From: Catalinimonas alkaloidigena
GTDB lineage: Bacteria; Bacteroidota; Bacteroidia; Cytophagales; Flexibacteraceae
Assembly (NCBI RefSeq): GCF_900100765.1
Contig: NZ_FNFO01000005.1
Coordinates: 1 to 64,000 of the forward strand
Direction of reading: 5' to 3'
DNA length: 64,000 bases
The translations under genes were made by a program, and so were the position numbers. Below are positions 1 through 64,000 of this stretch, one piece after another. Numbering within the stretch: position 1 is the first letter of the stretch; every line of letters begins with the position of its first letter. A model generated the notes under the pieces. The model ran no database searches. It saw only the letters and a list, made by a program, of their open reading frames with translations, and was not told where the DNA came from.

Positions 1-135
1 TACTTACAGCGACCAGAAACTTGTAAGGAGTTACTCCTCGGGCTAAAGCAGTACTTTCAGTTCTACAATCAGGAAAGGCTGCATCAGTCGCTTGGGTATA
101 AGACGCCCGAAACTATCTACAACCTAGCCGCTTGA
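1..135 (+). CDS. IS3-family transposase (OrfB), C-terminal fragment
   Basis: The first 135 bases read as an open frame that enters from the left edge and stops at TGA. The 44 residues include FYNQERLHQSLGYKTP, the typical end of the IS3-family OrfB integrase core, after the last acidic catalytic residue. The rest of the element lies outside the window. It abuts the 3' end of the first AT-rich cassette gene and probably removed that cassette's recombination site. Family assignment rests on the tail motif alone, but that motif is very characteristic. Confidence 0.8.
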   Translation, partial: YLQRPETCKELLLGLKQYFQFYNQERLHQSLGYKTPETIYNLAA

Positions 136-141
136 ACCAAC

Positions 142-543
142 TTAAATTCTAACGAACGCTGTCCTAACATTGGGGACCACCATATTGAAATACTGAAGTT
201 CTAATTTTTTAAGTAAATCCTTAGTTGCCTTTAGGTCATTGATTTTCGTAATGATTAAGTCGTAAGGACCGTTGAGCAATCCCAATTTGAAACCTATCAT
301 CCACGTATCAAGACTAAATCCGCTGCCCGGTTGATGTAAGTCTCCGTTTATTCTACCTACAATAAATCCTTGGTATGCCCCGGCAAGTAATGGTTGATTA
401 TCCAGGTCAACGTTTACGAATGGAATATACCAAGCGAAATCGGTTTCGATAATTCTATTTTCATCAACTCGATGTTCACCACTATAGACTGGATTGTCTT
501 TAATAGCTTGAAGTACTTTCTCTTTTGCTTGGTCTAAAGTCAT
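142..543 (-). CDS. YrhB/Imm35-like immunity-type protein (cassette gene 1)
   Basis: A 133-residue soluble protein, AT-rich compared with the chromosome. The central segment ETDFAWYIPFVN, followed by a loop around AGAYQGFIVGR, resembles the YrhB/Imm35 family of putative immunity proteins, which carry a conserved W-Y/F-x-P-F near the N-terminus. It has no signal peptide or membrane segment. It is the third cassette downstream of the recombinase in the direction of transcription, and starts 21 nt after a cassette core (GTTGTGC on the minus strand). Its own downstream attC is missing, cut off by the IS3 fragment. The family call is moderate and no cognate toxin is visible. Confidence 0.6.
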   Translation of the reverse strand: MTLDQAKEKVLQAIKDNPVYSGEHRVDENRIIETDFAWYIPFVNVDLDNQPLLAGAYQGFIVGRINGDLHQPGSGFSLDTWMIGFKLGLLNGPYDLIITKINDLKATKDLLKKLELQYFNMVVPNVRTAFVRI

Positions 544-549
544 TTTACT

Positions 550-1434
550 CTAGTAGCGCACAACGGTCCGGCTAGCATGTGGGGCTTGGGCAGTGTGCTG
601 GCCATTGTTAGGCATCGTCATTATTTTTAATATTTCAAAAGGTTTAATCTTAAGTACCTCGATTGTTTCTTTCATTATTTTAAGTTCAAATTCCTTGTCC
701 TTTATTATCCTGTTGTATTCACCAATGACAAGTTCTTCTTTTTTGTCGATAATGTTATAATTGAATATTGGTAGATTTTTAAATTTTCTAAGCTGATCTT
801 TTATCCTTTGTTCATAATAGTAGGGATTATTTGGGTCTCTTTGATTGCATAATCTATCCACGATAATTATACCATAGTTCATAGCACTTTCATATGTGTT
901 ATGTATTAATTCAAAGTCTTTTAATTCTGCTTCATAAGTATTCATTATGTCGTTAAGTAATGTACTATTATGAGTTTTAATTTTCCAGAAGGATTCATTG
1001 ACTTTGATCACATATTTACCCTTGTGTTGTTCTTGGAGAGGTTTAAATTGTACAAATTTTAAATTTAATCTATCAAATATTTGATCATACTGTTCCTCGC
1101 TTAATGCTTTTGGCCAATACTTATAAAGTTCTCTGAACTTGTCTTTTGTTATATTAATAATTGTCGAAATTGAATCCAGCTGTTCTTCACCAATTGAAAA
1201 ATGTCGAGTTATATTATCGTAATATAATTTGTTCCAATAATTGAGTTTTGATTCAATATCATTTTCATTTGGTACTATATCTAATATAACTGATGCTCGG
1301 TTATTCAAATGTTCACTTTGATCATTCCAACCATGTGAGAATACTAACGTCGCATAAATAAATCCTTCGGTTTTGATTTCTTTGAATTTCTTCTTCTGTT
1401 TTTGTGTCCCTAGGATTCTATGCAACAAGTTCAT
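550..1434 (-). CDS. uncharacterised cassette-borne protein (cassette gene 2)
   Basis: A 294-residue charged, AT-rich protein of no family I recognise. It lacks a signal peptide and transmembrane segments; residues about 230-270 are rich in Lys/Glu/Ile and could form a helix or coiled coil. The reading frame runs through the whole attC-like site (558-613) and stops in the next cassette. Its last 20 or so residues (from MPNNGQH onward) are therefore encoded by the recombination site and would change if the cassette moved. The ATG lies 26 nt after the core GTTAGGC that opens the cassette. Confidence 0.7.
   Translation of the reverse strand: MNLLHRILGTQKQKKKFKEIKTEGFIYATLVFSHGWNDQSEHLNNRASVILDIVPNENDIESKLNYWNKLYYDNITRHFSIGEEQLDSISTIINITKDKFRELYKYWPKALSEEQYDQIFDRLNLKFVQFKPLQEQHKGKYVIKVNESFWKIKTHNSTLLNDIMNTYEAELKDFELIHNTYESAMNYGIIIVDRLCNQRDPNNPYYYEQRIKDQLRKFKNLPIFNYNIIDKKEELVIGEYNRIIKDKEFELKIMKETIEVLKIKPFEILKIMTMPNNGQHTAQAPHASRTVVRY
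558..613 (-). repeat. attC-like recombination site A
   Basis: Read on the minus strand the site opens with inverse core GCCTAAC (607-613) and closes with core GTTGTGC (558-564). Between them are imperfectly complementary arms (TGCTAGCC versus TGCTGGCC on opposite sides) around a loop containing CCCAAGC. The inverse core is the exact reverse complement of GTTAGGC, the core that opens the cassette ending here. Length is 56 bp, at the short end for attC sites. It separates cassette genes 2 and 1. Confidence 0.75.
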
Positions 1435-1453
1435 TTTATTTGTCTTTGATGAT

Positions 1454-1535
1454 GCCTAACGTTTAATGTATGAATCTGTAGCTTGGGTTTGTGCGATGGT
1501 TTTGCGGGGCTATGATTTCATACATAGTGTTATGC
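1454..1535 (-). repeat. attC-like recombination site B
   Basis: Read on the minus strand: inverse core GCATAAC (1529-1535), then an imperfect palindrome whose arms carry ATGTATGAAATC and GATTCATACAT, then core GTTAGGC (1454-1460). The loop shares CCCAAGC with site A. The inverse core is the exact reverse complement of GTTATGC at 2037-2043, which opens the same cassette. It differs by one base from the core at its own far end, so identity follows the cassette and not the site. Confidence 0.8.
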
Positions 1536-1542
1536 TCTTTTT

Positions 1543-2040
1543 TTAATGTACATAATTCCCAAAGGCGAAATGAGCATTTCCACCTTCAAAGTCTATAAAT
1601 AAATACTTGACTATGCTTCCATCAATACCATCAATAGTATATTCAATAAGGGTTAACTTTTTCTCACCAAAGTATTCAAAAATCTCCAACTTCACCTTGT
1701 TAATTAGTTCATTCAAGTTTTCCAAATGATATTCAGACTTGAAAATATCAGGTGCTTTATTATCAAGCTTAAGATGCTCTAATGACCATTCAAAATAGTG
1801 ATTCAGATGTGATTCAAAATCATTTTTAAGTTCAGTTTTAGTTTCTAATATATTTTCAATTGAATTTTCACCTATCCAATGTTCTTTGAATAAATCTGAT
1901 GGGTTAGGTTTATTTTCTAAATCTATATTTAACCATATTATCGTTGGGTTATATCCGTCAGATAGAACTCCAAAGAAATCATTCAGGTACCCTATTATGC
2001 TTGTTAGATGTTTTTCTTTATTCATTATTTCATTGAGCAT
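1543..2040 (-). CDS. uncharacterised cassette-borne protein (cassette gene 3, first in array)
   Basis: A 165-residue AT-rich acidic protein with no recognised domain, signal peptide or membrane segment. The C-terminal part (IEYTIDGIDGSIVKYLF onward) has the alternating beta pattern seen in small immunity-type proteins, but that is only a resemblance. The ATG is part of the cassette core itself (GTT-ATG-C at 2043-2037), so the core supplies the start codon. The stop lies 7 nt before site B. This is the cassette closest to the recombinase, the newest position in an integron. Confidence 0.7.
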   Translation of the reverse strand: MLNEIMNKEKHLTSIIGYLNDFFGVLSDGYNPTIIWLNIDLENKPNPSDLFKEHWIGENSIENILETKTELKNDFESHLNHYFEWSLEHLKLDNKAPDIFKSEYHLENLNELINKVKLEIFEYFGEKKLTLIEYTIDGIDGSIVKYLFIDFEGGNAHFAFGNYVH

Positions 2041-2075
2041 AACGTATGTATAGACGCACCTTTTCCAAAAGGTGC
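2037..2075 (-). other. array entry site (attI-like) with adjacent hairpin
   Basis: GTTATGC (minus strand, 2043-2037) opens the first cassette. Unlike sites A and B it has no second palindromic arm upstream, as expected for an attI rather than an attC. Next to it is a perfect hairpin, GCACCTTTT / AAAAGGTGC (2056-2075, 2-nt loop). The recombinase frame ends about 100 nt further at 2178. The attI role is inferred from position and lack of symmetry. Confidence 0.5.
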
Positions 2076-2177
2076 CGTTATTTCTGCTATAGTCGACCCC
2101 TTCTGTTTCCAGCGATAGTTATACTAAGTTGCTCATTAAAGTTTGAATATAGTCTTTTTACCATTGATGATTATAGT

Positions 2178-3882
2178 TTAGAGGTCAATATCATCCAACG
2201 GGCTGCGAATGCTACTCAGCATTTTGGTGCTCACATGGGTATATATCTCCGTGGTTTACTGCCGCTACGGCGGACCGTTCGCATGCCCTAACAGCACCTG
2301 TATGTAGCGAAGATCCGTGCGGTACGCCGCCGCGGCCCTTCTCGAGCAAATGCGTCGCAAATGAATGCCGTAGCGTATGCATCGTATTGGTTTCCGAATC
2401 CCGACCCTTTGTGCTGCTACCTTCAGCAACTTGCTGACACTTCGAAAGGAGTACTGGCCGCCATTCTGCCCTTCAAACAAGTAAACTTTAAGACGGTATA
2501 ACATCAGGTACTCCTCCAAATATCGTAAGGTTTTGGTAGATAGGATACCTATTCGGTCTTTCTTGCCTTTCGCCCCTCGTGTATGCACCTGCATACGCTC
2601 TCGGTCCAAATCTCGCAACGGTAAGTATAGCAACTCTCCTACTCGAAGACCCGCTGAGTAAGTAAGCATGAGCATACACTGTGCTTCAGGTTCTTGGTGA
2701 TCCGCAGAATTGGCTGGATTTCGTGCTCCTTCAATACTATAGGTAATGTACGCTCCCGGTGTGGGCGTTCGGTAAATCGGACCGCCGACGCGGTAGAACT
2801 TACGACGTCCCCTAGCACCTTTTCATAGTAGAATCCGGCGTGGAGCGCTTGATGGCATTGATGGCCACCGTGGCGCGGCTTGGTTCTGGTATGAGGTACC
2901 TACTTGTCGTTCTTCCACTAGGTAGCGCATGAACTCCAGAATATCTTTCTCGGTGAGAGCTCGATAATCCTCGTGGTGAAAGTAGTTAATGAACTCTTCG
3001 AACAAGCTACTGTAACTGTAGGTACGGATCGTCTTGAGACTGTAGCGCAGCACCTGAAGCTTTTCAATGTATTCTTTGGGGCAAGTCCGGTAATTAGGCA
3101 CCTGTTCTGGTGAAATACATGGTGTACCTCTCTTTTCTTTCAGAGGCAAAAAATGTAGTGCCCGATCCGTTTCTTCCGCATAGCGTGCGATCTGCTCTCT
3201 GATGACTTCTGTGTCGGGTACGGTCCACAATCGGTTGGCTGCATCCCATCTGGGATATGGTAGCTGCTTAACGAATGTAATCAGTCCTACGTCAAACGGA
3301 AATACCAGTCGTAAGCGCCTGCTAGCCAAGGGGTGGACCTGGATAAGCCTTGGCAGCGCAGCATCTTTCGTGGTTGGTGAAGGCAGATGCTGTATTTCGT
3401 TAAGTCTTGTTCCGAAAGTAGCGTCGTAATAGGTTCAAATTCGCCTCAGCGTGGGTGATCTCCCACACGAAAGAAGTGACATTCCACCGTGACCATTGAA
3501 GTCCCTTTACAAACGCAATATCGGTAAGCTCTGCTGGCAGATGAAGTACTAGCTTGGAAGCCACTATTTCTAAGCGAACCTCTCGCCGCTGATCAGGTAT
3601 AGGGGAGTAGAAGGAAGTTGTTTACGAAGCTGCGGTAACGCTGGCTTTGTTTTTTCAACCAACCAGGTAAAATCAGCCGAGGGCAGGAGTCGCTGTAGTT
3701 GTTGTAGGACTTCAGGCGTATCGGGTAACCACCAGCACCGACCGGGAGCATTCCACTGGGCACCGGAAATAGCTTTGATGCGAGCGATCAGCTTTGGATT
3801 ATAAGGAAGAAAAACCTCTAATCGTGACTGATGCCGGTATGCGATACCCGGTACACGATACGGGAAACGCGGATCGGATCAT
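2178..3882 (-). pseudogene. decayed tyrosine recombinase with N-terminal repeat modules (integron-like integrase)
   Basis: The recombinase can be followed across several frames from about 3880 to the stop at 2178. From the N-terminus there are three related modules of about 55 residues with the pattern L-x-F/L-P-x-x-x-x-L-I-x-x-(V/I)-K-x-L/I...(R/Q)W(D/N)...W-x-x-P/T. Examples are LEVFLPYNPKLIARIKAI and LRLVFPFDVGLITFVKQL. Then come a SAM-like core-binding domain (FEEFINYFHHEDYRALT), catalytic box I (SAGLRVGELLYLPLRDLD), HTLRHSFATHLLEKG in another frame, TDLRYIQVLLGH, and the Tyr box TTEIYTHVS after two in-frame stops. At least four frameshifts or stops break it. The core is XerD-like; the extra helix specific to IntI is not seen. 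It lies upstream of and co-oriented with the cassettes. Confidence 0.8.
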
Positions 3883-4150
3883 GCATGCAAAAGGTGCGTT
3901 TAGCATGCCTACTTGGGAGATAGACGAAACTATAAAGTGCAATTAAGCAAAAATATTTTCACATTTATTATATTTCTTTACTCGCTTAAATTTTTACCCC
4001 TGTTTAGTATCATGATGAGAAAAGTTAAGAGCAATACGCCGAGACGCGATGCCTTGAAAAACCTTTTTAAACATGTGTAAAGTCTACCTATGGGAGAATG
4101 CATATTGGTGTAAGCAAGTCGAGATGTTTGCTCTTTTGCTTACACCAAAA
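3883..4150. other. gene-free spacer between recombinase remnant and tRNA operon
   Basis: No credible coding frame is present. The only strong structure is a perfect 13-bp inverted repeat, TTGGTGTAAGCAA (4105-4117) and its complement (4136-4148), with an 18-nt loop. It is not followed by a T-tract on either strand, so it is not an obvious terminator. It could be a recombination or element-end sequence. Confidence 0.5.
4105..4148. repeat. perfect 13-bp inverted repeat
   Basis: TTGGTGTAAGCAA is repeated in reverse complement with no mismatch across an 18-nt loop. It sits between the broken recombinase and the tRNA terminator and lacks a poly-T tail. Its function is unknown. Confidence 0.7.
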
Positions 4151-4184
4151 ACAAAAAAGCACTTACGATTTCTCATAAGTGCTT
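4151..4184 (-). terminator. intrinsic terminator of the tRNA operon
   Basis: A 9-bp perfect stem (AAGCACTTA / TAAGTGCTT) with a 10-nt loop is followed on the minus strand by six T. It lies 10 nt beyond the 3' end of tRNA-Thr, in the right orientation to end the tRNA transcript. Confidence 0.85.
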
Positions 4185-4194
4185 GATTTTCAGG

Positions 4195-4267
<73 letters not shown>

Positions 4268-4300
4268 TTTATACTTTACTTTACTTTTCTCTTGCCGCTA

Positions 4301-4349
4301 CAGTCAGTTGCTCTATCGGAGCACCGAACCGCAGCTGAGCTAAGGAGGC
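4301..4349 (-). pseudogene. tRNA-Thr remnant (partial duplication)
   Basis: The minus strand repeats the first 18 nt of the neighbouring tRNA-Thr (GCCTCCTTAGCTCAGCTG). An unrelated stretch of about 14 nt follows, then TAGAGCAACTGACTG from the D and anticodon arms of the same gene. There is no anticodon loop, T arm or 3' acceptor strand. It looks like the debris of a duplication or an integration event in tRNA-Thr. Confidence 0.75.
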
Positions 4350-4394
4350 TTACTACCTTGCGGGGCAACGTGTTTGCCCGGAATGTTTTTAATG

Positions 4395-4478
4395 TGCCCA
4401 GGACTGGACTCGAACCAGCATGCCCTGACGAGCACCACCCCCTCAAGATGGCGTGTCTACCAATTTCACCACCTGGGC
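4395..4478 (-). tRNA. tRNA-Leu(GAG)
   Basis: An 84-nt class II tRNA on the minus strand. The acceptor stem is GCCCAGG/CCTGGGC, the anticodon loop CTTGAGG (GAG), there is a long variable arm as expected for Leu, and the T loop is TTCGAGT. CCA is not encoded. It lies between tRNA-Lys and the tRNA-Thr remnant in one transcript. Confidence 0.95.
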
Positions 4479-4534
4479 GTCGATAAAAAAACAGCAAAGC
4501 CCGGCCTTTTCTCCGTTATTTACTGTTTCTTTTG

Positions 4535-4607
4535 TGATCCCGCTGGGGCTCGAACCCAGGACCCATACATTAAAAGTGTATTGCTCTACCAGCTGAGCTA
4601 CGGAATC
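4535..4607 (-). tRNA. tRNA-Lys(UUU)
   Basis: A 73-nt cloverleaf on the minus strand. The acceptor stem is GATTCCG/CGGGATC, the anticodon loop CTTTTAA (UUU), and the T arm CTGGG-TTCGAGC-CCCAG. It is the first gene of the operon, about 65 nt downstream of a consensus promoter. Confidence 0.95.
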
Positions 4608-4671
4608 GTAAACTAAAATGGAAACGGTGTTTCCGTTGCTTTTTCCGGGGTGTTTCCCGTAATTGCGGTTG

Positions 4672-4702
4672 CAAAAGTATAGTTATCTCCCGTTACATGC
4701 AA
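4672..4702 (-). promoter_or_regulatory. tRNA operon promoter (Bacteroidota type)
   Basis: TTG (4702-4700, minus) and TACTTTTG (4679-4672) are separated by 20 nt, matching TTG-N19/20-TAnnTTTG. It overlaps the first codons of the divergent TPR/SH3 gene. Confidence 0.7.
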
Positions 4703-5437
4703 CCCAGCCTCCGAAAAATATTGTGTTTCTTGTGTTTGTTCTTTTCCCTCGGCATTTCGCAGGCCGCGCCCCCCACGCCCGCCCTGCAACTGCTGCACGA
4801 GGGCGACTCCCTGTTTGCGGCTTCGCGCTACCGGCGGGCGTTTCAGCGATATGACCAACTCTGGACGCAGTATGACGTCTACTCCCCGCAGATGCTGCTG
4901 CGGATGTCGTTTATCCAGGAGGGGCTCGGCAATTACCCGGAAGCGCTCTATTACCTGAACGTGTACTTCCTGCGCCACCCCGACCGGCAAACGGTTGAAA
5001 AGATGAAGTCGCTTGCCGAGAAGAACAAGCTTCAGGGCTATCGTTTCAGTGAACTGGACTGGATGCTGGCCTGGTACTACCAGTACCGCCTCTGGTTTCT
5101 GGCGGCCATGCTGGTGGGCGCCGCGGCGATGCTGGCCGCCACGCTGTACTACCGAAAGCGCCAGGAGGGTTCCATCTACCATCCCCTGTTTCTGTTGATT
5201 TTCCTCACGGCGGCGTTTTACCTCATCAACTACGGCGACACGTACCGCAAGGGCATCGTCAGTGGCGAGAAGATCTACCTCATGGGGGCGCCGTCGGCCG
5301 CGTCGCCGGTCGAACAGGTCATCGACCGGGGCCACCGGGTCACGGTCAAAGGTGTGGAAGATGTCTGGTATGAAGTGGAGTGGAACGGCCAGACGGGCTA
5401 CATCCACCGCAGCCAACTGCGGCTCATCGCCGCCTGA
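4697..5437 (+). CDS. TPR and SH3-domain membrane protein (BatE-like)
   Basis: A 246-residue protein starting with a signal peptide that ends around SQAAPP. Residues about 28-120 are helical and TPR-like (LLHEGDSLFAASRYRRAFQ... GNYPEALYYLN). Two membrane helices follow (about 131-152 and 161-180), then a C-terminal SH3b fold (about 190-246, ending in GYIHRSQLRLIAA). The TPR-TM-SH3 order resembles BatE proteins of Bacteroidota, but no bat operon surrounds it. The start at 4697 is favoured by the signal peptide. The gene overlaps the divergent tRNA promoter and faces a convergent gene only 2 nt away. Confidence 0.7.
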   Translation: MQPSLRKILCFLCLFFSLGISQAAPPTPALQLLHEGDSLFAASRYRRAFQRYDQLWTQYDVYSPQMLLRMSFIQEGLGNYPEALYYLNVYFLRHPDRQTVEKMKSLAEKNKLQGYRFSELDWMLAWYYQYRLWFLAAMLVGAAAMLAATLYYRKRQEGSIYHPLFLLIFLTAAFYLINYGDTYRKGIVSGEKIYLMGAPSAASPVEQVIDRGHRVTVKGVEDVWYEVEWNGQTGYIHRSQLRLIAA

Positions 5438-5439
5438 TC

Positions 5440-7023
5440 TTAAGGTTTTCGCTTGGGTGCGTCGGCTTCCGCCTGCGCGGGCAACGGCGCGGCGCTAACC
5501 TTGCTGATGAAAAAGACGCCCCGGTTCAGCTCACTCAGCGGTGCGTCTTTGTTGACGATGCGCTGTTCGCCCCAGGCAATGAGCTGGTTGCCGTACCACG
5601 GAAACAGATACAAGCTTTTGGTTTTGGATTCCTCGTCGCCCTCGTGGGCCATGGGGTAATGGATGGCGGCGGGCTCTTCCAGCTTTTCCCCGTTCACCAG
5701 GCGATTGACGATCAGTTCGCGGTCTTCGTCACTGAACACGGCCGTTACCGTATCGCCCTGCGTGTAGACGGCGGCCATTTCCACCAGATCGTACGACACT
5801 ACCGAAGGCATGGTGAGGCTGTTGTCCCACAGGCGATTCCCGTCCGCATCGAGCATGCACAGAAACGTGTGGGTATAACGAAATCCGTCGAACACCCGAT
5901 ACGAGGAATACCCCGACGGACCGATGCTCCCCCGGTACGATTCCGAGCGATACTGCGGATAATAGGCCTCGGCCACAAACAGGTATTTGTCGCCTACCGG
6001 TACCAGATCGTGCAGCAAAAAGCGGTACCGCACCCGGTACTCCTTCCCTTTTTCGCGCCGCCGGAAAATGCGCCGCTTGATCCGCTCCTGGCGGTGGGGT
6101 TTCAGGTGGTTGAAGAAGTTATCGAACTCCGTGAATTTGCTGAGCTCCACCTCCTCGCGTTCGCCCCGCGCCCAGTTGAGCACAAAGGTGCCCTGCGGAA
6201 AGTACAGGGACCGGTCCGAGTAGGTCCCGATGGCCATCTGCCGCCCGGGCATGGGCGTGGTGAGGCGTGCCGACAAAAAATTGCGTGCCTTGGACGACTC
6301 AATTTCTTCCGTGTGCAGCAGGTCGCCCCCCGTTTCGTAGACGTTCAGGTGCAGCCGGAACCGCCGCCGCCGGTACACGGCCAGCAGCACGTTGATGTCC
6401 TGCGTGTAGGGATCGAAGTAGATGGCGTCGACTTCGGTATTGTTGCCGTAGATGGAGGACAACACGCGCGAGCGCCGCAGGTTGAGGTCGTAATGCACCA
6501 CCACCGGGCGCGTGTTGATGTTGCCCGTCAGCAGCGCGTCGTAGCCCGAAACGTCCAGCCGGTCGAGATCGGCCTTCAGCAGAGAATAGATGTTGTAGAC
6601 CGCCACACTGCCTTCCTGCAGGTTGATCTGATACAACAGGTTATCGAACGAGCCCTGTTTTCCGAAAAGCAGGTACAGGTTGTCGCCGTCGCGCGCCCAG
6701 GTTTTGTAAAACTGATCGGCCGTGATCATGTAATCGCCCCGCCACTGTTCGCCCAGCGTGGTGTCACACTTCACAAAAAGCCACCGATACGAAAAGCGGT
6801 CGACCGGTCGGGTGGTTTGCAGCAGGTACAGCAGCCCCGCTTCGCCCAGCGGCACCACGATGGGTTCGCGCAACGCGTTGGTTTCCACATCGAACTCCAG
6901 ACGATCGGGATACGACTGCACGACCGGGATGTCGGTATAGGCCATGCTGTTGCTCTGCGCGATTTCCTGGGCGAGGGAAACCGTGCTCAGCAGCGCAGGC
7001 AGCAAAAAATAAAGATACTTCAT
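5440..7023 (-). CDS. uncharacterised secreted protein
   Basis: A 527-residue protein with a clean signal peptide (MKYLYFLLPALLSTVSLAQ). The rest is beta-rich with repeated short strands containing aromatic residues and DG turns, which could be a propeller-like fold, but I recognise no family. A basic stretch near residues 300-330 (RQERIKRRIFRRREKGKEYR) is unusual, as is a Lys/Arg-rich C-terminus. It has no T9SS sorting domain. It stands alone, convergent with the TPR/SH3 gene. A periplasmic or outer-membrane location is inferred from the signal peptide only. Confidence 0.6.
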   Translation of the reverse strand: MKYLYFLLPALLSTVSLAQEIAQSNSMAYTDIPVVQSYPDRLEFDVETNALREPIVVPLGEAGLLYLLQTTRPVDRFSYRWLFVKCDTTLGEQWRGDYMITADQFYKTWARDGDNLYLLFGKQGSFDNLLYQINLQEGSVAVYNIYSLLKADLDRLDVSGYDALLTGNINTRPVVVHYDLNLRRSRVLSSIYGNNTEVDAIYFDPYTQDINVLLAVYRRRRFRLHLNVYETGGDLLHTEEIESSKARNFLSARLTTPMPGRQMAIGTYSDRSLYFPQGTFVLNWARGEREEVELSKFTEFDNFFNHLKPHRQERIKRRIFRRREKGKEYRVRYRFLLHDLVPVGDKYLFVAEAYYPQYRSESYRGSIGPSGYSSYRVFDGFRYTHTFLCMLDADGNRLWDNSLTMPSVVSYDLVEMAAVYTQGDTVTAVFSDEDRELIVNRLVNGEKLEEPAAIHYPMAHEGDEESKTKSLYLFPWYGNQLIAWGEQRIVNKDAPLSELNRGVFFISKVSAAPLPAQAEADAPKRKP

Positions 7024-7205
7024 AGCTCAGGTGTGTAGGTGTCGGGCGTTGCCGCGCAGGGTTCCCCGACAAAGGGGGTGGTGGACGCCTGACGAGGCAG
7101 GGGCACGCAACGCTCCTTTAAGTTCTACAATAACCTACGTAAAACAAAATAGGTTGCCGGTTTGGAAAAAGAATGGCGCAACGGCAACGGGGAGCGGGAA
7201 AGGGC
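7024..7205. other. gene-free upstream region of the 5440-7023 gene
   Basis: No coding potential was seen. It presumably holds the promoter of the minus-strand secreted protein, but no clean TAnnTTTG element was found. Confidence 0.4.
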
Positions 7206-7280
7206 AAAAAAAAAGACAGCCAACCCCACCACAAGTTGACTGTCCAAACAACCTACATTTGAAAGTCCATCTGACTTTCT
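7206..7280 (-). ncRNA. repeated small RNA, copy 1
   Basis: A predicted transcript of about 75 nt on the minus strand. It begins a few nt after TACCTTTG with hairpin GAAAGTC-AGATG-GACTTTC, then a 16-nt single-stranded linker (AAATGTAGGTTGTTTG). It ends with terminator stem GACAGTCAAC / GTTGGCTGTC (10 bp, one G-U, 10-nt loop) and nine T. It differs from copies 2 and 3 by one base in the first loop. That change creates a six-codon ORF (ATG GAC TTT CAA ATG TAG) absent from the others, so coding is not conserved. No annotated gene overlaps it. The RNA is inferred from promoter, folds and terminator; its function is unknown. Confidence 0.8.
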
Positions 7281-7284
7281 GTTA

Positions 7285-7343
7285 CAAAGGTACCTACAGG
7301 GCCCAGCGGCACAAAACCCGACTGCCATTTTTCAAATCTTTTT
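7285..7343 (-). promoter_or_regulatory. promoter of small RNA copy 1 with AT-rich upstream element
   Basis: TTG (7314-7312) is 19 nt from TACCTTTG (7292-7285) on the minus strand. Upstream lies AAAAAGATTTGAAAAAT (7343-7327), which is shared with copy 3 and nearly with copy 2, although the spacer between the promoter elements differs. It looks like a strong, UP-element-assisted promoter. Confidence 0.8.
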
Positions 7344-7910
7344 ATGCATGCATACCTTTTCGAAAGCAGTTTGGTAATCCGCTCCTGTTTTTTTACGCTG
7401 TGCTTACGAGATCTGCAACGTCCGAAGTGCTCCCGTCGCTAGGGAGTCGTGTGAGGTCCGGCAGGCCGATCCGGTACAGAAACCCTTCGGCAGAGCGCAC
7501 CTGGTTACGTGCCGGAATTAAGGTTCCTATCCCCTCTGATTTGGATAAAAATGCCCTTCCCGGTTACGCAGCGCTGCCTTTTGCATACCGGTCTTCCTCT
7601 TATTAAATTATCCCTATATTATTTTTACACAATTTAATCTTCCTTTGTAACCAATTCTATATCTTCGCGTTACCCTCTCACGAAGGGCTTTTGTCGACGG
7701 TGTGCTCACCACACCGCAGTACCAGCGAACCACCCCTGCCACCGCACGGTCATGCGATAGCAGTGAGGTCAACCGCTCGACTTCGATTGTTATGAAACAC
7801 CTCTGCTGCCACGCCATTTTTTTCGCATCTGTCAACCACAGACCCGGAGGACAACCCGGTGTGCAGTTCCCGTCGCTTTTTTATTTTTTTCCAACCATAC
7901 CCAATCTCTC
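7344..7910. other. long gene-free leader before the GloVer-repeat gene
   Basis: This stretch of about 570 nt has only spurious frames. It includes an AT-rich segment at about 7600-7670 and A/T runs just before the start of the next gene. I found no clean promoter, riboswitch or repeat in it. Confidence 0.4.
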
Positions 7911-10900
7911 ATGTACAATCACCTCTACCCACGGCGCGCTGCTGCGCTCCTGTGGCTGAGCATGCTGCTGGGCAGCACCCTCAGCCCGACCCTCTTGTAT
8001 GCCCAAACCCGCCTCTACGGCACCACCGCCGAGGGAGGCGCAGGAGCAGGCACGCTCTTCTCCAGCGACCCGGATGGCTCTGATTTCCAGGTCGAGTATA
8101 CATTCCCGGATTTTGGTTCACAACCTACCGATCGCCCCGTGATGGGGACCGATGGCGCTTTCTACGGCGTTTCTTCCGAAGGAGGTGCTTACGAACTAGG
8201 CGTTGCCTACAAAGTAATGCCTCAGGGGGGCAGCATGCCGGTCGCGCTGCATTCCTTCCAGTTGCAGGAAGGGCAGCCTACGTCGGGACTGACCCTGGGG
8301 CCCAACGGCAACCTCTACGGAATGACCACCACCAGCTTCTACCGCCTCAGCCCGGACGGGACGCTGACCGTTCTCCGTACCTTTACGGCGCCGGAAGGTC
8401 TGGAAGGCCAGACCTTGCTGCTCGGAAGCGACGGCTACTTCTACGGAGGGCTACGCTCCGGCGGTATCGAAGGCGCAGGGAGCTTGTTCCGCATTATGCC
8501 GGACGGCACCAGCTTTCAGAAACTCCACGACTTCAGCTCCGCTGACGGCTACCAGCCGCATTTCGCGCTGCTGGAACACGACGGCTTCTTGTACGGTGTC
8601 ACCCAAAACGGCAGTGCCTCGCAAGGGAGTGTGTTCCGCATGACGTTGAGCGGCAGCAACTTCGAAACGTTGGCCGTGTTCGACGAGCAGTACGTGCCGG
8701 CCGGAGCGCTTACCGCAGCCGCAAACGGTGCCCTTTACGGGATTGCGGGGTACACAAACGATGCCGCTTACCCGGAAGTCTACCGGTACACACAGGTGTA
8801 CAAAATCATGCCCGACGGCGCTGGTTTCACTGTGCTTTCTCCTGAGTTTTTCGGGTCGTCTACCTTTGCGCTCTTCCCACACGCCGCTTTGGTTGTCGGC
8901 AGTGACCAGCTACTCTACGGAGCAGTTCCCAACTCGAACGATGCAGGGCGCAGCACCATCTTCCGCGTGGAAAGCAACGATGCCCTGACCACCCTCGCCC
9001 AACCCGATTTTTATACGTTCGGCGGTCTCGTACGCGGAAACGATGGCTCGTTCTACGGCGTGACGGAAACGCAATTCCGTGCCGAAACCGGACTGTATCA
9101 GCTGTCATCGCAAGGGGGCACTGCCTACTCGGCCAACGTTATCGCGTCATTAGGCGCACCGCTGGGAAAAAACAGCGACGGCCAGAGCCTGCTCCAGATC
9201 GGCGATTATCTGTATGGCACCTGCCGCGACGGAGGCCAGTATCAGTACGGCACGTTTTTCCGCTACTCTCTGCAAGACCACACGGTTGAAAAGCTGCACG
9301 ACTTTAACAACACAAATGCGCCTAACGACGGCATTTTCCCGGTAGGTACGCTGGTCGACGGCCAGGACGGGTACATCTACGGCATCGCGGTCGACGATCA
9401 GTACGGCCAAGTAGCTCCCAACGGTATCGTCTCCACAAGCGGCGTGGCTTATCTCTACCAGATTGCGCTGGATGGCAGCAGTTACACCACACTGGCCGAA
9501 GTCACCGACGACGACGACAACCGTTACGAAGTCTTTTGGGGGGTGATCCGGGGCAGCGACGGCTTCCTCTACACCACCGAAGGAGGTGGCGGCTATTATG
9601 GTCAGTCGTTTCTTGGCAACTACGGTCTCGTTTACCGGCTGAATACAAGTGGCAGCCTGGTCGATCCGATCGGGGACGGCATCAGCTCGCCGGGTTGGGA
9701 CATGAACGGCCTCCTGGAAGCAAGCAACGGCTACCTCTATTACACAGCGCGTAGCAAAGTGGGTGAGTTTGGGCAGTTCACAGAAGATGATGTGCTGATG
9801 CGTGTCAAGCGGGATAACCCCGACGGCTACGAGGTGCTGCATGACTTTTCGACCGCCGATGGCCTAGAACCGTTCGGTCGCCTGGTGGAAGGTCCTGGCA
9901 GCTACTTGTACGGCCTGACCAGCGAAGGCGGCGCGAACGGTTACGGCACCGTGTTCCGCATCAAGCTGGACGGCACTGGCTTCCAGAAGCTGTACGACTT
10001 CACCGAGGCGAACGGTACCCATCCGGTAGGCAACCTCAGCCTGGGGGCCGATCAGTTGCTGTACGGCCTGACCCGCTTCGGCGGCAGCCACGACGCCGGC
10101 ACGCTGTTCTCGATCTCGCTCGATGGTGCCACCTTCACCAAACTGCATGACTTTTCTGCCCTGGACGGTAGCCAGCCTCGTGGGGCTGTGTTGTTCCTCG
10201 ACGATGCTTCTGCCCCCGAAGTTACGCTCGCTTACGAAGCGGAGTGTGCCCAACTGGGATCGGCCTGGACCACCTCGAACAGTTCGCTGGCGGCCAACGG
10301 ACAGTTTGTTTACGGAGCTTCTTCTGCATTCGCCCCTCTTACCGACGACAGCCAGGTAGCTCGCTTTGCGCTCGACGTGCCTCAGGCCGGTGCCTACACG
10401 CTTGCCGCCCGGGTTCGCGCCATCAGCAGCAACCGCAACTCCTTCTGGGTGCGCCTCAACGGCGGCGCCTGGGAACGCTGGGACCTGCCCGTTAGCCAGG
10501 ACTACCAGTGGGCCGAGTTGCCTTTTAGCGGTCAGTCGCTGAGCCAGGGCACCAACACGGTGGAGCTGGGCATTCGCGAGTTCAACACCAACTTCGACAA
10601 GCTGGTGCTCACCAACGGCGCACTGCCCACCGGCCTGGGACCCGACGCCACCAACTGCACCGTTGACTTCTCTACTTACCTGGAAGCGGAGTGCGCTCAG
10701 GTAGGCGCGGCCTGGACCACCAGCACCAGCACGCTGGCAGCCAACGGTCAGTACGTCTACAGTACGGCCTCCCACTTCAGCCCCTCCGGGCAGACCGCCG
10801 ACCGGGTCCGCTTCGTGATCGACGCGCCGCAGGCCGATGCCTACACGATCTCGGCCCGCGTGCGGGCCATCGGCTCCGGCCGCAACTCCTTCTGGGTACG

Positions 10901-11393
10901 CCTCAACGACGGAGCCTGGGAACGCTGGGACCTGCCCGTCGGTCAGGACTACCAATGGGTCAGCCTGCCCGTCAGCGGCAGTGCGTTGAGTCAGGGTAGC
11001 AACACCCTGGATGTGGAGTTCCGCGAGTCTTACACGCAACTGGACAAAGTCTTCGTCACCAACACCGGGGCCATGCCCACCGGGCTGGGCGAGGCGGCCA
11101 CCAACTGCGACAACACCCGCCGGTTGAGCCCGGCAGCGGCTCAGTTGACTTCGCATTTGCAGGTCTACCCCAACCCGACCCAGGGACGCTTCACGCTCAC
11201 GGATGCGGAACTGGATCTGAGTCAGGCCCAGGTGCAGGTCACGGCACTGGACGGACGCCTCTTGCCGCAGGTGCCGGTGCGTGCTCAGGGCAACGGCTGG
11301 CAGATCGACCTCTCGGCCCAGCCGGCCGGTCTCTACCTCATCAAAGTCACCACGCCGCAGCAGGTCCTGCTTCAGCGTGCCATCAAACAATAG
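7911..11393 (+). CDS. T9SS-secreted GloVer-repeat protein with two EAECA carbohydrate-binding-like modules
   Basis: A 1160-residue secreted protein. The signal peptide ends near SPTLLYAQ. Residues about 33-765 are tandem beta repeats with LYG(M/T/L)T and GTLFR/GTVFR motifs and LHDFS, the GloVer/TIGR03803 'choice-anchor' repeat, probably a propeller. Two related modules follow (about 766-910 and 923-1070). Each begins EAECAQ(L/V)G-x-(A)WTT and contains RNSFWVRLN(G/D)GAWERWDLPV and a C-terminal PTGLG...TNC, resembling CBM6/malectin-like binding modules. The last about 80 residues (LQVYPNPTQGRFTL to LLQRAIKQ) are a type A T9SS sorting domain. The same module family recurs in the gene at 62598. 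The ligand is unknown. Confidence 0.85.
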   Translation: MYNHLYPRRAAALLWLSMLLGSTLSPTLLYAQTRLYGTTAEGGAGAGTLFSSDPDGSDFQVEYTFPDFGSQPTDRPVMGTDGAFYGVSSEGGAYELGVAYKVMPQGGSMPVALHSFQLQEGQPTSGLTLGPNGNLYGMTTTSFYRLSPDGTLTVLRTFTAPEGLEGQTLLLGSDGYFYGGLRSGGIEGAGSLFRIMPDGTSFQKLHDFSSADGYQPHFALLEHDGFLYGVTQNGSASQGSVFRMTLSGSNFETLAVFDEQYVPAGALTAAANGALYGIAGYTNDAAYPEVYRYTQVYKIMPDGAGFTVLSPEFFGSSTFALFPHAALVVGSDQLLYGAVPNSNDAGRSTIFRVESNDALTTLAQPDFYTFGGLVRGNDGSFYGVTETQFRAETGLYQLSSQGGTAYSANVIASLGAPLGKNSDGQSLLQIGDYLYGTCRDGGQYQYGTFFRYSLQDHTVEKLHDFNNTNAPNDGIFPVGTLVDGQDGYIYGIAVDDQYGQVAPNGIVSTSGVAYLYQIALDGSSYTTLAEVTDDDDNRYEVFWGVIRGSDGFLYTTEGGGGYYGQSFLGNYGLVYRLNTSGSLVDPIGDGISSPGWDMNGLLEASNGYLYYTARSKVGEFGQFTEDDVLMRVKRDNPDGYEVLHDFSTADGLEPFGRLVEGPGSYLYGLTSEGGANGYGTVFRIKLDGTGFQKLYDFTEANGTHPVGNLSLGADQLLYGLTRFGGSHDAGTLFSISLDGATFTKLHDFSALDGSQPRGAVLFLDDASAPEVTLAYEAECAQLGSAWTTSNSSLAANGQFVYGASSAFAPLTDDSQVARFALDVPQAGAYTLAARVRAISSNRNSFWVRLNGGAWERWDLPVSQDYQWAELPFSGQSLSQGTNTVELGIREFNTNFDKLVLTNGALPTGLGPDATNCTVDFSTYLEAECAQVGAAWTTSTSTLAANGQYVYSTASHFSPSGQTADRVRFVIDAPQADAYTISARVRAIGSGRNSFWVRLNDGAWERWDLPVGQDYQWVSLPVSGSALSQGSNTLDVEFRESYTQLDKVFVTNTGAMPTGLGEAATNCDNTRRLSPAAAQLTSHLQVYPNPTQGRFTLTDAELDLSQAQVQVTALDGRLLPQVPVRAQGNGWQIDLSAQPAGLYLIKVTTPQQVLLQRAIKQ

Positions 11394-11412
11394 CGCTATT
11401 GCGCCCCAACGA

Positions 11413-11451
11413 CGAAACTCCCGGCGACTCCGCTGGGGGTTTCGTTTTTTT
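11413..11451 (+). terminator. intrinsic terminator
   Basis: CGAAACTCCC pairs with GGGGGTTTCG around a GC-rich loop and is followed by seven T. It ends the T9SS protein transcript. Confidence 0.9.
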
Positions 11452-11577
11452 AGTAGACGCTCCGCAGCGCTAGCGTGGCCGCACCCAGCCACCGCGGGCA
11501 CGCACCGCTCCATCCCACCGGGGACAGAAAATCGGTTTCTTAAAAATTGCCCACCTTTGTGGAAAAGAAATCAAACC

Positions 11578-12667
11578 ATGACGAACGAACAGTTGAAAGA
11601 CTTGAAGGCACGCACCTCGGCCTTAAGGGGGTATCTTTGACTACGATCAGAAAGTAGAAGAAATCGCAGAAGAAGAGCGCAAAACCGCAGAGCCGGGCTT
11701 TTGGGATGACCCGAAGGCCGCCGAAGCGGTGATGAAAGCCATCAAGGAAAAGAAAGCCTGGACCGAGAGTTTCGCGGAAGTGCAGCAGGCCATGGACGAC
11801 GTGGAAACGCTCTGGGAATTTTACGAGGCCGGCGACGTGGAAGACGCCGAGATGGACCGGGAATACGCGAAGGCCATCAAGGTGCTGGAAGAGTTGGAAT
11901 TCAAGAAGATGCTTTCTGGCGAAGAGGACCAACTGCCGGCCATCCTGGAGATTAACCCGGGCGCAGGCGGCACCGAAAGTCAGGACTGGGCCGACATTTT
12001 GCTGCGCATGTACATCATGTGGGGCGAACAGCACGACTTCTCCGTGCGGCAGGTCAACTACCAGCCCGGCGAAACGGCGGGCATCAAATCGGCCACACTC
12101 GAAATCGACGGACCGTTTGCCTACGGCTACCTGAAAGCAGAAATCGGGGTGCATCGGCTGGTGCGCATTTCCCCCTTCGATTCGGGCGGAAGACGTCACA
12201 CGTCGTTTGCCTCGGTGTTTGCCTATCCGGTTGTGGACGACTCCATAGAAATCGACGTCAACCCGGCCGACATCGAGTGGGATACCTTCCGCTCGGGCGG
12301 GGCCGGTGGGCAGAACGTCAACAAGGTGGAAACCGCCGTGCGCCTGCGCCACAAACCGTCGGGCCTCATCATCGAATGTCAGCAGGAACGCTCGCAGTTG
12401 CAGAACAAAGACAAGGCGCTCAAAATGTTGAAGTCGCGGCTCTACCAACTGGAAATTGAGCGACGCAACGAAGAAAAAGCAAAGATCGAAGGCACTAAAA
12501 AGCGCATCGACTTCGGGTCGCAGATCCGCAACTACGTGCTGCATCCGTATAAATTGATCAAAGATTTGAGAACGGGGGTGGAACGGACCGACGTGCAAAA
12601 TGTACTCGACGGCGACCTCGACGAATACATTAAAGCGTTTCTGTTGGATCAGGGGCAGGAAGTCTGA
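11578..12667 (+). CDS. prfB: peptide chain release factor 2 (programmed +1 frameshift)
   Basis: RF2 recognises UAA/UGA stop codons and triggers peptide release. The gene opens at ATG 11578, reads 20 codons and meets an in-frame TGA (11638-11640) inside CTT-TGA-C, preceded by the Shine-Dalgarno-like AGGGGG. A +1 shift at CTT skips T11638 and continues in frame to 12667, giving about 362 residues. The stop-recognition tripeptide SPF ([13 protein letters not shown]) and the catalytic GGQ loop ([11 protein letters not shown]) are intact. The frameshift gives autoregulation: abundant RF2 ends translation at its own UGA. A CACCTTTG box about 20 nt upstream resembles a -7 element. Confidence 0.95.
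11626..11641 (+). promoter_or_regulatory. prfB: prfB programmed frameshift signal
   Basis: AGGGGG, then TAT, then CTT TGA C: the SD-like stimulator, slippery CTT and weak UGA-C stop are spaced as in other bacterial prfB genes. Confidence 0.95.
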
Positions 12668-12692
12668 CCTCATCCCGATCATCATTCCTTTT

Positions 12693-12729
12693 ACCCGGCA
12701 GAGCCTCGCGCCATCTGCCGGGTATTTTC
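12693..12729 (+). terminator. intrinsic terminator of prfB
   Basis: A 10-bp perfect stem ACCCGGCAGA / TCTGCCGGGT is followed by a T-rich tract. Confidence 0.85.
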
Positions 12730-12836
12730 TTATCTAGACGCTGGTTCTCACGCAATTGTCGCCGAAAAGGTACGCTCGCGACCTTCGAAAAGCCGAAGGC
12801 CTTATCTTGCGAGTGCAAAATGTTATCAAGACGGTT

Positions 12837-13508
12837 ATGAGAATCAAGTATTTCCTGTTAACGACCGGGATCAGCCTTCTGGCCTCGGCTTCTTCTTTTG
12901 CACAACTTTCGATCGGCCCGACGGGCGGCGTTAATCTGGCGCACCACCGCATGCACTTCGACGAAGGCGAGACGCCGGAGACGCAACTGCTTCTTCAACC
13001 GACCGCCGGCGTAGCAGTCGACGTAAAACTGCTGCCGCTGCTCTCGTTGCAACCGCAGTTTCTGTACAGCGGCAAAGGCACGGCCTATACCCTGAATGAG
13101 GATGTGGAGGGCTATTCGCGGACCAAGGTTTCGTACCTGGAGGTGCCGGTCAATGCCGTGTTGAGCGTAGGGCTGTCGGAGGCGCAGTTTCAGTTCTTTG
13201 CAGGCCCCTACGCCAGCTTGGCGGTGTACGGCAAAAACAAGTACGACTACGCCAGCGATTTATTTGGCGTGAAGATGCGGGTTTCGGATGATGAAACGTT
13301 GCAGTTCGGCGACGGCGACAACTACGATCTCCGCAGCTTTGACTACGGCATGAACTTCGGGATCGGCGTACGTTCCAACCACGTGCAACTCCAGACGGGT
13401 TACTCGCTGGGCATGCAAAACCTGGTGGCCGACGAGGAGTCGCGTCAGCACAATACCATCGAAAACGGCGCCATCCACGCCCGGCTTACGTTCTTCATCG
13501 GTGGCTAA
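12837..13508 (+). CDS. outer-membrane beta-barrel protein (PorT/OmpW-like fold)
   Basis: A 223-residue protein. ATG 12837 is chosen because it opens a signal peptide (MRIKYFLLTTGISLLASASSFAQ); the longer frame upstream adds a non-signal extension. The mature part begins LSIGPTGGVNLAHH, the usual first strand of the outer-membrane beta-barrel family common in Bacteroidota. It continues as alternating strands (LLSLQPQFLYSGKG, VPVNAVLSVG, FFAGPYASLAVYGK) and ends with an aromatic-containing strand (HARLTFFIGG). It stands alone between two terminators. The specific role is unknown. Confidence 0.8.
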   Translation: MRIKYFLLTTGISLLASASSFAQLSIGPTGGVNLAHHRMHFDEGETPETQLLLQPTAGVAVDVKLLPLLSLQPQFLYSGKGTAYTLNEDVEGYSRTKVSYLEVPVNAVLSVGLSEAQFQFFAGPYASLAVYGKNKYDYASDLFGVKMRVSDDETLQFGDGDNYDLRSFDYGMNFGIGVRSNHVQLQTGYSLGMQNLVADEESRQHNTIENGAIHARLTFFIGG

Positions 13509-13536
13509 CCGGTCGAACCCAATCACAAGCATTTTG

Positions 13537-13564
13537 AGCCCGGCAGTTGCGCCGGGCTTTTTTG
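13537..13564 (+). terminator. intrinsic terminator
   Basis: AGCCCGGC / GCCGGGCT (8 bp, 6-nt loop) is followed by a run of T. Confidence 0.9.
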
Positions 13565-13674
13565 TGGCCCCTCACCGGCTATCCCCCCTATCTCCCCCTC
13601 GTCCTAATTTCGTATCATCTCGGCAGGCGGCTTCGTACTTAGCATAGGTTCTTTCGTCGTAATATGCCCCAGGT

Positions 13675-14445
13675 ATGAACTTTGCCCGTCCCTCCTCGTA
13701 CGAAGCCCAGGCCTTGCAGGAAATGCAAGCGTGGCAACAACGCATCTACGAACGCCCCACGTTTACGCATCAGGTGGCGCAGAAAGTGCAGGACAAGCTC
13801 AACGGCCTGATGCCAGACCGCGTGACCGACGCCATTACGGCTGCCGTGAAACAGATGATCCGCGCGGTTTTGTTCGGAGCCGAACTGACCAATCCGGCGC
13901 CACTCCGGCAGGCCACTCTGGAACGCCGCGAACATGCGGTTGAGCGACGGATCGACTTTTACCGGAAAACCGCCGCGGCCGAAGGCGGCATCACCGGAGC
14001 GGGCGGATTCCTGTTGGGACTGGCCGATTTCCCGATGCTGCTGGGGCTCAAGCTCAAAATGCTGTTCGAACTTGCGGCGTTGTACGGCTACGACGTCAGC
14101 GACTACCGCGAGCGGCTCTATCTGCTTTACCTCATGCAACTGGCCTTCAGTACGGCCGACCGACGCCAGGCGGTTTACGAGCAGATGATTCAGTGGGAAG
14201 CCCGGAAACTGGCCCTGCCCGACGACATTCACCAGTACGACTGGCGTACGTTTCAGCAGGAGTACCGCGACTACCTCGACGTCGCCAAGTTTGCGCAGCT
14301 ACTCCCCTTCATCGGAGCGCCCGTCGGGGTGATTGTCAACTACCGACTGGTGACCAAATTGGGCAACACCGCCATGAACGCCTACCGCCTACGCTGGTAC
14401 GAGCGCCGCGCCCTCGCGCCCACCGCCGTTTCACTGCTCAAGTAA
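13675..14445 (+). CDS. EcsC family protein
   Basis: A 256-residue protein matching the EcsC family. Hallmarks are a Gly/Ala-rich central segment (GGITGAGGFLLGLADFPMLLGLKLKMLFELAALYG) and a C-terminal hydrophobic stretch before NYRLVTKLGNTAMNAYR. No signal peptide is seen, and the hydrophobic parts suggest membrane association. EcsC of Bacillus is encoded beside an ABC transporter; here no transporter is adjacent, so its partner is unknown. The gene appears monocistronic. Confidence 0.8.
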   Translation: MNFARPSSYEAQALQEMQAWQQRIYERPTFTHQVAQKVQDKLNGLMPDRVTDAITAAVKQMIRAVLFGAELTNPAPLRQATLERREHAVERRIDFYRKTAAAEGGITGAGGFLLGLADFPMLLGLKLKMLFELAALYGYDVSDYRERLYLLYLMQLAFSTADRRQAVYEQMIQWEARKLALPDDIHQYDWRTFQQEYRDYLDVAKFAQLLPFIGAPVGVIVNYRLVTKLGNTAMNAYRLRWYERRALAPTAVSLLK

Positions 14446-14769
14446 CCACGCTTTTTTTCTGTTCCGGCTACGGTCGGCAGACTTCTCCGGTTGGTCGGGA
14501 CAATTGGTCGAAGCGTCTAGACACGCTCCTGCCCCCACGCATATCCTTCCCTTTTCGGCGTTAGTGCACCAGAGCCTTCACAAAAATCCTGTTGTACGCA
14601 CATGACCTGCGCTACGTCCGCTTCTCAAACGGTACGCTCAAAGCGGTGAAAAGCGATGCGCTCCATGTGTCCTTACACGTTTCACAAATCGCCGATGCTT
14701 CCTCTAAAGAGGCGGGGGCCCGAGTGAAGTCAGTTCTCAAAAAGCATCAAACACGTATCGTTTTATTCC
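14446..14769. other. gene-free spacer
   Basis: Only short frames without family resemblance are present. A 68-codon TTG frame at 14592-14798 overlaps the next gene and is judged spurious. No clear promoter or repeat was recognised. Confidence 0.4.
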
Positions 14770-15456
14770 ATGGACAGAAAGAAATTTATCAGAAATAGCC
14801 TGGCAGGGTTGAGCGCCATTGTGGCGTTGCCGGCCGCCATCACCGCCTGTTCCCGAGAGGCAGACACCATCAACCCGGAAAATCCCACGGGCACCGATAC
14901 GGACGCCTGTGCTTTGTCGCCGCGCGAAACGGAAGGACCCTATCCCATTAAAACGCCGGCGCAACTGGTGCGCGAAAACATCGTCGCCGACCGCACCGGC
15001 GTGGCGCTGCTGATGACGATTACCGTGCAGGACCAAAGCAACGCGTGTGCTCCGCTGGCAGGCGTTTTAGTCGACGTCTGGCACTGCGACAAGGACGGTA
15101 ATTATTCACAGTACAGCGGTTACACCAACGTGAGCTTTTTGAGAGGCCGGCAAACGACCGATACCAACGGTCAGGCGTCGTTCATCAGCATCTTTCCGGG
15201 TTGGTACCGGGGGCGGGCACCGCACATTCACGTGGAAGTGCTCGATGCGGACGAGCGGTCGCTCATGGTGTCGCAAATTGCGTTTCCCGTCGACGTCTAC
15301 ACGGAAGTGTACAGTTCTGAAGGCTACAACGGGGCGCCCGATACGTCGAACACGCAGGACGGCATTTTCTCCGACAGCCTGGACGGCAACATGGCCGACG
15401 CCGTGACCGGCAACGTGACGGATGGTTACACCCTTACAAAAACCCTGGTGGTGTAG
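14770..15456 (+). CDS. intradiol ring-cleavage dioxygenase-like lipoprotein
   Basis: A 228-residue protein of the protocatechuate/catechol 1,2-dioxygenase fold. The N-terminus is a lipoprotein or Tat-like leader (MDRKKFIRNSLAGLSA... ITACS). The family core is visible: ETEGPYPI, GVLVDVWHCDKDGNYSQY, TTDTNGQASFISIFPGWY and RAPHIHVEV. These include the two Tyr and two His expected to bind Fe(III), and place the active domain at about 45-200. Such exported, stand-alone versions are common in Bacteroidota. Their substrate is not established, so aromatic ring cleavage is a family-level inference. A terminator-like hairpin follows. Confidence 0.85.
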   Translation: MDRKKFIRNSLAGLSAIVALPAAITACSREADTINPENPTGTDTDACALSPRETEGPYPIKTPAQLVRENIVADRTGVALLMTITVQDQSNACAPLAGVLVDVWHCDKDGNYSQYSGYTNVSFLRGRQTTDTNGQASFISIFPGWYRGRAPHIHVEVLDADERSLMVSQIAFPVDVYTEVYSSEGYNGAPDTSNTQDGIFSDSLDGNMADAVTGNVTDGYTLTKTLVV

Positions 15457-15496
15457 AGCAAAAGAAGCGAACGTAGTGGTGCGTTTGTTTTACGGT

Positions 15497-15534
15497 AGGT
15501 ACTGTCTTCTTCGGAGGGCAGTGCCTTCTCTTTT
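15497..15534 (+). terminator. probable intrinsic terminator
   Basis: A 10-bp stem with two G-U pairs (AGGTACTGTC / GGCAGTGCCT) and a 10-nt loop is followed by TCTCTTTT. Confidence 0.65.
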
Positions 15535-15591
15535 GTAGCAAACCTCTCGGGGCCTTCGCGCGTTTCTACGGTACACCGACCCAACCGACGC

Positions 15592-17181
15592 ATGAAACAG
15601 TTCGCGCAGCTCTACCAACAGCTGGACCAGACCAACAAAACCAACAAGAAAGTCGCCATCCTGAAGGAGTACTTCCAGACGGCCAACGACGCTGACAAGA
15701 TATGGACCATCGCGCTGTTTTCGCACCGCCGCCCCCGCCGCCAAGTCAACACCACACAACTGCGCCAGTGGGCCACCGAAGCGGCCGACATTCCGCTCTG
15801 GCTTTTTGAGGAATCGTACCACGTGGTGGGCGACCTGGCCGAGACGGTGGCGCTGCTGTTGCCGCCCCCGGACAGCACGAGCGATCGCAGCCTTTCGGAA
15901 TGGATCGACTGGCTTCAGACGCTGTCGGCTATGCCCGAGCCGGAACGCAAGGAAGCGCTGGTATCGGCCTGGCGGGAACAGACCCCGGCCGAGCGGATGG
16001 TATTCACGAAACTACTCACCGGCAATTTCCGGATCGGCATTTCGCGGAACCTGATGGAACGCGCGCTGGCCGAAGCCACAGAGGTGGAAAAGGCGTCGCT
16101 CTCGCACCGATTGATGGGCAACTGGCAGCCCGGCGAAACTTCGTTCGAGCAACTGATTTTGCAGGAAGATGCTGATGAAGATCATTCGCGGCCCTACCCT
16201 TTTTTCCTCGCGCATCCGGTCGAAGAGCCGGAAACGTTGGGCGAGCCGAACGCCTGGCAGGCCGAATGGAAGTGGGACGGCATCCGGTCGCAAACGATCA
16301 AACGCAACGACACGCTCTACATCTGGTCGCGCGGGGAGGAACTGGTCACCGACAAATACCCTGAGCTGGCCCCGTTGGGCGATTACCTGCCCGAAGGGAC
16401 GGTCATCGACGGCGAGCTGTTGCCCTTCCGGGACGGGCGGCCGCTGCCCTTTGGCATTCTGCAAACGCGCATCGGCCGCAAAACCCTCACGCCCAAACTG
16501 CTGAAAGAAGCACCGGTGGTCATCTACGCCTACGATCTGTTGGAGTGGCAAGGCGAATCGCTGCGGTCCCAACCGCTACACGAACGTCGCGCGATGCTCG
16601 AGCGGTTGGTAGAAGATGTACACCTGCCCATCCTCCACCTGTCACCCAAAGTGCCCTCGGTCAGTTGGGAGGCCCTCCGTGAATTGCGCAGCACCGCCCG
16701 CGAGTTCGGGGCCGAAGGGCTGATGCTGAAACGGCTGGAGTCGCCCTACCGCGTGGGGCGGCAACGGGGCGACTGGTGGAAATGGAAAGTGGAACCGCTG
16801 ACGATCGACGGCGTACTGGTCTACGCGCAGCGCGGCACCGGCCGCCGGGCCGACCTCTATTCCGACTACACCTTTGCCGTGTGGGATGGGCCCAATCTGG
16901 TACCCTTTACCAAAGCCTATTCTGGCCTGACCGACGCCGAAATGCGCCGCGTCGATGCCTTTGTGAAACGCAACACACGGGAGAAGTTCGGTCCCGTCCG
17001 GACGGTCACACCGAAGCTGGTCTTTGAACTGGCCTTCGAAGGAATTCAGGCTTCCAAACGACACAAATCGGGCGTGGCGCTCCGCTTTCCGCGCATCCTG
17101 CGCTGGCGCGAGGACAAACCCAAAGAAGAAGCCGACACGCTGGAAACCCTGCAGGAAATGCTACAATTGTACGGGAGTTAG
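15592..17181 (+). CDS. ATP-dependent DNA ligase (ligase-associated DNA damage response type)
   Basis: A 529-residue ligase that seals nicks using ATP. An N-terminal helical DNA-binding domain (about 1-200) precedes the nucleotidyltransferase domain with motif I WKWDGIR (lysine about 227), motif III GTVIDGELLPF and motif V WWKWKVEP. A C-terminal OB domain follows (about 400-529). Length and the GVALRFPRILRWREDKP ending match the ligase of the ligase-associated repair cluster, normally found with a DEXH helicase, a metallo-beta-lactamase exonuclease and PdeM. Here only the helicase is nearby, on the same strand at 18489, and an SPL-type gene on the opposite strand lies between them. Confidence 0.9.
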   Translation: MKQFAQLYQQLDQTNKTNKKVAILKEYFQTANDADKIWTIALFSHRRPRRQVNTTQLRQWATEAADIPLWLFEESYHVVGDLAETVALLLPPPDSTSDRSLSEWIDWLQTLSAMPEPERKEALVSAWREQTPAERMVFTKLLTGNFRIGISRNLMERALAEATEVEKASLSHRLMGNWQPGETSFEQLILQEDADEDHSRPYPFFLAHPVEEPETLGEPNAWQAEWKWDGIRSQTIKRNDTLYIWSRGEELVTDKYPELAPLGDYLPEGTVIDGELLPFRDGRPLPFGILQTRIGRKTLTPKLLKEAPVVIYAYDLLEWQGESLRSQPLHERRAMLERLVEDVHLPILHLSPKVPSVSWEALRELRSTAREFGAEGLMLKRLESPYRVGRQRGDWWKWKVEPLTIDGVLVYAQRGTGRRADLYSDYTFAVWDGPNLVPFTKAYSGLTDAEMRRVDAFVKRNTREKFGPVRTVTPKLVFELAFEGIQASKRHKSGVALRFPRILRWREDKPKEEADTLETLQEMLQLYGS

Positions 17182-17197
17182 CGACCCATCACCTTGC

Positions 17198-18256
17198 TTA
17201 CGTCCAGTACAAAATAGGCGCCTGAGGAAAACGCCGGGCCAGTTCGTCGGTGAAGAACATCCGCAGCGCACGCATCTCCTCGGGACGATACACGTATTTC
17301 AGGCCGCCGAACTTGTTCCGCTTGACCGCCCGCTGTGCCTCGTCCATCTCCAGTTTCGACTGCGGGTACCACCGTTGCAAAACCTCTTTGGAGCCGGGCG
17401 TGAACCGGTGGCTGATCAACTCAAACGTCAGGTCAACAGGAAAATCCAGCGTGGCCTGCAAGGCGTCTAGCAATTGGCCGTAGTGCTGCGGCCAGTCTTC
17501 CAGCGGCATGATCGGCGCAAGCACTACGCCGACCGGGTAGCCTGCCTGCGCAAGCTGCCGCAAAGCCGCCAGCCGATCCGGAAGCGACGAGGTCCCCGCC
17601 TCCAGGTATCGCGCGACCGGGGCGGCATTCAGACTGATTCGCGCCCGTGTCCGTCCCGCGTGCGGGAGATTCAACAGCGGCGCTACCTGATGAAACTTGG
17701 TAACCCAGCGCAACTGCGTGCCGGGACGCGTCGCGAAATGTTGGATGGCAGTCGACAAACTGCCCGTCAGGTGTTCCAGCGACAGCGGATCGGTGTAACA
17801 ACTGGCTTCGAAGGTGGTCACCTGATGGGGCCGTTCATAGGCTTGGGTCGCTTCCAGAATGGCGGGCAGGTTGGCGTACGCCCGCACCACCGGCGGCCCC
17901 TGCAAACTGCCCGCCAGGTAACAATACTGACAGTGGGCCGGACAGCCCTGCGCCAGGTGAAACTGCCAGTCGGCGGAAGGCGGAATCGGTTGGAATTTCA
18001 GGGCACTGGGCGGGGCGTTGACAATCGCCAGCGTTTGTTTCGCCTGACGGTAGGTTTCCCGCTCGGTGGCTCCCCGCAAACCCGTCAGCCGGTTGGACGA
18101 CAAGACCTCGACGGGCAAACCCAAGCGAGTAATCCGCTCGTAGATGCGTTGCCCGAACGGTTCGCGCAGGGTATCCGGCGTAAACAACACCCGTTTGGGA
18201 TACCAAAGGCGTGACGCACGACCAGCAATGGGCTCGACAGAAAAGGAATCGATCAT
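17198..18256 (-). CDS. SPL family radical SAM protein (spore photoproduct lyase-like)
   Basis: A 352-residue radical SAM enzyme. The cluster-binding CxxxCxxC is CPAHCQYC (Cys 105, 109, 112), followed by YLAGSLQG. Other SPL-family marks are RLWYPKRVLFTPDTL at the N-terminus, FEASCYTDPLSLEHLTGSL, and the end KYVYRPEEMRALRMFF. Known members reverse spore photoproduct or related thymine lesions. This bacterium is not expected to sporulate, so the substrate is uncertain, but the setting between a repair ligase and a repair helicase supports a DNA-lesion role. It is convergent with the ligase gene (16-nt gap). Confidence 0.85.
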   Translation of the reverse strand: MIDSFSVEPIAGRASRLWYPKRVLFTPDTLREPFGQRIYERITRLGLPVEVLSSNRLTGLRGATERETYRQAKQTLAIVNAPPSALKFQPIPPSADWQFHLAQGCPAHCQYCYLAGSLQGPPVVRAYANLPAILEATQAYERPHQVTTFEASCYTDPLSLEHLTGSLSTAIQHFATRPGTQLRWVTKFHQVAPLLNLPHAGRTRARISLNAAPVARYLEAGTSSLPDRLAALRQLAQAGYPVGVVLAPIMPLEDWPQHYGQLLDALQATLDFPVDLTFELISHRFTPGSKEVLQRWYPQSKLEMDEAQRAVKRNKFGGLKYVYRPEEMRALRMFFTDELARRFPQAPILYWT

Positions 18257-18488
18257 ATAAAAAATATCCTATATACCACAACACCTTACCCGAACAGAAC
18301 GTTTCTCAAAATCAAGCCCAATCTGCAATTAAATCGGCACATCAATCCCTGGAATTCAGGGTTTAGAGAGCACCACCTATTTCGCAACAAAATACCATTT
18401 CCACCTCACCACACATGAACCTTTCTTCTCCGCGCGACGAGTCCGTTGACTTGATTTTCGCAGAACCTACGGCCCCTTTTCCCGGTTT
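18257..18488. other. divergent intergenic region between SPL gene and helicase
   Basis: About 230 nt with an AT-rich half (18257-18400) that should contain the promoters of the two divergent repair genes. No exact TTG-N19/20-TAnnTTTG match was found. Confidence 0.35.
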
Positions 18489-20966
18489 ATGTTCCTGATG
18501 TCTACACTCTCCCCTCTGCACCATTGGTTCCACGCGCGCGGCTGGCAGGTATTTCCGTTTCAGGAAGAGACGTGGCAGGCGTTCCTGGAAGGCAAAAACG
18601 GTCTTCTTAACGCACCGACGGGGAGCGGGAAAACGCTGGCCCTGTGGGGTGCCTGCGTTGCCGATTACCTCCACGACCATCCCGACGCCTGGCAAACGCC
18701 GCGCAAAAACGGGCTGCGGGTACTGTGGATCACGCCCCTGCGGGCGCTGGCGAAAGACCTGCAAAAGGCGATGCAGGGTTTCTGCGACGACCTCGGCTTG
18801 CCCTGGCGGGTCGAGTTGCGCACCGGCGATACCTCCTCTTCGGTACGGCAAAGGCAACTTAAAAGTCCCCCTGAGTGCCTCATCATCACGCCCGAAAGTT
18901 TACACATCCTGCTCAGTCAGAAAGACGCCCGCCGACTGCTGGGGCAGGTCCGCGCCTGTGTGGTAGACGAGTGGCACGAGCTGCTGGGCAACAAACGCGG
19001 GGTGCAAGTCGAACTGGGGCTGGCCCGGCTGCGGGAATTCCGTCCCTCCGGCTTCCGGACGTGGGGCATCTCGGCCACCATCGCCAACCTGGAAGAAGCA
19101 CGCGACGTGCTGCTGGGAGAATCCTGGCCCGGGCGAACGGACCAGCGGGTCATTGTACGCGCCGAGCTCGACAAACGACTGCGGCTACAAACCTTGTTTC
19201 CCGATCGCATCGACCGCTTTCCGTGGAGCGGCCACCTCGGCCTGCAGATGGTCGAGAAAGTGTTGCCCATCATTCAGCAAAGCCGCACCACCTTGCTCTT
19301 TTGCAACACGCGGGCGCAGACCGAACTCTGGTACCGGCAACTGCTGGAAGCCGACCTTACGCTGGCGGGACAAATCGCGATGCACCACGGATCCATCGAC
19401 GCTCAGATTCGTAGTTGGGTGGAAGAGGCCCTGAAAGAAGGCCGCGTCAAAGTGGTGGTCTGCACGTCGTCGTTGGATTTGGGCGTTGATTTCGCGCCGG
19501 TAGAGACCATCGTGCAGATCGGCAGTACCAAAAGCCTCGCGCGGCTTCTGCAACGGGCCGGGCGCAGTGGGCACCAACCCGGGGCTGAAAGCGTCCTCTA
19601 CTTCGTCCCGACGCATGCGCTCGAACTCATGGAAGCGGCGGCCTTTAAAGAAGGCATCCGGCGCCACGTGATCGAAGGGCGGGCACCCTTGCAGGCTCCC
19701 ATCGACGTGCTGGCGCAATACCTGGTGACGCTCGCCGTGGGCGAAGGCTTCCGGGCGGACGAACAGTTCGACGTGGTCACGTCCACGCACGCGTACCGCA
19801 ATTTATCACTCGACGAATGGGACTGGGTGCTGCATTTTATCACCACAGGCGGGGCCAGCCTCGGCGCGTACGACGAGTTCTCACGGGTCGACGTTACCGA
19901 CGATGGCCTTTTCCGCATTGCCAGCCGCAAAGCCGCACTGCGGCATCGCCTCGGCATAGGCACCATCGTGAGCAACCCTATGCTCCGCCTGAAACTGGTG
20001 GGTGGCTCAACCATCGGGCAGGTGGAAGAGAATTTTGTGGGCAAACTGGAGCCGGGCGACACGTTCTGGTTTGCCGGGCAGGTCCTGGAGTTTGTGCGCC
20101 TGAAAGAGCTGACGGTATTCGTGCGGAAAGCGCGGCGCAAAACCGGTGTGCTGCCCCGCTGGCAGGGCAACCGGATGCCGCTTTCGTCGGTCCTGGCCGA
20201 CCTGTTGCGGGAAAAGATGGAAGAGGCAGCGCACCATGAAATCGTGGACGAAGAACTGGTCGCCCTGCAACCCTTATTCGACGTGCAGCGCGGCTGGTCG
20301 GCCCTGCCCGAGCGACAGGAATTGCTGGTAGAACATGTAAAAACCCGCGAAGGTTACCACCTGTTTCTCTACCCATTCGAAGGGCGCGTGGTCCACGAAA
20401 TGCTCGCCACCCTGTTTGCGTATCGGTTCAGCCAGCTGCGCCCGGTGTCCATTTCGTTCGCCAGCAACGATTACGGCCTGGAACTACTGGCCGATCAGCC
20501 GTTTCCGCTGGAGCTGTTGGAACAAGGCGGGCTGTTCAGTGCAGAGCACCTGAGGGAAGATCTGCAACAGGCTGTTCACACCAGCGAACTGACCAGTCGG
20601 CGCTTTCGCGAAGTCGCGGTCATTGCCGGGCTGGTGTTTCAGGGATATCCGGGGCGGCCTCTGACGGGACGCCATTTACAGGCCTCTACCAAACTGATGT
20701 ACGACGTCATGCAACGCTACGATCCGCACAACCTGCTGTTGCAACAGGCCCATCGGGAGGTGATGGAAGGGCAACTGGAAAGCACACGACTGCACCACGT
20801 GCTGATGCGGCTCCAGGCACTCACGCCGCTGGTGCAGCAACCGCCACGCCCCACACCTCTCGGCTTCCCCATTCTGGTAGACCGGATGCGTGAAACCATT
20901 AGCTCAGAAAAACTGGAAGATCGGATTGCCAAGATGACGCTCCAACTAGAACGGGCACTGGAGTAA
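18489..20966 (+). CDS. ligase-associated DNA damage response DEXH-box helicase (Lhr-like)
   Basis: An 825-residue SF2 helicase. Walker A is NAPTGSGKT (Lys about 48), motif II is DEWH (about residue 160), motif III GISATIAN, and motif VI QRAGRSGHQPG near 360. A Lhr-like winged-helix and C-terminal domain runs to 825. This is the DEXH helicase that co-occurs with the ATP-dependent ligase at 15592, so both likely serve a shared DNA repair pathway. The ATG at 18498 (MSTLSPLHHW) is an equally good start. The transcript ends facing small RNA copy 2, which is on the opposite strand 32 nt downstream. Confidence 0.9.
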   Translation: MFLMSTLSPLHHWFHARGWQVFPFQEETWQAFLEGKNGLLNAPTGSGKTLALWGACVADYLHDHPDAWQTPRKNGLRVLWITPLRALAKDLQKAMQGFCDDLGLPWRVELRTGDTSSSVRQRQLKSPPECLIITPESLHILLSQKDARRLLGQVRACVVDEWHELLGNKRGVQVELGLARLREFRPSGFRTWGISATIANLEEARDVLLGESWPGRTDQRVIVRAELDKRLRLQTLFPDRIDRFPWSGHLGLQMVEKVLPIIQQSRTTLLFCNTRAQTELWYRQLLEADLTLAGQIAMHHGSIDAQIRSWVEEALKEGRVKVVVCTSSLDLGVDFAPVETIVQIGSTKSLARLLQRAGRSGHQPGAESVLYFVPTHALELMEAAAFKEGIRRHVIEGRAPLQAPIDVLAQYLVTLAVGEGFRADEQFDVVTSTHAYRNLSLDEWDWVLHFITTGGASLGAYDEFSRVDVTDDGLFRIASRKAALRHRLGIGTIVSNPMLRLKLVGGSTIGQVEENFVGKLEPGDTFWFAGQVLEFVRLKELTVFVRKARRKTGVLPRWQGNRMPLSSVLADLLREKMEEAAHHEIVDEELVALQPLFDVQRGWSALPERQELLVEHVKTREGYHLFLYPFEGRVVHEMLATLFAYRFSQLRPVSISFASNDYGLELLADQPFPLELLEQGGLFSAEHLREDLQQAVHTSELTSRRFREVAVIAGLVFQGYPGRPLTGRHLQASTKLMYDVMQRYDPHNLLLQQAHREVMEGQLESTRLHHVLMRLQALTPLVQQPPRPTPLGFPILVDRMRETISSEKLEDRIAKMTLQLERALE

Positions 20967-20997
20967 GCCGACGGAGGTGAATTCGGCCGGATAGGAC

Positions 20998-21071
20998 AAA
21001 AAAAAGACAGCCAACCCCACCACAAGTTGACTGTCCAAACAACCTACATTTGAAAGTCCGTCTGACTTTCT
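20998..21071 (-). ncRNA. repeated small RNA, copy 2
   Basis: The predicted transcript matches copy 3 base for base. It has hairpin GAAAGTC-AGACG-GACTTTC, linker AAATGTAGGTTGTTTG (containing a bare start-stop ATG TAG), terminator stem GACAGTCAAC/GTTGGCTGTC, and eight T. It lies convergent to the helicase gene and 383 nt from copy 3. Flanking sequence and the promoter spacer are not conserved while the RNA is, which indicates selection on the transcript. Its function is unknown. Confidence 0.8.
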
Positions 21072-21075
21072 ATTA

Positions 21076-21133
21076 CAAAGGTAACCCCACGGACCACATC
21101 TGCAAAACCCCTCCTTCATTTTTCCAATCTTTT
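21076..21133 (-). promoter_or_regulatory. promoter of small RNA copy 2
   Basis: TTG (21105-21103), 19-nt spacer, TACCTTTG (21083-21076). The upstream AT element AAAAGATTGGAAAAAT (21133-21118) resembles that of copies 1 and 3. Confidence 0.8.
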
Positions 21134-21375
21134 CATGATCCTTTACCCAGAGGTTAGAGATTCGCAACACCATCCTCATATTTCAAGCAATTATTACCAA
21201 TAGTACAGTCATTTCTGATAACCAACCTCAAAACCAGAGCCACTTTCTCGAAATGTAGATCAATTTTCCAAAAACAGCTTCAATTTCAAAGCAAGCTCTT
21301 TCCAATCCGTATGCTTCATCAGAAGCGATGTGGCAGCCTTGACAGGCTCCCGTCACGTCTGGTTTTCCTAAATGC
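21134..21375. other. gene-free spacer between small RNA copies
   Basis: AT-rich, with no coding frame that looks real. It has no recognisable repeat apart from the terminator-like hairpin at its right end. Confidence 0.4.
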
Positions 21376-21407
21376 AAAAAGCCAACCGAGGTAACCCGAT
21401 TGGCTTT
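21376..21407 (-). terminator. intrinsic terminator
   Basis: The minus strand forms an 11-bp stem (AGCCAATCGGG with CCTCGGTTGGCT, including G-U pairs) and ends in TTTTT. Confidence 0.75.
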
Positions 21408-21445
21408 CGCTGCATATCGTTTGCTCCGACGAAGAGTTCGTCAGG
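21376..21445 (-). ncRNA. possible second small RNA unit downstream of copy 3
   Basis: Just past the terminator of copy 3 the minus strand repeats the same layout with different sequence. There is a short perfect hairpin GACGAA-CTC-TTCGTC (21442-21428), a linker, and a terminator stem AAAGCCAA / TTGGCTTT (21378-21407, extended by inner pairs) followed by five T. No promoter of its own was found, so it could be a read-through product, a second terminator, or a processed RNA. Confidence 0.4.
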
Positions 21446-21453
21446 AATAAGAC

Positions 21454-21527
21454 AAAAAAAAGACAGCCAACCCCACCACAAGTTGACTGTCCAAACAACC
21501 TACATTTGAAAGTCCGTCTGACTTTCT
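21454..21527 (-). ncRNA. repeated small RNA, copy 3
   Basis: Its transcript is identical to copy 2: 5' hairpin, 16-nt linker, 10-bp terminator stem and eight T. Its promoter spacer is 20 nt instead of 19. It is followed on the same strand by the terminator-bearing unit at 21376-21445. The App1-like gene lies beyond its promoter and is also on the minus strand, ending about 170 nt away. Confidence 0.8.
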
Positions 21528-21531
21528 ATTA

Positions 21532-21590
21532 CAAAGGTACCCACACGGCCCAGGGTCGCCAAACTAAGGGCTTATTTTTCAAATCTTTTT
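21532..21590 (-). promoter_or_regulatory. promoter of small RNA copy 3
   Basis: TTTG (TTG at 21562-21560), 20-nt spacer, TACCTTTG (21539-21532). The upstream element AAAAAGATTTGAAAAAT (21590-21574) is identical to that of copy 1. Confidence 0.8.
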
Positions 21591-21699
21591 AACAAATTCA
21601 TGTGTCACTTTTACACATTGATAAAATCCTTCGTTTTTTTTGGCGGTTCGTTACGACATTTTCATCAGTTTTACGCGCTTCTCTGGAAGCACCGGCAAC

Positions 21700-22863
21700 T
21701 TACTTGCCCTCCAATCCCATGATCTGTTCCAGATCGCTAGGCGCTTCCTTATCGAGCTTGGCATCGAGCCCAATGTCTTCCAGTGCCCCGGCGTAGAGGT
21801 ACCCGTGCTGAAGCGCATGGTGCGCGGCGTCGAGCGTATCGCGCACAAACACAAATTCCACGCCCTGGTCGCGCACACGCTGCGCAATACGGAATACCTC
21901 ACTGTCGCGAGCATCTTCGCTCACGTCCCGGATGTAGATGGCTTTGACACGGCCGGGATATTCTTCCACCACGCGCTCGTAGATTTCGGGATCTTGCTGG
22001 CCGCTGTCGCCAATCAGGATGTAAGGCAACGGATCAGTATAGCGCATGATGTGCTCGATCTGCGCCAGCTTGTGGGTGTGATGGCCACCCGTCATTTCCT
22101 GGTCGATGCCAATGTCGCGCAACATCAGCGGTCCGTCGGGAATGCCGTGTACCTGGCAAAATTCCACCAGCAGGTCGTACAGATTCCAGGGGCTGCTCGA
22201 TACGTAATAGATCGGATGAAAGCCCTTGCCCTGCGGCCCGCGTTGCAGCGCCCGGTAAAAAGCAGCCACGCCTGCAAAAGGCAGACGCGTGCGGGCGTTG
22301 TTGAGGAACGTCAACCGCGCCATTTTCAGAAGGTTGGTTGCCCCGGTTTCCAGTACGGTGTCGTCCAGGTCGGAGATGACCCCAAACACGCTTTCGGCGT
22401 GTGCCACCTGCACGTGGCCGGTTGCCCGGACCGTTTCCTGGCCTTCGGCGACCTGGTCGAGCAACTCCAATTCTACTTCATACCAGTCGCGCCAGTCGGG
22501 AAGTTGCAACTGCAGCGCAAAGCGTACCTCGAAGTAACCTTCCGCGTTGGTCCGAACGGTTTGCTCCTGCCCCGCGAACCGCGCCCGTACCCGTACATTG
22601 GGAATTTCGCGCGTGTTGAACCGCTTGTACATCGCCATCAGGTTACGCCAGACGCTGTCGGTTTCGCCCGCGGGTTTCACGTTCCGGTCCAGCAGTACCC
22701 GCCCTTTCAGGTAGATTTCCTCTTTGTTACCCAGCCCCCGGTAAGTCACAAGTTGCACGGGACCGTAGCCCCCGGTATGCTCGGTAAAACGGTCGCGAAG
22801 TTCGTCGATGAAGTCGTCGGCATTGCTGGCAATGCGCTGAAAAATGCGTTTTAGTTCAGACAT
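21700..22863 (-). CDS. App1-like phosphatase (DUF2183)
   Basis: A 387-residue cytoplasmic-looking protein. The HAD-type motif SDLDDTVLETGA (about residues 162-175) is followed by IYYVSSSPWNLYDLL and LIGDSGQQDPEIY, the three marks of the App1/DUF2183 family. Yeast App1 is a phosphatidate phosphatase, but bacterial substrates are not established. The N-terminal half (about 1-160) is a beta-rich domain that includes VRVRARFAGQEQTVRTNAEGYF. It stands alone; a small-RNA promoter lies downstream of its stop. Confidence 0.85.
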   Translation of the reverse strand: MSELKRIFQRIASNADDFIDELRDRFTEHTGGYGPVQLVTYRGLGNKEEIYLKGRVLLDRNVKPAGETDSVWRNLMAMYKRFNTREIPNVRVRARFAGQEQTVRTNAEGYFEVRFALQLQLPDWRDWYEVELELLDQVAEGQETVRATGHVQVAHAESVFGVISDLDDTVLETGATNLLKMARLTFLNNARTRLPFAGVAAFYRALQRGPQGKGFHPIYYVSSSPWNLYDLLVEFCQVHGIPDGPLMLRDIGIDQEMTGGHHTHKLAQIEHIMRYTDPLPYILIGDSGQQDPEIYERVVEEYPGRVKAIYIRDVSEDARDSEVFRIAQRVRDQGVEFVFVRDTLDAAHHALQHGYLYAGALEDIGLDAKLDKEAPSDLEQIMGLEGK

Positions 22864-23213
22864 GTGTTAAAAACTGGATCGAGTACGATGAGATGGCAAG
22901 CGTTGCGAGTTCCTTTTAGCCGCCTACCAGAAGATTATTTTTTCATTACCAAAGCCCGGAGGTAGCAGAAATTTCGGCAAACCGACGACAAGACGCGTAC
23001 TTTTGTCGTCGTATGTCGGAGGATTGAAGTCAGATGCAGAGGAACGGGTCTGCTCCTGACGGCGGGTCGTAACATCTCGCACGGAACCGCAAAACTCAGT
23101 GAAGACATATGATGCTAGTACGCAGGCTTTCCGATCCTGGTTAACACCCTGAAAATGAGTTGCGTATATCTGAATAAATTACTTTTTTTAGTAAAACCAA
23201 ACACACCTGCACC
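22864..23213. other. gene-free divergent region
   Basis: It contains a perfect 9-bp hairpin (CGACGACAA / TTGTCGTCG, 22983-23011), overlapped by a TACTTTTG box (22998-23005) that could be a -7 element for the gene at 23214. No TTG lies at the right distance, so the promoter is weakly supported. Confidence 0.35.
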
Positions 23214-23585
23214 ATGACAAACTTTGTGATCGTTCACCGCTTTCACGTGCCCGACGTGTGCTCGAATTTCGAAAAGGCGGTCGTGCGGAAATACCCGCAA
23301 CACTACGGCAAAAAGATTGGCAAGTACCACTACCTCGCTTTTCAGGCATCGGACGCCCATAAGGTCGAGACGACCTTGCACCAGGTAATCGGCTCGCTTC
23401 CCTCCCACGACCACGATTACGTGACGCTGTACTTCTGCGAACCACAAGCACCCGCCGACATCACGCGCGTGGTTTTGCTGGGACCCGACCAGGGATACCG
23501 GGGTGCGGGGACCAAAAGTGCACACGACCAGCGCCTTGTCGATCTGATCGAACTTGATTTGGCGGAGACCTCGCTGGCCCGGTAA
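23214..23585 (+). CDS. small uncharacterised protein
   Basis: A 123-residue protein, probably cytoplasmic, without signal peptide or membrane helix. The N-terminus (MTNFVIVHRFHVPDVCSNFE) and the segment KIGKYHYLAFQASDAHKVE suggest a small alpha/beta fold. I recognise no family. It is convergent with the SSS symporter (11-nt gap). GC content matches the surroundings, so transfer is not indicated. Confidence 0.55.
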   Translation: MTNFVIVHRFHVPDVCSNFEKAVVRKYPQHYGKKIGKYHYLAFQASDAHKVETTLHQVIGSLPSHDHDYVTLYFCEPQAPADITRVVLLGPDQGYRGAGTKSAHDQRLVDLIELDLAETSLAR

Positions 23586-23596
23586 ACCAGCTATGC

Positions 23597-25036
23597 TCAG
23601 CGCCGCGTACGGCGGGGGCCCACTTCTTCCAGCGAAGTGTCGCTTCCGACCACCATTTTGTGCGGCCGTTTGTGTACCCGATTGCCCAGCCACAGTCCCA
23701 CCACACTGGCCAGCAATCCCCACAGGATGGACGGCAGGGGCCCTTCGGGCACGGGTCCATACGTCATGCTCACCCATACGGTAAATCCACCCACCATGGC
23801 CCCCATCGCGCCGGTAGGCGTGGTGCGGCGGCCGTAAATTCCGGCAACCAGCGGCACAAAAAGCGCGACCAGCGTAAACGCCGACGACTCGCCCACCAAC
23901 TCGTAGATGTCGGCACGAATGCTGGCCAGTACCGTGCTCACGAGCGTAATCAGTACGACACTGAGGCGCAACAACCGCAGGAACACCCGCTCGTCGGGCT
24001 GTAGGTACGGCCGTAGAATGTTTTCGGCCAGGATGGTGGCCGGTGCCAGAATCGCTCCGCTCGTTGTACTGAGAATTGCCGACAGCAATGCCCCGAAAAA
24101 CGCTACCTGCAACCAGGGAGGTGCTTCGGCCAGGACGATCGACGGCAGGGCCAGTTGTGCGTCGCCCGCCAGCAGTTCCGGGTGCAGTACCTTGACGCAC
24201 AGTGCAATAAATAACGGAAGGGCTGCCACCGAGAGGTACAGCGCACTCCCCAGATACGAAGCCCGCACCGCCGTCCGTGCCGAACGCGCCGCCATCACCC
24301 GCTGGAAGATGTCCTGCCCGGGAATGGACCCCAGTCCGATCGTCATCCACGCGGCCAAGTAGGTAATCCACCCGTCCCACGTGTGTTCGGGCAGAAACCG
24401 GAAAAATCCGTCGGGGACTTCCGCCAGGATGGGCGCAAACCCACCCGCGCGGTCCAGCAGGTTGAACGCCAGCAGCAGCAGGCCGACGATGATGACACAC
24501 GTTTGCAGAAAATCAGTCACGGAAATGGCCCACATCCCGCCCAGGTACGTGTAAATCAGCACCGAAGCGGCCCCGATCAATACGCCCCAGAGCACCGGAA
24601 TGCCCGACAGCGTGTGGAACAGAATGCCGGTCGCCACCAACTGGGCGGCAATCCAACCAAAATACGAGGGAATTAACAGGAGACTGGCGACGAGTTCGAC
24701 CCGCCGCCCGAACTTTTTTCGATAAAAGTCGCCGAACGTCAGCAGGTTCATCCGGTAGAGCGGCCGGGCAAAAAGCAAGCCTACCAAGAACAGACACAGC
24801 GCAGCCCCGAACGGATCTTCCACGACGCCGATCAGGCCGTGTTCTGCAAATTCGGAGGAAGCCCCCAGCACCGTTTCGGCCCCGAACCAGGTCGCAAATA
24901 ACGCAGAGGCCGCCAGCACCAGCGGCAACTGACGCCCGGCCAGCACAAAATCTTCAGAGTTCTTGACGAAGCGACTGGTCAGTGCGCCAATCAGCAAAGT
25001 ACCTCCCAGGTACAGGAGTACCGCAACGACTACCAT
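23597..25036 (-). CDS. sodium:solute symporter family protein
   Basis: A 479-residue inner-membrane protein with about 13 hydrophobic helices. SSS-family signatures are SEDFVLAGRQLPLVLAASAL at the start, ATWFGAETVLGASSEFAEHG in helix 2, IYTYLGGMWAISVTDFLQ, and SAILSTTSGAILAPATILAENI. The family couples Na+ influx to uptake of sugars, amino acids, vitamins or organic anions, and substrate cannot be read from sequence. The C-terminal tail is short, with no kinase or regulatory domain. Transcribed alone. Confidence 0.85.
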   Translation of the reverse strand: MVVVAVLLYLGGTLLIGALTSRFVKNSEDFVLAGRQLPLVLAASALFATWFGAETVLGASSEFAEHGLIGVVEDPFGAALCLFLVGLLFARPLYRMNLLTFGDFYRKKFGRRVELVASLLLIPSYFGWIAAQLVATGILFHTLSGIPVLWGVLIGAASVLIYTYLGGMWAISVTDFLQTCVIIVGLLLLAFNLLDRAGGFAPILAEVPDGFFRFLPEHTWDGWITYLAAWMTIGLGSIPGQDIFQRVMAARSARTAVRASYLGSALYLSVAALPLFIALCVKVLHPELLAGDAQLALPSIVLAEAPPWLQVAFFGALLSAILSTTSGAILAPATILAENILRPYLQPDERVFLRLLRLSVVLITLVSTVLASIRADIYELVGESSAFTLVALFVPLVAGIYGRRTTPTGAMGAMVGGFTVWVSMTYGPVPEGPLPSILWGLLASVVGLWLGNRVHKRPHKMVVGSDTSLEEVGPRRTRR

Positions 25037-25219
25037 AGGCCTTGTTTTTTCCTACGCTGCCGGGTGGGACGACAAGGGAAGCGTGTAAATTAAACAACCG
25101 ACAGATTTTAGCGCAAAGTTTTTTCGGGAAAGCCCGGGCACCTCCCACAGGCCGCCGCTGCGTCCGCTATCTTCGTGGCCGAGATCTGTTCTGCCCGTCC
25201 TCATTTTGCTGATTTGCCG

Positions 25220-26437
25220 ATGCTTACCCTCCCTTACGCAGCTTTTTTGGTCATTGCCGGTGTACTGGTCATCCTCAGCATTCTGGGCGGTCGGTTTCTC
25301 TCCCGTTTTGGCTTCTCTTCGCTGCTCGTCACGCTGGGGATCGGCATGCTGGTCGGCAACGGCGGGCGTTACGATTTCGATTTCGACTATCCGCTGCTGA
25401 CGTTGCGAATCAGCGAAATGGCGCTGAGTGTCATCATCTTCGCCGGCGGGTTCACGTCCGAATGGAAGCGCTTCCGGCCGGTGCTGTGGCAGGGAATTTC
25501 CCTGGCCACGCTGGGGGTGCTGCTGACCGCCCTGTGTGTCGCACTGTTTGTCCATTTTGTACTGGGGTGGGCCTTTTTACCTGCGCTGCTGCTGGGGGCC
25601 ATCATCTCTTCGACCGATGCGGCGGCCGTCTTCTCCATCCTGGAAAACACCGGCCTGCGGCTTAAGCAAGGCGTCAGCGAAGTGCTCGAACTGGAATCGG
25701 GCACCAACGACCCGATGGCCTATTTCCTGACCTTCAGCCTGACCACCCTTCTGCTCCTCCCCGACCAACCCGTGCTGTCGCTGCTGCCCGGCTTTGTGTT
25801 GACCATGCTGATCGGGCTGGGGAGTGGCCTGCTGCTGGGGCGCGTCACCTGGTGGATCATCACCAAAGTGACCTTGAAACGTGGGCAAAACATCGTCGTG
25901 CTGATCGGCCTGATCCTGGTACTGTATGGCCTGAACGTGCTGCTGGGCGGTAGTGCCTTTCTGGCGATTTACACGGCGGGGCTGGTGCTGGGCAACGCAC
26001 CGTGGCAACACCGGCAACTGAACATCCACTTTTTCGAGGGCCTTTCGTGGTTGATGGAAACCGGGCTGTTCCTGCTGCTAGGACTGCAAGTGTACCTGCA
26101 GGAACTCACGCACATGTACCGCTACGGTCTCTACGTCGCCTTACTCTTGATCGTGGTGGCCCGCCCGGTGGGCACGTACCTGTCGCTGCTGTTTTTCCGG
26201 TCGCCTTCGCGCCGGGGCAAAGTCTTTTTCGCGTGGGTGGGCCTGCGCGGCGCCACGCCGATTGTGTTTGCGCTGATTCCGGTTGTGCAACGCGTGCCCC
26301 AGGCCGAGCTGATCTTCAACATCTCGTTCATCGTGGTGATCGTTTCCATCCTCGTACAAGGCACCACCGTCGCCCCCGTTGCCCGCTGGCTAGGGCTGGA
26401 AGAGGAAGCTTCTGCTCACTCGGGCAAGGGGCTTTGA
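25220..26437 (+). CDS. potassium/proton antiporter, CPA1 (NhaP2/CvrA-like)
   Basis: A 405-residue inner-membrane antiporter with about 12 helices, exchanging cations for protons. It has the CPA1 marks GFSSLLVTLGIGMLVG, AIISSTDAAAVFSIL and ESGTNDPMAYFLT (helix 5, acidic ND pair), with FAWVGLRGATPIVFAL near the end. Closest in form to the NhaP2/CvrA subgroup, but it stops after the membrane domain and lacks the C-terminal RCK/TrkA-C part. ATG 25220 is preferred over the upstream GTG (25175), which only adds a polar extension. Its 3' end overlaps the convergent DUF3124 gene by 22 nt. Confidence 0.85.
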   Translation: MLTLPYAAFLVIAGVLVILSILGGRFLSRFGFSSLLVTLGIGMLVGNGGRYDFDFDYPLLTLRISEMALSVIIFAGGFTSEWKRFRPVLWQGISLATLGVLLTALCVALFVHFVLGWAFLPALLLGAIISSTDAAAVFSILENTGLRLKQGVSEVLELESGTNDPMAYFLTFSLTTLLLLPDQPVLSLLPGFVLTMLIGLGSGLLLGRVTWWIITKVTLKRGQNIVVLIGLILVLYGLNVLLGGSAFLAIYTAGLVLGNAPWQHRQLNIHFFEGLSWLMETGLFLLLGLQVYLQELTHMYRYGLYVALLLIVVARPVGTYLSLLFFRSPSRRGKVFFAWVGLRGATPIVFALIPVVQRVPQAELIFNISFIVVIVSILVQGTTVAPVARWLGLEEEASAHSGKGL

Positions 26438-26961
26438 ACGGTAGAATCCCGCTCAATCACTACACCTTCGGTCAGGAACGAAATGCCTTGCTGCGAGCGC
26501 GCGCCGATCATCACGGCCTGAATCACGGGTTGTGCCGAAGCGGCGCGGGTTCCCCACCGCACCAGGAAGTTGGCCCCGGCCCCGCCCCGGTGTTCGGCAT
26601 CCTCCACGACAAACTCCAGCGAAGCCATCGGCTTCACCAGCGCCGTTTGTTCCAGGTAAGTGCGCGTCAGCTCCCCCTGCGAATCGTAGTAGTCGACGTG
26701 GGTCACGTAAAGGGAATCGGTTAGGCTGGTGTTGCGAATGCTGAGGGTGGCCGTCAACAGAAAGCGGCGGGTGCCGTCCATGTAGTAGATGTCGGAGTAG
26801 ATCGGTACATACACCGCCTCCCGGTAGGCCAGGTCGGCGGGCGTTACGTCCACGTAAGTATAGTCGTGACTGGGCAGGAGCTCCACGGCCGGCGGTTCGG
26901 TGGCCGACTGACAAGCGACGAAGCCTATCCCCAACAGAAAAATGACGAAGCGCATCAGCAT
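26416..26961 (-). CDS. DUF3124 lipoprotein
   Basis: A 181-residue envelope protein. A lipobox near the N-terminus (GIGFVACQS) predicts lipidation. The body matches DUF3124: YVPIYSDIYY, LLTATLSIRNTS, YYDSQGELTRTYLE, PMASLEFVVEDAEHRGGAGA and a closing AVMIGARSQQGISF. No biochemical role is known. ATG 26955 (MRFVIF) is a possible alternative start. Its coding end overlaps that of the antiporter on the other strand by 22 nt. Confidence 0.85.
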   Translation of the reverse strand: MLMRFVIFLLGIGFVACQSATEPPAVELLPSHDYTYVDVTPADLAYREAVYVPIYSDIYYMDGTRRFLLTATLSIRNTSLTDSLYVTHVDYYDSQGELTRTYLEQTALVKPMASLEFVVEDAEHRGGAGANFLVRWGTRAASAQPVIQAVMIGARSQQGISFLTEGVVIERDSTVQSPLPE

Positions 26962-27056
26962 AGACGAGTGGTGATCGGAAGCGTACGCACCCCGGAACCG
27001 GGCCGCTACCGCAACGATGTTACAAAGAAAGTGACAGACCTGAGGCCTAACAACCC

Positions 27057-27090
27057 AAAAAGCCGCTTCCCGGCCCGGAAAGCGGCTTTT
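27057..27090 (-). terminator. intrinsic terminator of the FKBP gene
   Basis: An 11-bp stem AAAAGCCGCTT / AAGCGGCTTTT lies about 20 nt beyond the FKBP stop. The T run is within and after the stem, so it may act in both directions. Confidence 0.8.
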
Positions 27091-27111
27091 GAAAAGGCAT
27101 CGGAAGCCAGC

Positions 27112-27972
27112 TTAGTTGACCTCCACTAATTTCACTTCGAAGATCAGCGGTGCATACGGGGGGATGGCATTGCTTCCCTGTTCCCCGTACGCCAGGCTCG
27201 AAGGCATGATCAACAGGGCTTTGCCCCCTTTCTTCATCAGGCTGATGCCTTCGCTGAAGCCGCTGATGACCCCGCTGCCGACTTTGAATCCAAACGACTT
27301 GCCGCTATCGAACTTGTAGCCGCTCAGCAGATACCCGGTATAATCGACCGATACTTCCTTGCCGTTGACCGCCTGTTCGCCCTGGCCTTCTTCCTGCTCC
27401 ACGTAGTACAGGCCCGACGAGGTACGCGTCGCCGTCAGGCTGCTGTCGGCGATAAACTCGCGAATCAGCTGATCTTCGGTTTTGATGTCGAGCACCTTGA
27501 TGTCGAACCGCAACGGTGCGTAGGGCGGAATGTCGACGTAAGGCGTTTCACTGTCGCGCCCCTGGTCCCAGAACGCGTGGTACGAGTTGATAAAGATCTG
27601 TCCTTTTTCACCTTTCCGGAACTGCGCCACGCCTTCGTTCAACCCGGGGATGATCAGACCGGCGTTGAGTACAAAAGACAGCGGCTCGGTCGAATCGGCC
27701 TTACCGAACTGCGCCCCATCCAACAGGTACCCTTCGTACGAAATGGACACCTGCTCCCCGGTTTTCGGCTTTATGCTGTCGGCATGCGCTTCGGTAATGC
27801 GGTAAAAAACCCCCGAAGCGGTTTGTTGTGCGTCAATGCTGTTGTCACTCAGGTACTGCTGAATCTGGTTGGCGTTCTCGTCGAACCGCTCGTTGGCGGA
27901 AGGCTCTTTGTCCTGACATGACCACAGGCAGACACCGGTTAACAAAATCGACACATACTGAACTGTTTTCAT
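27112..27972 (-). CDS. double-domain FKBP-type peptidyl-prolyl isomerase lipoprotein
   Basis: A 286-residue envelope folding factor. ATG 27972 is chosen because it opens a lipoprotein signal (MKTVQYVSILLTGVCLWSCQD); the longer frame upstream is not signal-like. Two FKBP domains follow. The first (about 65-170) has VSISYEGYLLDGAQFGK, GLNEGVAQFRKGEKGQIFI and IPPYAPLRFDIKVLDI. The second (about 190-286) has VSVDYTGYLLSGYKFDS, GFSEGISLMKKGGKALLIMP and IPPYAPLIFEVKLVEVN. FKBPs isomerise X-Pro bonds; this one should act on exported proteins. A TACATTTG box 35 nt upstream is a likely -7 element. Confidence 0.9.
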   Translation of the reverse strand: MKTVQYVSILLTGVCLWSCQDKEPSANERFDENANQIQQYLSDNSIDAQQTASGVFYRITEAHADSIKPKTGEQVSISYEGYLLDGAQFGKADSTEPLSFVLNAGLIIPGLNEGVAQFRKGEKGQIFINSYHAFWDQGRDSETPYVDIPPYAPLRFDIKVLDIKTEDQLIREFIADSSLTATRTSSGLYYVEQEEGQGEQAVNGKEVSVDYTGYLLSGYKFDSGKSFGFKVGSGVISGFSEGISLMKKGGKALLIMPSSLAYGEQGSNAIPPYAPLIFEVKLVEVN

Positions 27973-28006
27973 AAAGTGTGTAAAAAAGCTGATTTGAAAA
28001 TTCTGA

Positions 28007-28014
28007 CAAATGTA
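28007..28014 (-). promoter_or_regulatory. candidate -7 element of the FKBP gene
   Basis: TACATTTG on the minus strand matches TAnnTTTG and lies 35 nt before the start. No TTG was found at the usual spacing. Confidence 0.4.
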
Positions 28015-28150
28015 CTGGCTGTTTCCGGGAGTTGGTAGCCGAAAGCCAACATGGTAATCAGCATAACGGCCGGGCGACAACGGTAGTGCCACTGATGCAG
28101 ACAGATACCCGAGAATGCGTATCTTACCGGCAAAGTCGCCATTCCACCAC

Positions 28151-30568
28151 ATGCGCTTCCTGATTCCATTTCTCTTTCTCACTACCTTCTCTGCCGTCTG
28201 CCAGTCGCTCACCCAAACCGTGCGCGGGCGCATCACCGACGCCGAAACGCAGGCCCCGCTGGTGGGTGCCAACGTACTGTTGCTGGACGGCAATCCGGAA
28301 CAACCCAAGGGCACGGTCACCGATACGGAGGGCTACTACCGGCTGGAAGGGGTGCCGGTCGGTCGCCACGCGTTCCGTTTCACGTACCTGGGCTACGAAG
28401 AAGACGTCAGACAGAACGTAATCGTGGGTTCGGCCAAAGAAGTTATTTTAAATAGTTCGCTGCGCGAAGCCATTACCACCATGGCCGAGGTCGAAGTGAA
28501 GGCCGCGGGCGTCGGCGAAGTGCAAAACGAGATGGCCACCGTCTCGGCCCGGGCGTTCACGGTCGACGAAACCGAACGCTACGCGGGCAGCCGGGGCGAT
28601 CCCGCCCGGATGGCCTCCAACTTCGCGGGGGTGCAGGGGGCCGACGATTCGCGGAACGACATCGTGATCCGGGGCAACTCGCCGCAGGGCGTGCTCTGGC
28701 AACTGGAGGGTGTGCCCATTCCCAACCCGAACCACTTCAACATTCCCGGCACGGCGGGCGGCCCCGTCACCATTCTGAACAACAAAGTGCTGGCCAACTC
28801 CGATTTTTTCACCGGCGCATTTCCGGCGCAGTACGGCAACGCCATTGCGGGGGTATTCGACCTGAAATTCCGGAACGGCAACAACGAACAACACGAGTTC
28901 AGCGGGCAACTGGGCGTGCTGGGCACGGAGCTTTCGGCTGAAGGGCCCCTCACCAAAAACCACCGCTCCTCGTACCTCGCCACCTACCGTTACTCTACGC
29001 TGTCGCTGTTCCAGGCGCTGGGCATCGACATCGGCACAACGTCTGTGCCCCGCTACCAGGACCTGAACTTCCGCGTCAATTTTCCGCTGAAGAAGGGCGG
29101 CAACCTCGCGCTGTTCGGGCTGGGCGGCCTTTCGCACGTCGACATCCTGATTTCCGATCAGAAGAAACCGGTGCGCGACCTCTACGGACAAAACGACCGC
29201 GACCAGTACTTTTCGTCGCACATGGGCACGGTGGGCCTTACGTACTCGCGCCCCTACGGTACGCGCACCTTCCTGAAAGCCACGGTCTTGACGGCGACCG
29301 AAGGGGTCAGCGCATTTCACGAACTGGTCTACCGGCACGTCGATGCCAACGACAATTACCAGGTCGATTCGCTGGTGCCGCTGCTCGACTACAATTTCCG
29401 GCAACACAAGCTGTCGGGCGGCCTGCTGACCTACCACAAATTCGGCGCCCGCAGCACGTTGAGCGTCGGCGCGAACCTCGACTGGTACTTCTTTCATTTT
29501 CAGGACAGCCTCCGCAACATTGTGGAAGGCACGCCGCGCTATTACCAGTTCCGCACGCGATGGGACGCCCAGCGGAGTGCCGTGCTGGCGCAGCCGTACG
29601 TGCAGTGGAAATACCGTTTCTCCGACGCCTGGACGCTGAATGCAGGTGTACACGCGCAGTATTTTTCGCTCAGCGGCAGCGTATCGCCGTTCGAGCCACG
29701 GCTGGGCGTGCAATGGAACCTGGCCGACGGGCAAGCGCTTTCGCTGGGGCTGGGCCGGCACAGCCAGATGCAGTCACCCTACCTCTATTTTTACGGCCAG
29801 GAAACCGTAGACGGCGTGCCGCAACTCCACAACCTGAAGATGGATTTTACGCGGAGCAACCACGCCGTACTGAGCTACAACCGCGCCCTGAGCCGGACCA
29901 TGCGCCTGAAAGCCGAGACGTATTACCAGTACCTGTTCGACATTCCGGTTACAGTACGGCCTTCGTCGTTTTCGCTGGTCAACACGGGGGTGGGCTTCAG
30001 CCGCTTTTTCCCCGACACGCTGCAAAATACCGGCATCGGGCGGAACTATGGCGTGGAACTGACGCTGGAAAAAGCGTTCAGTCAGGGCTATTTCTTCCTG
30101 CTTACCGGATCGCTGTTTGAATCCACCTACCGGGGCAGCGACGGCATCTGGCGCGACACCGACTTCAACGGCAACTACGCGGCCAACGCCCTCGTCACCA
30201 AAGAGTTCAGCTTTAAAAACAATTCTACCCTGCAACTGGGCACCAAGTGGACCACCGCCGGCGGACGCCGCTACGGCCCGGTCGACCTGCCCGCCTCAGA
30301 ACGCGAGCGCGAAGTGGTATACGTCGATTCCCTGCGCAACTCCTGGCAGATCCGGCCGTATTTTCGGGTAGATTTGCGCATCAGCTACCGCCTGAATCGC
30401 CCCAAAGTGGCCCACGAATTTTCGCTAGACCTGGTCAACATCCTCGACCGACAGAACGTGCTCAACCTCACCTACGCCCCGAACGAATTCGATCCGAACG
30501 CCTCGCCCATTCGCGAAGAGTACCAACTCGGGTTCCTGCCCCTGTTCTACTACCGCATCGATTTTTAA
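28151..30568 (+). CDS. TonB-dependent receptor with carboxypeptidase-like N-terminal domain
   Basis: An 805-residue outer-membrane receptor. ATG 28151 opens a signal peptide ending near FSAVCQS. Residues about 22-110 form a CarboxypepD_reg-like beta domain (GRITDAETQAPLVGANVLL... DTEGYYRLEGVPVGRHAF). A plug domain (about 120-225; GVQGADDSRNDIVIRGNSPQ) and a C-terminal barrel ending YYRIDF follow. It resembles the non-SusC receptors of Bacteroidota; no SusD partner is present, so the ligand is unknown. The ankyrin gene follows after 2 nt and may be co-transcribed. Confidence 0.9.
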   Translation: MRFLIPFLFLTTFSAVCQSLTQTVRGRITDAETQAPLVGANVLLLDGNPEQPKGTVTDTEGYYRLEGVPVGRHAFRFTYLGYEEDVRQNVIVGSAKEVILNSSLREAITTMAEVEVKAAGVGEVQNEMATVSARAFTVDETERYAGSRGDPARMASNFAGVQGADDSRNDIVIRGNSPQGVLWQLEGVPIPNPNHFNIPGTAGGPVTILNNKVLANSDFFTGAFPAQYGNAIAGVFDLKFRNGNNEQHEFSGQLGVLGTELSAEGPLTKNHRSSYLATYRYSTLSLFQALGIDIGTTSVPRYQDLNFRVNFPLKKGGNLALFGLGGLSHVDILISDQKKPVRDLYGQNDRDQYFSSHMGTVGLTYSRPYGTRTFLKATVLTATEGVSAFHELVYRHVDANDNYQVDSLVPLLDYNFRQHKLSGGLLTYHKFGARSTLSVGANLDWYFFHFQDSLRNIVEGTPRYYQFRTRWDAQRSAVLAQPYVQWKYRFSDAWTLNAGVHAQYFSLSGSVSPFEPRLGVQWNLADGQALSLGLGRHSQMQSPYLYFYGQETVDGVPQLHNLKMDFTRSNHAVLSYNRALSRTMRLKAETYYQYLFDIPVTVRPSSFSLVNTGVGFSRFFPDTLQNTGIGRNYGVELTLEKAFSQGYFFLLTGSLFESTYRGSDGIWRDTDFNGNYAANALVTKEFSFKNNSTLQLGTKWTTAGGRRYGPVDLPASEREREVVYVDSLRNSWQIRPYFRVDLRISYRLNRPKVAHEFSLDLVNILDRQNVLNLTYAPNEFDPNASPIREEYQLGFLPLFYYRIDF

Positions 30569-30570
30569 GA

Positions 30571-31035
30571 ATGAGCAAGCTGAATACCTATATTTTTGCG
30601 TCAGACCTAATCAACGCCCAGCGATTACTTGACGCAGGTGTTGATATCAATACAAAGAGTAATCACAACACTTACCCCATCGTCGCAGCCATAGAAAGCG
30701 CTCATCCTAAAAACCTTGAATTTGTGATCATTAATGGTGCCGATGTGAATATTGACGGAGGCTTTCCCTTAGCCGTAGCGATTGATGGTTGTATTGATGG
30801 CATGCTCCAGAATAGAAGAAGTGCCCCTTATCCGGAAGCGCTGCAAATGGTGGGCATTCTGCTTGCTAACGGTGCCGATCTGGAAATCATAAATGATCAA
30901 CATGAACGCCCAGTGGATGTAATCGCTGCTTATGCTACAGGCTCGAAGCATTTCTTTGAATCACTCAAAACTATTTTTCGGCCGATCATCCACGACATAG
31001 ACAAATTACTTGTTTTCAAGGAAGACTTTTCATGA
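30571..31035 (+). CDS. ankyrin-repeat protein, AT-rich
   Basis: A 154-residue soluble protein with ankyrin-type repeats (RLLDAGVDINTKSNHNTYPI, NLEFVIINGADVNIDGG, VGILLANGADLEIINDQHE). It begins 2 nt after the TonB receptor stop and ends in a 4-nt ATGA overlap with the next gene, yet its base composition is much more AT-rich than either neighbour. That suggests a recent insertion into an existing operon. Such small ankyrin proteins often serve as immunity or binding proteins; no toxin is nearby, so the role is open. Confidence 0.8.
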   Translation: MSKLNTYIFASDLINAQRLLDAGVDINTKSNHNTYPIVAAIESAHPKNLEFVIINGADVNIDGGFPLAVAIDGCIDGMLQNRRSAPYPEALQMVGILLANGADLEIINDQHERPVDVIAAYATGSKHFFESLKTIFRPIIHDIDKLLVFKEDFS

Positions 31036-31853
31036 TCCAGACCCTCGCCCCGATTGCTCACATCGACCGGATGTTGATTGACCTGCTGCGGTCGTTGCAA
31101 GCCGAGGACTGGAATCGGCAGACCCTGGCGCCCCTCTGGACGGTGAAAGACGTGGCGTTGCATTTGCTGGACGGGAACATCCGGGGCATTTCGATGTCGA
31201 AAGATCAGTTTTTCGGGATTACGCCGCCGGAAATCCGTTCGTATCAGGATCTGGTGGGCTTTCTGAATGCGTTGAATGCCGACTGGATCAAGGCGACCCG
31301 GCGAATCAGCCCGCGCCTGCTCATTTCCCTGCTGGAAAGCACCAACGCGGAATACCACGCGCACCTGGCCTCGCTCGACCCGGACGCGGATGCACTTTTT
31401 GCGGTCGGCTGGGCCGGCGAAGACACCTCACCCAACTGGTTTCACATTGCCCGGGAATACACCGAAAAGTGGCACCACCAGCAACAGATTCGGGTGGCCG
31501 TCGGGCAAGACGACGCGCTGCTCAGGGAGGAACTCTACACACCGCTTCTCGAGACATTCATGCGGGCGCTACCGCACCACTACCGAAACGTAGCGGCTCC
31601 GGCGGGTACCGTGCTCCAGTTTAGCGTCGAAGGCATTGCCCCCGCCTGGTGGCTACGGAAAGCGTCCGAGGGCTGGGTATTGATGGATCGGGTCGAAACT
31701 TCCCCACAGAGTCGCGTGCTACTGCCGCGCGGACTGGCGTGGCGCATTTTTACGAAGGCCGTTCCCCGCGCCGAAGCCCTCTCTCGTCTGCAAATTGAAG
31801 GCGATGTCCGGCTCGGGCAGGAGATTGTCGGCATGCTTTCTGTCATGGCATAG
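31032..31853 (+). CDS. DinB/maleylpyruvate isomerase-like protein
   Basis: A 273-residue protein of the DinB-like four-helix fold, matching proteins with a maleylpyruvate-isomerase N-terminal domain. Visible are LWTVKDVALHLLDGNI (first metal His), an acidic loop, and YTEKWHHQQQIR (further His ligands near residue 155). Known members are metal-dependent thiol transferases or isomerases using mycothiol or bacillithiol, and which thiol this one uses is unknown. The start overlaps the ankyrin stop (ATGA), implying translational coupling. Confidence 0.75.
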   Translation: MIQTLAPIAHIDRMLIDLLRSLQAEDWNRQTLAPLWTVKDVALHLLDGNIRGISMSKDQFFGITPPEIRSYQDLVGFLNALNADWIKATRRISPRLLISLLESTNAEYHAHLASLDPDADALFAVGWAGEDTSPNWFHIAREYTEKWHHQQQIRVAVGQDDALLREELYTPLLETFMRALPHHYRNVAAPAGTVLQFSVEGIAPAWWLRKASEGWVLMDRVETSPQSRVLLPRGLAWRIFTKAVPRAEALSRLQIEGDVRLGQEIVGMLSVMA

Positions 31854-31946
31854 CGTCGGCAAGACGCCCGTCGTTCGTCACGCCAGCCGACCGTTCCTGT
31901 AATTTCTTACTAGATTGTAGAGCAAATCTCAAAACTCGTTTTACCT

Positions 31947-31962
31947 TAACTTCTACAAGTTA
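31947..31962. promoter_or_regulatory. candidate PadR operator (palindrome)
   Basis: TAACTT-CTAC-AAGTTA is a perfect 6+6 palindrome ending 8 nt before the PadR start. PadR proteins usually bind such palindromes at their own promoter, so autorepression is likely but unproven. Confidence 0.45.
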
Positions 31963-31969
31963 GAAACAA

Positions 31970-32317
31970 ATGCTGGAAACACGATTAGGTGACTTTGAAG
32001 AGACCCTGCTGCTGCTGGTCGGCATTCTGGGCGACGATGCGTACGCCTTCAAAATTTCGGAGGAGTTCGAGTCGCAAACCGGCCGATCCGTTTCCATCGG
32101 GGCGGTGCATTCAACGCTCGACCGGCTCGCCAAGAAAGGCTTCCTGACGTCGGAAATGGGCCAGGCCACCGCCGAGCGGGGCGGGCGCCGCAAACGCATC
32201 TACACCATCACGGCCTACGGGCGACGCGCCCTGGAAACGTCCCGCGACTTCAAACTATCGCTCTGGCGGCAGTATCCGGCCTTCGCCGGTATGTTCAATT
32301 TCGGAGGTCAATTCTAA
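31970..32317 (+). CDS. PadR family transcriptional regulator
   Basis: A 115-residue winged-helix repressor of the PadR group. The family pattern is seen in LLLLVGILGDDAYAFKISEEFE, then SIGAVHSTLDRLAKKGFLTSEMG (recognition helix and wing) and GGRRKRIYTITAYGRRALE. It sits directly upstream of two FtsX-like permeases with 10 nt between its stop and the next start. It is the probable regulator of this set, a common arrangement in Cytophagales. A palindrome just before its start may be its operator. Confidence 0.9.
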   Translation: MLETRLGDFEETLLLLVGILGDDAYAFKISEEFESQTGRSVSIGAVHSTLDRLAKKGFLTSEMGQATAERGGRRKRIYTITAYGRRALETSRDFKLSLWRQYPAFAGMFNFGGQF

Positions 32318-32327
32318 ACGCATTCCG

Positions 32328-34934
32328 TTGTCCCACACGTCCCCCATACCGCCCCGACTGGCCGAGCGCTTTCTGTGCTGGTTTCTGCGCGACGAACTCG
32401 TTGAAGAAGTGCAGGGCGATCTGGAGGAAGCGTTTTACGTCCGGCTCGAACAGACCTCGTTGTTCCGCGCGCGCCTCCACTACTGGTACCAGGTGTTTCG
32501 TTACGTCCGGCCATTCGCGATGCGGCCTTTTTTCTCCCTCCATCCCCTCTTTCTGCTTATGTTCCGACACAATTTTCTGCTGACGTTTCGCACGTTCAAG
32601 CGCTACAAAGGCTCCTTCATCATCAACCTGATCGGTCTCTCGACCGGACTGGCCTGTGCCCTGCTTATTTTCCTGTGGGTACAAGACGAACGGAGCGTCG
32701 ACAAGTTCCACGCCAACGATGCGCGTCTGTATCAACTCATGGAAAACGTCCAGGAGGCAGGCGGCATCCTCACCCGACAGACGACCTCGGGGCCGATGGC
32801 GGAGGGGATGGTGCGGGAATTTCCTGAAGTCGAGCAAGCCATCCGGGCCAATGCCGATTACAAATTCGTGAGCACCTATACCCTGTCGGTCGGTGATCAG
32901 GATCTCAAGGCGGAAGGCATGTATGCGGATTCCAACTTCTTTAACCTCTTTTCTTTCCGGCTGTTGCAGGGCGATGGGCATCAGGTACTCGCCGGGAAAA
33001 ATCATATCGTGCTTTCGGAATCGCTGGCCCGGAGCCTGTTTGCGCACCCCGAAGAGGCCGTCGGCAAGCTGGTGGAGTGGCAACACGAAAAACAACTGCT
33101 GGTGGCCGGGATTTACGAAGATCCCCCCGCGCAGTCGTCGCTGCAATTCGACTTTCTGATGCCCCTGACGTTCTTTCTGGAAGACAACCCCTGGGTCGAA
33201 CAATGGGGCAACACGGGCCTTCAGACGTACGTGCTGCTGCGCGAAAACACAGACGTCGAGCAACTGAACCGGAAACTGGCGGGCTACGTCACGGCCAAAA
33301 CGGAAGGCAACATCACCCACCGCACTCCTTTCCTCACCCGCTACTCTGACGTCTACCTGCACGGTCAGTACGAGAACGGGGTTCAGGCCGGCGGGCGCAT
33401 CGCGTACGTGCGCCTGTTTTCCGTCATCGCGGGCTTTATTCTGCTGATCGCCTGCATCAATTTTATGAACCTCTCGACCGCCCGGGCGTCGCGCCGGCTC
33501 AAAGAGGTAGGCATCAAAAAGGTGGTGGGTGCGCATCGCGGAGCGCTGATTTCGCAGCACCTGGGCGAATCGGTCTGGATGGCACTGTTGTCGCTGGGCG
33601 TGGCCCTGCTGCTGGTGGCCCTGGTCCTGCCTCAGTTCAACGACCTCACCGAGAAACAACTTCACCTGTCGTTCGATGTTCCGCTGGTGCTCACGCTGCT
33701 GGGCGTGGTGCTGCTCACCGGCGTGCTGGCCGGCAGCTACCCGGCCCTCTACCTTTCCAGTTTCCATCCGGCGACGGTCCTGAAAGGCAAATTGAGCAAC
33801 CTGACCGGAGAAGTCTGGGTACGCAAAGGGCTGGTGGTGTTTCAGTTTACGCTCTCCATCATCCTGATCGTGGCCGTGTGGGTCGTTTACCGGCAAATCC
33901 AGTTTGTCCAGACACAAAATTTAGGTTACGACAAAGAGAACATTCTGTTGTTCAGGCGCGACGGCCCGTTGGCGAACGTAGAAAAGCTCCAGGCCCTTCT
34001 GACCGAACTCAACCGCACGCCGGGCGTCCTGGCCGCCTCCAGCTCCGAGCACGACCTGACCGGTCACAACGGCGGCACCTACGGGCTTCAGTGGCCGGGC
34101 AAAGATCCGAACGATAAAACGGAATTTGAGCGCATGGCCGTCAACTACGGGCTGATTGAGATGCTGGGCATGTCGATGAAAGAGGGGCGCTCGTTTTCGG
34201 AGGAGTTTGGGGCCGAACAGGACAAAATCATCTTCAACGAAGCGGCCATCGAATTTATGGGCCTCGACGAACCGGTCGGCAAGGTGATTCAACTCTGGGG
34301 GGAAAACAAGGAGATCATCGGGGTGGTGAAAGACTTCCATTTCGACTCGTTCCGCGAGGAAATCAAACCGGCCTTTTTCCGGCTTTCGCCCGAATCGACG
34401 GGGAACATTCTGGTGAAACTCGCACCCGGTCAGGAACAAAATACCCTCGCCACGCTGGAAAAGCTTTACCAGACGTTCAACCCCGGATTCACGTTCGACT
34501 ACCGCTTTCTGGACCAGGACTACCAGGCGCTCTACGCCGCCGAACAACGGGTGTCGTCGCTCTCGAAATACTTCGCGGGCATCGCCGTCCTGATTTCCTG
34601 CCTCGGGCTGTTCGGGCTGGCCGCCTTTACCGCCGAGCGCCGCACCAAAGAGATCGGCATTCGCAAAGTGCTGGGCGCGTCCGACCTCGGCATTGTCTAC
34701 CTGCTGTCGAGCGATTTCACCCGCATGGTCCTCATCGCCATCGTCCTCGCCCTGCCCATCAGCTACTTCCTGGCCCAGCGCTGGCTGAGCGGCTTCGCGT
34801 TCAGCATCGACCTGCACTGGTGGTACTTCGCCGGCGCCGGGCTGGTGGCCTTGCTGGTGGCCTGGTTCACCGTGGGTTTACAGACCGTCAAAGCCGCCCT
34901 GATGAATCCGGTCGATGGCCTCCGCAGCGAGTAA
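32328..34934 (+). CDS. FtsX-like ABC permease with PadR-associated prefix domain (1)
   Basis: An 868-residue inner-membrane protein. Residues about 1-70 form the prefix domain found in PadR-linked permeases (PPRLAERFLCWFLRDELVEEVQGDLEEAFY). The first membrane helix (LIGLSTGLACALLIFLWV) and a MacB-like periplasmic domain follow, then a first FtsX domain (FINFMNLSTARASRRLKEVGIKK), a second periplasmic domain, and a second FtsX domain (GLAAFTAERRTKEIGIRKVLG). No ATPase is encoded nearby. The frame opens with TTG (32328); no ATG is available before the conserved prefix. It shares the PadR operon with the permease at 34995. Confidence 0.9.
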   Translation: MSHTSPIPPRLAERFLCWFLRDELVEEVQGDLEEAFYVRLEQTSLFRARLHYWYQVFRYVRPFAMRPFFSLHPLFLLMFRHNFLLTFRTFKRYKGSFIINLIGLSTGLACALLIFLWVQDERSVDKFHANDARLYQLMENVQEAGGILTRQTTSGPMAEGMVREFPEVEQAIRANADYKFVSTYTLSVGDQDLKAEGMYADSNFFNLFSFRLLQGDGHQVLAGKNHIVLSESLARSLFAHPEEAVGKLVEWQHEKQLLVAGIYEDPPAQSSLQFDFLMPLTFFLEDNPWVEQWGNTGLQTYVLLRENTDVEQLNRKLAGYVTAKTEGNITHRTPFLTRYSDVYLHGQYENGVQAGGRIAYVRLFSVIAGFILLIACINFMNLSTARASRRLKEVGIKKVVGAHRGALISQHLGESVWMALLSLGVALLLVALVLPQFNDLTEKQLHLSFDVPLVLTLLGVVLLTGVLAGSYPALYLSSFHPATVLKGKLSNLTGEVWVRKGLVVFQFTLSIILIVAVWVVYRQIQFVQTQNLGYDKENILLFRRDGPLANVEKLQALLTELNRTPGVLAASSSEHDLTGHNGGTYGLQWPGKDPNDKTEFERMAVNYGLIEMLGMSMKEGRSFSEEFGAEQDKIIFNEAAIEFMGLDEPVGKVIQLWGENKEIIGVVKDFHFDSFREEIKPAFFRLSPESTGNILVKLAPGQEQNTLATLEKLYQTFNPGFTFDYRFLDQDYQALYAAEQRVSSLSKYFAGIAVLISCLGLFGLAAFTAERRTKEIGIRKVLGASDLGIVYLLSSDFTRMVLIAIVLALPISYFLAQRWLSGFAFSIDLHWWYFAGAGLVALLVAWFTVGLQTVKAALMNPVDGLRSE

Positions 34935-34994
34935 CCTGCACCAGGAGTTGCCGGATGACGGTAGCTCCAAGCGTACACGTCAAAGACCAACCCG

Positions 34995-37616
34995 TTGAAA
35001 CCGCTTCGTCCACAACCGCCCCGCCTGGCCCAGCGCTTCCTCTGCTGGTTTCTGCGCGACGACCTCGCGGAGGAAGTGGAGGGCGACCTGGAAGAGGCGT
35101 TTTACGAGCGACTCGCACAGACGTCGCTTTTCCGCGCACGGCTAAGATATTGGTATCAGGTCTTTACGTACCTCCGGCCGTTCGCGATCCGAAACTCATT
35201 GTTCACGCCTTCTACTCCCTCTGCCATGTACCAAAGCTATTTCAAAGTCGGCTGGCGCAACCTCTTCCGCCACAAAGGGTATTCGTTCATCAACGTCGGC
35301 GGACTGGCCGTGGGCATGGCCGTCGCGCTGCTGATCGGGCTGTGGAGCTGGGACGAATGGTCGTTCAACCAGCACTTTACCCACTACGACCGGATTGCAC
35401 GGGTGATGCAAAACCATACGTTCAACGGGGAAATTCATACCTGGAATTCGGTCCCGATGCAACTCGGCCCCGCCCTGCGCGAAGAGTACGGCAGCGACTT
35501 CACCCACGTGGTGCGGTCGTCCTGGACGGAGGGCCACACGCTCGCACACGGCGAAACGCGCCTCACCCAGCGAGGCAACTTTATGGAACCCGGCGCGCCC
35601 GACCTGCTGTCGCTCCAGATGAGAAGCGGCACCCGTAACGGGCTGGCCGATCCGCATTCCATTCTGCTTTCGGCCTCGGTGGCGCAGGCGTTTTTCGGCG
35701 AGGAAGATCCGCTCGGGCAACTCATGCAACTCGATAACCAACTGGACGTGACGGTCACGGGTGTGTACGAAGACCTGCCCGCCAGCACCGATTTTGCCGG
35801 CGTGGGCTTCATCACCCCCTGGAAACTGCTTGAGCCGAGCTTGCCCGAATGGATCGGCTGGGGGAATAGTTGGTTTCAAACTTTTGTGCAAGTAGCCGAC
35901 CCAGCCAATCTCCAGACAGTTTCGGCCAAAATCAAAAATCTCAAACGCAACCATGTCGACGCCGAAGAGGCCCGCTACGAGCCCGAGGTGTTTCTGCATC
36001 CGATGCGCCGCTGGCACCTCTACAACGACTTCAAAAACGGGGTCAACACCGGCGGCATGATTCACTTTGTCTGGCTCTTCGGCATCATCGGCGTCTTCGT
36101 TTTGCTGCTGGCCTGCATCAACTTCATGAACCTGAGCACGGCCCGTTCCGAGCGTCGGGCCAAAGAAGTGGGCATCCGCAAGGCCATCGGTTCGGTGCGG
36201 AGCCAGCTGATCGCCCAGTTCTTCAGCGAGTCGCTGCTGATCGTGCTGCTGGCGTTTGTGCTGGCGCTTCCGCTGGTGGTGCTCGTGTTGCCGGGGTTCA
36301 ACCAGATCGCCGACAAGCACCTTTCTCTGCCGTGGGCCAACGGCTACTTCTGGGCGCTCAGCCTGGGCTTTATTGTGTTGACCGGTCTGCTGGCCGGGAG
36401 TTATCCCGCCCTGTTTCTCTCGTCCTTCAACCCCGTGCGGGTGCTGAAAGGCGCGGGATGGCTCGGTACGTTGCATGGCGGTCGTTTCGCGGCCCTGCCC
36501 CGCAAGGCCCTGGTGGTGGTGCAATTCACCGTGTCGGTGACCTTGATCATCGGAACGCTCATCGTGTTCCGGCAGATCCAGTTCGCCAAGAATCGTCCGC
36601 TGGGCTACGACGACGACGGACTGATTCAGGTACCCATCAAAACGGACGACATCCACCAACACTACCAGGCGCTCCGCGACGAACTGTTGCAGACGGGCGT
36701 GGTGGACGAAGTGGCCAAGACCGACGTGTCTGTCACCAGTACTTACGTGACGAACAGCGGGTTTACGTGGGCGGGGAAAGATCCGAACATGACCGATGAG
36801 TTTGTGACCCTGCGCATGACGCCGGAATTCGGGAAGATGATCGGGTGGCAGGTGCTGGAAGGGCGCGACTTTTCGGCCGACGTTCCGTCGGATACGGCGG
36901 CGTTTCTTCTCAACGAAGCGGCCGTGGCGTACATGGGGCTGGAGCATCCCGTCGGGGAAGCCGTGCGGTGGGGTGACAACGGGACCTATACGGTCATCGG
37001 GGTGGTCAAGAATCTGGTGACCCAGTCGCCCTACGCGCCCATTCGCCCGATGATTTTCATCAACAACCCCGACTGGACTTCACTCGTCAACGTCAAACTC
37101 ACGCCGCAGGCCCGCCCCCACGAGGCGCTTTCGTCCCTCGAAACCGTCTTCAAAAAATACGATCCGGTCAATCCGTTCGAGTACCAGTTTGCCGATGAGG
37201 AGTATGCCAAGAAGTTCGGCAATGAGGAGCGCATCGGCACCCTCGCCTCGCTTTTCGCCGGACTGGCCATCCTCATTTCGTGCCTCGGCCTGTTCGGGTT
37301 AGCCGCCTATGCGGCCGAACGCCGTACCAAGGAAATCGGCATTCGCAAGGTGCTGGGCGCTTCGGTGTCGCACCTGTGGCAATTGCTCTCGACCGATTTC
37401 GTCGGACTGGTGCTGATTGCCTGCCTGATTGCCACGCCCCTCGCCTACTATTTCCTACACGAATGGCTGCAGGGCTACGAGTACCGCACCGAACTGTCGT
37501 GGTGGATCTTTGCGGTGGCGGGCGCGGGGGCGCTGGTGATTACACTCCTGACGGTAAGTTACCAGACCATCAAAGCGGCACTGGTCAATCCGGTCAACAG
37601 CCTGCGCAACGAGTAA
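34995..37616 (+). CDS. FtsX-like ABC permease with PadR-associated prefix domain (2)
   Basis: An 873-residue paralogue of the preceding gene with the same layout: prefix domain (PPRLAQRFLCWFLRDDLAEEVE), first helix (VGGLAVGMAVALLIGLW), MacB-like periplasmic part, FtsX core (FMNLSTARSERRAKEVGIRKA), second periplasmic part, and C-terminal FtsX core (GLAAYAAERRTKEIGIRKVLG). It also uses TTG as the only start compatible with a full prefix. The 60-nt gap to the first permease and the absence of a terminator suggest one transcript. The exported substrate is unknown. Confidence 0.9.
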   Translation: MKPLRPQPPRLAQRFLCWFLRDDLAEEVEGDLEEAFYERLAQTSLFRARLRYWYQVFTYLRPFAIRNSLFTPSTPSAMYQSYFKVGWRNLFRHKGYSFINVGGLAVGMAVALLIGLWSWDEWSFNQHFTHYDRIARVMQNHTFNGEIHTWNSVPMQLGPALREEYGSDFTHVVRSSWTEGHTLAHGETRLTQRGNFMEPGAPDLLSLQMRSGTRNGLADPHSILLSASVAQAFFGEEDPLGQLMQLDNQLDVTVTGVYEDLPASTDFAGVGFITPWKLLEPSLPEWIGWGNSWFQTFVQVADPANLQTVSAKIKNLKRNHVDAEEARYEPEVFLHPMRRWHLYNDFKNGVNTGGMIHFVWLFGIIGVFVLLLACINFMNLSTARSERRAKEVGIRKAIGSVRSQLIAQFFSESLLIVLLAFVLALPLVVLVLPGFNQIADKHLSLPWANGYFWALSLGFIVLTGLLAGSYPALFLSSFNPVRVLKGAGWLGTLHGGRFAALPRKALVVVQFTVSVTLIIGTLIVFRQIQFAKNRPLGYDDDGLIQVPIKTDDIHQHYQALRDELLQTGVVDEVAKTDVSVTSTYVTNSGFTWAGKDPNMTDEFVTLRMTPEFGKMIGWQVLEGRDFSADVPSDTAAFLLNEAAVAYMGLEHPVGEAVRWGDNGTYTVIGVVKNLVTQSPYAPIRPMIFINNPDWTSLVNVKLTPQARPHEALSSLETVFKKYDPVNPFEYQFADEEYAKKFGNEERIGTLASLFAGLAILISCLGLFGLAAYAAERRTKEIGIRKVLGASVSHLWQLLSTDFVGLVLIACLIATPLAYYFLHEWLQGYEYRTELSWWIFAVAGAGALVITLLTVSYQTIKAALVNPVNSLRNE

Positions 37617-37630
37617 GCCCGCCGGGTGTG

Positions 37631-37638
37631 TATGTTTG
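37631..37638 (+). promoter_or_regulatory. candidate -7 element of the M1 peptidase gene
   Basis: TATGTTTG matches TAnnTTTG and lies 22 nt before ATG 37661. It would make the upstream ATG 37643 fall at or before the transcript start. No TTG at the expected distance. Confidence 0.45.
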
Positions 37639-37660
37639 CGACATGCATCAACTCGTAAAC

Positions 37661-38962
37661 ATGCGCTGGCTCGTGTGGACGTTGCTCCTGATCAGCCGAT
37701 CCGGCGCAGCGCAATCGGCACTGGACGTTTTGAATTACCGTGTGCGGCTTACACCCCACCTGACCGACCAGTCGGTACGGGGTGAAGTGCTCATCCGCTT
37801 TCGCATCACCGGCGATGTGCCCGATTCCATTGCGTTCGATTGCGGGGCGCTCACCCTAACCACGGCCACCCACCAGGCGCAACCGCTCCCCTATTCGGTG
37901 CACGATCGTCGGGTCTGGCTCGCGGTCGGCGATTTATCGCCTGCCGATTCGCTCTACGAAGTGGCCCTGGCGTACCACGGCACTCCGCCGGCGGGCATCC
38001 GCTTTTTTCCCGCACGAGAGCAGGTCTACACTGTCTTCTCGACGAGCCAGTGGATGGTGTGTGTCGATGCCCCGGACGACAAAGCGACGTTTGAGTTGGC
38101 GCTCGCCGTGCCGACCCATTGGCAAACCGTAGGGAACGGTGCGTTGCTGCGCACAGAAACGCTTCCCGACGGCACGGCGCTGCACACGTGGCGACAGGAT
38201 GCACCCGTCTCCACGTACCTCTTTGGCTTTGCGGCGGGGCCATTTCAGCAACAAACGTGGCCCGCCGGGCAGACGCAACTCCGGTTTCTGACCGACAGCC
38301 TTTCGAAAGCCGAAGTGCGGCAGGTATTTGCCACGACGGGCGACATCCTGCACTTTTTTGAGGAGAAAGCCGGCGTCCCCTACCCCGATTCCGTCTACAC
38401 GCAGGTGCTCGCGGCCGGGCGCGTGGCGCAGGAGATGAGCAGCTTCGCCGTAATGCGCGAAAGCTACGGCCCCGACGCGCTGGCCGATGCGCAGGCGATC
38501 TGGCTCTCGGCGCACGAACTGGCGCACCAGTGGTGGGGCAACGGCGTGACCTGTGCCGACTGGGCCCACTTCTGGCTCAACGAAGGCATGGCCAATTTCA
38601 TGACGGCGGCTTACAAGGAACATCGCTTCGGGCGGGCGGCCTACGCACAGGAAATTGAGGTCTCGCGCGCAGCGTACGAAAAGGTGAAAGCCGCCGGACA
38701 CGACCGTGCCCTCGTCTTCCCCGACTGGAACCATCCTTCTGCCGACGACCGGACGCTGGTCTACAACAAAGGCGCGTACGTGCTGCACCTGCTTCGGCAG
38801 GAGTTGGGCGATGCGCGGTTCTGGAAAGCCCTGCGGGCGTATACGCAAACTTACTTCGGCCAATCGGTCACCACCGTCGAGTTTCAACGGGCGATGGAAA
38901 GGGCCAGCGGGCGGAAGTTGCAGGCCTTTTTCGACCGGTGGGTGTATCATCCACAGAACTAA
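37661..38962 (+). CDS. M1 family metallopeptidase (aminopeptidase N-like)
   Basis: A 433-residue secreted zinc peptidase. The start at 37661 opens a signal peptide (MRWLVWTLLLISRSGAAQS). Residues about 20-190 form the beta-rich N-terminal domain, followed by the catalytic domain with HELAHQWWGN (HExxH near residue 284) and the third zinc ligand in FWLNEGMANF about 20 residues later. A GAMEN-like exopeptidase motif is only loosely represented (AQEMSSFAVM). The protein is about half the length of full aminopeptidase N and lacks the C-terminal helical domain. It removes N-terminal residues from peptides by family inference. Confidence 0.85.
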   Translation: MRWLVWTLLLISRSGAAQSALDVLNYRVRLTPHLTDQSVRGEVLIRFRITGDVPDSIAFDCGALTLTTATHQAQPLPYSVHDRRVWLAVGDLSPADSLYEVALAYHGTPPAGIRFFPAREQVYTVFSTSQWMVCVDAPDDKATFELALAVPTHWQTVGNGALLRTETLPDGTALHTWRQDAPVSTYLFGFAAGPFQQQTWPAGQTQLRFLTDSLSKAEVRQVFATTGDILHFFEEKAGVPYPDSVYTQVLAAGRVAQEMSSFAVMRESYGPDALADAQAIWLSAHELAHQWWGNGVTCADWAHFWLNEGMANFMTAAYKEHRFGRAAYAQEIEVSRAAYEKVKAAGHDRALVFPDWNHPSADDRTLVYNKGAYVLHLLRQELGDARFWKALRAYTQTYFGQSVTTVEFQRAMERASGRKLQAFFDRWVYHPQN

Positions 38963-38983
38963 CCCACGCTATCGGTTTTCTTG

Positions 38984-38991
38984 TAAGTTTG
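38984..38991 (+). promoter_or_regulatory. candidate -7 element of the GH92 gene
   Basis: TAAGTTTG matches TAnnTTTG, 26 nt before the GH92 start. The upstream TTG element is not at the usual distance. Confidence 0.45.
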
Positions 38992-39017
38992 GCGCATCAA
39001 TCCATCCTTCCTTTCCC

Positions 39018-41330
39018 ATGTCCACCTCTGTGCGTTCTTCGCTGTTCGCGTTTCTCTTCACCTTCATTGCTTCTTTTTCTGTCCTGCAAGCCCAGGACCC
39101 CGAAGTCTCCCAGGTCAATGATCCCGTCGAATGGGTGCAGGTCCTGATGGGCACCGACTCCAAGCCGCTACTGTCGAACGGCAACGAATACCCTGCGATT
39201 GCGATGCCGTGGGGCATGAATTTCTGGACGCCGCAGACCGGGAAAATGGGCGACGGTTGGGCCTATCAGTACACCGCCGACAAGATCCGGGGCTTTAAAC
39301 AGACGCACCAACCGTCGCCCTGGATGAACGACTACGGCCAGTTTTCGCTGATGCCTGTGACCGGAGCACTCCGCTTTCGCGAAGACGAGCGGGCCAGTTG
39401 GTTTACGCACAAAACGGAGGTTGCCAAGCCGTATTACTACAGCGTGTACCTGGCCGACCACGACGTCACCACGGAGTTTACCCCGACGGAGCGGGCCGCC
39501 CTGTTCCGCATTACTTACCCCAAAACCGACAGTGCCTTCCTGGTCCTCGACGCGTTCGACAAGGGTTCGTACGTCAAGGTGCTGCCCGGCGAGCGGAAGC
39601 TGATCGGTTACACGACGAAGAACAGCGGCGGCGTGCCCGACAACTTCAAGAATTACTTTGTACTGGAATTCGACCAGCCCTTCTCTTACACGGCGGTCTG
39701 GCGCGACTCCACGTTGCAGGCAGGTCAAACCGAACTGGAAGCCGACCACGCCGGCGCGGTTGTAGGCTTTGCCGCAGCGGGTGGCGCGACGGTCCACATC
39801 CGCGTGGCTTCTTCGTTCATCAGCCCGGAACAGGCCGAACGGAATTTGCAGGAATTGGGCACCGACGATTTTGACGCGATGGTCGAAAAAGGCAAGCAGA
39901 CCTGGAATCAGGAATTGGGGCGCATCGCCGTAGAGGGCGGCACGGTCGATCAGGTCAAGACGTTCTACACGTGTCTGTATCGCTCGCTGCTCTTTCCGCG
40001 CAAGTTTTACGAACTCGATGCCGACGGGCAGGTGGTACACTACAGTCCCTACAACGGCAAAGTCCTGCCCGGCTACCTGTTCACCGACACGGGGTTCTGG
40101 GACACGTTCCGTTCGCTGTTTCCGTTTCTGAACCTGATGTACCCGAGCCTCAACGCGCAAATGCAGGAAGGCTTGGCGAATGCCTACCGCGAAAGCGGCT
40201 GGTTGCCCGAGTGGGCCAGTCCCGGTTTGCGGAACGTGATGGTGGGGAACAACTCCGCCTCGATCGTGGCCGATGCTTACCTCAAGGGCGGCCGGGGCTA
40301 CGACATCCATCTCCTCTACGAAGCGCTGTTGCACGGCGCGAACAACGCCGGACCGCTGACCGCCGTGGGGCGTGCCGGGGCCGACTATTACACCAAGCTG
40401 GGCTACGTGCCGTACGACGTCGACATCAACGAGAACGCAGCCCGTACGCTCGAATACGCCTACGATGACTTTTGCATCTATCAATTGGCCAAGGCGCTGA
40501 AACGCCCGAAGAAAGAACTCAACTTGTACCGCGCCCGCGCGATGAACTACCAGAAGCTATTCGATCCGGCCACGGGCCTGATGCGCGGCAAAAACCAGGA
40601 CGGCACGTTCCAGGCACCCTTCAATCCGTTTAAGTGGGGCGACGCATTTACCGAAGGCAACAGCTGGCACTACACGTGGTCGGTCTTCCAGGACGTGCAG
40701 GGGCTGATCGACCTGATGGGCGGCCGCGAGGCGTTCGTAACCAAGCTCGACTCGGTTTTCTCCCTGCCTCCCATTTTCGATGAAAGTTACTACGGCTTCG
40801 TGATCCACGAGATTCGCGAGATGCAGATCGCCAACATGGGGCAGTACGCGCACGGCAACCAGCCCATCCAGCACATGATCTACCTCTACAACTACGCGGG
40901 CGCGCCGTGGAAAGCGCAGCACTGGACGCGTGAGGTGATGAACCGCCTCTATCGCCCCACGCCCGATGGCTACTGCGGCGACGAGGACAACGGCCAGACG
41001 TCGGCCTGGTACGTCTTTTCGGCGCTGGGTTTCTACCCCGTTTGCCCCGCCACGGATCAGTACGTGCTGGGCACACCGCTCTTCAAAAAAGCCACGCTAA
41101 CGCTGGAAAACGGAAAGAAAGTGACTATCCAGGCTCCCGAAAACAGCGCCGAAAACCGGTACATCCAGGCGATGCAATGGAACGGCCAGCCTTACACCAA
41201 AACCTACCTGACGCACGGCGACCTGATGCAGGGGGCCACTTTGCAGTTCAACATGTCGGCCACGCCGAACAAAAGCTGGGGCACTGCACCCGAAGATGCC
41301 CCTTATTCGCTTTCGCGGGAAGGGAAATAA
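39018..41330 (+). CDS. GH92 family alpha-mannosidase, secreted
   Basis: A 770-residue glycoside hydrolase of family 92, calcium-dependent exo-alpha-mannosidases acting on mannans or N-glycans. ATG 39018 opens a signal peptide (ending ASFSVLQAQD). The N-terminal beta-sandwich has VQVLMGTDSKPLLSNGNEYP and FKQTHQPSPWMNDYGQFS. The (alpha/alpha)6 domain has YTCLYRSLLFPRKFYE, DTGFWDTFRSLFPF, EGNSWHYTW and GYCGDEDNGQTSAWYVFSALGFYP, all family hallmarks including the catalytic Glu/Asp region. No sugar-uptake genes are adjacent, so it acts alone or with distant loci. Confidence 0.9.
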   Translation: MSTSVRSSLFAFLFTFIASFSVLQAQDPEVSQVNDPVEWVQVLMGTDSKPLLSNGNEYPAIAMPWGMNFWTPQTGKMGDGWAYQYTADKIRGFKQTHQPSPWMNDYGQFSLMPVTGALRFREDERASWFTHKTEVAKPYYYSVYLADHDVTTEFTPTERAALFRITYPKTDSAFLVLDAFDKGSYVKVLPGERKLIGYTTKNSGGVPDNFKNYFVLEFDQPFSYTAVWRDSTLQAGQTELEADHAGAVVGFAAAGGATVHIRVASSFISPEQAERNLQELGTDDFDAMVEKGKQTWNQELGRIAVEGGTVDQVKTFYTCLYRSLLFPRKFYELDADGQVVHYSPYNGKVLPGYLFTDTGFWDTFRSLFPFLNLMYPSLNAQMQEGLANAYRESGWLPEWASPGLRNVMVGNNSASIVADAYLKGGRGYDIHLLYEALLHGANNAGPLTAVGRAGADYYTKLGYVPYDVDINENAARTLEYAYDDFCIYQLAKALKRPKKELNLYRARAMNYQKLFDPATGLMRGKNQDGTFQAPFNPFKWGDAFTEGNSWHYTWSVFQDVQGLIDLMGGREAFVTKLDSVFSLPPIFDESYYGFVIHEIREMQIANMGQYAHGNQPIQHMIYLYNYAGAPWKAQHWTREVMNRLYRPTPDGYCGDEDNGQTSAWYVFSALGFYPVCPATDQYVLGTPLFKKATLTLENGKKVTIQAPENSAENRYIQAMQWNGQPYTKTYLTHGDLMQGATLQFNMSATPNKSWGTAPEDAPYSLSREGK

Positions 41331-41364
41331 CGTCTACGACTCGTAAGTGCGCGGCCGAAAAAGG

Positions 41365-42486
41365 CTACTTTCCCAAAAAGATGGTCTTCTTTTCGGCTGC
41401 GCTTCGGGTGGCTGCCTCCAGAATCTCCATCACAATCATGTTGTTTTCCAATGAAGAAAGATCGTACGGTTCCAGCGTGATCTTCTTTCGGACAACGGCC
41501 GCATAAAAGGCGAAGGGATCGTTATAGGGCGATTCTCGGTCTTCCAGATGGAATGCCTTTTCCTGGAAGCCGTCATACCCTTCTGCATACCGCACGCGGA
41601 GGTCGTATTTGTTATCGGCCAGCAATACACCCGTCCGACCGTACACTTCCATGTCCTTCCGGCCAATGGGCCAGTTCCAGGAGGGCTGAATAAGCGCTTG
41701 GCTATCGTCGTAGTGAAGGATGATCGTGGCCTCGTCATCGACCTTCGGATTGTTCTCTGGCTGGAGTTGCTGCGTGACGGCCGTGACCGATAAGGGCTTT
41801 TTGCCACGTTGCAGCCAAGTCGACAGATTCACCCCATAACATCCAAAATCCATGATGGCCCCGCCCCCGTTCTGGATCGGATCGATGAGCCACTCCAGAA
41901 ATTCCGGCTCGCCGACAATGTGCTTCGGCCCACGGTGCCCATCGCGGACCACTATTTTGACCAGATCGCCCACTTCGCCGGCCTCAAGCAGCGCGTACGC
42001 TTTTGCGTTGGTTGGGTACCAGGTGGTTTCGTAGTTGGTGAGGAGCTGGATGCTATGTTTTTTCGCTAACGCCTCCATTTTTCGGGCGTGGTCCAGGTTG
42101 ACGGCCAGCGGCTTCTCGACCATGACGTGAATGCCGCGTGGCGCACACGCCTCCACCACCGCCAGGTGCTGATCAATCGGGCCAAAGGCCGTTACGGCTT
42201 CGGGACGAGTGGCTTCGAGCATCGCCTCCATCGTCGGGTAGACCAGGTCCATCGAGAATCCGTACTGCGTGGCATAACGCTGCGCGACCTGCCGATTGGC
42301 CTCTGCGATGCCCACGATCTGAATATCAGCACGGCCCTGGTTACGAAAAGCAGCGAGAAGGCCATGCACGTGCGAGTGGGTCAGGCTCACGATCCCGATT
42401 TTCAGGGGTTTCTCTTTTCCCTGCGCCACGGCAAACAGGGGCAGGTACAAAGCAAGCAGGAAGCAAGAAAGTAGAGGAGTAGGCAT
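41365..42486 (-). CDS. Gfo/Idh/MocA family oxidoreductase, exported
   Basis: A 373-residue NAD(P)-dependent oxidoreductase with a Sec-type signal peptide (LLSCFLLALYLPLFAVAQ), unusual for the family in general but frequent in Bacteroidota. The Rossmann part begins KIGIVSLTHSHVHGLLAAF; EKPLAVNLDHARKM is the conserved EKP motif, and GGGAIMDFGCYGVNLSTWL the domain-2 signature. Members act on sugars or sugar acids, often in glycan breakdown. It is convergent with the GH92 gene (34 nt apart), but they are not co-transcribed. Confidence 0.85.
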   Translation of the reverse strand: MPTPLLSCFLLALYLPLFAVAQGKEKPLKIGIVSLTHSHVHGLLAAFRNQGRADIQIVGIAEANRQVAQRYATQYGFSMDLVYPTMEAMLEATRPEAVTAFGPIDQHLAVVEACAPRGIHVMVEKPLAVNLDHARKMEALAKKHSIQLLTNYETTWYPTNAKAYALLEAGEVGDLVKIVVRDGHRGPKHIVGEPEFLEWLIDPIQNGGGAIMDFGCYGVNLSTWLQRGKKPLSVTAVTQQLQPENNPKVDDEATIILHYDDSQALIQPSWNWPIGRKDMEVYGRTGVLLADNKYDLRVRYAEGYDGFQEKAFHLEDRESPYNDPFAFYAAVVRKKITLEPYDLSSLENNMIVMEILEAATRSAAEKKTIFLGK

Positions 42487-42777
42487 GGTGGGGAATTGAG
42501 TGGTTTCGGAGAGAAGTCGAAACCTCGCTCGCCTGCGAACATACCCAAAAGCGAGGTGTAGACGGGTGCCTCGCTCAAAAAATCAACAGGTCTTCGACGG
42601 CCTGCCCGGCGGTTTTTCTTGTAGTCAGCTTCAAAGCACTCGGGCTCTTGAGCACGACGGCAGAAGTTTCCGCACGTTCTTCTACGATTTTTACCGTTGC
42701 CCTAGACTTGTCTTAAGTCGCCCGGCGGGATTTCCGTACCTTGGGCACATACGCGTTTGAGACACAACATTTGTCGC

Positions 42778-43443
42778 ATGAAAGCAATCATCACCGGATC
42801 GACCGGCATGGTGGGGAAAGGCGTGCTGCTGGAATGCCTGGCGAGTCCGCAGGTAGAAGCGGTGCTGGTGATCAACCGGCAGTCGATTGGGCTCACCCAT
42901 CCCAAACTCACCGAAATCGTTCACCAGGATTTTTTCAACCTCTCGCCCATCGCCGCGCAACTGGCAGGCTACGACGCCTGTTTCTTTTGCCTGGGCGTGT
43001 CGTCGGCGGGGATGTCGGAGGAGGCGTACCGTAAGATTACCTACGACCTGACGCTGCAGGTTGCGAAGACGCTGCTGGACCTGAATGCAGACATGACGTT
43101 CTGTTACGTTTCGGGGGCGGGCACGGACAGCACGGAGCAGGGGCGCACGATGTGGGCACGCGTGAAGGGCAAAACGGAGAACGATCTGCTAGCCCTCCCT
43201 TTCCGACAGGCGTACATGTTCCGGCCGGGCTTTATCGAGGCACGGAAGGGCGTTTCTTCCCGCACGCCGCTCTACAACCGGTTGTACCAGGTGATTCGTC
43301 CACTGGTGCCGCTGCTGCGGAAGTTTCCCAAGTACGCCACCTCGACCATCATCCTCGGGCAGGCGATGCTCCACGTCGCGCAGCACGGGTACGCCAAGCA
43401 GGTGCTTGAAAGCCTCGACATCAACGAAGTGGGGAAAGCATAA
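42778..43443 (+). CDS. NAD(P)-binding epimerase/dehydratase-like protein
   Basis: A 221-residue short-chain Rossmann protein. ATG 42778 places the dinucleotide motif at the very start (MKAIITGSTGMVGKGVLLE, a GxTGxxG variant). CFFCLGVSSAGMSEEAY and YVSGAGTDSTEQGRTMWARVKGKTE carry the extended-SDR YxxxK-like region, although Tyr is replaced by Trp/Ala-rich sequence. This resembles the HTATIP2/NmrA-like atypical group, in which catalysis may be lost. It has no operon partner and ends directly against the convergent DUF3826 gene. Confidence 0.75.
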   Translation: MKAIITGSTGMVGKGVLLECLASPQVEAVLVINRQSIGLTHPKLTEIVHQDFFNLSPIAAQLAGYDACFFCLGVSSAGMSEEAYRKITYDLTLQVAKTLLDLNADMTFCYVSGAGTDSTEQGRTMWARVKGKTENDLLALPFRQAYMFRPGFIEARKGVSSRTPLYNRLYQVIRPLVPLLRKFPKYATSTIILGQAMLHVAQHGYAKQVLESLDINEVGKA

Positions 43444-44094
43444 TCAGTTGGACGACTGCTCGGCGGCTTTGCGGGCTTTGGCGGCGTTGACGTAATCCTT
43501 GTACATCTGACGCCAGTTGCGGCCGTTCGCGTTGAGGTACTGCTCCGCCTTGGTTTTGTAGATCTCGAAAATGGCCGAGATTTCCTTCATGTTCTTGAAA
43601 TCGACGGCCTGTTCGCGGGCCTGTTCCAGGTAGCCCCGGATGGTCGATTCCTCTTCGGCGGTGAAGTTGGGGACAATCTCGCGGTAGGCCTTCATGGTGA
43701 AGTCGACTTTCCCGACGGTGTACTGATCCAGAATCGCTTCCACCTGCGCCTCAGATAGGTCTTTTCGCAGGCCGCTCATCAGGTTTTCGTGGACCGACGC
43801 GGGTTTCGCCGAATGCGCGATAATCGTGCGGTGCAGCTCACTCAAAGGTTCACCGGTCGACGGATTGAGGCCCTCCGGCACCTCCGACGCGGGATGGGCA
43901 TTGTGCCAGTCGCGAACGGCTGTGAGGTGCGTGGAAATGACGTTCGTCAGTCGCGCTTCCTTGGCGGCATCTTGCAACTGCAACGTCGCGACCCACTCGG
44001 CGGCTTTGGCCCGTTGCTGGTCGTCGGCGGATTGGCTGCAAACGGCGGTCGTGGTGAGGAAGGAAATCAGCAAAAAGAGGCGAAGGGTCTGCAT
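43444..44094 (-). CDS. DUF3826 protein, secreted
   Basis: A 216-residue exported protein. ATG 44094 opens a signal peptide (MQTLRLFLLISFLTTTAVCSQ); the upstream extension of the frame is not coding-like. The mature part is all-helical and matches DUF3826: RLTNVISTHLTAVRDWHN, ILDQYTVGKVDFTMKAYREIVP and RGYLEQAREQAVDFKNMKE. Family members are often found near polysaccharide-use genes in Bacteroidota; the function is unknown. The stop is adjacent to the stop of the convergent epimerase-like gene. Confidence 0.85.
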   Translation of the reverse strand: MQTLRLFLLISFLTTTAVCSQSADDQQRAKAAEWVATLQLQDAAKEARLTNVISTHLTAVRDWHNAHPASEVPEGLNPSTGEPLSELHRTIIAHSAKPASVHENLMSGLRKDLSEAQVEAILDQYTVGKVDFTMKAYREIVPNFTAEEESTIRGYLEQAREQAVDFKNMKEISAIFEIYKTKAEQYLNANGRNWRQMYKDYVNAAKARKAAEQSSN

Positions 44095-44418
44095 GTCGTT
44101 GGGGAAAAGAGTATATGCAGATAGTGCAACAAAAAGCCGCGTTATACCCGACGCCGGCGCTTCCATTTCTCGCGGAGTTTCACAGAGTCTTCCGCAGAGT
44201 CGCGCAATGTCGGAAACAACCTCTGCGAAAACTCCGCGCATCCCTCTGCGAAACTCCGCGAGAAAACAGTCTTCGCCAACCGGTTTTCGGTGAGTTGAGC
44301 GCTGAACCTCCGATTTGCTGCTTCCATGCTGTTTCGCCTCCTCATCGGAAATCAGAGGCTACGTCGCGACGGTGGGTGCCCATTTGGAAGAACGTGTTGC
44401 TTGTCTGACGGTTCTCAA
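44095..44418. other. gene-free region with large inverted repeat
   Basis: It contains no real gene. It is dominated by the REP-like inverted repeat described separately and by GC-rich sequence bordering the AT-rich island. Confidence 0.5.
44166..44265. repeat. REP-like inverted repeat built from CTCTGCGAAACTCCGCG units
   Basis: A perfect 16-bp pair TTTCTCGCGGAGTTTC (44166-44181) and its complement (44250-44265) encloses further copies of the same motif (CGCAGAG, CTCTGCGAAAACTCCGCG). It resembles intergenic REP elements. Confidence 0.6.
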
Positions 44419-44979
44419 CTAGGAGACGCGGGCTTTTCGATTGTGGTTGTTCAGCCCGGGGCTTTTATTTGATATTATTAAGCTTTTTCTTTTTTTAGAA
44501 ATTATAGTACAAACGATTATCGTTCCTATTATTCCACTCAAATATGATGATGTATGCGCCCAACCAACCGCTAAAAATTTACTATGAACCGAAGGGTCCA
44601 ATTGTTCTGCAAGCCGCAGTACTAGGTAAATTATGTCAAGCTCAGTAAGCACATAACCTACAACACCCGCAATTAGAGCGATCCCAAACATGATAAGCAA
44701 CAATTTTAGAATTAGTTTTATCACATCCCGAAATTCTAAAGTTGGTTTCTTGCCAAATTGGCTAAATCCTGCGATTAATATTCCCATAGGTAAAGCGACC
44801 CACCATGTTGCGATTACTCCCCACAATAGTGCTAGAAGAACGGGAGATTCACTTTCGATTACTCTTGGGTGTCCTATAGTAAAGTACTCAACACAAAGAT
44901 GAGCGGTAATCATATCATGTATTATTCCATAGGTGATTGCTGAGATTAGTGTGCTAAAAATAATTTTTACGGTTGTCAT
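44419..44979 (-). CDS. conserved membrane protein of unknown function, AT-rich
   Basis: A 186-residue protein with about four hydrophobic helices. The start SAITYGIIHDMITAHLCVEYFTIGHPRVI, followed by LLALLWGVIATWWVALPMG, is a pattern I associate with a widespread uncharacterised membrane protein. ATG 44979 is preferred; an in-frame ATG at 45012 adds 11 residues across an 18-bp palindrome. Base composition is much more AT-rich than the chromosome, except for the last about 13 codons, which lie in GC-rich sequence. The reading frame may therefore run out of inserted DNA into host DNA. Confidence 0.7.
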   Translation of the reverse strand: MTTVKIIFSTLISAITYGIIHDMITAHLCVEYFTIGHPRVIESESPVLLALLWGVIATWWVALPMGILIAGFSQFGKKPTLEFRDVIKLILKLLLIMFGIALIAGVVGYVLTELDIIYLVLRLAEQLDPSVHSKFLAVGWAHTSSYLSGIIGTIIVCTIISKKRKSLIISNKSPGLNNHNRKARVS

Positions 44980-45002
44980 CTTTATGATTAATAACGTATG
45001 AG

Positions 45003-45020
45003 TAACACACATGTGTGTTA
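45003..45020. repeat. perfect 18-bp palindrome
   Basis: TAACACACA-TGTGTGTTA lies immediately upstream of the AT-rich membrane-protein gene. It could be an operator or an insertion boundary. Confidence 0.6.
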
Positions 45021-45319
45021 TATTTTCTGTGTATTATTTCCCTATCATGCGGTCCTTGTCTAACTGATCGAAGCTACGTCGCCGTTGAAGTGTGGCGACG
45101 CACGTATCAATTTCTGTAATCTTACGCGATGTAGAGCACATCAGGAATTCAATATAGCTAGAACTCCCCCATCTCAATAGCTATGTTGCGAAGCGATACA
45201 GTAAGCAGTGAGATTCAATCTACTCATGCAGGCGTGCCTTGGACAACATACTGATGCATAGGTTAGTGGTAATTTTCCCGGAAATAGCTCTGGAATACAT
45301 CTGGATAAATTATAAAGAT
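45021..45319. other. gene-free spacer in the AT-rich island
   Basis: No coding frame was found. There is a short inverted repeat CGTCGCC / GGCGACG around 45090-45120 and another around ATAGCTA near 45160-45185. Neither is terminator-like. Confidence 0.35.
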
Positions 45320-45808
45320 TCAAATCTCCGGATATCCATTGTAAAATCTTCGAAGTTTATATCGCCTTAACTCTTCGTATGGAGGGAAAATTCTTTTCCT
45401 GATTTCGAATACCTCTAAGAAAGTAGACACGCGCTCGTATTTCGTAGCGGTATTGAACAGCCCATACTCCACTTCAAAGTACTCAATTCTATTCTGTTCT
45501 TCTGGCTCCTTGTCTGAATTATTGAAGTAAATCACTTTTAGCTCATACGTCTCCAAGGTGGGGAAGAAACTAAAGTAGTTAAAGACGCCTGTAATGAGAA
45601 TTAGGAAAGGAATGAAAGCAATCGCGACAAGCTTATAAGCAGATAGCTTACTTGCGGTAAAAAGTACTCTCAGGTAATAGAAACCTAAGATGCAAAACAC
45701 AGCCTTGATGAGTAGAGAGAGCAAAGCAAACCGCGATGACACGATCCCAAGGCCATCAAATGAACAGTAGGTACCTGTTAGGCACAGAGCAATCGCTATT
45801 CTCATCAC
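45320..45808 (-). CDS. uncharacterised membrane protein, AT-rich
   Basis: A 162-residue protein with two or three hydrophobic helices in the first 90 residues (FALLSLLIKAVFCILGFYYL, LVAIAFIPFLILITGVF) and a charged C-terminal half rich in Glu, Arg and Tyr. No family is recognised. It shares AT-rich composition and minus-strand orientation with its two neighbours, which suggests they arrived together, but they are not tightly spaced. Confidence 0.6.
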   Translation of the reverse strand: MMRIAIALCLTGTYCSFDGLGIVSSRFALLSLLIKAVFCILGFYYLRVLFTASKLSAYKLVAIAFIPFLILITGVFNYFSFFPTLETYELKVIYFNNSDKEPEEQNRIEYFEVEYGLFNTATKYERVSTFLEVFEIRKRIFPPYEELRRYKLRRFYNGYPEI

Positions 45809-45875
45809 ACTCCTAAATTTCTAAATCCAAGTCCTATTTCAATGAGTCGTTCAAAATCATGCGGCATCAACAAAA

Positions 45876-46415
45876 TTAGCACCCATTTGCCTCTAACTTG
45901 TCTCTTAGAGTCTTTTCAAGTTCTTCAAATCCATCTAACTCCTGAGGGATCAAAATCTCGTATTTGCCAGTCAATGTTTTGGACTTGATCAACAGATCTC
46001 CATTCCGGCTCTCCATCCCTTTTATTTCCTCCAAAGACATTCTTGCATCAAATCCCCCTGTACTCGCTTTCGCTCGCTGGTAGCTGAATCGATGCAGGAA
46101 GTTCATCCTGGGTTCTTTTTCTAGATCAATAGTTCTGGTAATAGAAGCATCATCGAGGACGATTCTTAAATTCTCTGCGCTTAGGCGGGTAAGTTTCTTG
46201 TTATTCAGGTAGATCGACCCGACTATCCCCCCTGTCACCAAGAATGCTGCCACGACGGTCCACATGGCTTCGGTAGGCGCTCCTGCAGGTTGTGGCAGCA
46301 GCAAGGCAAACAATGGAAAGCTAAGGAGGGCAATAAGCAGGATTCTGAATACGCGGTTGTCCTTTCGACGGGTGTATTGCGGAATTTTGGTAGGGTCTAT
46401 TCTGTACTCTTTCAT
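45876..46415 (-). CDS. uncharacterised protein with two membrane helices
   Basis: A 179-residue protein. An N-terminal basic segment is followed by two helices (ILLIALLSFPLFALLLP and MWTVVAAFLVTGGIVGSIYL). A cytoplasmic domain from about residue 75 (LRIVLDDASITRTIDLEKE... KYEILIPQELDGFEELEK) has the alternating strands plus C-terminal helix of a bacterial PH-like domain. That fold is inferred from pattern only. It is the first gene of the AT-rich island in the direction of transcription. Confidence 0.6.
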   Translation of the reverse strand: MKEYRIDPTKIPQYTRRKDNRVFRILLIALLSFPLFALLLPQPAGAPTEAMWTVVAAFLVTGGIVGSIYLNNKKLTRLSAENLRIVLDDASITRTIDLEKEPRMNFLHRFSYQRAKASTGGFDARMSLEEIKGMESRNGDLLIKSKTLTGKYEILIPQELDGFEELEKTLRDKLEANGC

Positions 46416-46565
46416 CTTCTTGGCGAGTAGCGTTCTACAGTATCGTTTTAGCGCAGCTTTTAGGTCTTACGGCTGGTAAAGAAAGCAAAAAACGCCCCCC
46501 CATCTGCTGTAATCTTCTCGCATTTCTAGCATGACATTACCAAGCGATTTCTTCTCCCATACGTG

Positions 46566-46573
46566 TACTTTTG
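46566..46573 (+). promoter_or_regulatory. candidate -7 element of the ECF sigma operon
   Basis: TACTTTTG matches TAnnTTTG about 83 nt before the sigma factor start. No TTG was found at 19-20 nt. Confidence 0.35.
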
Positions 46574-46655
46574 GTACTGGCACCGACCTTCCGCGAAGTT
46601 TTTCAACTTTTTTTTCGAATGGCTGTAATGTTTCCTTCCTTCGGTTGTCTTACCG

Positions 46656-47174
46656 ATGACTATGGACAGACAGACCTTCTTGCATCGCGTGTTTCCGGTT
46701 CGGAATCAGGTGTTTCGCCTGGCGAAGGCCCTGTTGCAGAATACGCAGGAGGCGGAGGACGCGACGCAGGAGGTGCTGTTGAAGCTCTGGACGAAGCGCG
46801 ATGACCTGTCGGCCTACCGCAGTGTGGAGGCGTTGGCGCTCCAGATCACCAAGAATCAGTGCCTGAATACGCTGAAATCGGCCAAGCGCCAACCGATGTA
46901 CGACGCCAACCGCCTGGAACTGAATGGCGGCGACGCGACGCCGTACCAGACGATGGAAGCGGCCGACCAGACACGGATCATGGAGCAACTCTTTGCCGAC
47001 CTGCCGCCGCAGCAACGTCTGGTGATGCACCTGCGCAACGTGGAGGGCTACTCGTTCGAAGAGATGGAAGCGATTACCGGCCTGCAGGCCAACCACCTCC
47101 GGGTGTTGTTGCACCGCGCCCGCCAGCACGTGAAAGAAGGATTCCTCAAAATCAGTAGCTATGAAAACCCCTGA
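46656..47174 (+). CDS. ECF-type RNA polymerase sigma factor
   Basis: A 172-residue group IV sigma factor. Region 2 (about 15-80) has VFRLAKALLQNTQEAEDATQEVLLKLW; region 4 (about 110-165) has LFADLPPQQRLVMHLRNVEGYSFEEMEAITGL and ends VLLHRARQHVKEGF. No extracytoplasmic signalling extension is present. ATG 46662 is an alternative start. It overlaps the anti-sigma gene by 14 nt and leads an operon with three DUF4097 genes, so it probably directs transcription of this set, including itself. Confidence 0.9.
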   Translation: MTMDRQTFLHRVFPVRNQVFRLAKALLQNTQEAEDATQEVLLKLWTKRDDLSAYRSVEALALQITKNQCLNTLKSAKRQPMYDANRLELNGGDATPYQTMEAADQTRIMEQLFADLPPQQRLVMHLRNVEGYSFEEMEAITGLQANHLRVLLHRARQHVKEGFLKISSYENP

Positions 47175-47931
47175 GATCGAAACCCTGGTGGAAAAATACG
47201 AGGCGGGCGAAACGACGCTGGAAGAAGAAAAGCTACTCGCCGACTACTTCACCTACGAAGAGGTGCCCGAACACCTGCGCGTCTACGCGGCCCAATTCCG
47301 GTTCTTCGCGGCGCGGCAGGACGACACGTTTCCGCTGCGCCATACGCCGCAACTCCTGGAGGCCATCGATGCGGAAACGGACCGGACGCGCATCCGCCGG
47401 ATGCTCTGGGAAGTGGGCATCGCGGCCAGTCTGGTGGGCCTGTTGCTCGGGTCGCTGGTGAGTTGGTGGTGGACCGATCAGTACCACGAAGCTGCCACGC
47501 AAACGCAGGTGTCGGCGCTGCACGAGGAGATGAAGGACATGAAACAGCTGATGATGCTGTCGCTGCTCGACAACCCCTCGGCCAGCGAGCGCATCAAGGC
47601 GGTGAGCTACGCCGATGCCCTGCCGCCCGACCCCAAGGTGGTCGACGCACTGGTCCGCACGCTCAACCACGACGGCAATCCGAACGTGCGCCTCACCGCC
47701 GCCGAGGCGCTGGGCCGGTTCAGCCAGAGCGAAGCGGTCCGGCAGGCACTCATCCACTCCTTACCGCAACAGACCGAGCCCATTGTACAAATCGCCGTCA
47801 TCAACGTGCTGGTCGATCTGGAAGAAAAACGGGCCCGCCCTTCGCTGGAACTGCTCCTGGATGACCAGCAGACGATGGACGTCGTCAAGCGGGTGGCACG
47901 CCAGGGCCTGACGATGCTGCAACAGAGCTAA
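47161..47931 (+). CDS. membrane anti-sigma factor with HEAT repeats
   Basis: A 256-residue protein. The cytoplasmic N-terminus (about 1-80; ETLVEKYEAGETTLEEEKLLADYF) looks like the sigma-binding region of Bacteroidota anti-sigma factors. One membrane helix (about 84-103; VGIAASLVGLLLGSLVSWWW) separates it from an outer part with a coiled segment (EEMKDMKQLMMLSLL) and HEAT-like repeats (VVDALVRTLNHDGNPNVRLTAAEALGRF). The repeat part would sit in the periplasm and could sense an envelope protein. It is translationally linked to the sigma gene (14-nt overlap). Confidence 0.8.
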   Translation: MKTPEIETLVEKYEAGETTLEEEKLLADYFTYEEVPEHLRVYAAQFRFFAARQDDTFPLRHTPQLLEAIDAETDRTRIRRMLWEVGIAASLVGLLLGSLVSWWWTDQYHEAATQTQVSALHEEMKDMKQLMMLSLLDNPSASERIKAVSYADALPPDPKVVDALVRTLNHDGNPNVRLTAAEALGRFSQSEAVRQALIHSLPQQTEPIVQIAVINVLVDLEEKRARPSLELLLDDQQTMDVVKRVARQGLTMLQQS

Positions 47932-47986
47932 CACCCAACACAACACATAACTACACCGAGTTCAACCTTAGCCATCTTTTAACATC

Positions 47987-48859
47987 ATGTATAAAGTCAC
48001 CCTTCTCGCTTGCGCCCTGTTCGTAAGCGCTCCCTCCCTGTTGACCGCCCAAACTGCCCGCGTAGGAAGCGGCCAGAGCGTCGGCACCCGTGCCAGCAGC
48101 GGCCAGAATCGCGCCGCTTCCGGCGAAACAAAAGAGTATCGCATCAAACTGAGCAAAGCCGGGCAGCCGGGCTCCCTCAAAATCGCCGACCTCGGGGCCG
48201 ACGTGGTCATCGAAGCGTATGCCGGCAACGAAATCCTGATTACGCAGCAAGGGTACCAGCCGCCGCCGAAAAAAGCCGAAGGGATGCGCTCGCTGACCGC
48301 GGCGGGTGTCGACAACACAGGCATCGGGTTGGAGGTGAAAGAGGCCAACAATACGGTCGAGGTGCTCGGCGTGGCCCCGCAGCGCAGTTCTGAACCCTAC
48401 CTGATCAAGCTACCGGCCAATGTCGCGGTCGTGATGGATTACAAAAGTCCGATGTCGGGAGCCATTCACCTGAAAAACCTGTCGAGCAAAATCGAGATCG
48501 ATGCGTTTGCGTCGGAGGTCAACCTGGAGGAAATTACCGGTCCGGCGGTGGTCAATACCGTGGGGGGCGACATCAACGCCCGCTTCTCGAAGGTCAACCA
48601 GAACAACCCCATTTCCATCGCCTCGACGGGCGGCGAGATCGACGTCACCCTTCCGTCCAATACCCCGGCCAACCTGGAAATGAGCACGATGGGTGGCGAG
48701 ATTTACACGGATATGGACGTGCAACTGGACCAAGCGAATCAGGAGAAAAACATGCGCCGCTTCGGTGGGCAGGGCAAAATCAAAGGTTCGCTGAACGGCG
48801 GCGGCGTCGACATCCGGTTGCAGTCGGTGGGCGGCACGATTTATCTGCGGAAGAAATAA
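47987..48859 (+). CDS. DUF4097-type secreted beta protein (1)
   Basis: A 290-residue protein with a signal peptide (LLACALFVSAPSLLTAQ). A Ser/Gly/Ala-rich spacer (about 22-50) precedes a right-handed beta-solenoid-like body. Its repeated motifs are characteristic of DUF4097: VVIEAYAGNEILI, IHLKNLSSKIEIDAFASEVNL, VVNTVGGDINARFSKV and STGGEIDVTLPS. It is the first of three paralogues behind the sigma/anti-sigma pair. By position and repeat fold it may be a target or ligand of the sigma system; no direct function is known. Confidence 0.8.
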   Translation: MYKVTLLACALFVSAPSLLTAQTARVGSGQSVGTRASSGQNRAASGETKEYRIKLSKAGQPGSLKIADLGADVVIEAYAGNEILITQQGYQPPPKKAEGMRSLTAAGVDNTGIGLEVKEANNTVEVLGVAPQRSSEPYLIKLPANVAVVMDYKSPMSGAIHLKNLSSKIEIDAFASEVNLEEITGPAVVNTVGGDINARFSKVNQNNPISIASTGGEIDVTLPSNTPANLEMSTMGGEIYTDMDVQLDQANQEKNMRRFGGQGKIKGSLNGGGVDIRLQSVGGTIYLRKK

Positions 48860-48869
48860 CCCCCCGGCC

Positions 48870-49562
48870 ATGCGCTTCCTTTTGCTTACCTCCCTCCTGT
48901 TGGGGCTCTCCTTCGCCGGTCGGGCACAGCGTCGCGTCGAAAAGCAACTGCCGTTGACCTCAGGGCAGGCCCTGCGCCTGAAGCTGGAACTGGCCGATTC
49001 GATCGTGGTGAAAACCTGGGATCGGCCGGAGGCTCAGGTCATCGCGCTGGTCTCGATCAACGACGGGCAAGACGACGACGCGTACGCACTGAACACCGAA
49101 ACCACGCCCGACACGGTGGCCTTTGTGGCCGACATTCCTGACCTCGATTCGCTGGCGCGGCCGCTGCCCGACAAGACGTCACATAAAGTAATGTACTCCC
49201 GCCGCAACGGCCAGGCGTGGGGCGTCACGGTCGACATCCGCTACGAGGTGTTTCTGCCGAAAGGCGTTCCGCTGGCGCTGGAGACGATCAACGGATCGCT
49301 CGTGATTCCCCCGACCGGAGCGCCACTCCGCGTCCATTCCATCAGCGGCAAAGTCGACCTCTTCGTTCCCCGGAACCAGGGCACGGACGTCACGGCCAAG
49401 ACGGTAATGGGCGTGCTCTACACCGACTTTCCCTTCGAGCCCGTTCGCGAAGACGGCCTCTACCGCATTGCCGGGCAGGAAAATGCGCTGACGATCAACG
49501 GCGGCGGCATTCCCCTGACGCTGGAAACCGTCACCGGCGACGTGCTGATTCATCAATACTAA
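48870..49562 (+). CDS. DUF4097-type secreted beta protein (2)
   Basis: A 230-residue paralogue with a signal peptide (LLLTSLLLGLSFAGRAQ). Strands include LELADSIVVKTWDRPEAQV, VSINDGQDDDAYAL (this segment is almost shared with the third paralogue), LETINGSLVIPPTGAPLRV and VTGDVLIHQY. It starts 10 nt after the preceding stop and ends 13 nt before the next gene, so all three are one transcript. Probably periplasmic or surface-exposed. Confidence 0.75.
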   Translation: MRFLLLTSLLLGLSFAGRAQRRVEKQLPLTSGQALRLKLELADSIVVKTWDRPEAQVIALVSINDGQDDDAYALNTETTPDTVAFVADIPDLDSLARPLPDKTSHKVMYSRRNGQAWGVTVDIRYEVFLPKGVPLALETINGSLVIPPTGAPLRVHSISGKVDLFVPRNQGTDVTAKTVMGVLYTDFPFEPVREDGLYRIAGQENALTINGGGIPLTLETVTGDVLIHQY

Positions 49563-49575
49563 CCTCCTTCTTCCT

Positions 49576-50244
49576 ATGAAACCCTTTCTCCCTCTTTTGT
49601 GTGGGCTGGCCCTTTGTGTCTCGGCCCACGCGCAAAAACAGATCGAACAGACCTATGCCGTGAAGCCGACTACGGAAGTGAAGCTCGATCTGCCATTCGC
49701 CACCACCATCGCCGTGACGCCAGGCCAACCGGGGGCGGTGGTGTTCCAAGCCTCCGTTTCCATTAACGACGGGCAGGACGACGACGCCTTTCAGTACCGG
49801 GTGACGCAGACCGACGATCGCCTCTCGCTTGAATCGGAAATCGAAAACCTGAAAGAACTGTCGCGTCAGCACTACCACGACCGAAACGTCTACTCGGCAG
49901 ACGACGACTGGCTGCGGATTTACATCACCCTTCAGGTGCCGCCCCGCCAGTCGGTCTACCTGCGGACCATCAGCGGCGACGTGGAACTGGACCACAACGG
50001 CGGGCCACTCGACGTCCAGTCGGTCGGGGGTGACGTGGAGCTGCGGATCGCGGAGAGTCAGTCGGCACGGTTCGACCTGAAAACCATCGGCGGGGAAATC
50101 TTCACGAATCTGGACCTGCCGACGCAACCGCAATCGGGGCGCTTTCAGGTGGGTGCGCAGTACGAAGGCGACTGGCACGGCGGCCAGGTGCCGATCACGC
50201 TCGCCTCGACCGGCAGCAATCTCTACATCCGGAAGAAAGAGTAG
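49576..50244 (+). CDS. DUF4097-type secreted beta protein (3)
   Basis: A 222-residue paralogue with a signal peptide (FLPLLCGLALCVSAHAQ). It shares SINDGQDDDAF with paralogue 2 and has the solenoid-like motifs SVYLRTISGDVELDHNGG, LDVQSVGGDVELRI and FDLKTIGGEIFTNLDL. It is the last gene of the operon. The next gene, on the other strand, ends 3 nt away. Confidence 0.75.
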   Translation: MKPFLPLLCGLALCVSAHAQKQIEQTYAVKPTTEVKLDLPFATTIAVTPGQPGAVVFQASVSINDGQDDDAFQYRVTQTDDRLSLESEIENLKELSRQHYHDRNVYSADDDWLRIYITLQVPPRQSVYLRTISGDVELDHNGGPLDVQSVGGDVELRIAESQSARFDLKTIGGEIFTNLDLPTQPQSGRFQVGAQYEGDWHGGQVPITLASTGSNLYIRKKE

Positions 50245-50247
50245 TGT

Positions 50248-50601
50248 TTACATGGAGCCCGTATGGCCTCTGATCAATGTCCCGGTGCGGTCGTAGACCA
50301 ACACTTCCTGCCAGCCCAGCGCTGCCGCGAGGGAATCCAGCTTCGGCCAGAACGCGGCGGGGATTTCCTGTTGGCAACGTACTTCAAGATAGTCATCATA
50401 ACAGGGCACCGGGGCCGCTTCCAACCTACCGACCTGGGACGCATTGAGACGTTCGACGAAGGCTTTCCGCTCGCCGGTCAATTCTCCACATCCGTACCGA
50501 ATCACCTGATCGCAGGCGCAGGTCATCCACGCCACTACGGCCCATACCATCGCGCTATATCTAACTTTCCTGTTGGTGCTTCTTTTGTGTGAACTAGCCA
50601 T
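50248..50601 (-). CDS. small uncharacterised lipoprotein
   Basis: A 117-residue protein. The start at 50601 gives MASSHKRSTN, then a hydrophobic stretch and a Cys (VVAWMTCACDQ) that could be a lipobox. The mature part has four or so Cys (YGCGEL, VPCYDDYLEVRCQQE), suggesting disulfides. No family recognised. Confidence 0.55.
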   Translation of the reverse strand: MASSHKRSTNRKVRYSAMVWAVVAWMTCACDQVIRYGCGELTGERKAFVERLNASQVGRLEAAPVPCYDDYLEVRCQQEIPAAFWPKLDSLAAALGWQEVLVYDRTGTLIRGHTGSM

Positions 50602-50924
50602 AGTGACAAGAGTAAAAATAAAAAGCTTGCTTCCGCCGGACCTCAAACCCAAGTACGCAGTTTACCAGATCTTGACGACAAACGCTTCTCCATCACGAGC
50701 CCTACTTTTGTCATCCGTCGGGGTCTACCTCCGCTCCCTGTCGTCCACTTCTGCGCACTAAACCTGTTCACTACCGCACAGCGACTGTGCGAATCTGGAC
50801 ATTCTCCATACGGTGCATCGCTTCCCGGCGTCGGAGGAGCGCCATCCCCGTTTTGGCAGGTTTCTGGCTACTCAACGTTTTCCTCTCTTCACCCTCGTGC
50901 TTCACTCCAAAAATTCCCACGCGT
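50602..50924. other. gene-free divergent region
   Basis: About 320 nt before the permease at 50925. No gene, clear promoter or repeat was recognised; the permease frame is open upstream of its ATG but not signal-like. Confidence 0.35.
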
Positions 50925-53357
50925 ATGCTTCGCAACTTCTTCACCCTGGCCGTCCGCAACCTCCTCAAACGGAAAGTCTACTCCTTCATCAACCTGTTCG
51001 GCCTGGCCCTCGGGGTGGCGGTCTGTCTGGTGATTCTCAAATACGTCGAATTTGAGTTGAGTTACGACCGGTTTCACGAAAATGCCGCGCAGATTTACCG
51101 GACCACCACGGCCACCTACCGCAACGGCGAATTCCGGGGTGTCGATCTGGAAACCGGCTACGCGCAAGGGCCTCTGCTCCAAGCCGATATCCCGGAAGTG
51201 AAAACCTACGTGCGTACCCACCCGATGTACGGCGGCGCAGTGGTCACCTACCAGGACGAGGTGGGTATGCCCACGACGTTTTACGAGGAATCGATGCAAT
51301 TTGTCGACTCCACTTTCTTCGACGTGTTCACCTACACGGCCGCGCAAGGGAATCTGCATACGGCGCTGGATCGCCCCAACTCAGTGGTGATCAGTCCGGC
51401 GATGGCAAAGAAGTATTTTGGACAGGCAGACCCGCTCGGGAAGATTGTGCAGGTGTCGGGCGGCTGGGCCGACGGCGAGTACGAGGTGACGGCGGTGCTG
51501 GAAGAAGTCCCGCAAAATTCGCACTTCACGTTTGAGTTCCTCTTTCCGATTCATAACCTGTTGCAGGGCGGACAGTACCGGCAGGACGACGGCTGGGGGT
51601 GGCAGAATTTCTTCACGTACATACAGTTGCAGCCGCACACCGACGTGGCTACGGCCGAGGCGAAGATGCCCGCGTTCATCACCAAATACCAGGGAGACGA
51701 CCTTGCCGAAACCAACAGCAAAGCGGAGATGGTCCTACAACCGCTCCCGAGCATTCACCTGAACCAGGGATTGCCGACCGAGTCTGGAAACACGTCCGAA
51801 ACTCCTACCGTCTACTTTTTCCTGCTCATTTCGTTTTTTATTCTCGCCATTGCCTGGATCAACTACATCAACCTCTCGACCGCCCGCGCGATGGAGCGCG
51901 CCCGCGAAGTGGGGATCAAGAAAGCGATCGGTGCTTACCGCAGCCAGCTCATGCTCCAGTTTATTTTTGAGTCGGTCCTGGTGAATCTGATCAGCATCGT
52001 GCTGGCCGTTCTCATCGCCCTCGCCCTGCTTCCTCTGCTGGGCGAAATGGTAGGCAAGGCGTTGACGTTTGAGTTCCGTGACTACCGCTTCTGGCTGATG
52101 CTCACTACCTTGTTTTTGCTGGGGTCCCTCATCTCCGGGGCGTACCCGGCTTTTGTGTTGTCTTCGTTCAACACGATTCAGGTGCTCAAAGGCTCGGTGC
52201 GAAACGTGCAGGGCGGCTTTTCCCTGCGCAAAGCGCTCGTGGTGTTTCAGTTTGCGGCCTCGCTGGTGCTGATTGCCGGCACGTTTGCCATCTACCGGCA
52301 GGTGGTGTACATGCGGGACCAGGACAAGGGCCTGACGATGGACCAGATGCTCGTGGTCAACGGACCGAAGGTGCTGGAACGTGACGGTTCGACCACCCGC
52401 CTGCTGTCCCTGAAAAGGGAGCTGCAGCAACTTGCCGGCGTGGAAGCGGTCACCACCTCGGGGGCCATTCCGGGGGGCGGTCACAACTGGGGTACGGGCA
52501 TGCGGCGGGACGGCACGCCACCGGAGGAAGCGAAGAGCGGACGGGTGGTGTGGGTCGATCCCGACTTCGTCGATACGTACGGCATTACGGTGCTGGCCGG
52601 GCGCAACTTCAACCTGGAGATGGCCTCCGACCTGCACGCCGTGCTGGTCAACGAAGCGGCCCTGACCGCCTTTGGGCTGGGCGATCCGGAACATGCCCTG
52701 GAAGAGCGCCTGATTCTGGGCGGCGACACCATCCCCATTCTGGGCGTGCTGAAAAATTACCATTGGAGTTCGCTGAAAATGGAGCACACGCCGTGGCTCT
52801 TCCTGGCCGATACCGTCTCGCAGCGGGCATTTTCCATTCACCTGACCGGCACAGACCTCAACGGAACCATTCAACAGGTAGAACAGAAATACAAGGCGGC
52901 GTTTCCCGGCAATCCCTTCGATTATTACTTCCTGGACGATTTCTTCAACCGGCAGTACCAGTCCGAACAGCAGTTCGCGCAGATCTTTACGTCGTTTGCC
53001 ACCCTCGCCATCGTCATTGCCTGCCTGGGCCTGTGGGGGCTGGCGTCCTTCACCACTACCCTCAAACTCAAGGAGATCAGCATTCGTAAGGTGCTGGGGG
53101 CCTCGGTGAGCAGCATCCTGTCGCTCCTCTCCTGGCAGTTTCTTCAACTGGTCCTCATCGCCAGCCTGATTGCCCTGCCCCTAACGTGGTACGGCGTTGA
53201 CGCGTGGCTGCAAAACTTTGCGTTCAGAATGGGGCTGGGGTGGGAACTGTTCGTGGTGCCGGTCCTGATTTTAGGGTTGCTGGCCCTGGGCACCGTGAGC
53301 GTACAGATTCTGCGTGGAGCCAATACCAATCCGGCTAAGATACTGCGCTCGGAATGA
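50925..53357 (+). CDS. FtsX-like ABC permease
   Basis: An 810-residue inner-membrane protein with MacB-like periplasmic domains and two FtsX cores: AWINYINLSTARAMERAREVGIKKAIG in the middle and SFTTTLKLKEISIRKVLG near the C-terminus. ATG 50925 is used because it opens MLRNFFTLAVRNLLKRKVYSF, the standard start of this family. Unlike the permeases at 32328 and 34995 it has no prefix domain and no PadR gene. No ATPase is encoded next to it. Confidence 0.88.
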   Translation: MLRNFFTLAVRNLLKRKVYSFINLFGLALGVAVCLVILKYVEFELSYDRFHENAAQIYRTTTATYRNGEFRGVDLETGYAQGPLLQADIPEVKTYVRTHPMYGGAVVTYQDEVGMPTTFYEESMQFVDSTFFDVFTYTAAQGNLHTALDRPNSVVISPAMAKKYFGQADPLGKIVQVSGGWADGEYEVTAVLEEVPQNSHFTFEFLFPIHNLLQGGQYRQDDGWGWQNFFTYIQLQPHTDVATAEAKMPAFITKYQGDDLAETNSKAEMVLQPLPSIHLNQGLPTESGNTSETPTVYFFLLISFFILAIAWINYINLSTARAMERAREVGIKKAIGAYRSQLMLQFIFESVLVNLISIVLAVLIALALLPLLGEMVGKALTFEFRDYRFWLMLTTLFLLGSLISGAYPAFVLSSFNTIQVLKGSVRNVQGGFSLRKALVVFQFAASLVLIAGTFAIYRQVVYMRDQDKGLTMDQMLVVNGPKVLERDGSTTRLLSLKRELQQLAGVEAVTTSGAIPGGGHNWGTGMRRDGTPPEEAKSGRVVWVDPDFVDTYGITVLAGRNFNLEMASDLHAVLVNEAALTAFGLGDPEHALEERLILGGDTIPILGVLKNYHWSSLKMEHTPWLFLADTVSQRAFSIHLTGTDLNGTIQQVEQKYKAAFPGNPFDYYFLDDFFNRQYQSEQQFAQIFTSFATLAIVIACLGLWGLASFTTTLKLKEISIRKVLGASVSSILSLLSWQFLQLVLIASLIALPLTWYGVDAWLQNFAFRMGLGWELFVVPVLILGLLALGTVSVQILRGANTNPAKILRSE

Positions 53358-53453
53358 GCGGATGAGGGCAGCGTTCGCTACGATTTCCCGCGGCAACGCC
53401 GGAGAGTGGGCGCTACTTTTCGGGCCGCGAACCCTTATCTGCCTTTCTCCTGT

Positions 53454-53461
53454 TATCTTTG
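53454..53461 (+). promoter_or_regulatory. candidate -7 element of glnS
   Basis: TATCTTTG matches TAnnTTTG, 22 nt before the glnS start. No good TTG element was found upstream. Confidence 0.45.
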
Positions 53462-53483
53462 CTCCATTAGGCAAGGATAAGTT

Positions 53484-55160
53484 ATGTCAGACGTGAAAGA
53501 ATCGCTCAACTTTATTGAGCAAATCATAGAAAAAGACGAAGAAACCGGAAAATTCGGAGGGCGGGTGCACACGCGCTTCCCCCCCGAGCCGAACGGATTT
53601 CTGCACATCGGCCACGCCAAGTCCATCTGCCTGAACTTCGGGCTGGCGCGCGACTACAACGGCAGGTGCAATTTGCGGTTCGACGACACGAACCCCGTTA
53701 CCGAGAAGGTCGACTACGTACAGGCCATTGAGGAAGACGTTCGCTGGCTCGGGTTTGAGTGGGCCGGGAAGTTTTTCGCTTCCGATTACTTCGAGCAGCT
53801 TTACCAGTATGCTCTGCAACTGATCAAATCGGGCGATGCGTTTGTGTGCGACCTGACGTTGGAAGAGATTGCCGAGCGCCGGGGCACGCCTACGGAGCCG
53901 GGTCAGGAAAGTCCGTACCGGAATCGCTCGGTGGAGGAGAACCTGGACCTGTTTCAGCGGATGCGCCACGGCGAGTTCTCCGACGGATCGAAAACTCTCC
54001 GGGCCAAGATCGACATGGCTTCGCCCAACATGCACATGCGCGACCCCGTGCTGTACCGCATCCGGAAGGCGCACCATCACCGGACGGGTGACCAGTGGCC
54101 CATTTACCCGATGTACGACTACGCCCACGGCCTGTCGGATTCGATCGAGGGCATTACGCATTCGGTCTGTACGCTGGAGTTCGAGGTACACCGCCCCCTC
54201 TACGACTGGATCATCGACCGGCTGGGCATCTACCATCCACAGCAGATCGAGTTTGCGCGCCTCAACCTGAATTATACGATCATGAGCAAGCGCCGCCTGC
54301 TTGAACTGGTCGAAGGCGGGTACGTGCACGGCTGGGACGATCCGCGCCTGCCGACCATCCGGGGCCTGCGCCGCCGGGGCTATACGCCCGAAGCCATCCG
54401 CAAATTTGCCGAGCGGGTCGGCGTGGCCAAGCGCGACAACATCATCGACGTGGCGCTGCTGGAATTCACCATCCGCGAGGACCTGAACAAACGCGCCGCG
54501 CGTCGGCTGGCTGTGCTCGATCCGCTGAAAGTGGTGATTACCAACTATCCGGAAGGACAAACCGAACAGATGGAAGCCACCAACAATCCGGAAGATCCGG
54601 AAGCGGGCACGCGGTCGGTCCCGTTCTCCCGCGAGTTGTACATCGAGCGCGAAGACTTTATGGAAGATCCGCCGAAGAAATTCTTCCGCCTTGCCCCCGG
54701 TCGGGAAGTGCGCCTCAAGTACGCGTACATCATCCGGTGCGACGACGTGGTGAAAAACGAAAACGGCGAGATCGTGGAGTTGCGTTGCACCTACGATCCG
54801 GACAGCCGCAGTGGCCAGGACACCACCGGCAAAAAGGTAAAAGCGACGTTGCACTGGCTTTCGGCACCACACGCCGTGGCCGCAGAAATTCGTCTGTACG
54901 ACCGCCTCGTCACCGTAGAAGATCCGGCGGGTGAAAAGGAACGTGACTGGAAAGAGTTTCTGAATCCTGACTCGCTCGTGGTGCTCCCTAATGCGGTGGT
55001 GGAACCGAGCCTGGGGGAGGTAGAAACCGGCGCGCTGTTTCAGTTCGAACGCAAAGGATACTTCTGTGTCGATCCTGATACCACTACGCACCACAAGCCC
55101 GTCTTCAACCGGACCGTCACCCTCAAAGACGACTGGGCCAAGCAACAGCAGAAAGGTTAG
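53484..55160 (+). CDS. glnS: glutaminyl-tRNA synthetase
   Basis: A 558-residue class I synthetase that charges tRNA-Gln. The catalytic core has [21 protein letters not shown] (HIGH signature), [17 protein letters not shown] and the KMSKS equivalent [11 protein letters not shown]. An anticodon-binding beta-barrel domain spans about 340-558. Length matches GlnRS and the LRFDDTNP motif separates it from bacterial GluRS. Its presence implies direct glutaminylation, without needing GatCAB for Gln. Transcribed alone, with a terminator behind it. Confidence 0.96.
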
Positions 55161-55175
55161 CGGCACTCTTTTTTC

Positions 55176-55220
55176 GAAAACCCAAGTCGCTTTTGGACAA
55201 GTGGCCTGGGTTTTCTGTAT
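55176..55220 (+). terminator. intrinsic terminator of glnS
   Basis: GAAAACCCA pairs with TGGGTTTTC; inner bases add further pairing. It lies 15 nt beyond the stop. Confidence 0.75.
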
Positions 55221-55466
55221 TTATGCCTCCAAACCACCCGGTTACACCCGTTTTTGATCGCATTCGCTGTAACCAAAGATTTTTTTTATAGTTAATGCTC
55301 AGAGAGCCGGAATGCGCTACTGTGTTCTCTGCATCGGCTTCTGCGGCTGCGCTCTACAAAAGCGGTCTCACACGGACGAGCACACGCCAAGCATCGGGCA
55401 CACATAGCCTTATCACTTGTTTATCTACTTTTACCAGACTTTTATCACAGAAACGCAACAATTTTT
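55221..55466. other. gene-free region before glgX
   Basis: About 250 nt without a gene. An AT-rich stretch just upstream of glgX contains TACTTTTA, one base from the TAnnTTTG consensus, at about 40 nt before the start. Confidence 0.35.
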
Positions 55467-57599
55467 ATGAATAGTACTGTATACCCTGGCCATCCCTATC
55501 CCCTGGGCGCTACCTGGGACGGGAAGGGTGTCAATTTTGCCCTCTATGCCGACAATGCCACCGGTGTGGAGCTTTGCCTTTTCGATGCGGCCGATCAGGA
55601 CGCCGAAACCGTCCGCATCCCCCTGCACGAGCGGACGCACCACGTGTGGCATGCGTACCTGCCGGGCCTCAAGCCGGGACAACTGTACGGGTACCGGGTG
55701 CACGGACCTTACGATCCGCACAGCGGCCACCGTTTCAACCCGCACAAACTGCTGCTCGACCCGTACGCCAAGGCGCTGTCGGGTACCATTCAGTGGCACG
55801 ATGCGTTGTTTGGCTATGAAATCGGTCACCCGGATCAGGACCTGAGTTTCAGCGAGATCGACAGCGCTCCTTACCTGCCCAAATCCATCGTAATCGACTC
55901 CTCGTTCGATTGGGGAGACGAAAAGCGCCCGCAGATCCCCTACTACCGCAGCATCATTTACGAAATGCACGTGAAGGGTTTCACCCAGATGCACCCGGAC
56001 ATTCCCGAGGAAATTCGTGGTACTTACGCTGCGCTGGGCCACCCCGTCACCATCAAGTACCTGAAAGAACTGGGGATCACGGCGGTAGAGCTTATGCCCG
56101 TACACCATTTTCTGACCGATCGCCACCTGGACGATAAGGGCCTGACCAACTACTGGGGGTACAACACGATTGCCTTCTTTGCGCCCGACGTCCGCTATGC
56201 CAGCGACAAAACGCTGGGCCACCAGGTACAGGAGTTCAAAGCCATGGTCAAAGCGCTGCACAACGCCGGCATCGAAGTGATTCTGGACGTCGTCTACAAC
56301 CACACGGGCGAAGGAAGCCACATGGGGCCCACTTTGGCGTTCCGCGGGGTGGACAACGCTTCGTATTACCGGCTGACGGAAGACAACCGCTTTTATTTCG
56401 ACTATACCGGCACGGGCAACACGCTCAACGCGCGGCTGCCCAGCGTGTTGCGCCTGATCATGGATAGCCTGCGCTACTGGATCACCGAGATGCACGTGGA
56501 CGGATTTCGGTTCGACCTGGCGTCGAGTCTGGCGCGCGAGCTGCACGACGTGGACCGCCTCAGTGCCTTCTTCGACATCATTCACCAGGACCCCGTCATC
56601 TCGCAGGTCAAGCTCATTGCCGAACCCTGGGACGTTGGTGAGGGTGGCTATCAGGTGGGTAAGTTTCCTCCCGGATGGGCCGAGTGGAACGGCCTCTACC
56701 GCGACTGTATGCGCGACTACTGGCGGGGTGCCGACAGCATGCTGGCCGAGTTTGCCCAGCGCTTTACGGGCAGCTCCGATCTGTACGAGGGAGACTACCG
56801 TCGCCCGACGGCCAGCATCAACTTCATTACGGCGCACGACGGCTTCACGCTCCACGACCTGGTGGCGTACAACGAAAAACACAACGACGCCAACGGCGAA
56901 GACAACCGCGACGGCGAAAGCCACAACCGCTCCTGGAACTGTGGTGTGGAAGGCCCGACCGACGACGTGGAGATCCTCGAACTGCGCGCGCGCCAGAAAC
57001 GCAACATGCTGACGACCCTGTTCCTTTCGCAGGGGGTGCCCATGCTGCTGGCCGGCGACGAGATAGGCCGCACCCAACACGGGAACAACAACGCCTACTG
57101 TCAAGACAACGAAATTTCGTGGGTCAACTGGGCCGAAGCCGACCAGCACCTGCTGTCGTTCACGCAGAAGCTGATTCATTTCTGCCGCCGGCACCCTTCG
57201 TTCTGCCGCCGTCGCTGGTTCCAGGGCCAACCCATCAAGGGCATCGGGCTGGAAGACATCAACTGGTTTTTGCCGGAAGGTACGGAGATGGACGACGAAC
57301 ACTGGAGTCACGACTACGCCAAGTCGCTGGCGGTCTTTTTGAACGGCCGGGGCATTCGCTCGGTGGGGTCGCGCGGCGAGAAGATTGTGGACGATAATTT
57401 CTACCTGATTTTCAACGCGCACTACGAACCGCTCACGTACCGCCTGCCGCCGGAACGCTACGGGGTAGCCTGGACCAAAGTGCTGGACACCGCCGAGGAT
57501 TTTCTGACCGAAGAAGGTGGACCTACGTTCGAAGCGGGTCAGGACATCACCGTCGACAGCCGCTCGGTCGTGGTACTCAAGAATCCACTCAAGAAATAA
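55467..57599 (+). CDS. glgX: glycogen debranching enzyme GlgX
   Basis: A 710-residue GH13 isoamylase-type enzyme that hydrolyses alpha-1,6 branches of glycogen or limit dextrin. An N-terminal CBM48 domain (about 8-105; PLGATWDGKGVNFALYADNA) precedes the (beta/alpha)8 barrel with VILDVVYNHTGEGS, MHVDGFRFDLAS (nucleophile Asp), VKLIAEPWD (acid/base Glu) and NFITAHDGFTLHDL (third acidic residue). A C-terminal beta domain ends SVVVLKNPLKK. Length and the NYWGYNTIAFFAP motif fit GlgX. No other glycogen genes lie in the window. Confidence 0.93.
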   Translation: MNSTVYPGHPYPLGATWDGKGVNFALYADNATGVELCLFDAADQDAETVRIPLHERTHHVWHAYLPGLKPGQLYGYRVHGPYDPHSGHRFNPHKLLLDPYAKALSGTIQWHDALFGYEIGHPDQDLSFSEIDSAPYLPKSIVIDSSFDWGDEKRPQIPYYRSIIYEMHVKGFTQMHPDIPEEIRGTYAALGHPVTIKYLKELGITAVELMPVHHFLTDRHLDDKGLTNYWGYNTIAFFAPDVRYASDKTLGHQVQEFKAMVKALHNAGIEVILDVVYNHTGEGSHMGPTLAFRGVDNASYYRLTEDNRFYFDYTGTGNTLNARLPSVLRLIMDSLRYWITEMHVDGFRFDLASSLARELHDVDRLSAFFDIIHQDPVISQVKLIAEPWDVGEGGYQVGKFPPGWAEWNGLYRDCMRDYWRGADSMLAEFAQRFTGSSDLYEGDYRRPTASINFITAHDGFTLHDLVAYNEKHNDANGEDNRDGESHNRSWNCGVEGPTDDVEILELRARQKRNMLTTLFLSQGVPMLLAGDEIGRTQHGNNNAYCQDNEISWVNWAEADQHLLSFTQKLIHFCRRHPSFCRRRWFQGQPIKGIGLEDINWFLPEGTEMDDEHWSHDYAKSLAVFLNGRGIRSVGSRGEKIVDDNFYLIFNAHYEPLTYRLPPERYGVAWTKVLDTAEDFLTEEGGPTFEAGQDITVDSRSVVVLKNPLKK

Positions 57600-57626
57600 A
57601 AAAAAAGCTGCACGGAGCGCAGCTTT
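57600..57626. terminator. hairpin with A/T tract after glgX
   Basis: AAAGCTGC / GCAGCTTT with a 7-nt loop. The stronger T run is on the minus strand, so it may serve either direction. Confidence 0.6.
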
Positions 57627-57654
57627 AAGTTGAAAAAGTAAAAGTTGAAAAAGT
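57627..57654. repeat. 13-bp tandem repeat
   Basis: AAGTTGAAAAAGT occurs twice with 2 nt between, directly after the glgX hairpin. Its significance is unknown. Confidence 0.6.
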
Positions 57655-57803
57655 GATTACTACCTGTCTTTTCGAACGGGAAGGCTTCGGTAGAGTTGCT
57701 GAATTGCGCCACGGATCGGTTGCACGACCTCCTGACCAGACGAATGGGGTCAAACAATCGCCGAATGAACGGAGCGCCAACCGACGGGCATTTTTTACCA
57801 ATC

Positions 57804-57835
57804 AAAAGGGGCTGCAAACAGCCCCTTTTTTATTT
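57804..57835. terminator. bidirectional intrinsic terminator
   Basis: An 11-bp perfect stem AAAAGGGGCTG / CAGCCCCTTTT with a 4-nt loop and flanking A and T runs. It ends the bestrophin-like gene and probably also the glgX side. Confidence 0.85.
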
Positions 57836-57836
57836 A

Positions 57837-58763
57837 TCAGAAGATGTACTCGCCCCGCACGGGCACCATCGGGTCGGGCACCTGTTCGTCCTGTAACGCC
57901 TCCAGCAGGTTGATCTCGATGGCGCGGGTGATGCTACTGATCGGCACACCGGTGGGCAGATCGTCGATGGAGAAGGGGTTCATGATGTGCATCCCGTTCA
58001 GGTGCGTCACGTTGAAGATGAACCCGACCACCCAGCCGAAAAATACCGACCACAACCCCGACGACTCGGCAAACGCCATGGTCACCAGGATGATAAAAAT
58101 CCAGATGCAGACCCGCGTAAAGTAGAGGTAGGGCGTCGGGAACACGGTGTTATTGATGCGCTCAGACTTGCCCATGCCGTCACAAAAGGCCCGGATCAGG
58201 TCATTCAACGCCAGGAAGCGGAAGCCTTCGATCAGGCCGTCTTTCTGCAATTGTTCCAGGTCGTGCGACTGTAGATCGAGAATGGCGTTCGGAATGTTGG
58301 TGAACTCTTTCAACGCCTTGGCCTCCTCTTCCGACAGGTAGAAGGCCCAGGTCGTGTCTTTCGTCTTGCGGAGTGCTTCCTTCAGGGCGTACAGAAAGCC
58401 GATGTGCCGCATGATCATCCGCCGCTGCCGGAACCTTAACTCTTCGGGCGTGATGTCGGACCCGACCGGAATGGAACAGTAGGCCAGCAGGTTCCGCGCC
58501 CACGACCGCGAATCGTTCACGATGGCGCCCCAAATGATGCGGGCTTCCCACCAGCGGCCGTAGGCCTGGTTGTTGTTGAAACCGATGAAGAACGCAATGG
58601 CCGTACCGATCAGCGCAGGCAGGGTAGTCGGCACGGGCGTGTAGGTAAGGATCACGTATTTGTCGAACAGGAAAGCCGCAAGACAGGTCAGCAGCATGAG
58701 GATGTCGACTTTCCAGGTGAATTTGAAGAAGCGATGAAGTCGAAGGTTCTGATTAACAAGCAT
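57837..58763 (-). CDS. bestrophin-like (YneE/RFP-TM) membrane channel protein
   Basis: A 308-residue inner-membrane protein of the bestrophin family, which form anion or cation channels. ATG 58763 opens MLVNQNLRLHRFFKFTWKVD; a longer frame upstream overlaps the divergent HD gene and is spurious. Family marks are LPALIGTAIAFFIGFNNNQAYGRWWEAR (pore helix) and RSWARNLLAY in the first half, and a C-terminal DLPTGVPISSITRAIEINLLE. About four membrane helices. It ends at a strong bidirectional terminator. Confidence 0.85.
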   Translation of the reverse strand: MLVNQNLRLHRFFKFTWKVDILMLLTCLAAFLFDKYVILTYTPVPTTLPALIGTAIAFFIGFNNNQAYGRWWEARIIWGAIVNDSRSWARNLLAYCSIPVGSDITPEELRFRQRRMIMRHIGFLYALKEALRKTKDTTWAFYLSEEEAKALKEFTNIPNAILDLQSHDLEQLQKDGLIEGFRFLALNDLIRAFCDGMGKSERINNTVFPTPYLYFTRVCIWIFIILVTMAFAESSGLWSVFFGWVVGFIFNVTHLNGMHIMNPFSIDDLPTGVPISSITRAIEINLLEALQDEQVPDPMVPVRGEYIF

Positions 58764-58797
58764 GTAGAGAGCATTAGGTGCGGTAGTACAATGATAC

Positions 58798-59484
58798 GTG
58801 ATAAAGAGACTTTTGGGTAGTCTTGTGGCGGACAAACCTTTCCTGCTCTTGATCACGCTCTGGGAACCCCGCTTCGAATCATTTCTGTATACCTGCCTGC
58901 AAGCGGCCGATGCCGCGCACGACCTGGCCCACATCCGCCGGGTGGTTACCTCGGCCAAGCGACTGGCGCACGCCGAGGGTGCCGCGCTGGAAATCGTCGT
59001 TCCGGCAGCCTGGCTGCACGACTGCGTCATCGTGGCGAAAGACGACCCACGCCGCAAAGAGGCCTCTCGCCTGGCGGCACAAACCGCCGTAACGTTCCTT
59101 CGGTCCGTCGAGTATCCGGAGGCGCACCTCTCCCCCATCGCACACGCCATTGCGGCGCATAGTTTTTCTGCCAACATTCCGCCCGAAACGCTGGAGGCGC
59201 GGGTCGTGCAGGATGCCGACCGTCTCGACGCGCTCGGGGCCATCGGCCTTTCGCGCTGTCTGCTGACCGGTGGGGCTTTGGGGCGACCGCTGTACGATCC
59301 CGACGATCCGTTTGCCGAACACCGCCCCGCCGACGATGCGCAGTTCACCATCGACCATTTTTACACCAAACTGCTGCGCCTTCCTGCCACCATGCAAACC
59401 GAGGCGGGTCGCCAGGAAGCACAGACGCGGGTCACCTTCATGACGCACTACCTGGACGTGCTGCGCCACGAAATCGAGGCATAA
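58798..59484 (+). CDS. HD-domain phosphohydrolase
   Basis: A 228-residue cytoplasmic hydrolase. The HD superfamily pattern is present: AHDLAHIRRVV (first His), PAAWLHDCVIV (His-Asp pair), IAHAIAAHSF, and VVQDADRLDALGAIG (distal Asp). Members hydrolyse phosphate esters of nucleotides; the substrate is unknown. No ATG is available: the frame opens with GTG 58798, and TTG 58849 (just before TLWEPRFESF) is equally plausible. A TAGTCTTG box at about 58828-58835, one base off the -7 consensus, would favour the later start. The stop overlaps the terminator of the opposing gene. Confidence 0.8.
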   Translation: MIKRLLGSLVADKPFLLLITLWEPRFESFLYTCLQAADAAHDLAHIRRVVTSAKRLAHAEGAALEIVVPAAWLHDCVIVAKDDPRRKEASRLAAQTAVTFLRSVEYPEAHLSPIAHAIAAHSFSANIPPETLEARVVQDADRLDALGAIGLSRCLLTGGALGRPLYDPDDPFAEHRPADDAQFTIDHFYTKLLRLPATMQTEAGRQEAQTRVTFMTHYLDVLRHEIEA

Positions 59485-59512
59485 AAAAAGCCCGGTCAGC
59501 AACTGACCGGGC
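59483..59512 (-). terminator. intrinsic terminator of the PQQ-dehydrogenase fusion gene
   Basis: A 10-bp perfect GC-rich stem GCCCGGTCAG / CTGACCGGGC with a 3-nt loop and seven T on the minus strand. Confidence 0.92.
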
Positions 59513-59532
59513 CAAAAATCAAAGCACAACAT

Positions 59533-62376
59533 TTAGTTACTGGCGACCCCTTTGGCGGGCGGCGCATCGGTATTCTGAAATTCCAGTTCTACGACGTTCA
59601 TCACAAACCGATCGGTTTTAGCTTCCGGATTGCGGAACACGAAATAGACGTCGTGACGGCCCTGCGTAGGCTCAAGCGGTGCTACGGCCTCGGTCGGCGG
59701 CTGCCGCCAGCCCTGCGGCTGAATCGGCGCCAAGGTGTCGGTCTTGCCGATCAGCGTTCCGTCCGGCGCATCCAGGCGCACCTCGATTACCCCGCCGAGC
59801 GAACCGGAGCGCGGCGAAACCTGCACCCGGCACATCACCTGCTTGACGCCCGTCAGATCCAACTGCCGGTAGCCCAGGTGCGACTGGTCGCCCACCATGT
59901 AGAAGGCCCGGCCGGGCGTAATCATCAGCTGGGTGCTTTCTTTGACGTCGGCGGCCTCGGGCACCAGCGCCGGATTGCGCAGCACCACAACCGCTTCGGA
60001 GGTCAGCGCAGGCACTTGTCCGGCACCTTTGTCGGTATAGGCAGCCCGCAACAGGTATCCGCCCTTGCCGCTTTCTCCTTCGGGTACCTGCGGCGTGTAC
60101 GTGCCTTGCAGAGGCAAGCGCTGCGGTTGGGCATCGTTCAGGCTCAGGATGTACCGCACCATGGTGTGAGCATCTTCGTTCGAGAGCTGCGGGTGGGCGC
60201 TCATGGCGTGTTCTCCCCAAACCCCACTTCCGCCTGAAATCACCTTGTTCGCCAGGTAGTCGGGCGCGTTTTTGTCGTTTTTGTATTTGGCGGCCACTTC
60301 CTGGTAACTCGGCCCGATGGACCGGGTGTCGAGTTGGTGGCACGACTTACAGTCGCTTTGCGCCATCAGCGCCGTGCCGGCCACAAACCGGGCGGCGGCC
60401 TCTTCGGCATTGCGGTGGTTCTGGGCAATTTCGATCGGGTCGAAGCTCTCGGGCACGTAGTCGAAGTTTACGGCCACCTGAGGGGGCTGAATGCTCCCAT
60501 CGGCCAGACTGCCATCTTCCTGATCGCTCACCTGCACGGCGTAGGTCAGCGGCTGGTTGGGGAAGAAAAAGCTTTGGTTGCCTTGTGTCAGATCGAGTGT
60601 TACCTGCGGCGGCGCGTTGCCCGCTTTCACTTCCAGCGACTGGCTGTTCTTCTCCCCCTTAGTATCGGTAACGGTCAGCTGGGCCTGGTACGTACCGGGC
60701 TGTTCGAAGGTCACGGTAGGGTTGGCTTCGTCGTAGGTCGTGGCGTTGCCATCCGGCCCCGTGACCTGCCACTGGTAAGTCAGGGCTCCCTGATCGTACT
60801 TATCGTAATCCTTCGTGCCTTCCGACGAAAGCTTTATCTGCAACGGCAACGCACCCGCCAGCTTGTCGGCCGAGGCCATCACCTGCGGCTTGCGGTTCCC
60901 GGCGTTGTATTCGATGCGAACCAGGCGGGCGTTGTCGTTCCCCCGGAACCAGGCGCTGCCGTATTCCAGCACGTACAGATCGCCCGTCGGGCTAAAGTCC
61001 ATGTCGATGGCGCTGCTGAAGCTTTCGCCCGGCAGGAATCGCTCCATCGACTCGTAATTGCCGTTTTCGTCCATCGTGACGGCCATGATCCACCCGCGCA
61101 TGAAATCGACAATCAGCCATTTGCCCTCAAAATACCGGGGAAACGGCCGGGCGGCGTTGGTGAAATCGGCCTGACGAAACACCGGTCCGCCGGTGGCGTT
61201 CCGGCCCGCGCTGCCCACCAGCGGAAATTCTTCTGACGGACCGTACGGATACCAAATGAAGGCTTTGTGGGGCGCAGGCAGCTCGCGCAGGCCCGTGTTG
61301 TTCGGCGAATCGTTGATGACGTGGGCCGTATCGAACGGCGCGCCGACCTGCTCGTTCGCGTGATCGTAATCGAAATACGGCTTGTTGTCGCCGATGAAAT
61401 ACGGCCACCCGAAAAAGCCCGCTTCGCGCGCCTGGTTAAATTCGTCGTAGCCGCGCGGTCCCCATTCTTCGGTATCTTCCGAAGCATCGGGACCCACTTC
61501 GCCCCAGTAGAGATAGCCGGTTTTGCTGTCGAGCGTCGGCCGCCACGGATTGCGGTGCCCCATGGTGTAGATCTCGGGGCGGGTCTTTTCGGTACCGACC
61601 GGGAAGAGGTTTCCTTCGGGGATGGTGTACGAACCGTCGGGCTCGGGATGGATGCGGAGGATTTTGCCGCGCAGGTCGTTGGTGTTGCCGGCGGTGCGCT
61701 GGTCGTCCGAGTTTTCGTGGCCGGGCCGTTCGTCCAGGTTAGACGAGCCCGATTGAGGATTGACCGTGTTGTTGCCGACCGTCAGAAACAGGTTGCCCTC
61801 TTTGTCGAAGACCATGCCGCCGCCGGTGTGGCAACACTCCTCGCGCTGCGTAGGAATTTCCAGCACCACTTTTTTGGTACGCTGGTCCAGCGTATCGCCC
61901 CGCAACTCCCAGCGCGCCAGCACGTGCTTCGGCTCGTCCGGGTCGGCATAGTAGAGGTAAATCCAGTGGTTGGTGGCGAAGTCGGGATGCGCCACGACGC
62001 CCATCAGGCCCTCTTCGGCAGGACGCGTTTGCCCTTCTTTGTTGGTGTAAATCGTATTGACCGGGATGGTCCCGACCTGTTTCACGCGGTTGGTTTCTGT
62101 ATCGACCAGCTTCACGCCTCCCTTGCGCTCCACAAAGAGCACCCGACGGCCGCCGTCCAGAAACGTCATTTCCATCGGCTCGTCGAGTTCGCCGGGTTGG
62201 GTCAGCACTACTTTGGTGAAACGATTGTCTTCGGGCGGGCCGGTTTCTTCGGCGGCCGCGGTTTGTTCGGCAGGTTTGCAGTGGCTCAAAAGAACCAGCG
62301 GCAAAGCGAAAAGTCCCCATTTCAGACAGGGCCGAAGCGCCCTCGGAATCAGGTGGTGGTACGGGTGTAAAAGCAT
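59533..62376 (-). CDS. PQQ-dependent sugar dehydrogenase / PKD / cytochrome c / carbohydrate-binding fusion lipoprotein
   Basis: A 947-residue envelope lipoprotein. ATG 62376 opens a lipoprotein leader with Cys 33 (LLSHCKPAEQ). Residues about 55-490 form a glucose/sorbosone dehydrogenase-like six-bladed propeller (EEGLMGVVAHPDFATNHWIY, GHRNPWRPTLDSKTGYLYWGE). A PKD domain follows (about 510-600; LTYQWQVTGPDGN), then a cytochrome c domain with CKSCH and the later Met region (about 670-760), and a C-terminal CBM6-like domain (about 790-945). It could oxidise a sugar and pass electrons to its own heme. Such fusions are frequent in Bacteroidota; the substrate is unknown. Confidence 0.88.
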   Translation of the reverse strand: MLLHPYHHLIPRALRPCLKWGLFALPLVLLSHCKPAEQTAAAEETGPPEDNRFTKVVLTQPGELDEPMEMTFLDGGRRVLFVERKGGVKLVDTETNRVKQVGTIPVNTIYTNKEGQTRPAEEGLMGVVAHPDFATNHWIYLYYADPDEPKHVLARWELRGDTLDQRTKKVVLEIPTQREECCHTGGGMVFDKEGNLFLTVGNNTVNPQSGSSNLDERPGHENSDDQRTAGNTNDLRGKILRIHPEPDGSYTIPEGNLFPVGTEKTRPEIYTMGHRNPWRPTLDSKTGYLYWGEVGPDASEDTEEWGPRGYDEFNQAREAGFFGWPYFIGDNKPYFDYDHANEQVGAPFDTAHVINDSPNNTGLRELPAPHKAFIWYPYGPSEEFPLVGSAGRNATGGPVFRQADFTNAARPFPRYFEGKWLIVDFMRGWIMAVTMDENGNYESMERFLPGESFSSAIDMDFSPTGDLYVLEYGSAWFRGNDNARLVRIEYNAGNRKPQVMASADKLAGALPLQIKLSSEGTKDYDKYDQGALTYQWQVTGPDGNATTYDEANPTVTFEQPGTYQAQLTVTDTKGEKNSQSLEVKAGNAPPQVTLDLTQGNQSFFFPNQPLTYAVQVSDQEDGSLADGSIQPPQVAVNFDYVPESFDPIEIAQNHRNAEEAAARFVAGTALMAQSDCKSCHQLDTRSIGPSYQEVAAKYKNDKNAPDYLANKVISGGSGVWGEHAMSAHPQLSNEDAHTMVRYILSLNDAQPQRLPLQGTYTPQVPEGESGKGGYLLRAAYTDKGAGQVPALTSEAVVVLRNPALVPEAADVKESTQLMITPGRAFYMVGDQSHLGYRQLDLTGVKQVMCRVQVSPRSGSLGGVIEVRLDAPDGTLIGKTDTLAPIQPQGWRQPPTEAVAPLEPTQGRHDVYFVFRNPEAKTDRFVMNVVELEFQNTDAPPAKGVASN

Positions 62377-62532
62377 AGCACAAGATAGTTTCGTAGGAGA
62401 AAGACGATGAATGGCCGATGCGACCAAAATCAATGTGTCTTTGGTACGCAATCTATCCATTTTACCAGAATCTTGCAGCGGAAATGGTCGAGAATATCGG
62501 CCCAACGGTAGAATGCACCCGGCCCTACCGAA

Positions 62533-62571
62533 CACAAAACGACCCGATCGGACCGACCGGGTCGTTTTGTG
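62533..62571. terminator. strong hairpin, probable bidirectional terminator
   Basis: A 14-bp perfect stem CACAAAACGACCCG / CGGGTCGTTTTGTG with an 11-nt loop. It lies 26 nt downstream of the minus-strand T9SS gene; the T-rich part is within the stem. Confidence 0.7.
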
Positions 62572-62597
62572 CCATCAATATCTGTAAGCAACTTGGT

Positions 62598-64000
62598 TTA
62601 CTGTTTCACGATCCGTTCGGCAGCGTACCCCTCACGCTTCAGGAAATACACCCCGGCCGGCAGGGTACTCAGGTCCAGCACCTGCCGCTGGGTTACCCGC
62701 CGCTCCAGCACCTGACTCCCCAACGCATTGTAGAGCCGGATCTGGGCCGGCACGTCGGTCTCGATCGTCAGCCGATCGTGTACCGGATTGGGATAGAGGT
62801 GGAATACCTTCGCGTTGGGAAGCAACTCCGACGACGCCAGGCGGGCCTCTACGCAGTTGTCTGCTGCTTCGCCCAGCCCCACCGGAACTTGGTTGCGGGC
62901 GGTGATGTAGACTTTGTCCATGCGCACATTGGGCTCGCGGAACGCAAACGTAAGTGTGTGCGCACCGGCTTTCAACCAGAAGCGGCGTCCCAGCACTTGC
63001 CCCCACTGGAAGTCGTACGACGGGGCCCAGCCGTTCCACAACGCCCACGATCCGCCGTCGACTTTCACCCAGAACGAGTTCTGCCCGCGTCCCAGCGAAC
63101 GTACCCGCACAAAGAACTGGAAGGAGTCCGCCTTCGCCACGTTGAATGCAAAAGAGACCTGATCGGCCGGGTCGTCGCTCGGTGTGTGTCCATAGTTGGG
63201 CAAGCGGACCGTTACATAGTGCCCCTGCGACGCATACAGGTTCGGCACGGTATCCCACCGGCTACCCACCTGCGCGCATTCCGCCTCGAACCAGAGGTCG
63301 CTTGTGGTCGGCGGCGGCACGGGCGTCGGATCGGCCACGCAGGCGGCCGCCGCCCCCCCTATTCCGGCAGGCCGGTCGTTGTTGGTGGTGAGGTACAGCT
63401 TATCGAGCAAAGCCCCGTCTTCACGGTACGCCACGTCGATCACATTGGTCCCCGCGACGAGGGCAAAGGGGCTGGACCCGAACTCTTTCCATACCCAGTC
63501 GGTAGTGCCGAAGAGGCTGTTCCACTTCAGCCAGTCGCCGCCGTTCACCCGAATCCAGAACGAGTCGTCGTTGGGATCGGGCGCTGCCACGCGCGCGAAG
63601 ATGCGATACGCTCCGCCCTGCGCCGTGAACGTAAAGCGCACCCGGTCGGCCAGCGCCGTGGGCGCAACGTCCAGGCTGTTCGAGCCCGCCGCGATGGTTA
63701 CGTAACCGCCGTTCGACGCGCTCACCGATGTATTGGTCACCCAGTTGCTGCCCACCTGGGCGCATTCGGCTTCGAGCCAGATTTTCTGCACCGAGGCCGG
63801 CGCGCAGGCTTTCTGAATGTCGGCGACGGAGTTGCAGCCCTTGGCGTTGTTCTGGATCGTGACTTTGCCTTGAGTTGCAGCAATCACCTCTTCCAGCACA
63901 CAACACGACGTCAGCGCAGGGTTATTGAACACGTGCAGTTCGCTGATCGAGGTGACGCCCTGTAGCGCCGTCAGGTTGTTCAGGACATTGTTTTCGCGGA
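62598..64000 (-). CDS. T9SS-secreted protein with EAECA modules, C-terminal part (runs off the window)
   Basis: The frame is open from the right edge (64000) to the stop at 62598, about 467 residues without the N-terminus. The first part is leucine-rich-repeat-like (NVLNNLTALQGVTSISELHV, FNNPALTSCCVLEEV). Two EAECA modules follow (IWLEAECAQVGSNW and LWFEAECAQVGSRW), each with DSFWIRVNGGDW / NSFWVKVDGGSW and an R-x-DK(L/V)Y(L/I)T end. They are homologous to the modules at 10209-11110. A Pro-rich linker separates them. The C-terminus (VFHLYPNPVHDRLTI to AAERIVKQ) is a T9SS type A sorting domain. Surface or secreted role; ligand unknown. Confidence 0.85.
   Translation of the reverse strand, partial: RENNVLNNLTALQGVTSISELHVFNNPALTSCCVLEEVIAATQGKVTIQNNAKGCNSVADIQKACAPASVQKIWLEAECAQVGSNWVTNTSVSASNGGYVTIAAGSNSLDVAPTALADRVRFTFTAQGGAYRIFARVAAPDPNDDSFWIRVNGGDWLKWNSLFGTTDWVWKEFGSSPFALVAGTNVIDVAYREDGALLDKLYLTTNNDRPAGIGGAAAACVADPTPVPPPTTSDLWFEAECAQVGSRWDTVPNLYASQGHYVTVRLPNYGHTPSDDPADQVSFAFNVAKADSFQFFVRVRSLGRGQNSFWVKVDGGSWALWNGWAPSYDFQWGQVLGRRFWLKAGAHTLTFAFREPNVRMDKVYITARNQVPVGLGEAADNCVEARLASSELLPNAKVFHLYPNPVHDRLTIETDVPAQIRLYNALGSQVLERRVTQRQVLDLSTLPAGVYFLKREGYAAERIVKQ

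Follow-up and report, generated by a model that had tools for sequence, protein, structure and literature searches.

Three putative small-RNA genes of Catalinimonas alkaloidigena are tail relatives of a tRNA-like RNA widespread in Bacteroidia

The stretch of DNA analyzed here (the window) covers the first 64,000 nucleotides of contig NZ_FNFO01000005.1. On its minus strand lie three copies, c1, c2, and c3, of a short unit consisting of a promoter-like sequence, a 5′ hairpin, a linker, and a terminator. A preliminary description, made from the letters of the DNA, had proposed this layout for c1, with a product of about 75 nt and two further copies near 21.0 and 21.5 kb. All of the named elements were found by direct reading, and the further copies were placed at 20998–21133 and 21454–21590. 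The features, with the evidence for each in parentheses, are as follows.

7206–7343, minus strand: copy c1, the whole conserved unit from upstream element to T tract (direct reading, genome search, three-way comparison)
7327–7343, minus strand: c1 upstream element AAAAAGATTTGAAAAAT, conserved in c1–c3 (direct reading, three-way comparison)
7312–7315, minus strand: c1 −33 element TTTG, 19 nt ahead of the −7 box (direct reading)
7285–7292, minus strand: c1 −7 box TACCTTTG (direct reading, three-way comparison)
7261–7279, minus strand: c1 5′ hairpin, 7 bp with a 5-nt loop (folding, shuffle count)
7245–7256, minus strand: c1 single-stranded linker GUAGGUUGUUUG, the proposed pairing region (invariant in 6/6 copies)
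7206–7244, minus strand: c1 terminator hairpin, loop with invariant UUGUGGUGG, and nine T (folding, stem comparison)
20998–21133, minus strand: copy c3, whole unit (direct reading, genome search, three-way comparison)
21076–21083, minus strand: c3 −7 box TACCTTTG (direct reading, three-way comparison)
21052–21070, minus strand: c3 5′ hairpin (shuffle count)
21036–21047, minus strand: c3 linker GUAGGUUGUUUG (genome-wide linker search)
20998–21035, minus strand: c3 terminator and T tract (module alignment, model R2)
21454–21590, minus strand: copy c2, whole unit (direct reading, genome search, three-way comparison)
21532–21539, minus strand: c2 −7 box TACCTTTG (direct reading, three-way comparison)
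21508–21526, minus strand: c2 5′ hairpin (shuffle count)
21492–21503, minus strand: c2 linker GUAGGUUGUUUG (genome-wide linker search)
21454–21491, minus strand: c2 terminator and T tract (module alignment, model R2)

The c1 promoter reads TTG (7314–7312)-N19-TACCTTTG (7292–7285) and is closely resembled by those of c2 and c3. It is followed by the hairpin GAAAGTC-AGATG-GACTTTC (7279–7261) and, after the linker, by the terminator stem GACAGTCAAC/GTTGGCTGTC (7244–7235/7224–7215), which spans 10 bp and runs into nine T at 7214–7206. In every copy, the hairpin stem measures 7 bp and its loop 5 nt; 16 nt of linker separate it from a terminator stem of 10 bp, after which come eight or nine T. The predicted RNA folds at −26.5 kcal/mol (z about −4.5), and the sequence of the 5′ hairpin occurs exactly three times in the window, against 0.02 expected from shuffles.

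A gapless three-way comparison of the copies revealed near-invariance from the −7 box to the T tract, as the preliminary description had stated; however, an element AAAA(A)GATT(T/G)GAAAAAT, located about 35 nt upstream of the −7 box, is conserved too. This element was missing from the earlier text, yet it falls inside the span that had been assigned to c1, and it is a possible UP element or regulator site. Identity in the spacers and outer flanks drops to 5–40%, which bears out the divergence noted before. A nearly invariant RNA stretch set among diverged spacers is the pattern expected under selection on the product. That product is almost certainly not a peptide. A 67-aa ORF crosses c1 (7125–7328) and a 77-aa ORF overlaps c3 (20946–21179), as a short protein-coding gene would have it, but c2 contains stops in every frame, and none of the frames can be read without interruption across c1–c3. 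In the c1 loop, a five-codon ORF hangs on one base that c2 and c3 do not share, so that it is confined to c1, as had been recognized.

The copies have different neighbors. Next to c1 are, on one side, an ORF that matched nothing in Pfam and, on the other, a gene for a secreted protein, whereas c2 and c3 have genes for an Lhr-type helicase and an APP1-like phosphatase at their sides; a Pfam check of these neighborhoods found no adjoining Lrp/AsnC gene. At 15592–20966, genes for an ATP-dependent DNA ligase, a spore-photoproduct-lyase-like radical SAM protein, and an Lhr-type helicase lie next to one another. A second terminator-like hairpin (AGCCAATCGGG..CGGTTGGCTTTTT) stands directly downstream of c2 on the minus strand, at 21370–21410.

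A genome-wide model search and an inspection of stem covariation had been suggested as checks on the proposed family. Model R2 returned six linker-terminator modules from the 7.1-Mb genome at 67–83 bits, the next match scoring 16.8 bits, and no other strong match was found. The three copies of the window are therefore joined by three more of the 3′ module, d1–d3, arranged in tandem on contig C8. The linker GUAGGUUGUUUG and the terminator loop UUGUGGUGG are invariant in all six. The terminator stem CAGUCAAC/GUUGGCUG of the c cluster is replaced by CAGUCAGA/UCUGGCUG in the d cluster through compensatory changes; across the six copies, three pairs have changed on both sides and 98% of cells remain paired.

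Three copies inside 14 kb of one contig might also be the mark of a small mobile or repetitive element (REP, MITE, or cassette) carrying promoter-like and terminator-like sequence by chance. We consider this highly improbable, as the copies have no matching ends or longer repeats around them and the 7.1 Mb hold no further copies apart from d1–d3. Membership in a longer mobile element had been named beforehand as an observation that would speak against an RNA gene family. The module does prove to be part of something longer, but that is an RNA (described below), and the tail pattern of this genome was absent from viral contigs and had no match in phage records (plasmid search: none).

The longer RNA is intact in d3, where the order is promoter, 7-bp hairpin, 146-nt tRNA-like stretch, tail, and terminator.

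C8:260086–260231 (L007:10086–10231; L007 starts at C8:250000), minus strand: d3 tRNA-like RNA, intact, about 230 nt with hairpin and tail

The d3 RNA has a tRNA-Leu-type body with a giant variable arm, a loop ending in GUCUC, and G73, and its tRNA-like domain scores 130 bits with model R3. In this genome, R3 matched only d3 and ordinary tRNAs, and c1–c3 are without a tRNA-like domain. d1 contains a reduced tRNA-like stretch that keeps the T arm and lacks the anticodon arm, and d2 contains none. The 5′ hairpins of the c copies and d3 are alike in position and shape and unlike in sequence. c1–c3 are tail relatives of the tRNA-like RNA and not full members. The multicopy RNA gene family of the preliminary description is upheld by the anatomy, the compensatory stem changes, and the lack of a common frame, but it is not an isolated 75-nt family, since the same 3′ module also ends a larger tRNA-like RNA here and in relatives. 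That c1–c3 are genuine RNA genes related to this tail is, in our judgment, very probable.

A pattern for the anticodon arm of the tRNA-like RNA matched at least 120 DNA stretches in named genomes, nearly all of them Bacteroidota. Among the matches listed, from which 86 distinct RNAs were cut, are Dyadobacter, Runella, Emticicia, Cyclobacterium, Algoriphagus, Belliella, Flammeovirga, and Reichenbachiella, together with Catalimonadaceae, Saprospiraceae, and Chitinophagales and Flavobacteriales bins. The RNA forms a cloverleaf whose variable arm is very large, at about 40–110 nt (GGAG..GGGAUAAA..insert..CUAACCG..CUCC). In an alignment of 38 sequences, 94.7% of cells are paired and 143 double-sided changes occur, compared to 46 ± 8 in shuffled alignments and at most 49 in slid controls. 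A second set of 37 sequences was found by model instead of pattern in a partial sample of 392 genomes of the phylum and was aligned to the model; here 94% of cells are paired, with 156 double changes against 46 ± 7 shuffled. This set displays the 7-bp acceptor, the 5-bp T stem, and the tertiary-contact bases of a cloverleaf, and U8, G9, and the UUCGA T-loop are invariant in it. Model scores across the 392 genomes are bimodal, with members above 90 bits and ordinary tRNAs at about 65 or less. Members occur in the order of the window; elsewhere in the class they were found in three other families, and beyond the class in one, and many other families of the sample have ordinary tRNAs only. The tRNA-like domain is widespread in Cytophagales and other Bacteroidia. 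ARAGORN made no call on d3, relatives, or the loci tested, Rfam 15 gave no match where tested, and no description was found in the open-access literature searched; the RNA is apparently undescribed and looks like a new family. Five tandem matches to it, spaced at 197 bp, were seen in Flammeovirga pacifica (L076:3798–4614).

Decoding tRNAs have U33 and a purine at position 37. In the second set, positions 35–38 are UCUC in 37/37 sequences, so that position 37 is U throughout, while G34 is present in 34/37 and U33 in 29/37. The fixed pyrimidine at 37 and the variable position 33 argue against decoding; in a genome of the same family as the window (G010), the anticodon loop is lost altogether. 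The four best non-self matches in the C. alkaloidigena genome are tRNA-Leu genes, more than 70 bits below d3, which assigns the body to the Leu type. G73-C74 is found in 37/37. The main identity set of AspRS consists of G73, G34, U35, C36, and C38, of which G34 is kept in 34 sequences of the second set and the other four in all 37; position 10 is mostly A and not G. We raise aspartate charging of the RNA purely as a hypothesis. The loop CUGUCUC might conceivably serve as antisense to 23S rRNA. A pairing between the D-loop and the anticodon loop was considered and dropped, as it is broken by GGCAGCC variants.

Among canonical tRNAs, the nearest relative by model score is the class II tRNA-Leu, with which the RNA shares U8, the D-loop GG, and the T-loop UUCRA. 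It differs in having G73 in place of A73, the loop GUCUC with a pyrimidine at 37, and the long variable arm. Like tmRNA, it is tRNA-like with added structure and occurs in the same phage arrays, but it receives no tmRNA call, and ARAGORN finds a separate tmRNA beside it. The closest conceptual precedent for the tRNA-like RNA is tRNA-Other of Bacillus cereus, which is tRNA-like, does not decode, and lies within a longer regulatory RNA with a flank complementary to mRNAs (PMC3399842). The anatomy predicted here from sequence, a tRNA-like element in a longer, tailed RNA, agrees with this. However, tRNA-Other, a pseudo-tRNA, is located at a genomic island of one Bacillus, whereas the present RNA is widespread in Bacteroidia, Lrp-linked, phage-borne, and equipped with a giant variable arm.

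The association of domain and tail was followed through related genomes. In the same family, the order is as in d3, with a related tail, UUUUUGGUUAAUUUGGUGUAUUAAUAGGUAGUUU, about 30 nt of which is near-invariant across several genera. A DNA search with the RNA of one relative matched 10 of 11 family genomes and 6/6 genera, some genomes matching in the tRNA-like part alone or the tail alone. Outside the family, model R2 found just two weak, unconvincing matches (L015 and L019) among 291 genomes of the order. Cyclobacterium and its relatives have a local tail of their own, TTTTGGGTTTATTGTTAATTGACTAAAGC, present at 1–8 copies per genome in nine genomes, with none for the reversed control. Among 30 copies read and sorted by eye, 24 come after a complete tRNA-like domain and five after a reduced T-arm form; the remaining one (L288) is free-standing. 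The sharing of a tail among full, reduced, and one tail-only form thus recurs in Cyclobacteriaceae, and reduced forms are present in the family of the window as well. Reduced RNAs with T arm and acceptor, no recognizable anticodon arm, and a shared tail were seen at L270, L271, L277, L279, and L286 and at L030, L031, and L032; they are possibly a second RNA type.

Such recurring reduced and tail-only forms (d1, d2, L270, L271, L277, L279, L286, L288) are what decay would give, and the stem is that of an ordinary intrinsic terminator. The module could then be a mere terminator with a spacer, and c1–c3 inert relics of partly deleted tRNA-like genes. We regard this as quite unlikely, as relics would drift evenly, whereas the promoter box, 5′ hairpin, linker, and loop of c1–c3 are near-invariant and the spacers have diverged. 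We instead view c1–c3 as the most compact version of a detachable tail, with its own promoter and hairpin.

A further property of the tRNA-like RNA is its genomic position. Among the matches listed, an Lrp/AsnC homologue is divergent from the nearest RNA copy, at 131–208 bp, in 34/34 loci that hold one, and 30 loci with enough room contain no such homologue; all of these loci were obtained with a single pattern and are mutually related. d3 and the inspected loci of the same family have the divergent arrangement likewise, as judged by reading the sequence, and AsnC_trans_reg was confirmed by Pfam for the neighbor of d3. This fixed place opposite one Lrp/AsnC gene makes the regulatory question directly testable. 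An upstream A/T-tract pattern (such as TGTAATTTTTAAAAATATTCATTAAAATATTTGCAAT), which may be a regulator site, is kept at L083, L091, L103, L105, and L113, also where an adjacent Lrp gene is missing.

The pattern of the tRNA-like RNA was also found in 34 viral contigs and confirmed in 34/34 at 83–128 bits. Several viral copies sit in tRNA arrays, some with tmRNA, a hint that the RNA could act in translation or in the takeover of the host. A phage origin of the contigs is supported by portal and terminase genes in one case and, in another (L222), by QueC/QueE-like genes near the RNA. Array-borne copies were noted at L204, L207, L211, L214, L219, L222, L228, and L229, several of these contigs having their own tmRNA gene, and the phage record LR756504.1:133311–133457 (636 kb, metagenomic) contains a 76%-identical match to the L219 RNA.

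The preliminary description knew of no Bacteroidota RNA with the layout of c1–c3. This agrees with Rfam: the window gave tRNAs only at the gathering threshold, and cmscan of the loci of c1 and c2, with E values up to 5 allowed, gave no match, so a known Rfam family was rejected for the c copies. The FopS alignment is deposited in Rfam (PMC11697453), and membership in that family is therefore not indicated. Nevertheless, FopS/GibS of Bacteroides thetaiotaomicron are multicopy paralogous sRNAs of similar size, about 65–70 nt, most of them with a sigma-A-type promoter of their own; their single-stranded seed precedes an intrinsic terminator, and pairing takes place where translation is initiated (PMC11697453). 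c1–c3 are likewise multicopy, short, putatively promoter-driven, and ended by an intrinsic terminator, while FopS/GibS have no described 5′ hairpin, no link to a tRNA-like RNA, and a different seed.

The sequence expected at start codons if the linker pairs there is AACAACCT. The first ATG was used as a crude approximation of each gene start. In an exploratory half, drawn from part of the genome, linker 7-mers numbered 17 against 13.1 expected and 8-mers 5 against 3.2. In the fresh half, with search interval, core, and word length fixed beforehand, the counts were 28 against 14.2 (2/400) and 10 against 3.6 (6/400). Pooled over 1761 genes, there were 45 7-mers against 29 (0/119 dinucleotide-preserving permutations) and 15 8-mers against 7.1 (1/119), and no excess was present 95–130 nt upstream of the starts of the pooled genes (14 against 16.6). 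Control loci from other Bacteroidota without the tail lean the same way, below significance (22 against 18.2), so the signal may stem in part from a composition common to start sites in general. Over the whole genome, there were 35 sites with at most one mismatch, a count that includes the six genes, compared to 24 with the pattern reversed, which is no clear excess. This modest enrichment at starts in the own genome suggests base-pairing repression, a mechanism that we put forward tentatively, at somewhat less than even probability.

Alternatively, the tail may bind a protein, and c1–c3 would be sponges that titrate it from the full tRNA-like RNA or from mRNAs. The near-invariant tail stretch across genera is longer than a typical seed, linker and terminator loop are both invariant in 6/6 copies, and the RRM protein RbpB binds multicopy sRNAs in Bacteroides (PMC11697453). 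The sponge model does not predict the complementarity to start codons, however, and we hold it to be unlikely.

The explanation that we favor, and consider somewhat probable as a whole, is that c1–c3 are stand-alone sRNA genes, tail-only paralogues of the tRNA-like RNA that act through linker pairing. In the parent RNA gene, a promoter and a 5′ hairpin precede the tRNA-like domain, and a single-stranded tail and the terminator come after it; an intact copy persists in d3 beside its Lrp/AsnC gene. In c1–c3, there is no such domain, and the hairpin leads directly into the tail linker. They would be transcribed from their own promoters as sRNAs of about 75 nt, would be protected by hairpin and terminator, and would pair through GUAGGUUGUUUG with A/C-rich sequence at translation starts and block initiation, as do FopS/GibS. 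With one genome of the genus at hand, tail-only genes could in principle have preceded a fusion in this lineage; the far wider spread of the tRNA-like form counts against that order. If our explanation is true, c1–c3 show an sRNA family arising through loss of a tRNA-like domain. The trail of a 75-nt repeat thus ends at a structured RNA that is spread over Cytophagales, Saprospiraceae, Chitinophagales, and related groups and also occurs in their phages. A broader conjecture, which is doubtful in its entirety, takes c1–c3 as tails set free from a hitherto undescribed class of bacterial RNA. This RNA would derive from tRNA-Leu, would not decode, and would possibly be charged with aspartate; controlled by the adjacent Lrp/AsnC regulator and carried by phages in tRNA/tmRNA arrays, it would link amino-acid status to the control of mRNAs via an antisense tail that was released as free sRNAs on repeated occasions.

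Few sRNA mechanisms are known in the phylum, and c1–c3 would add three small genes that can be deleted and whose pairing region is predicted. The best single site, CCAAACAACCTACctATG, belongs to an M16-peptidase lipoprotein gene that stands behind a TACCTTTG box, and its 13 complementary nt lie two bases ahead of the start. The Lrp/AsnC gene beside d3 also has a 9-nt match upstream of its start.
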